From assembly GCA_001778875.1 (NCBI GenBank), contig MFIK01000010.1, positions 4,936-48,633 of the forward strand: a DNA stretch of 43,698 nt, read 5' to 3'. The stretch is from Candidatus Giovannonibacteria bacterium RIFCSPLOWO2_02_FULL_43_54. Lineage in GTDB: Bacteria > Patescibacteriota > Minisyncoccia > UBA11713 > 2-01-FULL-45-33. The translations under genes and the position numbers were made by a program. Below the pieces are notes generated by a model. It was not told the origin of the DNA. It did not search any database and saw only the letters and a program-made list of their open reading frames with translations. Below are positions 1 to 43,698 of this stretch, piece after piece. Numbering within the stretch: the stretch's first letter is position 1; each line of letters opens with the position of its first letter.

Positions 1-2
1 GC

Positions 3-116
3 GAAACCTGTCTTAAGGTTCGTTCTAAATCCGAGAGTAAGGTTTGTCCGGTTACCACTATGAAAGATTTGGTAAAAATGGTCGAGGAGTCGGATAAGGT
101 GTTAGTGTTCGGATAA
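3..116 (+). CDS. C-terminal end of an unidentified protein (partial)
   Basis: An open frame enters from the left edge and ends at TAA 114-116, giving 37 residues that finish in VEESDKVLVFG. The tail looks protein-like: alternating hydrophobic and charged residues followed by a helix (MKDLVKMVEE). It lies 61 bp upstream of a TreT-like glycosyltransferase on the same strand. A trehalose-6-phosphate phosphatase (HAD family) often ends in a short strand plus helix like this and would suit the neighbour, but that is inference from context; too little is visible for a firm call. Confidence 0.5.
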   Translation, partial: ETCLKVRSKSESKVCPVTTMKDLVKMVEESDKVLVFG

Positions 117-177
117 CGAGTAAAAAATTATTATAAGATTAAAATAAATCTACGAAAACTATAAAATCCATTAAATC

Positions 178-1452
178 ATGAGAAATGTGCCCCGAACATA
201 TCTTGAAAAAGTTATTCTTTCACAACAAGTGCGCCGGGCGGACTTTTTACGATTCATGTCGGCGCGCCAAAAAAAAGAATTATTAAAGCGCGCTTTTTAT
301 TTACGGGGCAAGAGGGTCGTGCATATCAATGCCGTAGCGGACGGCGGAGGCGTCGCTGAAATACTTGCAAGCCTCATTCCATATTTGCGTTCTTTGGGAG
401 TGGAAAGCGACTGGTATTTTATCAATCCCGATGTCGGTAAAAAGTTTTTTGAGATAACCAATAAAATCCATAATGCCCTGCAGGGCGCGCCGGTAAAAAT
501 TAGCGGCCGGGAGTGGGCTGAATATGAACGGGTGGGCAGATTAATCGCATCTGAATTAGATAAGATTGACTGTGATGTTCTAGTTATAAACGATCCCCAG
601 CTACTTCTCGCGGGACATTACGCGCATCTTAATAAACATAAAATATATTTTAGCCACATTGACACCTCTTCGGTTTTTAAACCGGTTTGGGAAAAAATTC
701 TTCCCGCCGTCGTGTCTTATCATCGAATTGTTTTCAGTAACCGCGATTTCGTGAATGGAAACCTGCCAGGCCGCAAAGTAAAAATTTTCACGCCGGCAAT
801 TGACCCGTTGGCCGCCAAACAAAAAATTGTCCCCCAAAAAGAAGCCCGCCTGTATCTTGAAAAACAAGGCGGCGTTCCCCAAAATTGCCCGCTCATCATT
901 CAAGTATCGCGTTTTGACATTTGGAAAAATCCAATGGGAGTTGTCCAATCTTTCCGAATAGTTCAAAACACATACCCTAGTGCGCAGCTGGCTTTGGTTG
1001 GTTTCAACATTGCCAAGGATAATCCTGCGGCGCATGTGATTTATAAAGATATCGCGGCAGTTGCCGGAAAATCCCGCGATATTTTTTTGTTTTTTGATCC
1101 GAAAGGAAAAGATGTTTTAGAATTTACCGTTATGGCGCAAAATGCGGCTGACGTCATTGTTCAAAATTCAACCAAAGAGGGATTTGGCTTGGTGGCAACA
1201 GAAGCAATGTGGAAACGACAAGCGGTAATCGGCGGCCCGGCTTCGGGAATTAGGAAACAGATTCGAAACGGTAAAAACGGCTTTATCGTGAAATCCCCCG
1301 AGGAAATGGCTCAAAAAATAATTTTTCTTTTATCCCGTCCTGCGAAAAGAAAGAGACTGGGGAATTCAGCGAGAAAAACTGTTTTAGAGAATTTTTTATT
1401 TCCTCGTCTGGTTTTGGATCATCTTAAGCTTTACCGGTCTTGTTTAAAATAA
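178..1452 (+). CDS. GT4 glycosyltransferase, trehalose synthase (TreT)-like
   Basis: A 424-aa GT-B fold glycosyltransferase. The N-terminal domain carries the glycine-rich GGGVAEIL (residues 56-63) after a beta strand (KRVVHINAVADGG), and NDPQ near 138-141. The C-terminal nucleotide-sugar domain has QVSRFDIWKNP (242-252) and the acidic E-x7-E type motif EGFGLVATEAMWK (334-346). GGGVAE near the N-terminus followed by this C-terminal pattern is typical of the TreT trehalose glycosyltransferring synthase group, which joins NDP-glucose and glucose; other GT4 enzymes cannot be excluded. No signal peptide or membrane span, so cytoplasmic. There is no clear Shine-Dalgarno before ATG 178. A protease gene follows after about 70 bp. 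Confidence 0.75.
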   Translation: MRNVPRTYLEKVILSQQVRRADFLRFMSARQKKELLKRAFYLRGKRVVHINAVADGGGVAEILASLIPYLRSLGVESDWYFINPDVGKKFFEITNKIHNALQGAPVKISGREWAEYERVGRLIASELDKIDCDVLVINDPQLLLAGHYAHLNKHKIYFSHIDTSSVFKPVWEKILPAVVSYHRIVFSNRDFVNGNLPGRKVKIFTPAIDPLAAKQKIVPQKEARLYLEKQGGVPQNCPLIIQVSRFDIWKNPMGVVQSFRIVQNTYPSAQLALVGFNIAKDNPAAHVIYKDIAAVAGKSRDIFLFFDPKGKDVLEFTVMAQNAADVIVQNSTKEGFGLVATEAMWKRQAVIGGPASGIRKQIRNGKNGFIVKSPEEMAQKIIFLLSRPAKRKRLGNSARKTVLENFLFPRLVLDHLKLYRSCLK

Positions 1453-1523
1453 AATCAGATGATACTTTATAAAATGCGTGACAATAGTCGTAAGTCGCGA
1501 ATTTAAGTTCTTAAATTATAACC

Positions 1524-2858
1524 ATGACAATAAAATTACGAGTTATCACAGATTCTCTGCTTATTCTGGCTCTTGTCTTTGGACTGGCAGTGTTCGGCGG
1601 ACTTGCGACACAGGCGGTTTCGGCGGGCTCACCGCAGACAGCCAGTATCCCGGAACGGGTAATTGTAATCTTTAACCACGCAATCAACGAGGATGCGAGA
1701 GCCGCTCTTGAAAATGCAGGCGGCCGAGTGCTTAAAGAACTTCCGCTCGTAAACGGCGCAGTTGTGCTTTTGCCGAATGAGGCGGCCGCATCTGATATCG
1801 GTACTTTGGCGGGCGTTCGTTCCATTGAAAAGGACGCGTTGGTTTTTGCTTTGAAGCCACCGGAAGGTTGTACTCCATGGCCTGATTGCAAGAACGGTGG
1901 AGGTGATGGCGGTTCTACCCAACCGGCAGAAGTGCTTGAGTGGGGCGTTGATCGTATTGATGCCGATCTTGCCTGGAGTGCGAGCTCAACGGCAAGCAGG
2001 GGCACTTCTGTAAAGGTGGCAGTTATTGATACCGGAATAGATAAAGACCACGCCGATTTGACGGGCAATATAAAAGGGGGTGTGAATTTCGTTGCTCCGA
2101 ATAGCGGACCGCCGTGGACGCGCGTTGTCGATCCTGAAAAGTGGGACGATGACAACGGACACGGAACGCATGTAGCCGGTATTGTTGCCGCGGCAGATAA
2201 CGAAATCGGCGTCATCGGCGTTGCGCCCGAAGCGCATCTTTGGGCAGTGAAAGTTCTTGACCGCAACGGCTCGGGATATACGAGTGATGTGATTGACGGA
2301 ATTACTTGGGCGATGAATAACGGCATGCAGGTTATAAATATGAGTTTGGGCACAGCAAGCGACATTCAAGCAATGCATGACGCGGTTGATGCCGCGTATG
2401 CTGCCGGCGTTGTGATCGTTGCCGCGGCCGGAAACTCTGGCGATGGCGATGGTTCTACGAACGAGGTGATTTACCCCGCCAAGTATTCTTCGGTGATTGC
2501 CGTTGCCGCTACGGACAACAACGACTTGATAGCGTATTTCAGTTCAGATGGAGCAGAGGTTGAATTGGCAGCTCCCGGCGTGAGTATTCGCTCAACTTGG
2601 AATGACGGTCTCTACAACACCATTAGCGGAACTTCAATGGCATCTCCGCATGTTGCTGGAGCCGTTGCTTTAGTGCTTGCAACTGCAGTGCAGTCAGCAT
2701 ATGACGTTGATGTAGACGGCGCATGGGACCCTGCAGAAGTACGCGCAGCGCTTCAGGCGGCCGCGGATGATCTGGGAACCGCAGGACACGACAACTTCTA
2801 CGGATATGGATTGGTTGACGCAGAAGAAAATGTGACAGGAATCCAGACAAACCCATAA
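1524..2858 (+). CDS. Secreted subtilisin-like serine protease (S8)
   Basis: 444 aa. Residues 1-34 form a signal peptide (hydrophobic core 12-30, small residues before a likely cleavage after AVSA). Residues about 45-108 look like an I9 inhibitor propeptide. The S8 catalytic domain shows Asp169 in VAVIDTGID, His213 in NGHGTHVAG, oxyanion Asn303 in AAAGNSG, and Ser371 in SGTSMASPHVAG, so the full triad is present and the enzyme should be active. A short Cys-containing linker (CTPWPDC, 116-122) with a glycine-rich stretch separates propeptide and catalytic domain. No C-terminal anchor or sorting domain follows, so it is probably released or held in the periplasm/envelope. It ends at a double hairpin terminator. 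Likely roles are peptide scavenging or processing of surface proteins (inference). Confidence 0.93.
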   Translation: MTIKLRVITDSLLILALVFGLAVFGGLATQAVSAGSPQTASIPERVIVIFNHAINEDARAALENAGGRVLKELPLVNGAVVLLPNEAAASDIGTLAGVRSIEKDALVFALKPPEGCTPWPDCKNGGGDGGSTQPAEVLEWGVDRIDADLAWSASSTASRGTSVKVAVIDTGIDKDHADLTGNIKGGVNFVAPNSGPPWTRVVDPEKWDDDNGHGTHVAGIVAAADNEIGVIGVAPEAHLWAVKVLDRNGSGYTSDVIDGITWAMNNGMQVINMSLGTASDIQAMHDAVDAAYAAGVVIVAAAGNSGDGDGSTNEVIYPAKYSSVIAVAATDNNDLIAYFSSDGAEVELAAPGVSIRSTWNDGLYNTISGTSMASPHVAGAVALVLATAVQSAYDVDVDGAWDPAEVRAALQAAADDLGTAGHDNFYGYGLVDAEENVTGIQTNP

Positions 2859-2885
2859 ACCCTTTGGTCTCAAGTTCATACACAA

Positions 2886-2948
2886 CCAAAAAGCACCTAC
2901 TGGGGCTTTTTGGTACATGAAAAACCACCGGCTAAAGCTGGTGGTTTT
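2886..2948. terminator. Two adjacent hairpin terminators, probably bidirectional
   Basis: First hairpin: CCAAAAAGC (2886-2894) pairs perfectly with GCTTTTTGG (2905-2913). Second: AAAACCACCGGC (2921-2932), loop TAAA, GCTGGTGGTTTT (2937-2948), 12 pairs with one G-T. A/T runs on both sides would serve the subtilase on + and the hypothetical gene at 2951 on -. Confidence 0.85.
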
Positions 2949-2950
2949 TA

Positions 2951-3364
2951 CTAATTGAAATCCATATTCGGATACGCTTTGATCAGCTTTTCTAATGCAT
3001 CACTATCGCCCAGCATACGCAGTGCTTCGGCAAACAAATGCTGGTCACCCATTTGTCCGTGATGGTTGTTGCCGCCCGGTTTTTGGTAGCTTCGCAACAC
3101 CGCAAAGAGCTTAGCTCTCGGATCTACTGTGCCTTTCTCATTTTCTAGCTCTATTCCGGCGTGTCTAGCTATCGCTCCGGCCTCTATTACGAATTCTCCA
3201 CTTTCCTTGCTAGCCGCCATTTCTTTATGCAGAGCGTCTTCATAATCTGCTCTGTTTATAATACCGCCAAGCTCGCGATATTTGTCGTAAGTATCAGCGT
3301 TCTTTTCGGTATACTTCATATAGCCCACATCTTCATATATGTCTTCTTTGCCTTCTCTCATCAT
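2951..3364 (-). CDS. Hypothetical protein, 137 aa
   Basis: I do not recognise this family. The protein is highly charged and mostly helical: an acidic N-terminus (KEDIYEDVGY), a central Lys/Glu-rich helix, a histidine-glycine stretch NNHHGQMGDQH near residues 98-109 and a C-terminal helix ending in YPNMDF. No signal peptide or membrane segment. It ends 2 bp from a strong terminator, which supports a real gene. The start is uncertain: two ATGs in tandem at 3359-3364 have no Shine-Dalgarno. It is divergent from the Nudix gene region on the right. Confidence 0.55.
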   Translation of the reverse strand: MMREGKEDIYEDVGYMKYTEKNADTYDKYRELGGIINRADYEDALHKEMAASKESGEFVIEAGAIARHAGIELENEKGTVDPRAKLFAVLRSYQKPGGNNHHGQMGDQHLFAEALRMLGDSDALEKLIKAYPNMDFN

Positions 3365-3460
3365 CTAATAATACATAATTTTTTGCAAATACAAAAACAC
3401 CCGGAAACCGTAACTATATATGAAGCAGGGAAGTTCTATTTATCAGAAAAAGTATTCAAA

Positions 3461-4014
3461 TTGCCAAAATTAAAGGTTTTACGGGATGAGGTTGTTTTTG
3501 ACGGCGCTTTTATAAGAACGATCAAAAGGCATTTTAAGGATAAAAAGGCCGCGAGCAGATTTGGGAGATGGTTGAACGGAAAAATTGCAAAAGGATAGTT
3601 GTCATTGCCGCAATCACGCCGGAGAAGGAAATTATTTTGGAAAAGATCTTTCGCGTGCCATTCAAGGATTATATTATCGAGTTGCCTGCTGGCCTCATGG
3701 ATATAGAAGGGGAATCCGAAGAATCTGCCGCGAAGAGGGAACTCCTGGAAGAGACCGGCTATGCGATTGATGAAATGTTGTTTCTGGACGCAGGCCCATT
3801 TAATACCGGACTTCTCAAAGATGAGCTTGCAATATATCTTGGCTTGAATGCGCGAAAAATCAAAGAACCCGAACTCGAGAGCTCTGAGGATTTGACGGTC
3901 ATAAAGGTGCCTCTGAAAAATCTGCTGAATTTTTTGGCAACAAGCCGTTTAAAACATGACATAAAAATTCCCGCTGTTTTAGCGCATTTGGCTGCGCGCG
4001 GCCTATTTATATAG
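3461..4014 (+). pseudogene. Nudix hydrolase (ADP-ribose pyrophosphatase-like), apparent frameshift near 3541-3547
   Basis: The uninterrupted part, ATG 3568 to 4014 (148 aa), carries a Nudix box GLMDIEGESEESAAKRELLEETGY, with one extra residue between G and the first E. It is preceded by the ELPAG that is usual in ADP-ribose pyrophosphatases. Upstream of ATG 3568 the same frame reads GREQIWEMVER back to a stop at 3541-3543. The +1-displaced frame reads KVLRDEVVFDGAFIRTIKRH and then KDKK, as expected for the N-terminal sheet of this family. Joining the two frames at the A5 run (3542-3546) would give a normal-length enzyme starting at TTG 3461 or further upstream. This is either a real lesion, an assembly indel, or a short active version from 3568. 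The start of the upstream half is unclear. Confidence 0.7.
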
Positions 4015-4608
4015 GCCGTTTTTCTTTATGTACGCGGATATTTTCGGAAGGAGATAGGGGATACCGGAATATCCTTTTTTGATGAAATTGCGGATGATGG
4101 TGCTTGAAATGTTCACCCAGACAATATCTTTGTCCACCAACTTTATATTCGGCGGAAGTTTATCGGGAACTTTTGTTTCCGGTTTTCTTATTGCCAGAAA
4201 ATTCGCATTGTTCCAGAGCTCGTTGCCTTTTATCCAGTCATAGCGGATATTCCACAAAAGTTCGGATCCTATTAGAAAATAGAATTTATTGCCGGGATAT
4301 TTTTTTTCCAGTTCAATTTTTGTATCATAAGTCGTCGTCAGTCCGGGGCGGTCGAGTTCCAGCATTGAAATTTTAACAGGCACCGCCGAGCGTCCAGAGA
4401 ACTCGCGTATAAGTATATTCAGCATTTTGACGCGATGTTTGCCGGGCGTACCGATGTGCTTATCCTTTCTTTCAGAAGACGGCATTATCCAAATTTCATC
4501 GCATTCAAAATTCCGCAAAACGGCCTCGATAGCTATCGCGTGCCCGATGTGAGGTGGATTGAACGACCCTCCGTAGATTACTATTTTCTTGCGTTTTTCA
4601 GTTGACAT
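4003..4608 (-). CDS. nadD: Nicotinate-nucleotide adenylyltransferase
   Basis: Transfers AMP from ATP to nicotinate mononucleotide, giving deamido-NAD, the step between PncB and NadE. The 201-aa form starting at MSTEKRKKIV has the nucleotidyltransferase signature GGSFNPPHIGH (13-23) and the C-terminal ISSTIIR (167-173), both diagnostic for NadD. Longer starts up to 4680 exist but run over the divergent gene's start and add no conserved sequence. There is no Shine-Dalgarno before 4608. The 3' end overlaps the convergent Nudix gene by 12 bp. It belongs to the NAD salvage block but has no NrtR-type palindrome upstream. Confidence 0.9.
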   Translation of the reverse strand: MSTEKRKKIVIYGGSFNPPHIGHAIAIEAVLRNFECDEIWIMPSSERKDKHIGTPGKHRVKMLNILIREFSGRSAVPVKISMLELDRPGLTTTYDTKIELEKKYPGNKFYFLIGSELLWNIRYDWIKGNELWNNANFLAIRKPETKVPDKLPPNIKLVDKDIVWVNISSTIIRNFIKKGYSGIPYLLPKISAYIKKNGLYK

Positions 4609-4660
4609 TTTAATATCATTATGATAAACTAATTTCAGAATATTTGAAAGGGGATGCATT

Positions 4661-5620
4661 ATGATCATATTCTCTTGCAAAACAATGAAGCAGCTTGCCG
4701 ATAAGATTTACGCTGAATTGTGTGCGTTATCTGCCAGACGATTGAATATTGAGCCACGGCCCAGACTTGGAAAAATAAACTGGGACGAATTTGAAAAAAG
4801 CTGGCCGAATTATTCAATTGAAAATCCTGAAGGTACGGTGCGAGGTAAAGATGTTGTTTTTATCATGCACATGCCTGCTCCGGAAGATGTTTTCAAGCAG
4901 CTAGCTGTTGCGTGCGCGTTTCCGAGATATTTGGCAAAGAGTCTTAAGATAGTTCTGCCTCTGTTTCCAACCGGTACAATGGAACGCATTCAAAAATCGG
5001 GTGGAATTGCCACCGCAAAGACCTTGGCGCGTGAATTATCTCAAGTTCCGCTTACATGCACAGGGCCGGTTGAGCTCATGATGTTTGATCTACATGCTTC
5101 CGTCGAAAGATTTTATTTCTCCGATAATATTTTGCCTGATCCGCAGAGTGCCTTGCCTATCTTAAAAGAGAGAATACGGTCCATGGATGGTGTAGCAATT
5201 ACATTCCCTGACGAGGGTTCTTATAAGCGCTTTGGGCAGGAATTTGAAGAATATCCCATGATACTTTGCTATAAAAAGCGCCGGGGTGCAGACCGAAAGG
5301 TCACGATCGTTGAAGGTGATCCTGCAGGAAAAAATGTCTTGATCGTAGATGATCTCTCGCTGACAGCCGGTACAATGGTTGAGTGCGCCAAAGCCGTTCG
5401 TATATTCGGGCCATTGAGCATATCCGGATACGTGACCCATCCCGTTTTTCACGACGATAGCTGGCAAAAAATTATAAATTGCGGTATCTTTACTAAATTC
5501 TGGGTGACCGATTCGTGCCCATTTACCACTAATACAGTTTTTGATCCATTCAGAATAAACTCGTCGCTATTCGAAGTTCTTTCTCTCGCTCCGACTATCG
5601 CCAAAATTTTAGCCAGCTAG
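4661..5620 (+). CDS. Ribose-phosphate pyrophosphokinase, plant class II-like
   Basis: 319 aa, made of two phosphoribosyltransferase-type domains. It shows RGKDVVFI (61-68), FPTGTMER (102-109), IATAKTLAREL (116-126), FDLHASVERFYF (142-153), TFPDEGSYKRF (181-191), the PRPP loop VLIVDDLSLTAGTM (226-239), YVTHPVF (257-263) and FWVTDSC near 282. PTGT-ER, the DLHA-ERFYF block, FPD-G--KRF, ITDSC-like and FEVLSL are what I remember from the plant class II enzymes rather than from bacterial Prs (DLHA-QIQGFF). The PRPP loop has TAGT where TGGT is usual. It would supply PRPP to PncB, encoded next door. The start has GAAAGGGG about 10 nt upstream. A strong terminator follows. Confidence 0.8.
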   Translation: MIIFSCKTMKQLADKIYAELCALSARRLNIEPRPRLGKINWDEFEKSWPNYSIENPEGTVRGKDVVFIMHMPAPEDVFKQLAVACAFPRYLAKSLKIVLPLFPTGTMERIQKSGGIATAKTLARELSQVPLTCTGPVELMMFDLHASVERFYFSDNILPDPQSALPILKERIRSMDGVAITFPDEGSYKRFGQEFEEYPMILCYKKRRGADRKVTIVEGDPAGKNVLIVDDLSLTAGTMVECAKAVRIFGPLSISGYVTHPVFHDDSWQKIINCGIFTKFWVTDSCPFTTNTVFDPFRINSSLFEVLSLAPTIAKILAS

Positions 5621-5628
5621 AAAATTAA

Positions 5629-5663
5629 ACCCCGCTCCAGCATAGCCGAGGCGGGGTGTTTTT
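5629..5663. terminator. Bidirectional terminator between the PRPP synthetase gene and pncB
   Basis: CCCCGC (5630-5635) pairs with GCGGGG (5651-5656), with flanking A-T pairs, followed on + by TGTTTTTT and preceded by an A-rich stretch. It lies between two convergent stop codons. Confidence 0.8.
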
Positions 5664-6928
5664 TAATATGTGCACGACTCATTGAGAGTTACGGTGTGTC
5701 CGAAAATTTTTTTGAATCTTTCGATGTCTTCGGGCTTTCCCATTGCCTTGGCAAGATTGTCGGAAAGCTTTACTGTGCCGTGTCCGTTGGATTCAACGAG
5801 TTTGATGACCATCGATAAAGGGCTAAATCCAAGATCATTGGTCAGGTTCGTCCCCCAGCCATAAGTTGTTCTGAAGGACGCGATCTTTATCTTATTGCGG
5901 AAATGGTTCGTGATCTTGACCATTGTATCTATATCCAAGCCATCGCTGAAAACGATAAATTTGGTCTTTGGGTCGATGCCGTGTTTTTTATAGAACCTAA
6001 GAGCCTTTTCGCCGAATTCAATCGGGTCTCCAGAATCTTGGCGAAGCCCCTTCCACTTTTCAGCCTGTTCTTTGGTCATATCGCTGAAGAAAAAATCGGA
6101 ACCGTAAGTATCTGTAAGGGCAATAGAAAGACCAAATCCATATTCATCCCACCAATCCTCTAAAACTTTGTTGTGGGAAGCGCGAATTTCATCATCGTCG
6201 CCGTGCATAACTCCAGACACACCCATATCTGTCTCATGAGCGTTGGTTCCCATAGAGAGAAGGTTGCAGTTATTGGCAAGGAGCACATTGGAAGTTCCAA
6301 GAAGCTGATTTGGGATTTCCGCCGCCAATGTATGTACGACATATTTCTGCCAATCACGGCTGAAGCGCCTGCGTGTTCCGAAATCGCTGAATGTGATTTT
6401 CGGATTTGCGCGGAGTTTTTTGATCTTCTCTGCGAGCCGAAGCTTGCCGGTTGCGTATACGATGTCCTGTTCAAAAGAAGTTTTCTCCGCCATCAAGGCT
6501 CTGTAATAAAGCTCATTGATAATGGAGAGAACTAAAGTTTCCCAATAAATTGCCTCGGACCAAAGTCCTTCAAATGTCAGTTCGTAGTCGTCGCCGACGC
6601 GTTTAAGTTCGTATGGAGGAAGTTTCAGATTTTTCAAAAACTCAAGATAATCTTCTTTGAACATCCGCTCACTGTATTCGTTTGTTCCGCGCAAGTAATG
6701 AAGTTCGCTCGACCTGAATTTTAAAGTTCGAACGTGATCGAGTTCATAGCGGAGATAGTCTTCCTTAACGCAAGCTGCTAAATGCACATCTTTCGTGCGC
6801 ACCTTAAGAGCATATTTAACATGGACATCCGGATATCTGTGAAAAATAAGCTGGCCCATCGTGAACTTATAAAAATCAATGTCCAGCATGGATTCAATAA
6901 TGAATTTCGGAAGTTCTATTGCATTCAT
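5663..6928 (-). CDS. pncB: Nicotinate phosphoribosyltransferase
   Basis: Condenses nicotinate with PRPP to nicotinate mononucleotide, using ATP. 421 aa, the normal size for the short PncB class. Visible family motifs: FYKFTMGQ (19-26), SDFGTRRRFS (181-190), LLGTSNVLLA (209-218), GTNAHE with the regulatory/catalytic His231, LTDTYGSDFF (271-280), RQDSGDP (296-302) and FSDGLD further on. Its ATG overlaps the pncA stop as ATGA (6925-6928), so the two are co-transcribed and translationally coupled. The operon is headed by an NrtR-type operator at 7557-7575. Confidence 0.95.
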   Translation of the reverse strand: MNAIELPKFIIESMLDIDFYKFTMGQLIFHRYPDVHVKYALKVRTKDVHLAACVKEDYLRYELDHVRTLKFRSSELHYLRGTNEYSERMFKEDYLEFLKNLKLPPYELKRVGDDYELTFEGLWSEAIYWETLVLSIINELYYRALMAEKTSFEQDIVYATGKLRLAEKIKKLRANPKITFSDFGTRRRFSRDWQKYVVHTLAAEIPNQLLGTSNVLLANNCNLLSMGTNAHETDMGVSGVMHGDDDEIRASHNKVLEDWWDEYGFGLSIALTDTYGSDFFFSDMTKEQAEKWKGLRQDSGDPIEFGEKALRFYKKHGIDPKTKFIVFSDGLDIDTMVKITNHFRNKIKIASFRTTYGWGTNLTNDLGFSPLSMVIKLVESNGHGTVKLSDNLAKAMGKPEDIERFKKIFGHTVTLNESCTY

Positions 6929-7536
6929 CCCAGCACCTTCTTCGTCGTGATGACTTTCGCGCCGGCTTTTTTCATTTCTTTTATTGCTTTCGCGCCATCG
7001 GTAGGCTTCAAATTAACCGCGCGTACAGCGTCCTCCAAAAGGTAAACCTTAAAACCGAGTTTCAGCGCGTCGAGCACGGTTGCTTTCACGCAGTAATCCG
7101 TGGCAAGTCCGCCGATGTAGAGATCTGTAACATGTTCACTTGTGAGCAGTTCTTCCAGGTTTTGCCCGGCGTAATTGACACCGCCAAAACCGGAATAAGA
7201 TGTTTCATCCTCGTCTTCAGTCATTCCTTTAGAAATGATCTCGGCGCCGATGAAGCGCAGGTCATCATGAAAACAGGCTCCAAAGGTGTGCTGGACGCAG
7301 TGCGGAGGCCAGACGCCGCCGAAGTCTTTGAAATGCTTGGTTTTCTCCGGATGCCAATCCCGCGTCGCAAAAACTGGGAATCCCTTCGCGTAAAATAACT
7401 CCGCTCTAGAATTTAAAGGTGCTACAACCTCATCCCCGCGGGGGACAGCGAGGCTTCCACCGTGGCAAAAATCGTTCTGTGCGTCCACGATAATCAACGC
7501 GGACCTCTTTACCTCTTTTTTCATTCGTTTTAGCAT
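6925..7536 (-). CDS. pncA: Nicotinamidase
   Basis: Deamidates nicotinamide to nicotinate, the first salvage step. 203 aa isochorismatase-like hydrolase with the Asp-Lys-Cys triad visible: Asp18 in IIVDAQNDF, Lys103 in IISKG and Cys149 in TDYCVKAT. Metal ligands fit Asp60 and His62 (TRDWHP) and His79 (WPPHCV). The start at 7536 is supported by GGAGGGAG about 6 nt upstream, one of the few strong ribosome binding sites outside the 28.9-31.6 kb region. First gene of pncA-pncB. The promoter on this strand has TTGACA (7596-7601) and TATAGT (7572-7577) with 18 bp between, and the -10 is overlapped by a 19-bp palindrome. Confidence 0.95.
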   Translation of the reverse strand: MLKRMKKEVKRSALIIVDAQNDFCHGGSLAVPRGDEVVAPLNSRAELFYAKGFPVFATRDWHPEKTKHFKDFGGVWPPHCVQHTFGACFHDDLRFIGAEIISKGMTEDEDETSYSGFGGVNYAGQNLEELLTSEHVTDLYIGGLATDYCVKATVLDALKLGFKVYLLEDAVRAVNLKPTDGAKAIKEMKKAGAKVITTKKVLG

Positions 7537-7556
7537 ATCTAGCTCCCTCCTTGATT

Positions 7557-7575
7557 TAGTGTTCTAAATACACTA
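7557..7575. promoter_or_regulatory. NrtR-type operator of the pncA-pncB promoter
   Basis: TAGTGTTCTAAATACACTA: perfect 6-bp arms TAGTGT/ACACTA around a 7-bp centre. The same arms and spacing occur at 10916-10934. It overlaps the minus-strand -10 (7572-7577), the expected position for repression. A lone half-site AACACTA recurs at 7661-7667. Assignment to NrtR rests on the linked nrtR gene and the pathway (inference). Confidence 0.8.
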
Positions 7576-7702
7576 TATATCTATATCTAGAACAATGTCA
7601 ATGTTCGCAAGGTTTCCTGCTTGCATTCCTAGCATTTTCCCATATTTTTGTCAACTGAAAAACACTATATCTAACTAAAGCTTTGCACAATAGTTTTATT
7701 TT

Positions 7703-8206
7703 TTATTTTTTAACCATGGCCATTCGGATGAGGTCGTGGTATTGGCCGCGCCAATAGTATTCGTCTTTGAGAATTCCTTCTTTTTTGAAACCAAGCTTTT
7801 GGTAGATGTGCCATGCTTTTTTATTCGTTACCCAGCAGACACCCCAGACTTTGTGGAGTTTTAACCTAGAGAAGGCGATATGCAAAAGATGCCCGATAGC
7901 TTCCTCTGCGAAGCCGTTGCCCCAGTTTTCTTTGGTTATGAATACAGAGAACCTGCCGAATTTGTTCGGCCAGCTGATCTGATTTATGGAACACTGGCCG
8001 ATATAGGCGTTATCGGCTCTGCAGAATATTGAAAAAGCAAAATCGTTTTTGCCGGCAATGACCTTCTTGATAAATTTAAGCTCTTCTTTTTTAGTAAAAC
8101 CCTTGAAGTTCTGGAAGTTTTTAACGACGTCCGGATCATTGACCCATTTCATTATATTTTCTATATCTTCCTTTTTGAGGGGTTTTAAAATGAGACGATT
8201 TTGCAT
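7703..8206 (-). CDS. GNAT acetyltransferase, RimJ/RimL type
   Basis: 167 aa with the RimL/RimJ-like layout: RLILKPLKKEDIENIMKW at the N-terminus, IGQCSINQISW (beta 2-3), the acetyl-CoA loop region ENWGNGFAEEAIGHLL, and the C-terminal NKKAWHIYQKLGFKKEG that marks the family. The substrate is unknown; relatives acetylate protein N-termini or small molecules. ATG 8204-8206 overlaps the nrtR stop as TGATG, so it is the third gene of nadE-nrtR-GNAT. A TTG at 8209 is an alternative start. Its role in the NAD operon is unclear; it may simply be co-regulated. Confidence 0.85.
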   Translation of the reverse strand: MQNRLILKPLKKEDIENIMKWVNDPDVVKNFQNFKGFTKKEELKFIKKVIAGKNDFAFSIFCRADNAYIGQCSINQISWPNKFGRFSVFITKENWGNGFAEEAIGHLLHIAFSRLKLHKVWGVCWVTNKKAWHIYQKLGFKKEGILKDEYYWRGQYHDLIRMAMVKK

Positions 8207-8901
8207 CAAAAGAATTTTTTAAGCGAGGAGGGTTTCCGCGACTTGAATTCGTAGAGCTTCGCCGGCCTTGAGCGCGTGCCTCTTAAGATCTGCTTGGTCG
8301 GACGGATGAGGTCAAGCGACAGGAATTTTTTCCTGAAGTTTCTTTTATCGAGTTTTCTGCCGAAAATTATTTCATAGGCTTTTTGCAATTCGGAGAAGGC
8401 GAAGAATTTTTGCAGAATGGAATAGACCACGTTTGTGTATTCAAGTTTCGCGCGAAGACGCAAGAGCGCTAGCTCAATAATCTCTTTATGGTCGAACGCG
8501 AGGCGCGGCAATTTATTTACCGGATAGAGTTTTGGAGACTGAATGCCTGCTTGCCGGTTAGGCAGGTTCTTCCCTAGCCTTATTTTAAGATTTTTTTCTT
8601 CGACAAGAGCAAAATAGGTTATTGAAATTGTGTGCCCCCGCGGGTCGCGGAAACGCGAATCAAAAGTATAGAGCTGTTCCAGATATCCTCCGGCCTGGAC
8701 TCCGGTTTTAGATCGGAGCGCTCTTTTAGCGGCCTCAAGCCCGCTTTCATTTTTCAATAAAAAGACGCCTGGAAGTGCAGGCGAGCCTTTGAATGGGACA
8801 TCGGCGCGCTTGATCAAAAGCACCTTAAGCACTCCGTCTTGTATAGTAAAGATAACAGTGTCGGCTGTGACATATGGCGATTCGTAAATTATTTTTTTCA
8901 T
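8206..8901 (-). CDS. nrtR: NrtR-family Nudix-related repressor of NAD metabolism
   Basis: 231 aa from ATG 8899-8901, which overlaps the nadE stop as ATGA. The N-terminal Nudix-like domain (about 8-145) has LPGVFLLKNESGLEAAKRAL, but the catalytic REUxEE is replaced by RALRSK, so hydrolysis is probably lost. The C-terminal winged helix (about 155-225) has YTNVVYSILQKFFAFSELQK and DKRNFRKK, the hallmark of NrtR. Family members bind ADP-ribose-type ligands and repress NAD salvage genes. The longer frame to 9057 only overlaps nadE. Residues 113-119 (LPNRQAG) come from a small palindromic repeat (8544-8566) lying in frame between the two domains. Confidence 0.92.
   Translation of the reverse strand: MKKIIYESPYVTADTVIFTIQDGVLKVLLIKRADVPFKGSPALPGVFLLKNESGLEAAKRALRSKTGVQAGGYLEQLYTFDSRFRDPRGHTISITYFALVEEKNLKIRLGKNLPNRQAGIQSPKLYPVNKLPRLAFDHKEIIELALLRLRAKLEYTNVVYSILQKFFAFSELQKAYEIIFGRKLDKRNFRKKFLSLDLIRPTKQILRGTRSRPAKLYEFKSRKPSSLKKFF
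8544..8566. repeat. Degenerate palindromic repeat inside nrtR
   Basis: TGCCTGC ... GGCAGG around TTGCCGGTTA; a decayed relative of the perfect palindrome at 29276-29295. It encodes PNRQAG in frame in the interdomain linker. Confidence 0.6.
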
Positions 8902-10895
8902 TTCAAATCTTTTAACCAAATTTTTACCTCCGCGTCCGATGGCATGCGCCAGTCGCCTCGTGGTGAGAGGGAGACGGACCCGACCTTCGGCCCGTCCGGC
9001 ATTACGGATCTCTTCCACTGATTTTTGAAAAATCTTGTAATAAAAACTTTCAGCCATTTTTTGATTTCGGCTTCGGTAAATTTCGACTTGGAAGCTAAGC
9101 TTCCAAGCGGAAGCTTAGCTTCCTGAAATGCTAATTTTGCCAGAAAAAGGATTTTCGAAGTAGAAGAGCCCCACCTGACGAAATGATAAAGAAAAAAGTC
9201 GTGCAGGGCATAGGGCCCGACCAGCTTTTCGGTTTCTTGTATCTTTGTCTTTTTATCGCGAGCTTGTCGAACGGTCACAAGCTCAGGTGAAATGGGGGTC
9301 GCCAAAATATCTTTAAGAACTTTTTGGGCGCCCAAAAATTCTTTTTGCTCGGAAACCCAATTTACAAGGTATTTAACAAGGGTTTTAGGGATACTGGCGT
9401 TAACATTGTAGTGTGAAATATGGTCGCCGTTAAAAGTGCACCAGCCGAGCGCAATCTCCGAGAGGTCGCCGGTGCCCAATACTATCCCATGAAGCTGGTT
9501 CGATTTATTCATCAGGATCATTGTGCGGTATCTGGCTTGGGTATTTTGATAGGTTACATCTTCCGCGCCTTTGTGTTTCAATTCTGCAAGATGAACCGTT
9601 ACTCCTTTTAAGATGTTTATTTCTTCTAAGGTTATTCCAAGCGCTTCAGCGAGTTTTTTTGCGTTTGATTTCGTCCGCTTCGAGGTCCCGAACCCTGGCA
9701 TCGTGAAGGCATAAATATTTTTTTTCGATAATTTCAGCAATTCGCAGGTTTTTACGGCGACAAGCAGAGCAAGGGTCGAGTCCAGTCCTCCGGAGAGCCC
9801 GAGGATGATTTTATTCATGCGCGCGGACTCAAGCCGTTTAGCAAGTCCGGCGGTCTGGATCGAAAAGATTTCCTCGCTTCTTTTATCGAGCTCCAGGGTG
9901 TTTTGAGGGACGAAAGGATATGGGTCGATATGTCGGGATAAGGATGTCACACGTCCACTTGGACGTCCGACATCAAAGTTTGGTATTTCAATAAATCTAA
10001 AGTCCTTTTTTGGAGATTCGCGGATAGATTCTCCGAAGCTCGTTGTTTTAGCGCGGTCGTGGAGAAGGTGTTCAATATCAATATCGCCGTAAATTATTTC
10101 TCCGTCGCGCTCGAATCTTTTTGATTCTTTTATGATCGTCCCGTTTTCTGCTATTATCGCGTGCCCGCCGAAAACAAGATCGGTGGTCGATTCATTTACT
10201 CCGCAGCTTGAATGTATATAAGCCGAGATGATGCGCGCCGATTGCTGAATAACCAGGTCTTTTCTATAATCTGCTTTTCCGACCAATTCATTCGAGGCAG
10301 AAAGGTTCGCGATGATATTCGCGCCGTGGGGCGCCTGATAAGAGCTGGGAGGATTTGGCGTCCAAAGGTCTTCACAGATCTCAATGCCCAATACCGCTTC
10401 AGGAAAGCCGGAAAATCTGAATAAAATATCTGTGCTGATCGGAATATCATTTCCAAGCAGTTCCGATGAAAAAAACGTTGCGGTCAGGTCTCTGGCCGAT
10501 GCGAACCAGCGTTCTTCGTAAAATTCTTTATATCCGGGAATATAGGTTTTGGGGACGATTCCTAAAATTTTTCCTTTGCAGATTACTATGGCCGCGTTAA
10601 ATAATTTTCCTGATGTTTCGATCGGCGCTCCGACGATGATGAGAGATTTAATTTCCTCAGAGAAAGTCTTAATTTTATTAAGGCTTTCGGTCGATTTTTC
10701 CAGCAGTTTCCGCTGAAAAAAAAGATCGGCCGAGGTGTAGCCTGTGGTCGAAAGTTCTGGGAAGACAATTATTTTAGCGCCGTTTGTTTCCGCCTTTTTT
10801 GCAAATTCGATGATCTTTTCGGCGTTGTATTCCATGTCGGCCACTTTGAGAGGAGGGGATACGGCCGCTATTTTTATGTATCCGAAGTTTTCCAT
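8898..10895 (-). CDS. nadE: Glutamine-dependent NAD+ synthetase
   Basis: 665 aa, the long two-domain form. The N-terminal nitrilase-type glutaminase has Glu47 (FPELSTTGY), Lys116 (VPKTYIPGY) and Cys174 (GIEICEDLW). The C-terminal synthetase has the PP-loop SGGLDS (368-373), then GFGTSKRTKSNA and LGTGDLSEIALGW. It amidates deamido-NAD with ammonia from glutamine. Two palindromic elements lie in frame: one encoding about residues 308-318 (DVGRPSGRVTS, 9943-9974) and one about 591-603 (KLPLGSLASKSKF, 9088-9123). First gene of nadE-nrtR-GNAT, with ATGA coupling to nrtR. The minus-strand -10 TATAAT (10924-10929) lies inside the NrtR operator. Confidence 0.95.
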   Translation of the reverse strand: MENFGYIKIAAVSPPLKVADMEYNAEKIIEFAKKAETNGAKIIVFPELSTTGYTSADLFFQRKLLEKSTESLNKIKTFSEEIKSLIIVGAPIETSGKLFNAAIVICKGKILGIVPKTYIPGYKEFYEERWFASARDLTATFFSSELLGNDIPISTDILFRFSGFPEAVLGIEICEDLWTPNPPSSYQAPHGANIIANLSASNELVGKADYRKDLVIQQSARIISAYIHSSCGVNESTTDLVFGGHAIIAENGTIIKESKRFERDGEIIYGDIDIEHLLHDRAKTTSFGESIRESPKKDFRFIEIPNFDVGRPSGRVTSLSRHIDPYPFVPQNTLELDKRSEEIFSIQTAGLAKRLESARMNKIILGLSGGLDSTLALLVAVKTCELLKLSKKNIYAFTMPGFGTSKRTKSNAKKLAEALGITLEEINILKGVTVHLAELKHKGAEDVTYQNTQARYRTMILMNKSNQLHGIVLGTGDLSEIALGWCTFNGDHISHYNVNASIPKTLVKYLVNWVSEQKEFLGAQKVLKDILATPISPELVTVRQARDKKTKIQETEKLVGPYALHDFFLYHFVRWGSSTSKILFLAKLAFQEAKLPLGSLASKSKFTEAEIKKWLKVFITRFFKNQWKRSVMPDGPKVGSVSLSPRGDWRMPSDAEVKIWLKDLK
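9088..9123. repeat. Double palindrome inside nadE (C-terminal part)
   Basis: TTGGAAGCTAAGCTTCCAA (9088-9106) is a perfect palindrome around A, followed by GGAAGCTTAGCTTCC (9109-9123). In frame, encoding LPLGSLAS between two helices. Confidence 0.7.
9943..9974. repeat. 32-bp hairpin element inside nadE (interdomain)
   Basis: Nested arms GATGTC/GACATC and ACGTCCA/TGGACGT. In frame, encoding VGRPSGRVTS between the glutaminase and synthetase domains. Confidence 0.7.
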
Positions 10896-10915
10896 TTTGG
10901 GGCTTGACTTTTTAA

Positions 10916-10934
10916 TAGTGTTTATTATACACTA
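10916..10934. promoter_or_regulatory. NrtR-type operator shared by nadE and NAD kinase promoters
   Basis: TAGTGTTTATTATACACTA, arms and spacing identical to 7557-7575. On - it contains the nadE -10 TATAAT (10924-10929). On + it overlaps TATACA (10926-10931), which has TTGACT (10904-10909) 16 bp upstream and would serve NAD kinase. One operator therefore covers both divergent promoters. Confidence 0.82.
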
Positions 10935-10944
10935 ACACTATCAT

Positions 10945-11781
10945 ATGTTAAAACGCGTGTCAATATATTTTCGTAACGACAATCCGCGGTCGGTACTCTG
11001 GGGCGGAAAGATAACAAAATGGATAAATGCAAATTATCCCAAAGTTTTGCTCTCCGCGAAAAAACCGCAAGTGGTCATAGCGGCTGGAGGTGACGGAACT
11101 TTGCTTGAAGCCGCGCAGAAATTCAAGAATCCAAACCCGGCCATATTCGGGCTAAATACCGGACATGTTGGATTTTTGGCGTCGGTAAGGGACGAAAAAG
11201 ATTTTTTTAAGGCACTGCGCAAATTATTTAAAGGCGAATACCGGGTTTCAAAAAAGATGATGATAAAAGCGGAAGTGTGGAGGCGGGGCAGAAAGATTTT
11301 GGATACGAACGCGCTAAACGAAATCTCGATTCAAAACCCGCTCGGAATGGTTGAGCTCGAGGTTGCAATTGACGGACATCCATTTCAATATATTCATGGA
11401 ACCGGAGTGATGGTGGCAACAGCCACGGGCTCTACTGCGTACAATCTTTCCGCGCACGGGCCAATCATTATGCCCGATATTAAGTGCATGGTACTTACCG
11501 AAATAATGGATCACAATATTCCGACGCCTTCAATTGTAATAAAGCGCGACAGGGAAGTGGAAATAAAAGTATTGGATTTCAGGAAAAGAGGACTGATAAA
11601 GATCGCAAAAACCGGCGTGCCGGCGGATGTTCTGATAACCGCGGATATCGGAGAAAGTCTTATGGCCTTGGAAAAAGGCGACGTGATAAAAATAAAGCGC
11701 ACGCCATTGCTCGTTAAATTCGCAGAGCTTGAGCGCGGATACTTCTTCAAATCCCTCCAAGAAAAATTCGGGTTTAGGTAA
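10945..11781 (+). CDS. nadK: NAD kinase
   Basis: Phosphorylates NAD to NADP. 278 aa with GGDGTLL (48-54), NTGHVGFL (71-78), the catalytic NE pair (125-126), and TGSTAYNLSAHGP (161-173), all conserved in this family. It completes the nicotinamide-to-NADP route within 8 kb. Divergent from nadE over a 49-bp gap that carries the NrtR-type operator, so NADP formation may be repressed together with NAD salvage (inference). No Shine-Dalgarno is visible before ATG 10945. No clear terminator separates it from the convergent gene at 11824. Confidence 0.95.
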   Translation: MLKRVSIYFRNDNPRSVLWGGKITKWINANYPKVLLSAKKPQVVIAAGGDGTLLEAAQKFKNPNPAIFGLNTGHVGFLASVRDEKDFFKALRKLFKGEYRVSKKMMIKAEVWRRGRKILDTNALNEISIQNPLGMVELEVAIDGHPFQYIHGTGVMVATATGSTAYNLSAHGPIIMPDIKCMVLTEIMDHNIPTPSIVIKRDREVEIKVLDFRKRGLIKIAKTGVPADVLITADIGESLMALEKGDVIKIKRTPLLVKFAELERGYFFKSLQEKFGFR

Positions 11782-11823
11782 TCTGAATAACATTCCAACA
11801 TTCTTTTGATATATAGCCGCAAT

Positions 11824-13644
11824 TTACTTAATCTTAAAAATTAAAATCGACATTCCGCCACGGACAACAGGGGCTTTTCCTTTGAGCCATGAATAAGTGT
11901 CTTCCGGCTTTATGGCAATGTTGCCGACGGGTCGCGCCTGATTTCCCATCAGAGAATTTACCGAAACCGCAAAATAGGACCCAATTGGAGGCGGACCTTT
12001 TGCTGACCACCATGACTCATATTTATCTCCCAGATAATATTTAGGGTCTCCTCCTCCAAAATAATCCAGATAGATCTTATCTATATTTAATTCTTCTATC
12101 CGCGTTACCAACCTTTTTAAATCCTGCCCCCAGTCATAATTTGAATCCGTAGCCGCCATATAGCCGTCATTCGTTCCCTTACCTAAAATATTGTAATATG
12201 ACAGAAAATATGGATACGCTATTATAATATTTAGCGCCATAAATAGAATTATCATGGAAAAAATAAAATATTTCGGAGCCGGCTTTATATAATTTTCGTA
12301 AAAAAATCTTACCCATTCCCAAAATGATGCCGGTTCGTCGAAAGAAAGCCGGCGGAGCCAAATTATTATTTCGCGGGATACTAAAAGATAAGTGAACGGA
12401 AAAACAGGAAGGATGTGTCTTACGCCGATATTGAGAGGATTTAGTATTGAGGAGATCCAATAGACCGCGATAAAAACAATGCCGGCAAAAAGCGAAAAAT
12501 TATCCGCGATCCATTCCTGAACAGCTTCTTTCGAGCGCTCGCCTTGTTTTATCCGAAAAACCGCCAATATCAGCGCCGCAAGCAGCATCAAATGGAAAAG
12601 CAGCTGCTCTTTTAGTAAATACAATGTGGGGAAATAATACCACCAGCCGTCGGATGATAATTCGCCCATAAAATATGCGGCGTTGCCTCCGGCAGCGCGC
12701 CGCGCGACCATCAAAAATCCGAAGAAATATTGGCCCAAGGGACGCGTAATTTTATGTTCAACAAGCCAAAGGTCTATTTTGGGCAACGCTTCAACTTTAT
12801 ACCCGCTTAAAATATATTTAACATCCGCGACATTCTGCTCCTGCGGATAGTTCCAAATATGGAACGCGTATACGACCCAGATGACGGCAATTGCGATAAA
12901 ACCGGCGATTAAAAGCCGAAACAAGGCCTCTGCAGCAGATTGTTCTTGAAGAATCTCTGCCTTCGGCCTTTTCTTAATCCAGCACCAGAGCAAAAACAAA
13001 ATTCCGTAAACTGGCAAAAGAAGAACAAGCGAGAATTTGAACATCAAAACTATCCCCAAAACGATTCCGAGCAAAATTGTTCTCCGCCAATCTGGACGCT
13101 CTAAAAATTTAAGAAAAAATATTATACCCAAAAAGAATCCGAAAGCCGCCCCGAGGTCTGTTGTCACAAAACGCGCATGAGCGAGTACGGTTGGTGAGGT
13201 AACGAAAAGAAATAAAGTTAAAAGGCCTACGCGCGTACCATATTGCTTTTCAGCCCACAAAAATAAGAGCCATCCGAAAAGGATCGCCAAAAGCATGATT
13301 GTGAGGCGCGAAGCAAAAAGTATTTTATCGGGGTCGTTATCGAATTCATATAAAAGCGCGTGCCCGGCCATCCATTGGCGGTCATTAACATTTTCGATAT
13401 TCCAGAAATCCGGACGCAGGTCAAAGTTTAAATTTTGAAATAAAAGCGGGAAGGCGGCCAAATCTTTAAGAAGCGGAGGGTGCTCGGGGTTTATTCGTGA
13501 ATCCTGATATTTCAAATAAGTGTATCCTGCGGGAATATGCGCCACCTCATCGAACGTCGCCGAATCATTCCATGAAGACCCTATCATAAGCGCCAGCATG
13601 CCCCCCAACATCAATCCAGCCAAAATTTTTGAGAATCTATGCAC
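11824..13644 (-). CDS. GT-C (GT39/PMT-like) membrane glycosyltransferase
   Basis: 606 aa integral membrane protein with about ten or more hydrophobic segments. The first extracytoplasmic loop has the catalytic acidic FDE (31-33) and the NPEHPPLLK motif (52-60) found in PMT_2/ArnT-like enzymes that use polyprenyl-phosphate sugars. The C-terminal part after the last membrane spans has DSNYDWGQDLKRL and a soluble tail ending in GMSILIFKIK. It probably glycosylates surface proteins or lipids; the acceptor is unknown. It stands alone, convergent with NAD kinase and divergent from rseP. Confidence 0.82.
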   Translation of the reverse strand: MHRFSKILAGLMLGGMLALMIGSSWNDSATFDEVAHIPAGYTYLKYQDSRINPEHPPLLKDLAAFPLLFQNLNFDLRPDFWNIENVNDRQWMAGHALLYEFDNDPDKILFASRLTIMLLAILFGWLLFLWAEKQYGTRVGLLTLFLFVTSPTVLAHARFVTTDLGAAFGFFLGIIFFLKFLERPDWRRTILLGIVLGIVLMFKFSLVLLLPVYGILFLLWCWIKKRPKAEILQEQSAAEALFRLLIAGFIAIAVIWVVYAFHIWNYPQEQNVADVKYILSGYKVEALPKIDLWLVEHKITRPLGQYFFGFLMVARRAAGGNAAYFMGELSSDGWWYYFPTLYLLKEQLLFHLMLLAALILAVFRIKQGERSKEAVQEWIADNFSLFAGIVFIAVYWISSILNPLNIGVRHILPVFPFTYLLVSREIIIWLRRLSFDEPASFWEWVRFFYENYIKPAPKYFIFSMIILFMALNIIIAYPYFLSYYNILGKGTNDGYMAATDSNYDWGQDLKRLVTRIEELNIDKIYLDYFGGGDPKYYLGDKYESWWSAKGPPPIGSYFAVSVNSLMGNQARPVGNIAIKPEDTYSWLKGKAPVVRGGMSILIFKIK

Positions 13645-13681
13645 TATTTCATTTTAAGCCAATTAGTTTTAAAATACGAGG

Positions 13682-14770
13682 ATGCTAATAACCTTACTGA
13701 TATTTTTCGTAATACTTTTGGTTCTTGTGCTTTCGCACGAAGCGGGGCATTTTTTTTCGGCGCGCGCTTTCGGAATAAATGTCGAGGAATTCGGCTTTGG
13801 GTTGCCTCCGCGAATGTTCGGCATAAAAAGCAAAAAGGGGATTCTCTATTCTTTTAATTGGCTGCCTTTCGGGGGATTCGTAAAGATAACCGGAGAAGAA
13901 GGCGGCGAAACGTCTGATCCGACAAATTTCAGCGCGAAGCCCGCATGGATTCGCGCCACAGTGCTTGCGAGCGGTATTGCCATGAATCTGCTGCTTGCAT
14001 ATATTGTTTTTTCAATAATAACAGGCCTCGGAACCTACGAAGCAATAGACGATAAAGACGCCGCAACATATCCCGATGCAAAAGTTACAATAATACAAGT
14101 TTTGCAAAATTCTCCCGCAAGCGAGGCAGCTTTGATGGAAGGTGACCAGATATTGAATGTGGTAAGCGAAGCAAATTCGCTTACGCCGAAAAATATTGAG
14201 GAGGTCCAAAAATTCATTGCTAATCATAAAGGCAAGGAGCTTTTGCTTATGATAAAAAGAAATGGAAACGAATTTACAAAAATCATAACACCACGCAAAA
14301 ACCCTCCTGAAGGGGAGGGTCCCATGGGCGTTGCTTTGGCATTGCTTCATATTAAAAAAGCCCAGTGGTATTTAACGCCTATTGAGGGCGCGAAACTCAC
14401 CTGGTCGGCAACTGCCGCCACAGCGGAGGGTTTTTGGGGCCTCATCAAATCTGCTTTTGAAAAAGAGGATAGAAAAGATCTTCAAATCGCCGGGCCTGTA
14501 GGAATTTTCAACCTTACTGCTTCCGCCCGGAGCATGGGTATTACAACCTTGCTTACTTTTTTAGCATTGCTTTCAATTAATCTCGCAATAATAAATATTT
14601 TGCCTATTCCGGGCCTCGACGGAGGGAGGCTGTTTTTTGTCATTATTGAGGCAATCCGCGGCAAACGGATATCAATGCAGGCCTCTTCCTGGATACACGG
14701 CGTCGGCCTCGCCATCCTAATCATCCTCATGCTCGCCATCACCTTCCACGATCTCTCAAAGATTTTTTAA
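13682..14770 (+). CDS. rseP: RseP-type site-2 intramembrane metalloprotease
   Basis: 362 aa. HEAGH (19-23) in the first membrane helix gives the two zinc histidines and the catalytic Glu; LDGGR (312-316) in PIPGLDGGRLFF supplies the third ligand. One PDZ domain lies about 115-205 (ILQNSPASEAALMEGDQIL). Four membrane spans are expected. The family cleaves membrane-bound anti-sigma factors or leftover signal peptides; the substrate here is unknown. TAAAAT (13670-13675) sits 6 nt before ATG, so the mRNA may be leaderless. Confidence 0.92.
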   Translation: MLITLLIFFVILLVLVLSHEAGHFFSARAFGINVEEFGFGLPPRMFGIKSKKGILYSFNWLPFGGFVKITGEEGGETSDPTNFSAKPAWIRATVLASGIAMNLLLAYIVFSIITGLGTYEAIDDKDAATYPDAKVTIIQVLQNSPASEAALMEGDQILNVVSEANSLTPKNIEEVQKFIANHKGKELLLMIKRNGNEFTKIITPRKNPPEGEGPMGVALALLHIKKAQWYLTPIEGAKLTWSATAATAEGFWGLIKSAFEKEDRKDLQIAGPVGIFNLTASARSMGITTLLTFLALLSINLAIINILPIPGLDGGRLFFVIIEAIRGKRISMQASSWIHGVGLAILIILMLAITFHDLSKIF

Positions 14771-14795
14771 ATCCCCTTCCATTCCACCATCTCTT

Positions 14796-14818
14796 TGGTC
14801 AACGTGGCAGGTTGACCA
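14796..14818. repeat. REP-like palindrome left of the RAYT gene
   Basis: TGGTCAAC (14796-14803) and GTTGACCA (14811-14818) form an 8-bp perfect stem around GTGGCAG. A related copy lies 8 bp after the transposase gene and another inside it. Confidence 0.8.
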
Positions 14819-14846
14819 TTTTGCGCCGACATATATAATAGAGTCT

Positions 14847-15518
14847 ATGAACAAACAAACTTTTTTCGAAGGAGAGCAGCCATTATTTCACATATTTAAC
14901 AGGGGTGTTGAAAAAAGAGAGATTTTTTTAGACGACAACGACAGAAATAGATTTTTATTTTTACTTTGCGTCCTTCAAGGCGATATTTTTTTCAACCACT
15001 CGTCGAGACTGGCTAAGGAGTTTGGTCAACGTGGCAGGTTAGCCATAGAGGAAATTATCGGAGATATTATAGACGCTAAAGTTGTTGAGCTTGTAGGTTT
15101 TGTTCTTATGCCAAATCATTTTCATTTGATTGTTCAGGAATTGAAAGAAGGAGGTGTTACTAAATTTATGAGCCGGCTGTCTAATAGTTATACAAAGTAT
15201 TTCAATATCAAAAATGACCGTAAAGGTTATTTGTTTGGTAGCAGTTTTCATAAAAAATTGATTGATACAAATGAATACCTTTTGCATCTATCGGCATATA
15301 TTCATCGCAACCCCCGCGAAATAAAGAAATGGAACAATAAGGAGAGTGATTATCCTTGGTCCAGTTATCAAGATTATATTGGCGAAAACAGATGGGGCAG
15401 CCTGTTGAATCCGGAAATAATTTTAGATCAATTCTCCAACAAAAAAGAATATTTAGAATTTACCAGATCCAGTAGTGCAAAATTAAAAGAATTCGAATTG
15501 GCATTGGAATTTGACTAA
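14847..15518 (+). CDS. REP-associated tyrosine transposase (RAYT, Y1 family)
   Basis: 223 aa with the single-strand DNA transposase signature LMPNHFHLIVQ (87-97; HFH metal-binding pair at 91 and 93), a nucleophile candidate Tyr115 in LSNSYTKYFN, KGYLFGSSFHKK (126-137) and the C-terminal HRNPREIKKWNNKESDYPWSS stretch typical of RAYTs. Such enzymes cut REP palindromes at a hairpin. Flanking copies of GTCAAC...GTTGACC palindromes at 14796 and 15526 are the natural substrates. A third copy lies in frame (15023-15045, encoding FGQRGRLA). The gene appears intact. TATAAT (14834-14839) lies 7 nt before the ATG. Confidence 0.9.
   Translation: MNKQTFFEGEQPLFHIFNRGVEKREIFLDDNDRNRFLFLLCVLQGDIFFNHSSRLAKEFGQRGRLAIEEIIGDIIDAKVVELVGFVLMPNHFHLIVQELKEGGVTKFMSRLSNSYTKYFNIKNDRKGYLFGSSFHKKLIDTNEYLLHLSAYIHRNPREIKKWNNKESDYPWSSYQDYIGENRWGSLLNPEIILDQFSNKKEYLEFTRSSSAKLKEFELALEFD
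15023..15045. repeat. REP-like palindrome inside the RAYT gene
   Basis: TGGTCAACGTGGCAGGTT followed by AGCCA; identical to the left copy for 18 bases. TGGCTAA (15010-15016) pairs with TTAGCCA (15039-15045) as an alternative stem. Confidence 0.75.
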
Positions 15519-15525
15519 AGTTAAA

Positions 15526-15548
15526 TGATCAACCTGGCAGGTTGACCA
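15526..15548. repeat. REP-like palindrome right of the RAYT gene
   Basis: TGATCAACCTG (15526-15536), central G, CAGGTTGACCA (15538-15548): 10 of 11 pairs. Confidence 0.8.
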
Positions 15549-15639
15549 AAGTACGCTTATTATAAGCTTCCACTTTTAGCAATCTGTCAAGTTTTTAACG
15601 AAATTTGCCTTAAATGCTTTCTCCCGCTAAGATTTGAAT

Positions 15640-16887
15640 ATGTTGCAATCTAAACTATTCACAAAAATGGAAAAAACTCCTCCGCGCGACGAGGAGAGCC
15701 TGAACGCAAAGCTTTTGGTGCAGGCCGGATTTGTGCAAAAGCTTATGGCGGGAGTTTATACTTTTTTGCCGTTGGGTCTCCGCGTTTTAAATAAAATAGA
15801 AAATATCGTCCGCGAGGAAATGAATAACGCCGGCGCCATTGAAATGCTGATGCCCGGACTTCAGCCGAAAGAAAATTGGGAGGCGACGAAAAGATGGGAC
15901 ACTTTCGATGCGCTTTTAAAAACAAAGAGTAAGTTCGGCGGAGAGTATGCCATGGGACCGACACACGAAGAAGTTGTTTACCCGCTTCTAAAAAAACATC
16001 TGGCTTCTTACAGAGACTTTCCGGTTGCCGTTTATCAGATACAGACAAAATTTCGCGACGAAAAACGCGCGAAGTCGGGATTATTGCGGGGCAGGGAATT
16101 CCGGATGAAAGACTGCTACAGCTACCATGCGAGCGATGAAGAACGCGACAAATATTATGACGTGATGAAAAATTCTTACATGAATATTTTCAAGCGCCTT
16201 GAACTTAATGCCGTTCCCACGAACGCCGGTGGAGGAACTTTTTCCGAACTATCAATGGAGTTCCAGGTGCTTTGTGCCGCAGGAGAGGATGTGATTTACT
16301 TATGCGAAAACTGTAATGTCGCGGTAAATAAAGAATTGTCAGGCGATTTAGCGGCAAAATGCCCAAAATGCAAAGATCTTACGAATGAAAAAAAATCGAT
16401 AGAGGTCGGCAATATTTTTCCGCTTAAGGAAACATTCGCGAAAAATTTCAACCTTGTTTTTAAAGATAATACTGGCAAAGAAAAGCTTGTTTCAGCCGGG
16501 TGCTACGGTTTGGGAACCTCGCGCGTAATGGGCGCTATAGCCGAGGTAAAAAATGATGATTTTGGCCTAATTTGGCCTAAAAGCGTCGCCCCTTACGATA
16601 TCCACTTGGTCTATTTGAAAAGCAATGATAGGAATGTAATGGCGGAAGCTGAAAAGTTCTACCGTAAATGCCTTGAGGCCGACGCTGGAATCTTGTTTGA
16701 TGATCGCGACGATGTTTCCGCCGGGTCGAAATTTGCCGAAAGCGATCTTATCGGGATTCCGTTGCGGGTGGTCATAAGCGATCGGACGCTGGAAAAAGAG
16801 TCCGCTGAAATAAAAAAACGAAACGAAAAAAACGCCGGTTTAGTGAAGCTCGACGATTTGGATTCGTATATTAGTAAAGATTCGTAA
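15640..16887 (+). CDS. proS: Prolyl-tRNA synthetase lacking the editing insertion
   Basis: 415 aa class II synthetase. Class II motifs are present: motif 1 region GLRVLNKIENIVREEM, GPTHEEVV, motif 2 FRDEKRAKSGLLRGREFRMKD, and motif 3 GLGTSRVMGA. The usual bacterial enzyme has a ~180-residue INS editing domain between motifs 2 and 3. Here the gap is only about 80 residues and contains two Cys pairs (CENC and CPKC) like a zinc ribbon. The C-terminal anticodon-binding domain is complete. ATG 15640 is preferred to TTG 15634. Loss of INS means mischarged Ala-tRNA-Pro is not edited in cis (inference). Confidence 0.93.
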   Translation: MLQSKLFTKMEKTPPRDEESLNAKLLVQAGFVQKLMAGVYTFLPLGLRVLNKIENIVREEMNNAGAIEMLMPGLQPKENWEATKRWDTFDALLKTKSKFGGEYAMGPTHEEVVYPLLKKHLASYRDFPVAVYQIQTKFRDEKRAKSGLLRGREFRMKDCYSYHASDEERDKYYDVMKNSYMNIFKRLELNAVPTNAGGGTFSELSMEFQVLCAAGEDVIYLCENCNVAVNKELSGDLAAKCPKCKDLTNEKKSIEVGNIFPLKETFAKNFNLVFKDNTGKEKLVSAGCYGLGTSRVMGAIAEVKNDDFGLIWPKSVAPYDIHLVYLKSNDRNVMAEAEKFYRKCLEADAGILFDDRDDVSAGSKFAESDLIGIPLRVVISDRTLEKESAEIKKRNEKNAGLVKLDDLDSYISKDS

Positions 16888-16897
16888 TTCGTAGTTT

Positions 16898-17950
16898 ATG
16901 TTTAATAAAATTTTCGGCGCATTCTCCAAAGATCTTGGCATAGACTTGGGGACCGCGAATACGCTTGTCTATATCAGGGGCGAAGGGATCGTTATCAACG
17001 AGCCTTCCGTCGTCGCGTTAAATAAAAAAACAGAGCAGGTTGTGGCTATCGGAACTGAAGCAAAAAAAATGGTCGGGCGCACTCCCGGCCATATCATTGC
17101 CGTGCGCCCTTTGGTAGACGGCGTAATTTCCGACTTCGAAGTTACGGCGGAAATGCTCACTTATTTTATAAAAAAAGTCCACAGCGCCGGAGCCCAGCTT
17201 TTCGCAAGACCGCGGATAGTGATCGGAATACCTTCAGGGATTACGGAAGTTGAAAGGCGCGCAGTGCGAGACGCGGCCAAGAGCGCCGGAGCCCGCGAAG
17301 TTTATCTGGTTGAAGAGCCAATGGCCGCGGCGATAGGAGTAAGATTGCCGATCCAGGAAGCTGTCGGAAGCATGGTCATAGATCTTGGCGGAGGCACGAC
17401 GGATATTGCGGTGATCTCATTGGGAGGAGTTGTCGTTGCAAAAAACCTCCGGGTGGCCGGAGACAAATTTAACGAAGATATAGCCGCGTATGCCAGAGAT
17501 GAATTTAAACTTGTGATTGGAGAACGGACCGCGGAAGATGTTAAAATTGCCATCGGTTCTGTATGGAAAACGAACGAAACGCTCGAAGGGACGCTACGCG
17601 GACGCGATCTCGTCACCGGACTTCCGAGAGAAGTTATTGTCACAGACACGGACGTGAGAGCCGCGCTCGCAAAATCAGTCAAAACAATAACCGAAGCCGT
17701 TAAGGCGGCGATAGAAGAAACTCCGCCGGAGCTCGTAAGCGACATAATGCATAGGGGCATTTTAATGGTTGGCGGAGGAAGCATGATAAGGGGGCTGGAT
17801 AAGCTGATCGAACGCGAGACAAAAATGCCGGTCTACATGGCCGAAGATCCGCTGACCGCCGTAGTGCGCGGAACAGGAATAATTCTAGAAGAGCTGGACA
17901 GCTTAAGAGATGTTCTGATCGAAGACGACTATGACATTCCTCCAACATAA
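16898..17950 (+). CDS. mreB: Rod-shape actin homologue MreB
   Basis: 350 aa, the normal length. Actin-fold nucleotide motifs: DLGIDLGTANTLVYI at the N-terminus, VIDLGGGTTDIAVISLGG (phosphate 2) and GGGSMIRGLDKLIE near the C-terminus. It polymerises along the inner membrane and positions wall synthesis. First gene of mreB-mreC-mreD-mrdA, with overlapping gene ends throughout, so rod-like or elongating growth is implied. It starts 10 bp after proS and may be co-transcribed with it. Confidence 0.97.
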   Translation: MFNKIFGAFSKDLGIDLGTANTLVYIRGEGIVINEPSVVALNKKTEQVVAIGTEAKKMVGRTPGHIIAVRPLVDGVISDFEVTAEMLTYFIKKVHSAGAQLFARPRIVIGIPSGITEVERRAVRDAAKSAGAREVYLVEEPMAAAIGVRLPIQEAVGSMVIDLGGGTTDIAVISLGGVVVAKNLRVAGDKFNEDIAAYARDEFKLVIGERTAEDVKIAIGSVWKTNETLEGTLRGRDLVTGLPREVIVTDTDVRAALAKSVKTITEAVKAAIEETPPELVSDIMHRGILMVGGGSMIRGLDKLIERETKMPVYMAEDPLTAVVRGTGIILEELDSLRDVLIEDDYDIPPT

Positions 17951-18656
17951 AAAACAAAATTACTTCAGATATTCGGTTTTGGCGGTCTTTTCCGCCGCCG
18001 TGATAATGCTCGCGGTCATTTTTTTAAAAGTAAAGGGGGCGGAAACTCTTGTTTTTAAATTATTTTCAAAAGCGAATTTTTTGAGGCCGCTCGCGATCGG
18101 ACAAAATAATCAGGAATCGGTGCTTCTACTTGCCAAGATCTCGGACTTAGAAAAAGAAAATCAGCTATTGAGAGAGAGCGTCGGTTTGGGCGGTACACAG
18201 GGCGAAATCCCTGCGAAAGTCGTATTGGGAGGCGGATATATTTTTTCTGAAGCTCTTTATATAAACGAAGGTTCGGGTTCTGAAATTCACGCCGGCGACA
18301 TTGTTTTATCGCCGGAGAAAATTTTTGTCGGAAAAATATCGGAGGTTGGAAGAGATTGGAGCAAAATCAAGCCATTCGGCGCTTTGGGCGAAAAAATTGT
18401 CTTGCGGTTCGGTCCGAATAAGGAAATTGCCGTTTTTGCAACAGGATTAGGCCGCGGGGAATTGAGTGCGGAGCTTCCGAAAGATACGCAAATAATGCCC
18501 GGCGAAACAGTATGGCTTGGAGAAAAACCCGAGTATGCCGCCGGCCTCATTTCGGAGGCCGGCAAAGTTGATGGCGGAGAGATCCAAAATATCATTATCA
18601 AAAGCCAGCTTCCTTTCGGCTCGCTGTTAAATATCGTTATCTTAAAAAGCCGGTGA
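17931..18656 (+). CDS. mreC: Rod-shape protein MreC
   Basis: 241 aa: an N-terminal membrane helix (about 15-33), a coiled coil (SVLLLAKISDLEKENQLL), then a periplasmic beta-barrel region rich in glycine and valine. The size and order fit MreC, which links MreB filaments to PBP2. Its start overlaps mreB by 20 bp and its TGA overlaps the mreD GTG. Confidence 0.9.
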   Translation: MTFLQHKKQNYFRYSVLAVFSAAVIMLAVIFLKVKGAETLVFKLFSKANFLRPLAIGQNNQESVLLLAKISDLEKENQLLRESVGLGGTQGEIPAKVVLGGGYIFSEALYINEGSGSEIHAGDIVLSPEKIFVGKISEVGRDWSKIKPFGALGEKIVLRFGPNKEIAVFATGLGRGELSAELPKDTQIMPGETVWLGEKPEYAAGLISEAGKVDGGEIQNIIIKSQLPFGSLLNIVILKSR

Positions 18657-18955
18657 TCTCTATTATTTTTCCTCTGCTTATCGGTTTTGTGTTCGATATC
18701 TTGGCCGGAATAAAATTCGGTTTTTATTTCGTTCCGGCGCTGATAATGAGCGTGGTATTTTATTTTTTGCCTTTTATTTTTGTCTGGCTAAATATCGCCA
18801 TCGCGTATCTCGCGGCTTTCGTGGCCATGATTATCTGGTCTTATTTTCTTGCTGGCATGAATTTTTCTTCCTCGCGGTTCATAAGCCATATCGCGTTATA
18901 TTTACTAATCATCGGGGTGACTCTATATTTAATAAATGTCTTACAAAAAAAATAG
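18653..18955 (+). CDS. mreD: MreD-like membrane protein, short
   Basis: 100 aa, almost entirely hydrophobic with about three or four membrane helices. Called MreD from its position between mreC and mrdA; sequence alone would not identify it. MreD is usually about 160 aa, so this is a short form. GTG start, GTGA overlap with mreC; its 3' end overlaps the PBP2 gene by 20 bp. Confidence 0.75.
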   Translation: MISIIFPLLIGFVFDILAGIKFGFYFVPALIMSVVFYFLPFIFVWLNIAIAYLAAFVAMIIWSYFLAGMNFSSSRFISHIALYLLIIGVTLYLINVLQKK

Positions 18956-20654
18956 GCGGGGGATCGAATTCGAAGAAATTTTCCTCGATGCCGCGAATAT
19001 GCCCGGATATCATAAGGAAAATCTCGAGGGATCGATCGAAAACCCGATAAAAAATAAAATATTTTTGGCGCTCGGCGCGGTTTTTTTTCTATTGGGCGGA
19101 TTATTTTTGACGAGGCTCGGATATCTCCAGATTGTAAAAGGCGATGCTTTGCGGGAAAGATCCGAGAATAATTATATAAAGATCTCAAAGACCGAGGCCG
19201 CGCGTGGGATAATTTATGACCGGAACGGTGCACCGCTTCTTAGTAATGCGCAAGGTGGTGGTGGTGGTGATGATGATTGGGAAAGGATTTATCCGGAATC
19301 AGGTTTTTTACACTTGATCGGCTTTACAAGCAGGGCGAATAAAACGCCTGGCGACCCGAAGCAAATTGAGGGGGTAGCCGGACTCGAAGCCTCATACGAT
19401 GAATTGCTTCGCGGGACCGCGGGCCGGGCGATCGAAGAAGTCGACGCGAAAGGGAAAATAGTCAGCTCTGGCATCGGAGAACCGAGCAGTGCAGGCAAGA
19501 ATCTTCTTACATCGATCGATAAAAACCTTCAGCTCAAATTGACAGAAATAATCATGCAAACGGCCGCTGACTATGGATTTACAGGCGGGGTGGGAATAGT
19601 AATGGATGTGACGAACGGCGAAATTGTCGCGATGACCAGTGTGCCTGAATTCGACCCGAACATTTTGGTAAGCGGCGATAAAAATTCTCCGGAAGCAGTA
19701 GCGGCCCTGGTAAACGACCGGAAAAAACCTTTTTTGAACCGCGCGGTCGGCGGTTTGTATCCGCCTGGCTCGGTCGTAAAACCTGCGGTTGCGCTGGGAG
19801 CTTTGGCGGAGCGCGTAATAAAGCCGGAGACGCAAATATTGAGTACTGGCTCAATATCTATTCCAAATCCTTATTTTCCGGACAAACCTACGGTGTTTAA
19901 TGATTGGAAAGCTCATGGATGGGTTGATATGCGAAGAGCAATAGCGGTTTCCTCGGATGTGTATTTTTATGAAGTTGGCGGAGGGTACGGCGACCAGAAA
20001 GGTTTGGGGGTGAATAATCTTAAAAAATATTTTTCACTTTTCGGATTCGGAGAACGCACGGAAATAGATATGCCGGGAGAGAAAGAAGGGTACGTTCCGG
20101 ATGCCCAAAACAACAAGAACAAAAGGGCATGGAACATAGGCGATACTTATCGTTTGACGATAGGGCAGGGCGATTTTTTGGCGACCCCGATGCAAGTTGC
20201 GGTCTATACGGCGGCACTTGCGTCAAAGGGGATTCTCGAGTATCCTCATTTAGTAAAGGCAACCATGGGCAACAACAAAGAAGCGGATGAGTGGTTTGAT
20301 TATGCGCCGAAAAGAACGGACTTGCGCGACACCATACCGGAAGATTTTTTTACTGTAATTCATGAGGCAATGAGGGGAAGCGCCACGTATGGAACAGCTT
20401 CGGGCTTGGGAGGACTTCCAATAGCGGTTGCCGCGAAAACAGGTACGGCCGAGATTGGGGATACGGGGAGGGTGCATTCATGGTCCATCGGATTTTTCCC
20501 ATATGACAAGCCACGGCTTGCGTTTACCATACTTATGGAAAATGGCTCCGCGGCAAATCTGGTAGGAGGGACTCATGTTGCGTTACAAATGATACAATGG
20601 ATTGCACAAAACAATTTCTTATCCAAGCTGGATAATGGTATAATTATTAAATAA
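18936..20654 (+). CDS. mrdA: Penicillin-binding protein 2 (elongasome transpeptidase)
   Basis: 572 aa class B PBP. One membrane helix (41-60), a dimerisation/pedestal region, and the transpeptidase domain with Ser279-x-x-Lys282 (PPGSVVKP), SSD (339-341) and KTG (501-503). It crosslinks peptidoglycan during elongation. The pedestal contains GGGGGDDDW (107-115), encoded by a short trinucleotide run, where other PBP2s have a longer loop; this could be a variable-length site. Confidence 0.95.
   Translation: MSYKKNRRGIEFEEIFLDAANMPGYHKENLEGSIENPIKNKIFLALGAVFFLLGGLFLTRLGYLQIVKGDALRERSENNYIKISKTEAARGIIYDRNGAPLLSNAQGGGGGDDDWERIYPESGFLHLIGFTSRANKTPGDPKQIEGVAGLEASYDELLRGTAGRAIEEVDAKGKIVSSGIGEPSSAGKNLLTSIDKNLQLKLTEIIMQTAADYGFTGGVGIVMDVTNGEIVAMTSVPEFDPNILVSGDKNSPEAVAALVNDRKKPFLNRAVGGLYPPGSVVKPAVALGALAERVIKPETQILSTGSISIPNPYFPDKPTVFNDWKAHGWVDMRRAIAVSSDVYFYEVGGGYGDQKGLGVNNLKKYFSLFGFGERTEIDMPGEKEGYVPDAQNNKNKRAWNIGDTYRLTIGQGDFLATPMQVAVYTAALASKGILEYPHLVKATMGNNKEADEWFDYAPKRTDLRDTIPEDFFTVIHEAMRGSATYGTASGLGGLPIAVAAKTGTAEIGDTGRVHSWSIGFFPYDKPRLAFTILMENGSAANLVGGTHVALQMIQWIAQNNFLSKLDNGIIIK
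19254..19277. repeat. Trinucleotide run (GGT)5(GAT)3 in mrdA
   Basis: Five GGT followed by three GAT codons, in frame, encoding five Gly and three Asp in the PBP2 pedestal. In-frame slippage would change loop length without breaking the gene. Confidence 0.85.
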
Positions 20655-20669
20655 ACAAAAAACAAATAT

Positions 20670-21137
20670 ATGCAGGATGATTCACAATATTTTAGCAAAG
20701 AGGGCCTGGAAAAATTAAAAACCGAGCTTGAATTTTTAAAGACCAAAAAACGTAAAGAAATTGCCGATCGTTTAGAATTTGCAAAAAGCTTGGGGGACCT
20801 TTCGGAGAACGCTGAATATTCGGAAGCAAAAGAAGCGCAAATGCTCAACGAATCAAAGATCGCCGAATTTGAGGATATTTTAAGGCGCGCGGTCATCGTG
20901 GCTCACGATTCAAAGCAGGACAAAGTTGACATAGGTTCAGAAGTTGTTATTGAAGATGACAAAGGCAAGCAGATGAAATTAATAATTGTGGGTTCGCAGG
21001 AATCATCTCCGGCGGAAAACAAAATTTCAAACGAATCCCCGCTGGGAAAAGCCGTTTTGGGACACAAAAAAAATGAAAGCGTGAAAGCCTTTACGCCGTT
21101 AGGCGAAAGAGTATATAAAATTATCCAAATAATTTAG
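20670..21137 (+). CDS. greA: Transcript cleavage factor GreA
   Basis: 155 aa, standard length. The N-terminal coiled coil carries the acidic tip in GDLSENAEYSEAKEAQ, which reaches the polymerase active site; the C-terminal FKBP-like domain has IVGSQESSPAENKISNESPLGKAVLG. It rescues backtracked RNA polymerase. It lies between the shape operon and lysS with only 4 bp to lysS. Confidence 0.97.
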   Translation: MQDDSQYFSKEGLEKLKTELEFLKTKKRKEIADRLEFAKSLGDLSENAEYSEAKEAQMLNESKIAEFEDILRRAVIVAHDSKQDKVDIGSEVVIEDDKGKQMKLIIVGSQESSPAENKISNESPLGKAVLGHKKNESVKAFTPLGERVYKIIQII

Positions 21138-21141
21138 TTTA

Positions 21142-22617
21142 ATGTCCGCCGGAGAAGAAATCCGAAAGGAGAGGATAAAAAAACTTGAAAAACTGGCCGA
21201 AAATAAAATAAATCCTTATCCGGCTAAGGTTGATTTTGCGCGGACGGAAATCGCGGAGGTAAAAGCGAATTTTAAAAAACTCGCCTCTAAAAAACCGAAA
21301 CCTATCGGCATCGTAGGGCGCGTTTTGGCGAAAAGGGGACACGGCGGAATAATGTTTTTGGACGTCTATGATGGGACGGAAAAACTGCAAGTTTTGGCCG
21401 CCGAAGACAAATTGGAAAAAGAAACATATTCTTTGCTTCAGGAAACAATAGATGTGGGGGATTTCATCGCGGTCTGGGGGAAGCCTTTTTATACAAAGCG
21501 CAAAGAGCCGACAATTGTGGTGGAAAAGTGGCAGATGCTTTCGAAATCATTACGCCCGCTTCCCGAAAAATGGCACGGCCTCGTGGACGTTGAAGAGCGT
21601 TTCAGAAAAAGATATTTGGATATTTTGATGAATGGTGAAGTAAAAGGAAAAGCAATTGTTCGCAGTAAGATCATTTCTGCGTTGCGGAGCTTCTTGGACA
21701 ACGAAGGTTTTCTTGAAGTAGAAACGCCGGTTTTACAAACCCTCGCGGGAGGGACTTCAGCAAGGCCTTTCAAAACCCATCACAACACGCTTGATATCGA
21801 TCTTAACCTTCGGATAGCGCTTGAAATACATTTAAAACAGCTTCTTGTCGGTGGTTTGCCGAAAGTATATGAGATGGGCCGGATATTCCGAAACGAAGGG
21901 ATAGACGCCACACACAACCCGGAATTTACGATGCTTGAAGCTTACGCCGCGTACTGGGACGAAGAGCAGTTGATGAAATTCATCGAAAAACTAACCGGAG
22001 AGCTTGCAAAAACAGTATCAGGAAACAAAGCTGTTGTTTTCGGCGAAAATAAAATTTCATTCAAGCCGCCGTTCAAGCGGATAAACTTTTTCGACGCGCT
22101 TGAACGCTACGCGATGATAATGGATTACGGAAAAAAAACTAGAGATGAACTTGTTACGATAGCGCTCCGCTTCGGTTTAAATCCGGAACCGCACGATTCA
22201 AAAGGAAAGATCGCTGATAAGATATTTGCCAAGGTCTGTCGGCCGAAATTGATCAATCCTACGTTCGTAATGAACTATCCGGCCGATATCCTTCCTTTGG
22301 CAAAACGCTCTGAAAAAGATCCCGGGACGGTTATTGCGTTTCAGCTGATAGCCGGAGGCATTGAACTGGTTAAGGCATTTAACGAATTAAATGACCCGAT
22401 TGACCAGCGCGAACGTTTTAAAAAAGAACTGGAAAATAAAGAAAAGGGAGATTACGAAGCACAGCCAATGGATGAAGAATTTATCGAGGCCCTTGAATAC
22501 GGCATGCCTCCGGCCGCCGGCTTCGGCATCGGCATCGATCGCCTCGTCATGCTCTTAACCAACACTGACAACGTCAAAGAAATTATCTTATTTCCGACAA
22601 TGAAGCCTAAATCTTAA
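21142..22617 (+). CDS. lysS: Lysyl-tRNA synthetase (class II)
   Basis: 491 aa. N-terminal OB-fold anticodon domain (about 50-145), then the class II core: motif 2 GRIFRNEGIDATHNPEFTMLE, and motif 3 GFGIGIDRLVML close to the C-terminus. Length and motifs are normal. The start is 4 bp after greA, so the two are probably co-transcribed. No insertion elements are visible, unlike cysS. Confidence 0.97.
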   Translation: MSAGEEIRKERIKKLEKLAENKINPYPAKVDFARTEIAEVKANFKKLASKKPKPIGIVGRVLAKRGHGGIMFLDVYDGTEKLQVLAAEDKLEKETYSLLQETIDVGDFIAVWGKPFYTKRKEPTIVVEKWQMLSKSLRPLPEKWHGLVDVEERFRKRYLDILMNGEVKGKAIVRSKIISALRSFLDNEGFLEVETPVLQTLAGGTSARPFKTHHNTLDIDLNLRIALEIHLKQLLVGGLPKVYEMGRIFRNEGIDATHNPEFTMLEAYAAYWDEEQLMKFIEKLTGELAKTVSGNKAVVFGENKISFKPPFKRINFFDALERYAMIMDYGKKTRDELVTIALRFGLNPEPHDSKGKIADKIFAKVCRPKLINPTFVMNYPADILPLAKRSEKDPGTVIAFQLIAGGIELVKAFNELNDPIDQRERFKKELENKEKGDYEAQPMDEEFIEALEYGMPPAAGFGIGIDRLVMLLTNTDNVKEIILFPTMKPKS

Positions 22618-22636
22618 TTCATGCTATAATAAAATT

Positions 22637-22813
22637 ATGAGCGACTATATGATAAAAATATTCATAGTTTTATTATTACTTCTTATTTTGAGTCTTGTTC
22701 CGATTTGGCCGGTTGCGAGTATATTTGGTGAATGGAAAATCAATTCGCTCGAATATTTCGGCGGCTGCTGGCAGGGAGATGTCCGGATATGCGATTACAA
22801 TCCATTTGATTGA
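22637..22813 (+). CDS. Small single-span membrane protein, 58 aa
   Basis: ATG 22637 to TGA 22811-22813. Residues 6-30 form one hydrophobic helix with six Leu/Ile in a row, followed by a short polar tail with two Cys (GGCWQGDVRICDYNP), which could form a disulfide outside the membrane. Family not recognised. TATAAT (22625-22630) sits exactly 6 nt before the ATG, which supports its own leaderless transcript. It lies between lysS and the dcw promoter. Confidence 0.6.
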   Translation: MSDYMIKIFIVLLLLLILSLVPIWPVASIFGEWKINSLEYFGGCWQGDVRICDYNPFD

Positions 22814-22831
22814 ATCTGTGAATAACTTAGC

Positions 22832-22856
22832 TTAAAGCCACAAAATCCGGCTTTAA
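22832..22856. terminator. Possible weak terminator before the dcw cluster
   Basis: TTAAAGCC (22832-22839) and GGCTTTAA (22849-22856) form a perfect 8-bp stem with a 9-nt loop, but no T-run follows. Kept at low confidence. Confidence 0.35.
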
Positions 22857-22895
22857 ATAAGGGCTCGACGTGAGTCGCGGCTCTTTTAGTTTCAC

Positions 22896-22969
22896 TTGAA
22901 TATGTTTCATTGATGGGATATACTAAAAGCGAGGTGGGATAAAGTGGATAAATCTGTGGATAATGTGGA
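22896..22969 (+). promoter_or_regulatory. dcw promoter with MraZ boxes
   Basis: TTGAAT (22896-22901), 17 bp, TATACT (22919-22924). Just downstream lie four direct repeats: GTGGG (22934) and GTGGA (22944, 22956, 22965), spaced 10, 12 and 9 bp. MraZ is known to bind GTGGG-type repeats at about one helical turn upstream of its own gene, so autoregulation is expected. Confidence 0.8.
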
Positions 22970-23004
22970 TAACTTTAATAAACCGGCTTAAAGCTTAAAT
23001 AAAA

Positions 23005-23439
23005 ATGTTAATAGGGGAGTATCTGCATACGATAGATAATAAGAACCGCCTCTCTGTTCCTTCAAAATTTCGAAAGGAGTTGGGAAAAACGGTTATTTTG
23101 ACGCGCGGTTTGGACAAATGCCTTTTTCTTTATCCGGTAGCCGAATGGAAAGTGCTCGCCGACAAACTTGCCAAACTGCCGCTTGGAAAATCCGACACCA
23201 GAAGCTTTGTCCGCACAATGATCGCTGGTGCGACCGACATTGAGATAGACGCGCTTGGAAGAATTTTGCTTCCGGACTATCTGAAAGTTTATGGGAACCT
23301 TAAAGAAGCTGCGATGGTTGTGGGACTCTACAAACGCGTTGAGATCTGGTCTCCGGAATTGTGGCAGACATACAGCGAGAACGCATCAAACAGCGTGGAG
23401 AAGGTCGCGGAGAAATTGGGAGAGGCCGGACTATACTGA
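23005..23439 (+). CDS. mraZ: Transcriptional regulator MraZ
   Basis: 144 aa with two AbrB-like swapped-hairpin halves: IDNKNRLSVPSKFR near the N-terminus and IDALGRILLPDYLK in the second half, each with the D-x-x-x-R motif. First gene of the division cluster. Its TGA overlaps the rsmH ATG as TGATG. Four GTGG repeats lie upstream of it. Confidence 0.96.
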   Translation: MLIGEYLHTIDNKNRLSVPSKFRKELGKTVILTRGLDKCLFLYPVAEWKVLADKLAKLPLGKSDTRSFVRTMIAGATDIEIDALGRILLPDYLKVYGNLKEAAMVVGLYKRVEIWSPELWQTYSENASNSVEKVAEKLGEAGLY

Positions 23440-24314
23440 TGAGCATTCATGTACCGGTTTTGGCGGGCGAGGTAAAAGTACTTTTAAATCTGAAAGATGG
23501 AGATAAGGCGATCGATGCGACGATGGGCGCGGGCGGCCACACAAGAGGCATTCTTTTCTCGGTCGGTGGATCGGGAAGAGTGCTCGCGATAGAGCAGGAC
23601 GTGGAGATGATAAAAATGTTCGGCGATGTGCCGCAAAATCTGACCGTCGAGAACGCGAATTTCAGGCAGATAGACGATCTTGCGGAAAGAAACGGCTTTG
23701 CCACGGCGGACGCGATATTGTTTGACCTTGGAATATCGCGCTGGCATTTCATTGAAAGCGGCAGGGGATTTACTTTCGGGAATCCTAATGAACCGCTAAT
23801 AATGAATCTCGATAAAAATTCCGATGTAAGCGCCGCATCGATCCTAAACAGTATGGACGAAAGGGGTCTCGCAGGAATGTTCGCGGAGCTTGGCGAGATA
23901 CGGCCGGATATCGCAAGGAAGCTGGCAAGAGAAATAGCAGAGACAAGAAAGAAAAGAAAATTCGTCAAAGTCGGAGATTTGCTCGCCGTTGTCAGTAAAG
24001 CGGTACTCAAAAGAGGCAAATTGCACGAAGCAACCAAGATATTCCAGGCGCTAAGAATTAAAGTGAACGAAGAACTTGAAAATTTAGATATAGCGCAAAA
24101 AAAAGCTTTCGATATTCTCGCCACCGGAGGACACCTTGCAATAATATCCTTCCATTCGCTGGAAGACAGAATAGTAAAAAATTATTTTCGGGAATTATCG
24201 AAAAACGGCAAAGCGGTCATTTTGACAAAAAAACCGGTTATCGCGCGAAGGGAAGAAATTTTACAAAATCCCTCAGCAAGGAGCGCTAAATTAAGAGTAA
24301 TAGAGAAAATTTAA
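23439..24314 (+). CDS. rsmH: 16S rRNA (cytosine-1402-N4) methyltransferase
   Basis: 291 aa from ATG 23439 (a longer frame to 23361 only overlaps mraZ). SAM-binding motif DATMGAGGHTRGIL near the N-terminus, VPVLAGEV at the start, LFDLGISRWHF, ALRIKVNEELE and ISFHSLEDRIVKNYF are all typical of RsmH/MraW. LGIS-W replaces the commoner LGVSS-Q. It methylates the decoding centre of 16S rRNA. Confidence 0.96.
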   Translation: MSIHVPVLAGEVKVLLNLKDGDKAIDATMGAGGHTRGILFSVGGSGRVLAIEQDVEMIKMFGDVPQNLTVENANFRQIDDLAERNGFATADAILFDLGISRWHFIESGRGFTFGNPNEPLIMNLDKNSDVSAASILNSMDERGLAGMFAELGEIRPDIARKLAREIAETRKKRKFVKVGDLLAVVSKAVLKRGKLHEATKIFQALRIKVNEELENLDIAQKKAFDILATGGHLAIISFHSLEDRIVKNYFRELSKNGKAVILTKKPVIARREEILQNPSARSAKLRVIEKI

Positions 24315-24323
24315 ATAAATAAA

Positions 24324-24671
24324 ATGAGTTTTTTGGAATTATCATTATATACATACGAAAGCCCGGTATTGTATGCGGCAAAAAGAAAGGCTATATTGAA
24401 AACCGGCCTTTTTATGCTGATCATATCGGTAATTTGCTATATCTTGTTTTCGGGAGCGATCGTCACCAATAATTTAAAAAAAACGGAGTTGGTTCGCGAA
24501 TTGAACGCCGAATCTCGCGTGCTGGAAGGAGTGCGTTCGGAACTCGTCGCCGGAGACGCAATGCTTACGATCGATTATCTCGGAGGGTTAGGCTATAAAG
24601 AAACAAAAAACCTAAATATTTTAAAACGAACGAATAATGTTGCGGACAACAACACAAAATCCTACCAATAG
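24324..24671 (+). CDS. FtsL-like division protein
   Basis: 115 aa with one membrane helix (about 27-48) and a short coiled-coil region after it (LKKTELVRELNAESRVLEGV). FtsL is poorly conserved; the call rests on position between rsmH and ftsI, size and topology. It overlaps ftsI by 35 bp. In other bacteria it recruits FtsB and activates FtsWI. Confidence 0.7.
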   Translation: MSFLELSLYTYESPVLYAAKRKAILKTGLFMLIISVICYILFSGAIVTNNLKKTELVRELNAESRVLEGVRSELVAGDAMLTIDYLGGLGYKETKNLNILKRTNNVADNNTKSYQ

Positions 24672-26337
24672 AATAAACACGATAATTTTGATCGTAGTTC
24701 TGATAGGAGTCCTGATAGGCATCAGGCTTTTTTTTCTGCAGGTGGTGAACTACAGCTATTATGAAGCGCGGGCGGAGGGCCAGCAAAGCTTCAAAAAAAT
24801 ACTGGAAGCCAAACGGGGGAATATTTTGGCGAAAACAAAAACCGGCGAGGAAGTTTTTTTAGCGGCGACCAGGAACGGTTATATTTTATTCTTAAATAAT
24901 AAACTTTTACAGGTACAGGAAAAAGACTGGCTTTATGATAAATTAAACGGCGTAACGCCGATCGATAAAGCGCTTTTTACAAAAGCAGTGTTGAAAGAAA
25001 ACGATCCGTATGAAATTTTAAAAAGGCGCGTTAGTCAAAATGAAGCCGACGCAATTACCGCGCTCAAGCTGCGGGGGGTCGGTTTGGAACCGGAAAGCTG
25101 GAGGTATTATCCTTTGGGGATGTTTGCCGCCCACGCGCTCGGATTTATCGCGGAATCTGATAAAGGAGAATTGGAAGGCAAATACGGAATTGAAAAATAT
25201 TATAATCTTAAATTAAACGGCGAGGAAGGAGCGATAGTTGCCGACAGAGACGCCAATGGCCTGCTTATTGCGCTTGGAAAACAATTGGTGACGGACGCGG
25301 AAGAAGGGGAAAATATAACACTGACCATTGATCCCGATCTGCAGCGTTTTGTTGAAGCGGAAACTGTGAAAGTTATGGAAAAATGGAGTGCCATAAGCGC
25401 GGGAACGATAATTATCGAACCAAAAACAGGGAGGATCAGGGCTATTGTAGCGGCTCCGGCTTTTGATCCGAATGAATACCAAAAAGAAAAAAATCTCGGG
25501 GTATTTTTAAACCCTTTTACTGAAAAAATATTCGAGATGGGTTCGGTTTTTAAGCCTCTCACGATAGCCGCGGCGCTCGACCGGGGTGTTATTACGCCCG
25601 AAACAACATATGTCGACAAAGGCGAAGTAAAGATAGGAACCGCCGTCATACATAATTACGATTATAAGGCACGTGGAACTGTTAATATGACGCACATACT
25701 GGAAGAATCATTGAATACAGGTGCGGTTTTTGCCATGCAAAAAGTCGGCGGAGAAAGGCTGCGGGAATATTTTCATAATTATGGTCTGGGAGAAAAATTG
25801 GGCATCGATCTGCCAGGCGAATTAAAAGGTGACCTTTCAAATTTGGATTCCGGCCGGGAAGTGGAATTTGCAACGGCATCTTTCGGCCAGGGGATAGCAG
25901 TAACTCCGATCGAACTTGCAATGGCTTTGTCTTCTCTCGGCAACGGAGGCAAGCTGATGAGGCCTTATTTGAACGCGGCAAATTCTCCGCAGATGATACG
26001 CCAGGCAATAAAGCCGGAAACATCAACGACGATCAGCAAAATGCTCGTGGATGTTGTGGATCTCGCTTTAGCGGGAGGCAACGCAAAGATCGCGGGATAC
26101 AGTATTGCCGCGAAAACCGGCACGGCGCAAATCCCGAAAAAAGACGGAAAAGGATATAGCGACCAATATCTGCACACTTTTTTCGGTTATTTTCCGGCGT
26201 ATAACCCGCAATATTTGATATTGATGTTCCTGGAAAAGCCGCAAGGAGTAAAATACGCGTCACATTCGCTTACGGATACTTTTAGCGAATTGGTAGAATT
26301 TATGATAAGTTATTACACAATTCCACCGGACAGATAA
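24637..26337 (+). CDS. ftsI: Division transpeptidase FtsI (PBP3)
   Basis: 566 aa class B PBP: membrane helix 14-36, pedestal, transpeptidase domain with Ser303-x-x-Lys306 (GSVFKP), SLN (358-360) and KTG (493-495). It makes septal crosslinks. No PASTA domains. It follows the ftsL-like gene with a 35-bp overlap, and murF starts 5 bp after its stop. Confidence 0.94.
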   Translation: MLRTTTQNPTNRINTIILIVVLIGVLIGIRLFFLQVVNYSYYEARAEGQQSFKKILEAKRGNILAKTKTGEEVFLAATRNGYILFLNNKLLQVQEKDWLYDKLNGVTPIDKALFTKAVLKENDPYEILKRRVSQNEADAITALKLRGVGLEPESWRYYPLGMFAAHALGFIAESDKGELEGKYGIEKYYNLKLNGEEGAIVADRDANGLLIALGKQLVTDAEEGENITLTIDPDLQRFVEAETVKVMEKWSAISAGTIIIEPKTGRIRAIVAAPAFDPNEYQKEKNLGVFLNPFTEKIFEMGSVFKPLTIAAALDRGVITPETTYVDKGEVKIGTAVIHNYDYKARGTVNMTHILEESLNTGAVFAMQKVGGERLREYFHNYGLGEKLGIDLPGELKGDLSNLDSGREVEFATASFGQGIAVTPIELAMALSSLGNGGKLMRPYLNAANSPQMIRQAIKPETSTTISKMLVDVVDLALAGGNAKIAGYSIAAKTGTAQIPKKDGKGYSDQYLHTFFGYFPAYNPQYLILMFLEKPQGVKYASHSLTDTFSELVEFMISYYTIPPDR

Positions 26338-26342
26338 AATTT

Positions 26343-27638
26343 ATGAATTTTTTTAAAAAAATAGTCACTTCAACATTGGTGATGCTGGCAAAAAGGGCAA
26401 TCGGGCGATTCAGGCCTAAAATAATCGGCATCACAGGCTCCGTTGGCAAATCGTCCGCCAAAGAAGCGATTGCGGTTGTGTTGGGAAGCAGATATGACGT
26501 GCGAAAAAGCCAGAAAAGCTATAATAGCGAGATAGGCCTTGCGATGGCGGTTTTGGGTTTGAGTACGGCATGGAGGAGCTCCGTCGGCTGGCTCAAAAAT
26601 ATTATACTTGGATTTCAAGTCGCATACGGCCCGCTTTGTTGGCTCAAAACGGGCAAAACATTTTCAAAAATCTTAATACTTGAAATGGGAGTAGATAGGC
26701 CTAATGATTTTGATAAATTACTGAAAATAGTAAAACCAGACATCGGAGTTGTGACGGCCATCGGACAAATTCCCGTCCACGTTGAATTTTTCTCGGGGTC
26801 GGAAGCGGTGGCTAAAGAAAAATCGAAACTGATAAAAAGTCTCTCGTCGGATGGCACCGCGATATTGAATTTCGACGACGAAGTAGTTTGGGAAATGCAC
26901 GAAAGAACCAAGGCTAAAGTCTTTTCTTTCGGATTTGGGAGTGGCGGGGACATGCGGGCATCAAATTATAAAATAGATCTCACCGGGATTAATTTTAAAT
27001 TGAAAAAAGACGGTGCGTCGGTTCCTGTACGTTTAAATAAAGTATATGGAAAACAGCATGTTTACGCAGCAATGGCCGGGGCCTCGGTCGGATTGGCATT
27101 TGGCATGAATCTAATAGAAATTTCCGAAGCTCTCCAAAAATATTCTGCTCCTCCTGGAAGGCTGAAATTGATCGAGGGAATAAAAAACAGCTGGGTATTG
27201 GACGATTCATACAATGCCTCGCCTTTAGCAGCTCATGCGGCGCTCGACGTGCTCGGCGATCTCCAAACAAATGGAAGAAAGATAGTAGTTTTCGGCGATA
27301 TGCTGGAAATTGGCAAATATACAATAGAAGCCCATAAAACGCTCGGTCAGCTCTCTGCAAAATACGCCGATCATATCGTTACCGTTGGCCCGCGCTCAAA
27401 ATTTACGGCGGAAGGCGCAATCTCTTCCGGCACGCCAAAAGAAAACGTAAAAAGTTTTTCGACATCGGATGAAGCAGCGCCATACATTAAGGAATTAATA
27501 AAAAAAAGCGACTTGATCTTAGTAAAGGGTTCGCAGGGCATGCGCATGGAAAAAGTGGTTTTGGAAATTATGGCGCATCCGGAAGACGCGGAGAAACTGT
27601 TGGTGAGGCAGGATGAATATTGGAGAGATAAAAAATAG
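26343..27638 (+). CDS. murF: MurF-type Mur ligase
   Basis: 431 aa. P-loop GSVGKSS (32-38) in IIGITGSVGKSSAKE, LEMGVDRPNDF, and LDDSYNASPLAA near 285 are MurF signatures; the N-terminal UDP-binding domain is reduced compared with the ~450-aa enzyme. It adds D-Ala-D-Ala to the UDP-MurNAc-tripeptide. The cluster stops here: mraY, murD, ftsW, murG and murC are not in this window. Confidence 0.88.
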   Translation: MNFFKKIVTSTLVMLAKRAIGRFRPKIIGITGSVGKSSAKEAIAVVLGSRYDVRKSQKSYNSEIGLAMAVLGLSTAWRSSVGWLKNIILGFQVAYGPLCWLKTGKTFSKILILEMGVDRPNDFDKLLKIVKPDIGVVTAIGQIPVHVEFFSGSEAVAKEKSKLIKSLSSDGTAILNFDDEVVWEMHERTKAKVFSFGFGSGGDMRASNYKIDLTGINFKLKKDGASVPVRLNKVYGKQHVYAAMAGASVGLAFGMNLIEISEALQKYSAPPGRLKLIEGIKNSWVLDDSYNASPLAAHAALDVLGDLQTNGRKIVVFGDMLEIGKYTIEAHKTLGQLSAKYADHIVTVGPRSKFTAEGAISSGTPKENVKSFSTSDEAAPYIKELIKKSDLILVKGSQGMRMEKVVLEIMAHPEDAEKLLVRQDEYWRDKK

Positions 27639-27656
27639 GTGTATAATAGACAATAT

Positions 27657-28421
27657 ATGTTAGACGAACTCAAAAAGATCGGGTTGTCGGAGAACGAGGC
27701 GGAAGTATATATTGCGCTTCTTGAATTGGGTTCTGCCACGGCGCAGGAGATTGCCGCAAAGTCCGGCATAAAGCGGACAACCATCTATGTGCAAATTGAA
27801 GCCCTCCTGAAAATTGGGCTCGTTTCGTCTTTTGAAAAAGAGATGAGTAAGGGGAAAGTCCCGAAAACGTATTTCAGGGCGGAGGATCCGGAAAATCTTA
27901 AACGCGTTGTCGAAAAAGAAAAATCAACCACACAGGAAAAGGAAGACTCTCTCAAAAAAACTCTCCCTGATCTGGAAAGGCTTTTCCTTTCTTCGGGTGA
28001 GCGTCCGCGCGTAAGATTCTTTGAGGGTGTGGAAGGACTTAATGCTATGCAGGATGAATTTTTGAAAACTAAAGATAATTTGGTAGAGACTATTTCTTCA
28101 TTAGACGACGTTTTAAGAATTTTTCCTCAACATCCGGAAAAAAATACGCCTAGACGCATAAAAAGGCATATTGCCTCCAAACTTATCTATACATCTTCAC
28201 GAGGACCATTTCTTGAAAAAGAAAATAAAGAAATGCTGCGCGAAACACGTTATTTCCCGCCGGATAAATTTCATTTTTCCTGCGATATTGCTATTTACGG
28301 GAATATTGTCGCAATTTCCTCGTTACGAGGAGAACCGTTCGGGATAATTATAGAAAGTGAGCAGATTGCGAATTCCATGCGATCAATGTTTTATCTTGCC
28401 TGGAAAGGTGCGGATAAATAA
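27657..28421 (+). CDS. TrmB-family transcriptional regulator
   Basis: 254 aa from ATG 27657 (a GTG at 27639 is less likely). The N-terminal winged helix (about 1-70) has GLSENEAEVYIALLELGSAT and IAAKSGIKRTTIYVQIEAL, typical of TrmB. A coiled-coil stretch follows (about 95-115) and then an effector-type domain (RVRFFEGVEGL onwards) like the one in TrmB/PLD-like sensor proteins. TATAAT (27642-27647) lies 9 nt before the ATG. It has its own terminator. It could be the protein that reads the palindromes at 28872-28956, but only proximity suggests this. Confidence 0.82.
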   Translation: MLDELKKIGLSENEAEVYIALLELGSATAQEIAAKSGIKRTTIYVQIEALLKIGLVSSFEKEMSKGKVPKTYFRAEDPENLKRVVEKEKSTTQEKEDSLKKTLPDLERLFLSSGERPRVRFFEGVEGLNAMQDEFLKTKDNLVETISSLDDVLRIFPQHPEKNTPRRIKRHIASKLIYTSSRGPFLEKENKEMLRETRYFPPDKFHFSCDIAIYGNIVAISSLRGEPFGIIIESEQIANSMRSMFYLAWKGADK

Positions 28422-28436
28422 ATTAAATAAAAATTC

Positions 28437-28468
28437 AGCCGTACTGGGGTACCAGTACGGCTTTTTTT
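28437..28468 (+). terminator. Strong intrinsic terminator after the TrmB-like gene
   Basis: AGCCGTACTGG (28437-28447), loop GGTA, CCAGTACGGCT (28452-28462), then T7. Eleven perfect pairs. Confidence 0.93.
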
Positions 28469-28596
28469 GATCAGGTATTCTGCCCGATCAAACGCAAAAC
28501 AGTAATTTATGCTTTTTTGCAAAACACATCTTTACACATCCTTTTGTTAGATCGGTTGCCAATAGCGACCAAAAAAAACAAGACAACAAACAAGTC

Positions 28597-28728
28597 TCAA
28601 TCCGCAATTTTTATAGTCCGTGCATTTCGCATCACTTCCTTTCCTCCTTGTGATGCCGCTTTGCGTTCGAGTGTACCCCCCAAGCATAGCGACCAAGCCG
28701 CTAAGAGGGGAAAGTTGATATTTTCCAT
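28597..28728 (-). CDS. Possible small protein, 43 aa, unknown
   Basis: A minus-strand frame starting MENINFPLLAAWSL, with GAGGAGGG about 4 nt before the ATG and a plausible promoter upstream: TTGACT (28795-28800), 17 bp, TAGACT (28772-28777). The first 18 residues are hydrophobic, the rest basic. A second AAGGAGG and ATG occur inside it in frame. No family recognised. The rest of 28469-28895 shows no other gene I can support. Confidence 0.4.
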   Translation of the reverse strand: MENINFPLLAAWSLCLGGTLERKAASQGGKEVMRNARTIKIAD

Positions 28729-28771
28729 TTACCCTCCTCACGGCAAGTTGTTGAATTTACATTCTGTTGTA

Positions 28772-28800
28772 AGTCTAGCATATCTAATTTTAAAAGTCAA
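28772..28800 (-). promoter_or_regulatory. Putative promoter for the minus-strand small gene
   Basis: On the minus strand TTGACT and TAGACT with exactly 17 bp between them; diverges from the plus-strand promoter at 28896. Confidence 0.5.
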
Positions 28801-28871
28801 TAGGTGTCATCTGATTACAAAACATTTCAAAATGCAAAATAATGGCTTTAAATAAGAGCTTTTTTGCTAAA

Positions 28872-28889
28872 ATGACATATTTATGTCAT
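28872..28889. promoter_or_regulatory. Palindromic operator candidate upstream of the array promoter
   Basis: ATGACATA-TT-TATGTCAT, 8-bp perfect arms, ending 6 bp before the -35 hexamer. Position fits an activator or repressor site between two divergent promoters. Confidence 0.6.
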
Positions 28890-28895
28890 AGGTAC

Positions 28896-28924
28896 TTGAC
28901 AAGAATTCAAAACGGGAGTATACT
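28896..28924 (+). promoter_or_regulatory. Near-consensus sigma70-type promoter of the cassette-like region
   Basis: TTGACA (28896-28901), 17 bp, TATACT (28919-28924): the best promoter match I see in the window. A 36-bp inverted repeat, TACTGACAAA ... TTTGTCAGTA (28921-28956), with inner GTTAAG/CTTAAC, begins inside the -10, so it acts at DNA level at least in part. Confidence 0.85.
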
Positions 28925-28956
28925 GACAAAAGTTAAGTCTTAACAATTTGTCAGTA

Positions 28957-29160
28957 GCCAAACGGTTGGCGGAACTTTTCTAGGCAGGGCATCGATCTTT
29001 AATAAAAAACAATTTGATCGCCCCTGAACCACTTTAGAGGTTTTAGGCTAATCACAAGGTTATTGATACATGGGTAGGGTCTCCTGAGGAGACCAGAAGT
29101 CAGATTAGACATGGGTGTCTGACTTCCGGTCTCCTCAAAATTTAAAAAAATAGGAGGCCT
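28957..29160 (+). promoter_or_regulatory. Structured leader with competing stems around a ribosome binding site
   Basis: Hairpin GCCAA/TTGGC (28957-28970) comes first. GGTCTCC (29078-29084) can pair with GGAGACC (29088-29094). The latter can instead pair with a second GGTCTCC (29128-29134) in a long hairpin extended by GAAGTCA/TGACTTC and GACA/TGTC. GGTCTCCT at either site is also complementary (one G-T) to AGGAGGCC (29152-29159), the Shine-Dalgarno of the gene starting at 29161. The pairings exclude each other, as in a translational riboswitch or attenuator. Confidence 0.6.
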
Positions 29161-29253
29161 ATGATTCGAGTCGGTAACCGGATCCTCTGGGTCGGCAAGG
29201 ACGGATTGCTCTATAGCACCCGCACCGCCGCCCTTGAGTCCTTCAAGGACTGA
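29161..29253 (+). CDS. Possible 30-aa peptide
   Basis: ATG 29161 preceded by AGGAGG at 8 nt spacing; product begins MIRVGNRILWVGKDG and ends SFKD. Possible leader peptide or small protein; family unknown. It is the first frame behind the 28896 promoter. Confidence 0.45.
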   Translation: MIRVGNRILWVGKDGLLYSTRTAALESFKD

Positions 29254-29396
29254 CAAATGAGGGTCAAGTGGGAGACCTGCCTGCCGGCAGGCAGGAAAAT
29301 CCCGGAGCCGGTAAGTCGGCTTGGCAACAGAACCCCCCGCGAACGGGGAAACTTGATGGAAAGTCAAAGTACCTTCTTCTCCGGTTCAAACCCGGA
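29254..29396 (+). other. Hairpin-rich non-coding stretch before repeat A
   Basis: Contains the perfect palindrome at 29276-29295, hairpin CCCCGCGAACGGGG, TTGATGGAAAGT (29353-29364) and a 5-bp/7-loop hairpin TCCGG-TTCAAAC-CCGGA (29380-29396). TTGATGGAA can pair with the left arm of repeat A, competing with that repeat's own right arm. No convincing gene; a 60-aa frame from 29257 crosses all these structures. Confidence 0.5.
29276..29295. repeat. 20-bp perfect palindrome
   Basis: CCTGCCTGCCGGCAGGCAGG, exactly self-complementary. The in-frame repeat in nrtR (8544-8566) is a decayed version. Confidence 0.85.
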
Positions 29397-29470
29397 CTTC
29401 CATCAAAGTTCTAACATTCCAACATTCTGCAGAATATAAGAATGTTACGGAATGAGGATTTTGATGGGAG
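29397..29470 (+). repeat. Conserved-end inverted repeat A (74 bp)
   Basis: Left arm CTTCCATCAAAG (29397-29408), right arm TTTTGATGGGAG (29459-29470). The middle is self-complementary: CATTCC ... GGAATG and AACATTCT ... AGAATGTT. It is directly preceded by a GC-rich hairpin ending at 29396. Confidence 0.85.
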
Positions 29471-29673
29471 TAAAAATTCCCAAAGTTGAAAAACAATATG
29501 ACAGGCTCCGTGGTGAGACGGCGTCCCGTGCCTGCGAAAGCGGGGCGGTGGGCTTGGAGGGGATCGTAAGCCCCCGTAAGCCAGTCTATGACTATCCCAG
29601 GAGAAAGGTACGCTTAACCCCTCCGAAGGCGGTCTGCAGACTGCCATCTCACTCCGGTTAAAAATTTAACCGG
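29471..29673 (+). other. Unit 1 (203 bp) between repeats A and B, mainly structured
   Basis: Dense inverted repeats: GGGA/TCCC just after repeat A, GGCTT ... AAGCC around GGGG/CCCC near 29550-29582, GGCGGTCTGCAGACTGCC near 29629-29646, and the perfect CCGGTTAAAAATTTAACCGG (29654-29673) abutting repeat B. A 65-69-aa plus-strand frame (from 29452 or 29464, to 29661) covers it, without a good ribosome binding site; I think a structured RNA or DNA element is more likely. Confidence 0.45.
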
Positions 29674-29741
29674 CTTCCATCAAAGTTTATTTTATTTAGC
29701 AATCGGATTGCTAAGTGGCAAAAAGTAAATTTTGATGGGAG
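29674..29741 (+). repeat. Conserved-end inverted repeat B (68 bp)
   Basis: CTTCCATCAAAG (29674-29685) and TTTTGATGGGAG (29730-29741), with TTAGCAATC/GATTGCTAA inside. GGAGCGT (29738-29744) can also pair with ACGCTCC (29761-29767) downstream. Confidence 0.85.
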
Positions 29742-29748
29742 CGTAAAA

Positions 29749-29784
29749 ATGAGAACATTCACGCTCCAAGGAGTAAAAGGATAG
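29749..29784 (+). CDS. Possible 11-aa leader peptide
   Basis: ATG 29749 lies 7 nt after the GGGAG that ends repeat B; product MRTFTLQGVKG. The GGAGCGT/ACGCTCC stem encloses its start. Too short to judge by content. Confidence 0.25.
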   Translation: MRTFTLQGVKG

Positions 29785-29824
29785 TTCTTTTTAAAAAATA
29801 GTTCAGAAAAATTTGGAGGACGAG

Positions 29825-30040
29825 ATGAACCAATGGTTTCGTTATTTTCTTGGAACTCCGCAAAGATTTTTGCGGACGTTCGTGGTAGTTGGTCTGATTG
29901 TCGTGATTTTAAACCCCGGCCTACTTGCGTTGGCAGTAAACCGTTTTCTTGGAGAGATGAACCCGCTTATCGGGCCTCTTCTGCAAATCGGAATTGTTGT
30001 CGCCGGCATTAGAATAATACTCTTCGGCCGGAAAAAATGA
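29825..30040 (+). CDS. Small membrane protein, 71 aa, unknown
   Basis: ATG 29825 has GGAGG at 5 nt spacing, a strong ribosome binding site that decides against the upstream TTG 29813. The product has a basic amphipathic N-terminus (NQWFRYFLGTPQRFLR), a membrane helix about 19-40, a second hydrophobic stretch 48-66 (LIGPLLQIGIVVAGIRIILF) and a basic end GRKK. No family recognised. First real gene of unit 2, followed by a 116-aa gene on the same strand. Confidence 0.65.
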   Translation: MNQWFRYFLGTPQRFLRTFVVVGLIVVILNPGLLALAVNRFLGEMNPLIGPLLQIGIVVAGIRIILFGRKK

Positions 30041-30119
30041 AAAACGGGCCAGTGGTTTAGACAAAGGGAGTAACAATGCATGGCGCCTTTCGCCATATCC
30101 GAAACCAAGAGGAGGTACC

Positions 30120-30470
30120 ATGGAAGTATTTCTTTACCGTTCGGACGATGAAGAAGGCGCAAGCAACGGCGGCGGTTTTACCAGGCTCCTGTGCGTGGAT
30201 CGGAAGGTCCACGTTACACACAGCGGAAGCTGGTACGACCAGACCGGTTGCGAGTACGACGCCTTTGATTCAGAAAACTGGGAAGTAACCGGGCCATGCG
30301 ACGGCAGTTGTACCCCAAAAGGGTTTCTAACTGTCGAAGCAGTGGATCTGGTCAACCGATTCTTAAGTTCCGATGGCAAGGATTTGCACGGGTGGTCGAA
30401 AACCACTAAGCGCTATCCTGATGCCAAGCGGAACGAAGATCGGACACCCAGGAGACTGAATCGCTGGTAG
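30120..30470 (+). CDS. Unknown soluble protein, 116 aa
   Basis: ATG 30120 is preceded by GAGGAGG at 5 nt spacing. The product starts MEVFLYRSDDEEGAS, has four Cys (CVD, GCEYD, PCDGSC) and a basic C-terminus (DAKRNEDRTPRRLNRW). The N-terminal half reads like a small beta-rich domain (FTRLLCVDRKVHVTHSGSWYDQ). No hydrophobic segment. Family not recognised. Second gene of unit 2. Confidence 0.6.
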   Translation: MEVFLYRSDDEEGASNGGGFTRLLCVDRKVHVTHSGSWYDQTGCEYDAFDSENWEVTGPCDGSCTPKGFLTVEAVDLVNRFLSSDGKDLHGWSKTTKRYPDAKRNEDRTPRRLNRW

Positions 30471-30631
30471 TCCTAACCGTTTACACAAACGTAATGTGCC
30501 GTGGGGTTAAGGCAAAGATAACCCACGTTAAAGGGCGTCCGGCTCATATAGAGCCTTAAGCTGCCCTGACCTAAACTCGGTTTAGGTCAAAAGTGCCGAG
30601 GATCTAGCAACGGAAGTCATAGCGCTTCCGG
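30471..30631 (+). other. Hairpin-rich 3' segment of unit 2
   Basis: Four or more stems in 160 bases: GTGGGGTTA/TAACCCAC, GGCTC/GAGCC, TGACCTAAAC/GGTTTAGGTCA and CGGAAG/CTTCCG (30611-30630), the last directly before repeat C. No reading frame of note. Confidence 0.5.
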
Positions 30632-30693
30632 CTTCCATCAAAGCTTCTCTTCTCTAATTCGCGCGAATAGGAGAATAGAGATTTTGATGGGAG
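30632..30693 (+). repeat. Conserved-end inverted repeat C (62 bp)
   Basis: CTTCCATCAAAG (30632-30643) and TTTTGATGGGAG (30682-30693). The middle has CTCTTCTC against GAGAATAGAG and the palindrome ATTCGCGCGAAT. Confidence 0.85.
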
Positions 30694-30695
30694 TA

Positions 30696-30755
30696 ATGGA
30701 TAGCTCTTTGTTTAAAATATATAGTCAAAAACAGAAAAGGAGAAAACTAAAATGA
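30696..30755 (+). CDS. Possible 19-aa leader peptide
   Basis: ATG 30696 lies 2 nt after the GGGAG of repeat C; the product is MDSSLFKIYSQKQKRRKLK. Its TGA overlaps the ATG of the next gene (ATGA, 30752-30755), and its own codons carry that gene's AGGAG, suggesting translational coupling. The spacing from GGGAG is short. Confidence 0.4.
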   Translation: MDSSLFKIYSQKQKRRKLK

Positions 30756-30943
30756 AATGTCCGGATTGCGATGAAGAAATGGATAGAGAAGACGGTGCGA
30801 GCATTAAGGGTGCACCAAACTGCATTTATTCGTGTGAAGAGTGCGGGAGCGAATTCGTGTGGACGAAAGGCGTGAAAGGATTGAGGCGGATTGCTGAGGG
30901 AGTCCCGAACTCCGCGGCAATTTTGAACAGAAACCATTTCTGA
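30752..30943 (+). CDS. Small zinc-ribbon protein, 63 aa
   Basis: MKCPDCDEEM at the N-terminus and CEECGSEFVW around residues 28-37 give two CxxC knuckles of a zinc ribbon; the rest is a short basic helix (KGVKGLRRIAEGVP). AGGAG lies 9 nt before the ATG. Such ribbons bind nucleic acid or protein; the function here is unknown. First gene of unit 3, upstream of the 205-aa gene. Confidence 0.7.
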   Translation: MKCPDCDEEMDREDGASIKGAPNCIYSCEECGSEFVWTKGVKGLRRIAEGVPNSAAILNRNHF

Positions 30944-30962
30944 AGAAAAGGGAGGCAAGCTA

Positions 30963-31580
30963 ATGAGCGAAAAGTGCGGCTGGGAGCTTGAAACTCTCAG
31001 CGAACTTTGCTCGCTCTGGCGAAGCGGTGCACATGGATATTCGCTGGAGTTCCTCGCGGATACCATTTGCACCAACCTTGCGCGGCAACGCAGATTCGGC
31101 GGAGACGAAGTTGGCGTGAAAGTTGCTTTAGAGCTTCTTTCCTCAGATCTAAGTCTTGCCGAATCGGCGCTTGAAGATATTCTTGCAAAAGAATTATTCA
31201 AAGCCGTACTGGGCTTCGTTAAGAAGATCCGGCGAAACGGACTTGAGCGGTATGATGATTGCGATAAGTTGTATGATGTCGCGAGCGAGGGCAACCACCT
31301 TCTATGTGACTACGACTCATTTCATCTGCTACTCAAGACATTGTCGGATGCTTCACTTCCGCAATCGGGGCGCGAGAAGCTCGCAAAAGAAAAAGCGTGG
31401 TTTTCGTTAACCACACGGCTTCTTGAGCGGTACTTCTATGTGTTCTGGTCTGCGTCGCTCATGGCGGACGGTTATTGCCGACACTGGAAAGTTGAAAGCA
31501 ATAATCCGCTCTCGCTCATGAAGCACATCGTGGAACTTCCGGAAGGAACAAGTTATGAAGAGTTTAAACGCTCTCTGTAA
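30963..31580 (+). CDS. Unknown helical protein, 205 aa
   Basis: ATG 30963 is preceded by GGGAGG. The product is mostly alpha-helical with no hydrophobic span: WELETLSELCSLWRS at the N-terminus, an acidic-hydrophobic middle (ALELLSSDLSLAESALEDILAK), FVKKIRRNGLERYDDCDKL, and a C-terminal region with RLLERYFYVFWSASLMADGYCRHW. No motif I can name. It is the largest gene of the cassette-like region and the best handle for a homology search. Confidence 0.65.
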   Translation: MSEKCGWELETLSELCSLWRSGAHGYSLEFLADTICTNLARQRRFGGDEVGVKVALELLSSDLSLAESALEDILAKELFKAVLGFVKKIRRNGLERYDDCDKLYDVASEGNHLLCDYDSFHLLLKTLSDASLPQSGREKLAKEKAWFSLTTRLLERYFYVFWSASLMADGYCRHWKVESNNPLSLMKHIVELPEGTSYEEFKRSL

Positions 31581-31843
31581 TTTTTTCTTTTTGAGGTTTA
31601 GGGAGTACGAAGTGAACCGGAGAAGCAACGCGCAGAATCCCCCGCCTGACTGCGCGGAAAGTTGCCTTGCTCCGTTTGAGACGGAGAGCTCCGACTAGCG
31701 TCGGGAGTTTGCAACACACCAAGCTATAAAAGTTAGAGGCTGAAAGCTATCCCGTTGCAACTGGCGCCCTGCCTAAAAACAGGGCTGGTGATAAATTAAG
31801 GGGAAAAGATTTGCGGAGGATAGGATAAAAAAATCTTATCCCC
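31581..31843 (+). ncRNA. Highly structured non-coding segment (candidate RNA)
   Basis: Stems in order: CGCGCAG (31629-31635)/CTGCGCG (31650-31656). Then GTTGC (31661-31665) closed by GCAAC (31711-31715), enclosing two hairpins CTCCGT/ACGGAG (31670-31686) and CTCCGAC/GTCGGGAG (31689-31707), a clear three-way junction. Then GCCCTG/CAGGGC (31766-31785) and GGATAA/TTATCC (31823-31841) directly before repeat D. No gene-like frame. Either a structured RNA or folded recombination DNA. Confidence 0.5.
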
Positions 31844-31914
31844 CTTCCATCAAAGTTTTTATAAAATTATCTACTATGATATATCATGGTACTTTATGAA
31901 AATTTTGACGGGAG
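31844..31914 (+). repeat. Conserved-end inverted repeat D (71 bp)
   Basis: CTTCCATCAAAG (31844-31855) and TTTTGACGGGAG (31903-31914); one base (T to C) differs from the other right arms. The middle has AAAATT/AATTTT and TACTATGATATATCATGGTA. The last member of the series; 31915-31955 holds nothing I can name. Confidence 0.85.
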
Positions 31915-31955
31915 TACCGGAGGAAATTAAATAAAAATATACTAAAAAAGACTTT

Positions 31956-32312
31956 CTAAGCCCGTTTATCGATAGCGGCTTGGAGCTTTTCTTTCCATGT
32001 ATTTTGAGAATGGATTATCCTTTCGGCGCCCAAAGCCATAAGTTCTTTTTTTGTTTTTGCTTTTTCCGCGATGGGCTTCCAATATTTATTTAAAATTACC
32101 TCGCTTTCCGCTTTTGTAAATCGTGACGAAGGCGGTTTTTCAAAAACTTTTTCATCCACTTCGATCGGCTCCGACAAATCAACAACAAACGCGGCGTTGC
32201 CTTTGCGCTCATTTTCCAAAGCAATCGCTTTAGGGAAAACTGTTCCTCTATATCCATTGAACCCTTCGATTTCATTAACAAAACTGAACAAAGATTTTGG
32301 CTGATTTTCCAT
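31956..32312 (-). CDS. Hypothetical protein, 118 aa
   Basis: Family not recognised. The N-terminal half is a short beta-rich region (GYRGTVFPKAIALENERKGNAAFVVDLSEPIEV), the C-terminal half two charged helices (AESEVILNKYWKPIAEKAKTKKEL). GGAAAGG lies about 9 nt before the ATG, and a TATAAT (32370-32375, minus strand) with hairpin GTAAGC-CTA-GCTTAC in between suggests its own promoter and leader. It is convergent with the cassette-like region. Confidence 0.55.
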   Translation of the reverse strand: MENQPKSLFSFVNEIEGFNGYRGTVFPKAIALENERKGNAAFVVDLSEPIEVDEKVFEKPPSSRFTKAESEVILNKYWKPIAEKAKTKKELMALGAERIIHSQNTWKEKLQAAIDKRA

Positions 32313-32434
32313 GAACGGGAACCTTTCCGGATCAGGTAAGCTAGGCTTACTCTCTGGGCCGCTTCCATATTATAAATATTAACTTAATTTGGAATTTTTA
32401 GCAAATACTGCTATATTTTTCTGATGCTCCTGTC

Positions 32435-32507
32435 GTCCCCGCCTGCAACGCTATGCCAACCCGTATCGCTACGCGAAGCGTTGCTGGCGGGCGTAGCATT
32501 GCGGGCA
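32435..32507. repeat. 73-bp palindromic repeat, intergenic copy
   Basis: Begins GTCCCCGCCTGCAACGC and ends TAGCATTGCGGGCA; 71 of 73 bases match the copy inside cysS (41334-41406). Each copy folds on itself: GCAACGCTA-type left arm against TAGCATTGC right arm, and GCTACGC/GCGAAGC in the centre. Confidence 0.92.
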
Positions 32508-32549
32508 AGTAGTCTGGTTAGTCACGATTTTCTTGAAATTTTAATCCAC

Positions 32550-32624
32550 GGCCTCATCGTCTAGTCTGGTCTAGGACACACGGTTCTCATCCGTGGAACT
32601 CGGGTTCAAATCCCGATGAGGCCA
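32550..32624 (+). tRNA. tRNA-Glu (anticodon CTC)
   Basis: 75 nt. Acceptor GGCCTCA/TGAGGCC, D arm GTCTAGTCTGGTCTAGGAC, anticodon stem CACGG/CCGTG with loop TTCTCAT (anticodon CTC, reads GAG), T arm TCGGG-TTCAAAT-CCCGA, discriminator A. CCA is not encoded. Confidence 0.95.
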
Positions 32625-32691
32625 TATTTATAGAATGCATTTGATAAATCCAGGCGCGGGAGCTAAGGATAGGTCAGATACAGGTATTTGA

Positions 32692-33018
32692 ATGTTGCGA
32701 AAAGTTTTCTTTGATGTGGCTACGGATTTGATCAAACTTTACTTATTTTTTACCGGTCCATGGCGGCGAGCAAAGTTTTATACAGCATGGAATTTCTATC
32801 AACAGGATGATGTGTACCGCGAGCGACTGAGGGCTTTGGGCTTTAAATTTGCCGTCAGCGCTTTTTTGGACAGCAAGGCGAATCAAAAATATTGTCTAAA
32901 GATGGAGCTCCTGCGGCACCCCGAACTGAAATGGCGGATAATCTTTCTGCCGTGGACGATTGAGCGACCCGATATTTTCGACATTGCCACAAATTCCGGA
33001 ATTACTTCATACAGCTAA
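32692..33018 (+). CDS. Hypothetical protein, 108 aa
   Basis: Family not recognised. The N-terminus has a moderately hydrophobic helix (VATDLIKLYLFFTG), followed by a basic, aromatic-rich region (PWRRAKFYTAWNFYQQDDVYRERL). It ends directly at a strong terminator, and the frame fills the space between tRNA-Glu and that terminator. No clear ribosome binding site. Probably a real small gene. Confidence 0.5.
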   Translation: MLRKVFFDVATDLIKLYLFFTGPWRRAKFYTAWNFYQQDDVYRERLRALGFKFAVSAFLDSKANQKYCLKMELLRHPELKWRIIFLPWTIERPDIFDIATNSGITSYS

Positions 33019-33046
33019 AAAGCCCATCTGCAGTGGGGCTTTTTTA
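33017..33046 (+). terminator. Intrinsic terminator
   Basis: AAAAAGCCC (33017-33025), loop, GGGCTTTTT (33036-33044) and further T. It overlaps the stop codon of the 108-aa gene. Confidence 0.88.
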
Positions 33047-33074
33047 TTTAAATAAAAATGTTAAACTTAACATA

Positions 33075-34124
33075 ATGATGCTCTACATTATCTTAGCTTT
33101 GGCGGGAGGAATAGCGGTTGGTGCCATAATATTTTATTTTTTGGGAAAAAGAGGCGGACAAGATGAAGGCGGCGAAAAAGAATCGCAGGCGTTTTTGATG
33201 CTACAAAACCAGATAAATGAACTGCACCGCGCGGTGGATCAGAAAATGGGGGAGTCGACGAAAATAATGCAGCATCAGTTCGGCGAATCATCAAAACTTG
33301 TCCGCGACGTGACGGAACGTTTAACGAAATTGGACGAAACCAACCGCCAAGTTATAGGGTTTACCGACCAGCTGCAAAACCTGCAGGATATTTTGAAAAA
33401 CCCGAAACAAAGGGGTATTTTGGGTGAATATTATCTGGAAACCCTTTTAAAAAATGTTCTACCTCCGGGGAGCTATCAGATGCAGTATCCTTTCAAGGAC
33501 GGGACAATAGTGGACGCGGTTGTATTCGTTAAAGAAAAAATAATCCCAATAGATTCAAAATTTTCCATAGAAAACTATAACCGTCTCGTTGAAGAACGGG
33601 ACTCTAATGAAAAAGAAAGGCTGGAAAAATTATTCAAACAGGATTTAAAAAACAGGATAGATGAGACCGCAAAATACGTTAAACCCGAAGAAGGGACACT
33701 CGATTTTGCTTTTATGTTTATCCCGCACGAAGCGATTTACTACGATTTGCTCGTGGCACAGGTCGGTGCGGTGAAAGTGAATACGCGCGACCTTATTGAA
33801 TACGCTTTCAAAGAAAGGCACGTTATTATCGTCTCACCTACCTCATTTTTGGCTTATTTGCAGACTGTTTTGCAAGGATTAAAGGCGCTGCAAATCGAGG
33901 AATCTGCCAAAGAAATAAGACAGCGCGTGGAAGAATTGGGCAGGCATCTTATGAGCTACGAAGATTTTATGAATAAGATCGGTAAAAATTTAGGAACGAC
34001 TGTTTCCGCCTACAACAGCGCGTCAAAGGAATTCAAAAAAATAGATAAAGATGTCATGCGGATAACCGGAAAAGGGATTGAATCTGACCTCGGTCTGCTT
34101 GAAAAACCGGAGGAAACGGAGTAA
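33075..34124 (+). CDS. rmuC: RmuC-family DNA recombination protein
   Basis: 349 aa from ATG 33075. N-terminal membrane helix (about 4-24), coiled coil (about 35-110), then the RmuC nuclease-like core: NPKQRGILGEYYLETLL, GTIVDAVVFVKEKIIPIDSKFS (the D-x-K type core), LDFAFMFIPHEAIYYDLL and IIVSPTSFLAYLQT. RmuC limits inversion at repeats in E. coli; activity is inferred from the restriction-endonuclease-like fold. A longer frame to 33033 runs into the terminator and is unlikely. Confidence 0.9.
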   Translation: MMLYIILALAGGIAVGAIIFYFLGKRGGQDEGGEKESQAFLMLQNQINELHRAVDQKMGESTKIMQHQFGESSKLVRDVTERLTKLDETNRQVIGFTDQLQNLQDILKNPKQRGILGEYYLETLLKNVLPPGSYQMQYPFKDGTIVDAVVFVKEKIIPIDSKFSIENYNRLVEERDSNEKERLEKLFKQDLKNRIDETAKYVKPEEGTLDFAFMFIPHEAIYYDLLVAQVGAVKVNTRDLIEYAFKERHVIIVSPTSFLAYLQTVLQGLKALQIEESAKEIRQRVEELGRHLMSYEDFMNKIGKNLGTTVSAYNSASKEFKKIDKDVMRITGKGIESDLGLLEKPEETE

Positions 34125-34157
34125 ACTAAATGCAGATATCGCATTCAGGGAGGGGAA

Positions 34158-34346
34158 ATGGCCGCAAGGCGGTTTAAAAATAAAAAAACGTTAAAGAAAA
34201 AGCATAGGAATTTTGCCCAAATGATAAAGTACGCAAGCCCGCGAGAAATCGAAAAAATATTAAAACGAGTGAGTAAGATTATTAATGAGCTAAACAAAAC
34301 AAGAAAAGTAAAGCCATCATCACTAAAACGCCCAATGGACATGTAG
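34158..34346 (+). CDS. Small basic protein, 62 aa
   Basis: ATG 34158 preceded by GGGAGGGG. Very basic: MAARRFKNKKTLKKKHRNF, then a helix PREIEKILKRVSKIINELNK and a basic tail. It could bind RNA or DNA, but no family is recognised. The stop codon lies inside the stem of a terminator, and the strong ribosome binding site supports a real gene. Confidence 0.6.
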   Translation: MAARRFKNKKTLKKKHRNFAQMIKYASPREIEKILKRVSKIINELNKTRKVKPSSLKRPMDM

Positions 34347-34358
34347 GGCGTTTTGTTT
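34325..34358 (+). terminator. Intrinsic terminator overlapping the 62-aa gene
   Basis: AAAACGCCC (34325-34333) pairs with GGGCGTTTT (34346-34354), followed by GTTTT. Confidence 0.88.
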
Positions 34359-34388
34359 TAACTTTTGTTTAGATGCTATATTACAAAT

Positions 34389-36365
34389 ATGCCTAGATCA
34401 GCGGAATCTAAAAATTGGGGATTTGATGTGAAGAATCTGGATAAGAGCGTCCGTCCGCAGAATGATTTTTTCCGGTTCGCCAACGGCGGATGGCTGAAGA
34501 AAAATCCTATCCCACACGACGAGAGCAATTGGGGGTCTTTTTATCTTTTGCGGAAGGCGAGCGATGAAGCGCTCAGCAATATTCTGGAGGGCTCCAAACG
34601 CAAGAACGCAGCTCACGGATCAAATCTCCGGAAGGTGCGCGATTATTATCTGAGCGCGATGAATGAGAAAAAGCTCAACAAAGAGGGTGCGGAGCCTCTT
34701 CACAAATTCTTTGACATGATAGACAACCTTAAAAACTCGGATGATGTTGTTGCACTGTCTGCATATTTCCGGCGGATAGGCATTTCCTCGCTGTGGCGGG
34801 TTGATGCCGACCAGGACATGAAAGATAAGAGCATCGTGGCGCTGTATTTGGAACAAAGCGGACTGGGGCTCCCCGACAGGGACTATTATCTTAAAACAGA
34901 TACGAAATCGAAAGAGATTAGACAAAAGTACGTCGCGCATATTGATAAAATGCACAAGATTGTCTTTGGCCGGAACCGGAATCCTGAAAAAGCCTCTTTT
35001 ACGATAATGAACATAGAAACACGGCTCGCCGAAGCTTCAATGACAATGGTTGAGCGAAGAGACTACGAAAAGCAGTACAATAAAATGCGCTTAGCCGGGC
35101 TCCGACGCCTTGCCCCGAATATTGACTGGGTAAAATATTTTTCCGTCATCGGCGCGCACGCAAAAGGACAGCTTATAGTGATGCAGCCGTTATTTATCAA
35201 AACGGCGGGAAAAATGCTTTCAGATATTCCGCCGGAAAATTGGAAGCATTATTTCAAGTGGAAAGTTATAAGTGCGTTCGCGGGCTATTTGAGCGACAAA
35301 CTGGCCGATGAGCGTTTCAATTTTTTCGGGAAAGTTCTTTCCGGCCAAAAAAAGATGAAACCGCGATGGAGACGGGCCACAAACGAAATAGATTCGGCTT
35401 TGGGAGAAGCGCTCGGAGAGCTCTATGTCGCGGAGCATTTTCCGGAAAAAGCGAAGAAAAGTATCAATAAACTTGTGGATAATCTGATTTCCTCATACCG
35501 CGAGCGGCTAAAAGCGCTCGATTGGATGGAAAAAACAACCAAGAAAAAAGCTCTCGAAAAACTCGCGGCATTTACCAGAAAACTCGGATATCCGGATAAG
35601 TGGAGAAATTATGGCAAGCTGAATATTTCGCCCCACTCTTATCTGGAAAACCATATCGCGTCGTACACATTTGAATTTAAGCGCAGTATGAAAAAAATAG
35701 GTAAACGTCCTGACAAAAAAGAATGGGGGATGACGCCGCCCACAGTGAACGCTTATAATAATTTCCTTTTCAACGAAATAGTTTTTCCCGCAGGCATAAT
35801 GCAGCCGCCGTTCTTTGATCCTAACGCGGACGATTCCGTGAACTACGGCGCGATAGGCGCCGTAATCGGACATGAGTTGACACACGGGTTCGACGACAAA
35901 GGAAGCATGTTCGATAAGAACGGCGAAATGAAAAATTGGTGGGAGAAAAAGGATAGAAAACTTTTTCTGAAAAAAGCTCAAGGCTTGATTAGTCAATTCA
36001 ACAAATATGAGGCGCTTCCGGGAGTATATGTCAACGGCAAGCTGACGCTGGGAGAAAACATTGCCGATTTGGGAGGGCTTGTAATCGCGTTCCGTGCTTA
36101 TCAAAAAACGATCCGGGAAAAAGAACGGAAAATTATTGGCGGATTTACCCCGGAGCAGAGATTTTTCCTGGGAGCGGCATACGCGGAGTGCGGGCAGGCG
36201 AGGGAAGCCGCACTAAGGCAACAAATCAATACAGACCCACATTCGCCGTCTGAAGCAAGAGTAAATTTACCGCTTGCGAATATGACAGAATTTTATGATG
36301 CTTTCGGCGTTAAAAAAGGCGACAAAATGTGGCGCCCCGAAAAAGACAGGGTTGTCATTTGGTAA
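34389..36365 (+). CDS. M13 family zinc endopeptidase (neprilysin/PepO-like)
   Basis: 658 aa. Zinc motif HELTH (495-499) in GAVIGHELTHGFDD, third ligand Glu556 in GENIADLGG, and substrate motif VNAYNN (the family usually has NAYY). N-terminal NDFFRFANGGWLKKNPIP is typical. No signal peptide or membrane anchor, so a cytoplasmic oligopeptidase like PepO. The C-terminus KGDKMWRPEKDRVVIW lacks the conserved Cys-x-x-W ending of secreted members. ATG 34389 has TATATT 6 nt upstream (34377-34382), so leaderless; an upstream in-frame start at 34365 would include the -10. Confidence 0.93.
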   Translation: MPRSAESKNWGFDVKNLDKSVRPQNDFFRFANGGWLKKNPIPHDESNWGSFYLLRKASDEALSNILEGSKRKNAAHGSNLRKVRDYYLSAMNEKKLNKEGAEPLHKFFDMIDNLKNSDDVVALSAYFRRIGISSLWRVDADQDMKDKSIVALYLEQSGLGLPDRDYYLKTDTKSKEIRQKYVAHIDKMHKIVFGRNRNPEKASFTIMNIETRLAEASMTMVERRDYEKQYNKMRLAGLRRLAPNIDWVKYFSVIGAHAKGQLIVMQPLFIKTAGKMLSDIPPENWKHYFKWKVISAFAGYLSDKLADERFNFFGKVLSGQKKMKPRWRRATNEIDSALGEALGELYVAEHFPEKAKKSINKLVDNLISSYRERLKALDWMEKTTKKKALEKLAAFTRKLGYPDKWRNYGKLNISPHSYLENHIASYTFEFKRSMKKIGKRPDKKEWGMTPPTVNAYNNFLFNEIVFPAGIMQPPFFDPNADDSVNYGAIGAVIGHELTHGFDDKGSMFDKNGEMKNWWEKKDRKLFLKKAQGLISQFNKYEALPGVYVNGKLTLGENIADLGGLVIAFRAYQKTIREKERKIIGGFTPEQRFFLGAAYAECGQAREAALRQQINTDPHSPSEARVNLPLANMTEFYDAFGVKKGDKMWRPEKDRVVIW

Positions 36366-36403
36366 ATTCAATGTTAATCTTCATTTAGAAAAAGGAAGTA
36401 CAG

Positions 36404-36604
36404 TTGAAATATCAGCGACCATTTTTAACGGATGAAGAAATAGAAAAAATCGCCCAAAATTTAGCTGAATATCTCAAAGATCCGGACAGCAAAGAATCAA
36501 CAATAAAATTCTTAAAAGCTGCGCGTGAACGCATCGAGGCATCAAGAGAAATGTGGCGCAAGGCCCACGAATTTCCGCCGGACATTCTAACCCGCCGCTA
36601 TTGA
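36404..36604 (+). CDS. Small helical protein, 66 aa
   Basis: TTG start with AAGGAAG 7 nt upstream. A charged two-helix protein (DEEIEKIAQNLAEYLKDPDSKES, then FLKAARERIEASREMWRKA). Family not recognised. Its 3' end is part of a terminator stem. It may be co-transcribed with the M13 peptidase gene 38 bp upstream. Confidence 0.55.
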   Translation: MKYQRPFLTDEEIEKIAQNLAEYLKDPDSKESTIKFLKAARERIEASREMWRKAHEFPPDILTRRY

Positions 36605-36622
36605 TATAGCGGCTTTTCTTTT
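36594..36622 (+). terminator. Intrinsic terminator
   Basis: GCCGCTA (36594-36600) pairs with TAGCGGC (36607-36613), followed by a T-rich run. Confidence 0.85.
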
Positions 36623-36678
36623 TTATTAGTCTGTGCTAGCATTCGTATATTAGTATTTATTCGTAATTTCGTAACCTT

Positions 36679-36987
36679 ATGAAATTAGCTGTAATTGAGA
36701 CCGGCGGGAAGCAGTACCTGGTTTCCGCGGGCCAAAAAATAATGGTGGAAAAGCTCGACGGTAAGACCGGCGAAAAATTAACTTTTGATAAAGTTCTGAT
36801 GTTGGCTGACGGCGATAAAGTTGAAGTAGGCAAGCCGTATTTGGCCGGCAAAAATGTGATTGCGGAACTTACTGAACAAAAGCGCCTTCCCAAAGTCATT
36901 ACCTACAAATATCATTCAAAGAACCGCTACAGAAATAAAAAAGGCCACAGACAATCTGTGACCTTGGTAAAGATACTTTCTGTTTAA
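36679..36987 (+). CDS. rplU: Ribosomal protein bL21
   Basis: 102 aa, normal size. LAVIETGGKQYLVSAGQKI at the N-terminus and VITYKYHSKNRYRNKKGHRQ near the C-terminus are the conserved L21 blocks. The usual partner rpmA (bL27) does not follow; the next gene is on the opposite strand and overlaps by 4 bp. Confidence 0.97.
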   Translation: MKLAVIETGGKQYLVSAGQKIMVEKLDGKTGEKLTFDKVLMLADGDKVEVGKPYLAGKNVIAELTEQKRLPKVITYKYHSKNRYRNKKGHRQSVTLVKILSV

Positions 36988-37283
36988 GGATGCAGTAAAA
37001 ACGGAGAAAATTGGCCGTTTGAATCTAGAACTTCTCCGTATAAAAATTGCTTATCGATATGCCGATGGGTGTTTTTGGTTTCAATCAACCATCTTTTGTT
37101 TTCGCACCTCAATGCACCTATAGCATTACCAACGCCTAAAACTATATGCAACCTGTCCCGTACCTGCTTATCACGAATATCAAAAGTTATGTACGAACTT
37201 TTATATGCGTCATTGTATTGAACATGTACAACCGGGAACCAATCAGCTAACCTTGCGCCGTTAAATCTGATTTCAAAGGTCAT
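36984..37283 (-). CDS. Hypothetical protein, 99 aa
   Basis: Family not recognised. A beta-rich pattern (MTFEIRFNGARLADWFPVVHVQYND, then SSYITFDIRDKQVRDRLHIVLGVG) suggests a small barrel or sandwich domain; no membrane segment. GAAGGGGGG lies about 6 nt before the ATG, which supports a real gene. It lies 34 bp downstream of recR and may be co-transcribed with it. Confidence 0.55.
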   Translation of the reverse strand: MTFEIRFNGARLADWFPVVHVQYNDAYKSSYITFDIRDKQVRDRLHIVLGVGNAIGALRCENKRWLIETKNTHRHIDKQFLYGEVLDSNGQFSPFLLHP

Positions 37284-37317
37284 TTTTAACCCCCCTTCTC
37301 ATAAGATTCAAGCATTC

Positions 37318-38070
37318 CTACCTCCTATTGTCAAGGGCGTTGCGGAGGGTCATCTCGTCCGCGTATTCCAACTCAATACCTGTTGAAAGACCGCGTGCCA
37401 GACGCGTAATTTTCACTTTTAAGGGCTCTAATACGCGGGTTATGTAGTTTGACGTGAATTCGCCTAATTTAGTGGGGGAGAGGGCGAGGATTATTTCAAG
37501 GCTCGCAATGTCACTTGCCTCGGCGCCAGATTTTGCAAGGACACGCATATCTCGCTGCTGCGAGATTGCTCTGCTCGCGCCGTCGCGCTGCGCAAGGTCT
37601 TGCAAAACCTGTGCCTTCGGCATCGTGTTTAAGCGCCCGTTTTTTCCGGAATGTTCAGTATTTACGCGCTCAAATAATTTTTTGATCCTCTCGCGAACCA
37701 AGCCTTTTTCTTCCAAAGGATCGATCATGCCGCCCAAAATGTGGTAAAGCCCATCGTAAACTCCCGCTCGCTCCATATTTAAAAGATCGCTATCTTTTTC
37801 CAAGACCATTATTTTATTCTTGTCGCGCTTGGAATTTAGGCCACAGAACGAGCATATTTTTTCGCCGTTTTTAACCGAAAACGCGCGGAAGCAAATGTTA
37901 CATCTTTTTAAATGTTTGGGGATTTCCGCGATTGCGTTGGAGAGCTCATTTTGCTCATCGTCCGTAAAATCCAAAAGCGCCCACAAAAATCTATTTGCCT
38001 GCCGCGGACCTATTCCCGGAAGTTTTTCCAGAAGTTTCCTTAAATGATTAAAAAAATCCGATCCCACCAA
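37318..38070 (-). CDS. recR: Recombination mediator RecR with an in-frame insertion
   Basis: 250 aa against the usual ~200. Helix-hairpin-helix GIGPRQA (19-25), zinc finger Cys57, Cys60, Cys73 and Cys76 (CNIC, CSFC), Toprim region from about residue 85 (IMVLEKDSDLLNMER), and Walker-B-like IILALSPT. About 30-35 extra residues (around 147-182, KAQVLQDLAQRD ... DMRVLAKSGAEA) lie inside the Toprim domain and are encoded by a palindromic element related to one in cysS. The frame stays open, so the protein is probably functional. RecR acts with RecO in gap repair. Confidence 0.93.
   Translation of the reverse strand: MVGSDFFNHLRKLLEKLPGIGPRQANRFLWALLDFTDDEQNELSNAIAEIPKHLKRCNICFRAFSVKNGEKICSFCGLNSKRDKNKIMVLEKDSDLLNMERAGVYDGLYHILGGMIDPLEEKGLVRERIKKLFERVNTEHSGKNGRLNTMPKAQVLQDLAQRDGASRAISQQRDMRVLAKSGAEASDIASLEIILALSPTKLGEFTSNYITRVLEPLKVKITRLARGLSTGIELEYADEMTLRNALDNRR
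37531..37624. repeat. Palindromic element inside recR
   Basis: TTTTGCAAG (37531-37539) and CTTGCAAAA (37599-37607) are perfect inverted arms. AAGGACAC next to the first and GTGCCTT next to the second form an overlapping second pair. An extra inner hairpin TCTCGC-TGCT-GCGAGA (37550-37565) is absent from the cysS copy. Confidence 0.75.
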
Positions 38071-38119
38071 ACTATTTTAGCATATTATCGAGAAGCCAAG
38101 AACCTTGCTTCGAAGATGG

Positions 38120-39502
38120 TTATTCAAAATTGCGTTCGAGAGGGGAGAAGCTGACTTTTTCTTGGTTGAAGTACAGCGTCACTTTGCCCAACGGGCCGTT
38201 CCTGTGCTTCTCGACCAGAATATCCGCCTGGTTCGGCCGGTCCGAGTTTTCTTTAACTCTATCCTCGCGGTGAATGAACATGACGACGTCCGCGTCCTGC
38301 TCGATTGCTCCGGAATCGCGGAGGTCGGAGAGCTGTGGTTTTTTATTTGGACGGTTTTCAATTTGCCGGTTTAATTGCGAAAGTGCCAAAACCGGAACAT
38401 TAAGTTCGCGCGCCAATCCTTTTAGCGACCGCGAAATTTCCGTAATCTGCTGAACCATGCTTTCTGATTGGGTTCTTGGCACCATAAGCTGAAGGTAGTC
38501 CACAACTATCAATCCGAGGCCCTTTTCCGCCTTCAGCCTCCTTGCTTTGGCCCGCATCTGCATAATATTTATGGATGCCTCATCATCAATGTACAAAGGC
38601 GCGTTTTTCAAATTATCAAGACTATCGCGTATCCTTTGAAAATCTTCGCTCTGCGAAGAAAGTCTTCCGGTGCGCAACTTCCAAAGATCAACATTGGCTT
38701 CGGCGGAAATTAACCGGTCGGTTATCTGGTCAACGGACATTTCCAGAGAAAAAATTCCCGTCGGGATCTTTTCGCGCATGGCGGCGTGCCGCGCGATATC
38801 CATTGCGAGCGTTGTTTTACCGAGAGACGGGCGGGCCGCGAGAATTATCAGGTCGGATTTTTGCAAGCCGGATAAAAGATTATCGAGTTCGCGGAAACCG
38901 GTGGGAACGCCTCGCAAAGCGCCGTCTCCTGCGTTGTTATGAAGCTTGTCTATCCTTTCCCATGCTTCCTCCAGCGCCGCGGAAACCGGCATGAATCCTT
39001 TGATAAGGGATTTATGGGCGATTTGAAAAACTTTTTGCTCGGCGTCGTCTAAAAGAGTGTCTATGTCGCCATCTTCCTGGTATCCCAATTGTGAAATATC
39101 GTGAGAAACCGAAATCAGATCGCGTAAAATTTTCTTTTTCTTGATTATTTCGGCATAATAGGTTGCGTTTGAGGCGGTTGGCACGCTGTTTACCAGATTG
39201 GTAAGGTAAGACTGGCCACCGATGTCTTCAAGTTTTTTGGATTCTTTGAGCGAATTTGAAACGGAGAGGATATCTATGGGTTTTTGCTTTTCAAAAAGCG
39301 CCAACATCGCGTCAAAGACCATCCGGTGCTCCGGTTTATAAAAATCTTCACCTCCCAAAATATCCACTATCTTGTCCATTGCGCTCCCATCCAACAAAAT
39401 CGAACCCAACAGAGAAATTTCCGCTTCAACTTGCTGTGGCGGCATTCTTGAGACTGAAAATGGCGAAAGGATTTGTGCCATTAATTTAATCTTAGAGTCC
39501 AT
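38120..39502 (-). CDS. dnaB: Replicative DNA helicase
   Basis: 460 aa, normal for DnaB. N-terminal DnaG-interacting domain (PPQQVEAEISLLGSILLDG), linker helix, then the RecA-like domain with Walker A ARPSLGKTT (223-231), IPTGIFSLEMS, Walker B GLIVVDYLQLM, and LALSQLNRQIENR with SGAIEQDADVVMFIHRE. No intein. It lies 49 bp upstream of recR on the same strand. Confidence 0.97.
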   Translation of the reverse strand: MDSKIKLMAQILSPFSVSRMPPQQVEAEISLLGSILLDGSAMDKIVDILGGEDFYKPEHRMVFDAMLALFEKQKPIDILSVSNSLKESKKLEDIGGQSYLTNLVNSVPTASNATYYAEIIKKKKILRDLISVSHDISQLGYQEDGDIDTLLDDAEQKVFQIAHKSLIKGFMPVSAALEEAWERIDKLHNNAGDGALRGVPTGFRELDNLLSGLQKSDLIILAARPSLGKTTLAMDIARHAAMREKIPTGIFSLEMSVDQITDRLISAEANVDLWKLRTGRLSSQSEDFQRIRDSLDNLKNAPLYIDDEASINIMQMRAKARRLKAEKGLGLIVVDYLQLMVPRTQSESMVQQITEISRSLKGLARELNVPVLALSQLNRQIENRPNKKPQLSDLRDSGAIEQDADVVMFIHREDRVKENSDRPNQADILVEKHRNGPLGKVTLYFNQEKVSFSPLERNFE

Positions 39503-39576
39503 AAATCAAAAAAGCAACAACCGGAAAAAGTGTAAAAGCAGTGCATAGCCGTGTCGCACAATGTTATAATACAAAT

Positions 39577-40506
39577 ATGATAAATAATGTTTTGATTTTT
39601 GTCGCGGCGTTTCTGTTGGTTATTAAAGGGGCGTTGCTGGCCACAAAATATGCGGAAAGACTCGCGGAAAATTTTCATTTATCGAAATATACCGTTGGTT
39701 TTATTATTGTTGCCATTATATCTATACTTCCGGAGACATTTATATCCATTAACGCGGCAATCGAAGGAATACCGGCGTTTGGGCTTGGGATGCTTTTCGG
39801 CTCAAACATCGCCGACCTAACTTTGGTTTTTGCGGTAATCATTTTGACGGCCGGCCGGAGCCTTAAAGTTGAGAGTAATGTGTTGAAAAACCGTGCTTAT
39901 TCATTCCTTCTTCTTTTGCCGCTTGTCTTGGGTTTGGACGGGCATTTTTCCCGTCCGGAAGGAATGGTGCTTATTATTGCCGGAGCGATATTTTATTATA
40001 TAACCCTGAAGGACGGTACTGATGGATCGCCTTATTTGCACAATGGGGAAGGACGTATTAAAAATTTTTTAATGCTGCTTTTGAGTATGGCGATACTGCT
40101 CGTCGGCGCGCACTTTACAGTAACTTCGGCAACCGCAATTGCCGGTTATCTGGGAATAAGCCCGATTCTCATCGGAATGCTTGTTGTCGGACTGGGCACC
40201 ACAATGCCGGAACTTTTCTTTTCTTTGAGATCCGTAAAAAAAGATGACGACTCGCTAGCGATAGGGGATATTCTCGGTACGGTACTTGCGGACGCTACCG
40301 TCGTGGTTGGCGTTCTGGCTTTGATCAGCCCGTTCGCGTTCCCGCAGAAAATAATCTATATAACTGGCGCGTTTATGGTTGCGGCTTCATTCATTCTATT
40401 TCACGTTATGCGCTCCGGCAGGACAATCTCAAAAAAAGAAGCGTATTTTCTTTTTTTCTTTTGGCTGATGTTCGTTTTAGCAGAGTTGATGGCGATGAGA
40501 GGCTAG
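39577..40506 (+). CDS. Sodium/calcium exchanger family (CaCA) membrane protein
   Basis: 309 aa with about ten membrane helices and two inverted alpha repeats: ISILPETFISINAAIEG with GMLFGSNIAD (about 48-80) and GLGTTMPELFFSLRSV with AIGDILGTVLADA (about 205-245). The Pro-Glu pairs in each repeat are the ion-binding residues of the family. Ion specificity cannot be read from the sequence. ATG 39577 is exactly 6 nt after TATAAT (39565-39570), so a leaderless start is preferred to 39541. Its stop overlaps the convergent cysS stop by 4 bp. Confidence 0.9.
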   Translation: MINNVLIFVAAFLLVIKGALLATKYAERLAENFHLSKYTVGFIIVAIISILPETFISINAAIEGIPAFGLGMLFGSNIADLTLVFAVIILTAGRSLKVESNVLKNRAYSFLLLLPLVLGLDGHFSRPEGMVLIIAGAIFYYITLKDGTDGSPYLHNGEGRIKNFLMLLLSMAILLVGAHFTVTSATAIAGYLGISPILIGMLVVGLGTTMPELFFSLRSVKKDDDSLAIGDILGTVLADATVVVGVLALISPFAFPQKIIYITGAFMVAASFILFHVMRSGRTISKKEAYFLFFFWLMFVLAELMAMRG

Positions 40507-41990
40507 GCGTGGTGTTTTAACAACGGACCTCCATGCGCGTCCTGGATCTCCCAGCCAAGATCATAGATTTTTTGGCGCAGAAAGTCGGCAACGGCAAAAT
40601 CATGTAATTTTCTGGCGGTCTCCCGCTCTTTTAGAAGCCGTAAAATATCCTCGCCGGGTTTTTTCGGCTCGCGGCGGACATCGGCAAGTCCAAACCCAAA
40701 CATGCGATCGAACTCCAAAATAAGCCCCAAAACCTCACTTGCGGCGTATTTTTGACTATTTTTATTGTATTCGTTTATGATCACCCAGACTCGCGCCAGA
40801 GCTTTCGGCGTATCAAGGTCATTTAAAAAAGCTTCTTTCGCCTCGCTTGCAAATTTTGCAAGGACACACATATTTTTTTTATCTTGCAAAACTTGTGTCC
40901 TTGGCTCATTAAGCTTTTTTAAATTCAAAACGAAATCTTTAAGGCGTTCCAAAGAATTCTGTGCGAATTTTAACGACTCCAAGGTAAAGTTGAGTTGTGT
41001 GCGGTAATGCGCGCCAAGCACTAGATATCGAAAGGCAAGTGGGTCGAAATTTTTATTTTCAAGGTCGCGCAACGTAAAAACATTTCCTAGAGATTTCGAC
41101 ATCTTTTTCCCGTCCACCAATAAATGCTCGCCCTCAATAAAATATTTTACGAATCTTTTTTTTGTGGCACCCTCCGACTGCGCTATTTCATTTTCATGAT
41201 GCGGAAAAAGCAGATCGATGCCTCCGGCATGGATATCAAAGCCCTCTCCCAAATATTTCATACTCATCGCGGAGCACTCAATATGCCACCCAGGGCGCCC
41301 TTCGCCCCACGGAGATGGCCATGACGGTTCGCTGTCCCCGCCTGCAACGCTATGCCAGCCCGCATCGCTACGCGAAGCGTTGCTGGCGGGCGTAGCATTG
41401 CGGGCAGGTTTTTTTGCTTTCCACAAAACAAAATCTTCCGCACTTCCTTTTTCGTATTCGTCGGAATCGGTTCTGCGGAAGTCCGATCCGCCTTTGGCGA
41501 GATCCGACTTCCGAAGCCGTGAAAGCCGGCCATACTTTTTGAATTTAGAAACATCAAAATAAACCGACCCGTCGGAGCGATAAGCAAGCTTATTTTTTAT
41601 CAGTGTTTTTATCACGCCTATCATTTCCTTAATATGGTCCGTCGCTTTCGGATATTTCCACGCGGGTTCGATATTTAATTTTTTAATATCGTTATAAAAC
41701 GCCGCCTCATAAGGTTTCGTAAATTCAAAAATACTTTTTTGGGCCTCTCGCGCATTTTTGATTATCTTATCTTCGACATCGGTTATATTTATCACGTGCT
41801 TTACTTTATATCCTGCGGATTCCAGCGTGCGGCGCAATACATCTTCAAAAATATAAGTCCGCAAATTTCCGATATGCGCGTAATTATAAACCGTCGGTCC
41901 GCAAGTATATAAACCGACTTGCCCTTTTTTAGTCGGCTTAAAAATCTCCTTTTTGCGCGTTAAAAAATTGTAGAGCTTAATCGTAGCCAT
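40503..41990 (-). CDS. cysS: Cysteinyl-tRNA synthetase with two in-frame palindromic insertions
   Basis: 495 aa class I synthetase. CGPTVYNYAHIGNLR (30-44; HIGN 39-42), zinc-site WHIECSAMS, HAGGIDLLFPHHENEIAQSE and KMSKSLGN are intact. Between FVLWKAKKP and EPSWPSPWGEGRPGWHIEC, where these blocks usually adjoin, about 25 residues (about 195-219, ARNATPASNASRSDAGWHSVAGGD) are encoded by a 73-bp repeat that also occurs at 32435. A second insertion (about 363-379, QVLQDKKNMCVLAKFA) lies in the helical region after KKLNE and matches the recR element. The frame is open throughout, so the enzyme presumably tolerates both. Confidence 0.96.
   Translation of the reverse strand: MATIKLYNFLTRKKEIFKPTKKGQVGLYTCGPTVYNYAHIGNLRTYIFEDVLRRTLESAGYKVKHVINITDVEDKIIKNAREAQKSIFEFTKPYEAAFYNDIKKLNIEPAWKYPKATDHIKEMIGVIKTLIKNKLAYRSDGSVYFDVSKFKKYGRLSRLRKSDLAKGGSDFRRTDSDEYEKGSAEDFVLWKAKKPARNATPASNASRSDAGWHSVAGGDSEPSWPSPWGEGRPGWHIECSAMSMKYLGEGFDIHAGGIDLLFPHHENEIAQSEGATKKRFVKYFIEGEHLLVDGKKMSKSLGNVFTLRDLENKNFDPLAFRYLVLGAHYRTQLNFTLESLKFAQNSLERLKDFVLNLKKLNEPRTQVLQDKKNMCVLAKFASEAKEAFLNDLDTPKALARVWVIINEYNKNSQKYAASEVLGLILEFDRMFGFGLADVRREPKKPGEDILRLLKERETARKLHDFAVADFLRQKIYDLGWEIQDAHGGPLLKHHA
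40854..40902. repeat. Palindromic element inside cysS (family shared with recR)
   Basis: TTTTGCAAG (40854-40862)/CTTGCAAAA (40883-40891) and AAGGACACA (40860-40868)/TGTGTCCTT (40894-40902): two perfect 9-bp pairs whose arms overlap, so they cannot nest and would form alternative or pseudoknot-like folds. Confidence 0.78.
41334..41406. repeat. 73-bp palindromic repeat inside cysS
   Basis: Same sequence as 32435-32507 with two changes (A/G and T/C in the left half). Lies in frame; its length is not a multiple of three, so the inserted unit or the target duplication must differ slightly from these limits. Confidence 0.92.
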
Positions 41991-42017
41991 TTTGCTAATT
42001 ATGCCACAATTTCGGGC

Positions 42018-42932
42018 TTAAAACCACTTTCGGTGCTTGAAAAAGAGAAGCATGCCTAAGATGGCGGCGATGATGACGGCGAGAATGGCGATAAAATCAT
42101 ATGGCCGGCCGTAGAATTCATCGGGTGCTATGGCCATTGAAAAGATCGAGGCCGTGAGAGTTAATGGAAACGTGACAAAAGCCATCAGCGTAAGGCGTTT
42201 CATAATTTCATTGGAACGCATTGATAGGAAAGAAATGTTCGTGTCATAAAGCGTTTCTATGGTCTCTTTGTGATTTTCCAGCATATTCCAAACCTTTGAA
42301 TATTCGCCGACGATGTCTTTTAAGTAAGGTTCCATGTCCTTGCCGAAAAAATTAAGTCCGTGGGAGGCAAGCGATGTCACTACCGTTTCGTGTGGTTTTA
42401 TCGCCCTTCTGAAATTCAGAATGTCCCGTCTCAAGAAAAATATTTCTTGGATCGTCGCCTCATCTTCTCTCGCCGCGAGCCTGTCGTCTACCGAGTCTAT
42501 CTTTAATTTAATATGATCAAGCTCCCGCAAAGCAAAATCATAAAGACGAGTAAGCATCTGATAAAACACCATGCTGACACCGCCCGAAAACAGACGGGCC
42601 AATTCATCCTTGTCCGATTCCAATTCGTTAAAAAATTCCGTGAGTGCCCCCTTCTCATCGTACCTAACGGTTATCAAAAAATCCTCGCCGATAATGAAAT
42701 CAATCTCGGAACCGAGGCTCGTTCTTTTTTCATGGTTAAAAACGGGGAAGTGGAGAATTAGATACAGGAAATTCTGAAATTTATCGACTTTGGGCCGCAA
42801 CGACGGGTGTGTCAGCTCCTCGGCGACTACCGGGTGAATGTCGTAATTTTCCACCAAGCGGTCTAATTCTTCCCAAGTAGGCTTATCCGCGTATATCCAG
42901 CGCTTATCATGCCATTTTAATTCTTTTATCAT
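42018..42932 (-). CDS. CorA-like cation transporter with altered GMN motif
   Basis: 304 aa: acidic cytoplasmic domain, long stalk helix (LDHIKLKIDSVDDRLAAREDEATIQEIFFLRRDILNFRRAIKP in three parts), VWNMLENHKETIETLYDTN, and two C-terminal membrane helices. This is the 2-TM CorA layout. Where the family has Y/F-GMN at the end of the first membrane helix this protein reads SIFSMAIAPDEF, so Gly and Asn are replaced. Mg transport is therefore uncertain; another divalent ion or an altered channel is possible. The start lacks a Shine-Dalgarno. Confidence 0.85.
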   Translation of the reverse strand: MIKELKWHDKRWIYADKPTWEELDRLVENYDIHPVVAEELTHPSLRPKVDKFQNFLYLILHFPVFNHEKRTSLGSEIDFIIGEDFLITVRYDEKGALTEFFNELESDKDELARLFSGGVSMVFYQMLTRLYDFALRELDHIKLKIDSVDDRLAAREDEATIQEIFFLRRDILNFRRAIKPHETVVTSLASHGLNFFGKDMEPYLKDIVGEYSKVWNMLENHKETIETLYDTNISFLSMRSNEIMKRLTLMAFVTFPLTLTASIFSMAIAPDEFYGRPYDFIAILAVIIAAILGMLLFFKHRKWF

Positions 42933-42977
42933 ATATATGTATTGTAATATAAAAAGTAATTTGGGATAATAGAGTAC

Positions 42978-43698
42978 ATGTGGAATTGGAAAAAGCTCGG
43001 ATTGTTTATCGGAGCCACCGCGTTGCTCGGTGCGGTTTTTTTCGTCGGATTATACACAGGTCTGCGGCTTCCTGCGGAAAATAAAATATCCAAGGTGCTC
43101 TCGCAAAATCCTCCGGCACCGCTTCCGGACGAAGTTGACTTTGCCGCCTTCTGGCAGGCGTGGTCAATCGCCGAGCAAAAATTCGTAGATATCGATAAGA
43201 TAGAAAGGCAGGATATGGTCTATGGTGCCATTTCAGGATTGCTAAAGTCCATGGACGATCCATACACAGTATTTTTCACGCCAGAAGATAACAAGGCATT
43301 CCAGGAAGAGATCAAAGGAGAATTTCAGGGAGTTGGGATGGAAGTCGGCATAAGAAAAGAAATTCTAACAGTTATCGCGCCGCTGAAAGGATCGCCGGCG
43401 GAGCGCGCCGGAATCCGCGCTGGAGATAAGATATTAAAGATAGATGATAAATCTTCTGCAGACCTTACGCTGGAAGAAGCGGTAAGGACGATACGCGGAG
43501 AGAAGGGAACAAAAGTAAAACTTGTAATTATCAGGAACGGCGAAGACGACAGCAGGACTTTCGAGATCGAACGCGCGGTCATAAATATTCCGGTACTCGA
43601 CACGGATAACAACGCATCGTCCAAGATCTCCAAAGAAAACGGGAAACCGGTCGAAGAAACGGATGCCGAAAAAAACGGGATATTCGTCATTAAATTAT
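42978..43698 (+). CDS. S41 C-terminal processing peptidase (partial, runs off the right edge)
   Basis: 240 codons to the window end. N-terminal membrane helix (about 7-25, LGLFIGATALLGAVFFVGLYTG), then DPYTVFFTPEDNKAFQEEIKGEF, typical of CtpA/CtpB, and a PDZ domain (GVGMEVGIRKEILTVIAPLKG, AGIRAGDKILKIDD, VRTIRGEKGTKVKL). The Ser-Lys catalytic part lies beyond the edge. GATAAT (42965-42970) is 7 nt before the ATG, so leaderless initiation is likely. It would degrade or process envelope proteins. Confidence 0.9.
   Translation, partial: MWNWKKLGLFIGATALLGAVFFVGLYTGLRLPAENKISKVLSQNPPAPLPDEVDFAAFWQAWSIAEQKFVDIDKIERQDMVYGAISGLLKSMDDPYTVFFTPEDNKAFQEEIKGEFQGVGMEVGIRKEILTVIAPLKGSPAERAGIRAGDKILKIDDKSSADLTLEEAVRTIRGEKGTKVKLVIIRNGEDDSRTFEIERAVINIPVLDTDNNASSKISKENGKPVEETDAEKNGIFVIKL

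What the first reader, a model, noticed from the sequence alone, without database searches (positions are those of the whole stretch)
29078..29160. Competing stems that can hide the first ribosome binding site: possible riboswitch or attenuator
Two copies of GGTCTCC flank one GGAGACC, and GGTCTCCT is also complementary to the Shine-Dalgarno AGGAGGCC at 29152-29159. Segment 2 can pair with copy 1 or copy 3, leaving the other copy free to bind the ribosome site. The copy 2-3 hairpin has a further 11 paired positions. The whole lies 150-240 nt behind the strongest promoter in the window. Because both copies can bind the ribosome site, the logic is not a simple on/off from sequence alone.
Basis: partly seen in the sequence, partly recalled or inferred. 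Interest (0 to 1): 0.7.

Follow-up and report, generated by a model that had tools for sequence, protein, structure and literature searches.

The report
Conserved leader RNA beside TrmB regulator
The interlocking stems are real and belong to a conserved, previously unlisted RNA at the head of a strongly promoted string of small genes and folded RNAs in tiny uncultured bacteria, but relatives keep the RNA without the ribosome site, so it is probably not a riboswitch; a neighbouring TrmB-type regulator is the likelier control.

Summary
The three segments exist at the stated coordinates. In the predicted fold they do not compete: segment 1 pairs with the Shine-Dalgarno (SD) while segments 2 and 3 form a long hairpin, and the alternative is about 9-10 kcal/mol worse. 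A covariance model of the hairpin finds the same leader in three other genomes of the family (window, G002, G004, G008; no convincing hit in 373 class genomes outside the family). The hairpin is kept by compensatory changes, with an invariant CAUGGGU in its loop and a second CAUGGGU upstream. The SD and the 30-aa ORF exist only in the window, and each relative leads into something different. That argues against a riboswitch or attenuator for that gene.

What travels with the leader is a TrmB-family gene and a promoter whose -35 overlaps TGTCA-N8-TGACA. Across 383 class genomes, the 16 closest TrmB relatives all occur in genomes with this promoter; 14 lie within 1.6 kb of it. Best reading: a TrmB-linked promoter drives an operon of small ORFs and structured RNAs, partitioned by conserved CUUCCAUCAAAG...UUUUGAUGGGAG hairpins, and the finding is its 5' leader module. 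TrmB binding and the leader's function are inferred, not shown.

The parts
27639..28421 (+). TrmB-family regulator gene (260 aa, PF01978), always next to the leader in the four genomes that have it
   Evidence: Pfam E 6.1e-18; orthologues 62-70% identical in G002, G004, G008, each 79-466 bp from the operator-promoter
28884..28901 (+). inverted repeat TGTCA-N8-TGACA overlapping the -35 box; candidate TrmB operator (inferred)
   Evidence: one in the window, 0.01 expected; same place in G002, G004, G008 and G088 with different N8
28896..28924 (+). strong promoter TTGACA-17-TATACT
   Evidence: 11 of 12 consensus matches; conserved in homologous leaders
28925..29160 (+). structured 5' leader RNA
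   Evidence: fold z -6.1 for 28926-29260; homologues G002, G004, G008
29069..29075 (+). first CATGGGT motif, conserved in all four leaders
29078..29084 (+). segment 1 GGTCTCC, pairs with the SD in the window
29086..29136 (+). conserved hairpin (segments 2 and 3) with invariant GGAGACCA...CATGGGT...CGGYCTCC
   Evidence: covariance model R1; 6 of 17 pairs changed on both sides in three sequences; independent hit in G008, E 3.0e-10
29110..29116 (+). second CATGGGT motif, in the hairpin loop
   Evidence: invariant in four sequences
29152..29159 (+). AGGAGGCC, candidate SD, 3' strand of the lower stem
   Evidence: paired with segment 1 at probability above 0.99 in its core; absent from the other three leaders
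29161..29253 (+). 30-aa ORF MIRVGNRILWVGKDGLLYSTRTAALESFKD, possibly not a gene
   Evidence: no good homologue in 18 related genomes
29397..29470 (+). unit-boundary hairpin 1 (CTTCCATCAAAG...TTTTGATGGGAG)
29674..29741 (+). unit-boundary hairpin 2
30632..30693 (+). unit-boundary hairpin 3
31844..31914 (+). unit-boundary hairpin 4
29784..29790 (+). AGTTCTTT-type motif (boxA-like) after hairpin 2
   Evidence: boxA identity not confirmed
30703..30709 (+). AGCTCTTT-type motif (boxA-like) after hairpin 3
29825..30040 (+). small ORF (71 aa)
   Evidence: no Pfam match
30120..30470 (+). small ORF (116 aa), homologue in the G002 array by reading
   Evidence: no Pfam match
30752..30943 (+). small ORF (63 aa) with CxxC pairs
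   Evidence: only weak zinc-ribbon matches below cut-off
30963..31580 (+). ORF (205 aa) of unknown function
   Evidence: no Pfam match

Best explanation
The stems are the 3' module of a conserved structured 5' leader RNA. It heads a strongly promoted operon of small ORFs and structured RNAs that is controlled at the promoter, most likely by the adjacent TrmB-family protein acting at TGTCA-N8-TGACA over the -35 box. The leader folds into a long hairpin (segments 2-3) that displays a CAUGGGU loop, with a second CAUGGGU upstream. These two identical motifs probably bind one common factor, a protein or the processing or elongation machinery, to protect, process or keep transcribing the long folded transcript. 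In the window the lower stem happens to include AGGAGGCC, so a ribosome site there would be mostly hidden. Shown by computation: the fold, its covariation, the homologues, and the co-occurrence and adjacency of TrmB and the promoter. Inferred: that TrmB binds the repeat, the direction of control, and the leader's role.
For: Hairpin covariation and an independent model hit in G008 at E 3.0e-10. The SD and ORF are not conserved: the 30-aa ORF has no good match in 18 relatives, and what follows the leader differs: a boundary hairpin and a MAWYC-type ORF in G002, tRNA-Tyr in G004, tRNA-Pro and a 43-aa ORF in G008. A TrmB orthologue of at least 62% identity is present in exactly the four leader genomes of ten in the family. 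The operator-promoter occurs in 32 of 383 class genomes against 0 for the reversed control. All 16 closest TrmB relatives are in such genomes, Fisher p 8e-20, or 2e-15 without the window's family. TrmB homologues lie in 15 of 30 operator loci against 0 of 29 control loci. The array is strongly structured: mean z -2.6, against -0.1 and -0.3 in two nearby coding stretches.
Against: No expression or binding data. The four leaders come from one family, so shared ancestry explains part of the conservation; Fisher values ignore phylogeny. Some operator-promoters have no TrmB nearby and some drive TrmB itself, so the link is not one-to-one. TGACA of the repeat is also part of the -35 consensus. No partner for CAUGGGU was identified. 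The fold z-scores of G002 and G004 are modest (-2.0 and -2.3).
Confidence: 0.62

Rival explanations
1. A cis-acting translational switch: segment 1 hides the ribosome site, and a ligand, protein or temperature shifts pairing to 1-2 and frees or re-hides it, regulating the 30-aa ORF.
For: SD core paired with probability above 0.99; alternative 1-2 and 3-SD pairings exist; partial 1-2 pairing is possible in all four leaders.
Against: SD and ORF are absent from the relatives. Both states hide the SD. The alternatives cost 9-10 kcal/mol. No Rfam riboswitch match.
Confidence: 0.1
2. A transcription attenuator or terminator-antiterminator in the leader.
For: Long alternative stems near a strong promoter.
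Against: No stem followed by a U run on the + strand between 28925 and 29400; the structures would allow read-through into the array.
Confidence: 0.05
3. A leader for Nus-type antitermination or RNase III processing, as in rRNA operons, with hairpins plus boxA-like AGTTCTTT at each unit.
For: AGTTCTTT follows most unit hairpins; nine on the array strand of the G088 array. Long folded transcripts and nearby tRNAs.
Against: No consistent boxA before 16S genes in ten class relatives. The window leader itself carries no such motif.
Confidence: 0.15
4. Stable hairpins without function, made by the palindromic repeats common in these genomes.
For: Palindromes are abundant; a 17-nt palindromic stretch lies between segments 1 and 2 in G002.
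Against: Compensatory changes, invariant loop motif, invariant A/C mismatch and fixed position behind the promoter in four genomes.
Confidence: 0.06

Closest known systems
TrmB family of transcription regulators (PF01978)
   Same: The neighbouring protein has the TrmB DNA-binding domain, and known members bind inverted repeats near promoters (PMC4158304).
   Different: Known sites are TACT-N3-AGTA, TATCAC-N5-GTGATA and TACT-N7-8-GAGTA in Archaea; here TGTCA-N8-TGACA over a bacterial -35 box, with structured RNA and small ORFs downstream. No PF11495 effector domain was found at E <= 0.001.
Riboswitches and RNA leaders in Rfam
   Same: A structured 5' leader with nested stems near an SD in the window.
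   Different: No match to any of 4227 families; the gene and SD are not conserved with the RNA.
Integron cassette arrays
   Same: Same-direction units separated by imperfect hairpins; unit content differs between G000 and G002 at the same locus.
   Different: No integrase among the ten neighbouring genes scanned. The conserved ends CTTCCATCAAAG and TTTTGATGGGAG keep G-U pairs on the transcribed strand, which suggests an RNA-level element.
rRNA-type boxA antitermination leaders
   Same: Repeated AGTTCTTT after hairpins resembles boxA (own knowledge).
   Different: Not found consistently before 16S genes of relatives.

Membership tests
Riboswitch / translational switch | conserved RNA coupled to the same downstream gene or function | tested here: not met
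   Downstream content differs in all four leaders; 30-aa ORF unique to the window
Riboswitch / translational switch | match to a known aptamer family | tested here: not met
   No Rfam hit at gathering score, and none but chance-level hits at E <= 5
Riboswitch / translational switch | two alternative states with opposite SD exposure | tested here: not met
   SD is paired in both the 1-SD and the 3-SD states
Riboswitch / translational switch | ligand- or factor-dependent change of expression | not testable with these tools
   needs an experiment
Transcription attenuator | intrinsic terminator in the leader | tested here: not met
   None on the + strand between 28925 and 29400
TrmB regulator (neighbour gene) | TrmB DNA-binding domain PF01978 | tested here: met
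   E 6.1e-18, 64.9 bits against a cut-off of 25.6
TrmB regulator (neighbour gene) | effector-binding domain PF11495 | tested here: not met
   not reported at E <= 0.001
TrmB regulon | conserved inverted repeat at target promoters that co-occurs with the regulator | tested here: met
   16 of 16 closest TrmB genomes carry it
TrmB regulon | protein-DNA binding | not testable with these tools
   needs EMSA or DNase footprint
Integron array | integrase gene near the array | tested here: not met
   ten neighbouring proteins scanned, none a recombinase; rest of the genome not searched
Integron array | attC core motifs RYYYAAC / GTTRRRY | not tested
   no attC model was run
rRNA-type boxA antitermination | boxA shared with the rRNA leader | tested here: inconclusive
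   no consistent match before ten 16S genes; own 16S gene not in the assembly

The most novel reading that the evidence does not exclude
Paceibacteria-type genomes hold a TrmB-controlled class of long transcripts built of exchangeable units (a small ORF plus a large structured RNA, some with hammerhead-like cores), each bounded by a conserved CUUCCAUCAAAG...UUUUGAUGGGAG hairpin. In the window's family these are headed by a dedicated leader RNA whose two CAUGGGU loops recruit a common factor.
Probability: 0.3. Interest if true: 0.78.

Novelty: new variant of a known kind. Interest (0 to 1): 0.55.

Why it matters
Gene control in Patescibacteria is almost unknown. If right, this gives a concrete testable regulon: one regulator, one operator and a defined set of structured transcripts. 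It also gives an RNA motif absent from Rfam. The same search shows that long folded transcripts with small ORFs are driven by this promoter in several families of the class, which makes the question of what these RNAs do directly approachable.

Tried and rejected
Riboswitch: no Rfam match, SD and ORF not conserved. T-box: CAUGGGUGGU in G004 and G008 recalls the T-box sequence, but Rfam gave no match and the window reads GGGUAGGG. Attenuator: no terminator. Complement of CAUGGGU (ACCCAU): no consistent partner downstream in the four loci. boxA through rRNA leaders: ten 16S loci show no consistent GTTCTTT. Viral contigs: no hit for the boundary hairpin, one probably chance hit for the leader pattern. 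Model R1 hit in G326 (E 0.004) lies inside a coding gene, chance. Literature: nothing on TrmB with candidate phyla radiation; nothing relevant on arrays or RNAs of this kind found in the held library.

Full report
What is there. The region folds far better than shuffled sequence (z -5.9 for 29060-29175; z -6.1 for 28926-29260). The predicted ground state is one nested structure: segment 1 (29078-29084) pairs with AGGAGGCC (29152-29159), and inside it segments 2 and 3 form a hairpin with 10 more pairs after a single A/C mismatch. The core of the SD is paired with probability above 0.99 in every stretch folded; forcing 1-2 or 3-SD costs 9.2 and 10.0 kcal/mol. Complementarity of an SD-like site to some upstream 8-mer is by itself common here, 12 of 93 sites on the + strand.

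Homologous leaders. G002, of the same genus, keeps the locus: TrmB gene, the same promoter, then a leader with CATGGGTAGGG, the hairpin and the CATGGGT loop. G004 has it too. A covariance model from these three searched over 383 class genomes finds one further member, G008, which was not used to build it, at E 3.0e-10; beyond the family there is only one weak hit (G326, E 0.004) inside a coding gene. In the three-sequence alignment 6 of 17 pairs change on both sides, against 2.3 in shuffles and 0-1 for slid partners. The loop CATGGGT, the GGAGACCA strand and an A/C mismatch are invariant. Three sequences are few and related, so this is good but not decisive covariation.

What is not conserved. 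None of the other leaders is followed by the SD and the 30-aa ORF; the peptide has no good match in 18 relatives. G002 leads into a boundary hairpin and another ORF, G004 into boundary hairpins and tRNA-Tyr, G008 into tRNA-Pro and a 43-aa ORF. Segment 1 pairs with segment 2 in all four but more weakly than 2-3. In G004 and G008 the corresponding strand instead extends the stem with local sequence (reading).

What travels with it. A TrmB orthologue (62-70% identity to the window's) is present in exactly the four genomes with the leader and missing, or only distantly related, in the other six of the family. The -35 box of all four promoters lies in TGTCA-N8-TGACA, with N8 different in each. The array of G088, in another family, has the same repeat, the same promoter and a TrmB gene upstream. 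The pattern TGTCA-N7-TTGACA-N16/17-TATAMT occurs in 32 of 383 class genomes, with none for the reversed control. The 16 closest TrmB relatives all lie in such genomes, 14 within 1.6 kb of the promoter. Of 30 loci fetched for the promoter, 15 hold a TrmB homologue, against 0 of 29 other loci. In one family the promoter drives TrmB itself. Binding of TrmB to the repeat is an inference.

Downstream. Window 29260-31930 is a series of units separated by four hairpins with constant ends CTTCCATCAAAG and TTTTGAYGGGAG. The same hairpins occur in G001, G002, G088, G352, a Zambryskibacteria genome and an Umea bin. The fixed G-U pairs of the stem are good on the transcribed strand and A-C mismatches on the other, which favours an RNA-level role (reading). 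The array is strongly folded (mean z -2.6) beside coding sequence at -0.1 and -0.3. Other promoters with the same repeat are also often followed by folded RNA (mean z -1.9, median -1.3). In G258 about 900 nt without long ORFs follow. None matches Rfam, except a sub-threshold hammerhead in G002.

Mechanism. The simplest reading is promoter-level control by TrmB of a long folded transcript, with the finding as its 5' leader module. The two CAUGGGU motifs suggest one factor bound twice, but no partner was found. Hiding of the SD in the window would be a local consequence and may reduce translation of a small ORF that may itself not be a gene. A ligand switch, an attenuator or simple palindromic noise fit less well.

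Limits.

Noticed in passing
L023 3337-3391 (G002) and L025 minus strand about 9310-9250 (G088): Hammerhead-like ribozyme inside a structured RNA after homologous MAWYC-type ORFs: Rfam type III 38.4 bits, E 4.5e-6, below the curated cut-off, in G002; the homologous place in G088 reads as a canonical CUGAUGA...GAAA core by eye but was not called by Rfam.
   Followed up: partly
window 29397-31914; L022, L023, L025, L031, L036, L038, L039, L077: Arrays of small ORFs and structured RNAs separated by hairpins with constant ends CTTCCATCAAAG / TTTTGATGGGAG, in several Parcubacteria families; unit content differs between species at the same locus.
   Followed up: partly
L023 about 4037-4170 and 4880-5010: The same stretch of roughly 130 nt of structured RNA occurs twice in the G002 array behind two different ORFs; a diverged copy lies in the window near 30500-30640. 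Suggests exchange or duplication of units.
   Followed up: no
L025 minus strand 10896-5133: AGTTCTTT occurs nine times on the array strand, mostly right after unit hairpins; resembles boxA.
   Followed up: partly
L102 (G002:C9) 1814-2600: Two tandem promoters of the same type, each followed by a folded RNA of about 300 nt and a terminator-like stem; look like small noncoding RNAs.
   Followed up: no
L076 1545-2470 (G258): About 900 nt of folded RNA with no long ORF behind a TrmB-linked promoter, ending near a terminator-like stem.
   Followed up: partly
L100 and L101 (G004:C28, G008:C20): Operator-promoters with structured leaders and small ORFs, followed on the other strand by what reads like a tyrosine recombinase gene, near tRNA-Arg; not tested with a family search.
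   Followed up: no

Follow-up and report, generated by a model that had tools for sequence, protein, structure and literature searches.

Cysteine--tRNA ligase is encoded here by a cysS gene (40503–41990, minus strand; TIGR00435, 468.9 bits with the cut-off at 340) whose 495-amino acid product is lengthened by a palindromic stretch of DNA read in frame, which raises the question of whether these residues belong to the synthetase or were written into it by a mobile sequence. We consider it likely, with a probability of roughly 0.8, that the insert represents a short, non-autonomous hairpin element in nested form, moved in trans. The evidence for this reading consists of exact 72-bp empty sites, three near-identical copies, sharp ends, a wide distribution, a frame bias, clean 12-residue gaps in host proteins, hairpin covariation, the occurrence of nested and un-nested states, and predicted disorder; the observations that count against it are identified as such below.

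The cysS insert and its nested architecture

The insert, PARNATPASNASRSDAGWHSVAGG, occupies positions 41337–41408 (minus strand) of the window, that is, the whole 43,698-nt stretch of DNA analysed, and supplies 24 codons (residues 195–218) in the form of a nested double unit. Its limits are set by the same-genus cysS genes (DNA alignment, two genomes), both of which run without interruption through the point where the present gene reads GCAAAAAA, 72 bp, GACAGCGAACCG. In a 22-sequence protein alignment, residues matching the insert are found in none of the 21 relatives, one of which (L054) has a short, dissimilar insertion near the site, and a solved CysS homologue from the PDB aligns up to residue 196 and resumes at 220. 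The AlphaFold model, mostly confident elsewhere (mean pLDDT 85.7), assigns values below 50 to residues 197–218; the insert is predicted to be disordered and would be tolerated by the synthetase. The cysS copy folds far better than shuffled sequences on both strands (z of −4.5 and −5.6), and the only Rfam match in the window is a tRNA.

The initial annotation had reported a 73-bp palindrome that adds about 25 residues between two normally adjoining blocks without breaking the frame. The location, the in-frame addition between those blocks and the hairpin-forming character of the repeat are borne out by the 24 codons and the same-genus empty sites, whereas the length becomes 72 bp in two nested 36-bp units, the added residues number 24, and the coordinates of both copies move by 2–3 bases. 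The orthologue comparison that it had proposed fixed the exact insert and revealed no target duplication, and orthologues encoding the same residues in non-palindromic DNA, which it had named as evidence to the contrary, were not found among the same-genus genes, the 21 relatives or the solved homologue.

The genome-wide count of copies that it had also suggested combined searches of the whole genome (740 kb, 96% complete) with 264 kb of sampled stretches, window included, and brought the number of 72-mers to three: in cysS, in an intergenic twin at 32438–32509, and, on a different contig and 96% identical, in frame within gatA (TIGR00132). The two copies originally noticed are where they had been reported and differ at 2 of 73 bases, or 3 over a 76-nt match. 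The gatA genes of genomes G001 and G002 represent the empty site, relative to which the insert is exactly 72 bp, and a target duplication is seen at neither the cysS nor the gatA empty site. A solo 36-bp unit lies in frame in the ribosomal protein S9 gene (rpsI) on contig C46 of the same genome.

Within the 72-mer, the two halves of an outer unit, CCCGCCTGCAACGCTATG (41337–41354) and CGTAGCATTGCGGGCAGG (41391–41408), together make up the solo 36-mer found at C12:19945 in the same genome. They enclose an inner 36-bp unit, CCAGCCCGCATCGCTACGCGAAGCGTTGCTGGCGGG (41355–41390, plus strand), which is alignable with family variants, is oriented opposite to the outer unit and is placed exactly at its dyad centre (18|18). 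The same central nesting in the same orientation occurs in a second genome (L174), one orthologous site 3' of a tRNA is nested here and un-nested in G002 (L005, L030), and three Lentisphaerae loci (L085, L103, L150) have a common composite with one unit off-centre inside another. Both lengths, 36 and 72, are divisible by three, so the frame is preserved whether the unit is solo or nested. One unit would have entered the centre of another to give the 72-bp, 24-codon composite, which may then have been copied whole to cysS, gatA and one intergenic site. In many genomes the 36-bp unit has sharp ends and unrelated flanks, and nearly all variants begin with CCYG and end with CRGG. Palindromes of 20–21 bp, such as CCTGCCTGCCGGCAGGCAGG, have the outer arms of the 36-mer (window positions 8546–8566 and 29276–29295; L070, L074, L076, L082); the one at 8546 falls within an NtrR-like NUDIX open reading frame (ORF; 8206–9057), where it reads NRQAG.

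Hairpin structure and distribution of the 36-bp unit

Covariation was analysed in 62 distinct variants, which are related to one another and were in part selected by a pattern that fixed many positions, a dependence that counts against the mobile-element reading. The pairs with the highest mutual information (16-26, 12-20, 3-30 and 11-21) are all mainly Watson-Crick. Two hairpins were compared, H1 (1–5 with 28–32, 11–14 with 18–21) and H2 (5–9 with 32–36, 16–19 with 23–26). Each of them beats all 500 shuffles in paired cells, compensatory cells and covariation score, and each beats all slid controls; the counts of pairs changed on both sides are unexceptional relative to shuffles, so the weight of the covariation evidence falls on a small number of pairs that vary strongly. 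A single symmetric palindrome was rejected as the conserved structure, its covariation score being matched by 488 of 500 shuffles, and in it positions 7 and 30, and likewise 11 and 26, mostly fail to pair. H1 and H2 occupy overlapping positions and are mutually exclusive on one strand; read from the opposite strand, H2 takes on the H1 geometry, so that a hairpin is possible at the 5' end of either strand. In the variants, covariation supports a pair of interleaved hairpins, one for each strand, over a single simple palindrome. With such alternative hairpins, both strands could offer a similar folded substrate to a trans-acting enzyme, for which a hairpin-recognising, single-strand-type transposase would be our guess.

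A 30-base degenerate pattern, run against about 85,000 genomes, yielded at least 116 stretches with the 36-bp unit, from many groups of Patescibacteria and from PVC bacteria. Among the matches listed, the PVC carriers are Kiritimatiellae, Lentisphaerae, Verrucomicrobia and an Akkermansia metagenome-assembled genome (MAG), and one Acidobacteria MAG also has the unit; in the same set, the 36-mer is often identical at 36 of 36 positions between phyla, and one variant recurs without change at 43 loci, of which 16 are PVC. The earlier suggestion that the repeat belongs to a lineage other than Rickettsia is correct, but the 36-bp unit is not confined to that lineage, and recent spread, proposed from the high identity, plausibly applies to the 72-mer copies of this genome, whereas identity across phyla may also stem from sequence constraint. 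Element-rich genomes, picked for having matches, have about 10 to 50 copies each and none of a reversed control pattern. The family is patchy, with a copy at no more than two mismatches in 15 of 380 Patescibacteria genomes, and the lack of a close copy in most of them counts against a mobile element. Phage and plasmid records gave no match to the 36-mer. Six IMG/VR stretches of putative viral contigs (L251–L256) bear the unit and are a possible vehicle between hosts.

Reading frame, target sites and the question of a partner enzyme

For a census of reading frames, the 36 bp were excised from 120 copies and the longest ORF through the junction was taken. ORFs of at least 120 codons surround 73 copies, 50 of which have a single setting of orientation and phase out of six. 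In Patescibacteria, 39 of the 46 copies that lie in long ORFs have this setting, with p = 7e-24 against an expectation of 1/6 and 2.5e-17 against 1/4, values that are nominal because the ORF calls are mechanical, with lower reliability for GC-rich PVC genomes, and because descent accounts for some shared sites. Among PVC copies, 7 of 20 have the preferred setting, which is not significant against 1/4 and counts against the mobile-element reading. The preferred setting puts CCT GCC CGC AAY GCT ... GGC GGG exactly between codons and encodes the peptide PARNA(S/T)(H/R)S(D/V)AGG, a linker of the PARNASHSDAGG type that, together with PARNATHSVAGG, is among the predicted element-encoded peptides.

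The host genes, as identified by NCBIfam, encode HisRS, RadA, S2 (twice), S9 (twice), S5, MurE, MurD, RF1, OTC and PTH, as well as PheRS-beta, AlaRS, Fpg, SecA, RNase J, PurL, GAPDH, TrpRS, PNPase, PilB, SSB and GyrB. In S2, one S9, SSB, PurL and PilB the insert is near the N-terminus, beyond the matched domain. In alignments with solved homologues, the peptide of TrpRS and of MetRS falls on a clean 12-residue gap; for GAPDH, TsaD and S9 this gap is looser.

The frame bias is most simply explained by selection on the peptide, since judging from the translations the preferred frame is hydrophilic and free of cysteine while the others contain stops, cysteines or hydrophobic runs. One of the six frames of the 12-codon unit would then be a benign linker, and copies that land between codons in that orientation would survive in essential proteins. 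Alternatively, the bias might come from the insertion machinery itself, through codon-phase or strand-specific targeting, for example via mRNA or transcription. Such targeting would suit the extreme bias in Patescibacteria ORFs of at least 180 codons (31 of 35) despite four to five of the six frames of the unit being open, as well as the AAAAAA that directly precedes the 72-mer in both cysS and gatA. However, the flank preference of the 36-bp unit is weak, the PVC copies are without strong bias and we know of no machinery that senses codon phase, and we regard this explanation as unlikely.

Selection on the peptide would act on an element that inserts precisely and without target duplication. 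Across the family, flanking duplications of 3–6 bp show no clear excess over shuffles, and those of 2 bp (18 versus 10 expected) show a weak excess for which GG runs may account. Hairpin loops were rejected as a general target, as stems are no more frequent overall at 114 joined empty sites than at random positions; the fits are limited to the element's own dyad centre, one REP loop and a few PVC stems.

A known route for moving palindromes in trans would be that of a REP sequence mobilised by a RAYT (REP-associated tyrosine transposase) encoded in its own genome. The hairpin form, the size and the lack of target duplication are all REP-like, several Y1_Tnp/RAYT genes are present in this genome, and a RAYT of one Lentisphaerae genome is flanked on either side by family members. 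On the other hand, the RAYTs of this genome and of 40-odd relatives and element-rich genomes are accompanied by other palindromes, and at none of the loci examined by the 36-mer. In the Lentisphaerae genome G461 (L317, L328), 38-bp family members lie within the own REP of a divergent RAYT, and their position inside that REP, with element-free REP copies alongside, makes the element a passenger there. In addition, PF01797 has no match in two element-rich genomes, even though G458, one of the two, has a divergent RAYT, and the 36-mer ends, CCYG and CRGG, have no GTAG or CGTC tag. Mobilisation by a resident RAYT is improbable on these grounds, and the absence of a mobilising enzyme from the loci examined, where RAYTs go with other palindromes, also counts against the mobile-element reading. 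A transposase flanked by G001 copies 0.7 kb apart was considered and none was seen there, and among the loci examined no gene was conspicuous for having a unit on each side.

The element-free REP copies of G461 amount to an empty site within one genome. RAYT genes often carry a palindrome of their own, different for each RAYT, upstream, downstream and inside the ORF (window 14793–15551; L015, L017, L203, L207, L208, L213, L217, L221, L222, L224), and internal copies in frame seem to recur across these lineages. The RAYT ORF of the window (14847–15518) matches NF047646 with an E-value of 4e-11, under the cut-off of that family.

Nearly all of the sources are metagenome assemblies, so the repeats could in principle be assembly or library artefacts common to such projects; this is very improbable given copies from many projects, some of them inside contigs of 0.7–1.05 Mb (L232, L235), the structured covariation, the strict frame bias, and one TrpRS insertion site common to two Moranbacteria (L121, L179). 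That the CysS residues are an ancestral or adaptive extension whose DNA is palindromic by chance would fit the intact frame and the variable, surface-type loop at the site, and is hardly credible with the same 72 bp in gatA and an intergenic site and an exact empty site in same-genus cysS genes.

Relation to known palindromic elements

The closest parallel is with the Rickettsia palindromic elements (RPEs; Ogata et al. 2000, via PMC2229807), which are 105–146 bp long, are hairpin repeats that occupy intergenic DNA and also, in frame, conserved protein genes, have no autonomous transposase, and have no established target duplication; translation and function of an RPE-bearing product have been shown for Rickettsia gmk (PMC2229807). 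The behaviour likened to theirs in the initial annotation is confirmed by in-frame copies in cysS, gatA and rpsI here and in many genes elsewhere, but membership is not: the present unit measures 36 bp, or 72 when nested, encodes a 12-residue peptide and occurs in Patescibacteria and PVC bacteria, and owing to these differences in size and lineage we do not file it as an RPE. The Wolbachia palindromic elements, too, insert in frame in protein genes without premature stops, in another lineage and with insertions of about 170–840 nt as opposed to 36 or 72 bp (PMC4224334, after Ogata et al. 2005). REPs, according to PMC3733652 and PMC2817692, are palindromic repeats of 20–40 bp that form hairpins with internal mismatches and composites, like the present unit, and most are extragenic and have a GTAG or CGTC tag; the 36-bp unit, in contrast, is often intragenic, has its own CCYG...CRGG ends and is not accompanied by a partner RAYT at the loci examined. 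Bacterial MITEs (Correia/NEMIS, ERIC, RUP) are likewise small and non-autonomous, and some are fused in frame to ORFs, whereas they measure about 100–200 bp and several have target duplications and TA ends (PMC2229807), neither of which is seen here.

Known protein-coding palindromes come from Rickettsia and Wolbachia, and the 36-bp element is far shorter and recurs almost unchanged in two groups of bacteria that are distant from each other and mostly uncultured, where the same peptide is placed in aminoacyl-tRNA synthetases, release factor 1, SecA, gyrase and ribosomal proteins. As a tentative proposal, the element, with its benign 12-residue linker and a hairpin per strand, may form a mobile class of its own that spreads between Patescibacteria and PVC bacteria via an enzyme acting in trans and repeatedly writes the same peptide into core proteins. 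A literature search returned no earlier description of it, which is weak evidence as most subscription papers were outside its reach. Whether selection or machinery sets the frame bias and which enzyme moves such minimal hairpins are testable questions, and insertions of 12 or 24 residues in Patescibacteria proteins can be mobile DNA rather than lineage adaptations.

A tRNA gene lies within about 1.5 kb of intergenic or mixed copies at 7 of 14 loci scanned (L002, L005, L020, L030, L034, L037, L039), a possible enrichment of copies close to tRNAs. In a Kiritimatiellae MAG (L169:3150-3274), two copies occupy the same position, GCACCCGTAGCTCAA^TTGGATAGAGTA in the D-loop region, of tandem tRNA 5' fragments that stand upstream of an intact tRNA-Arg.
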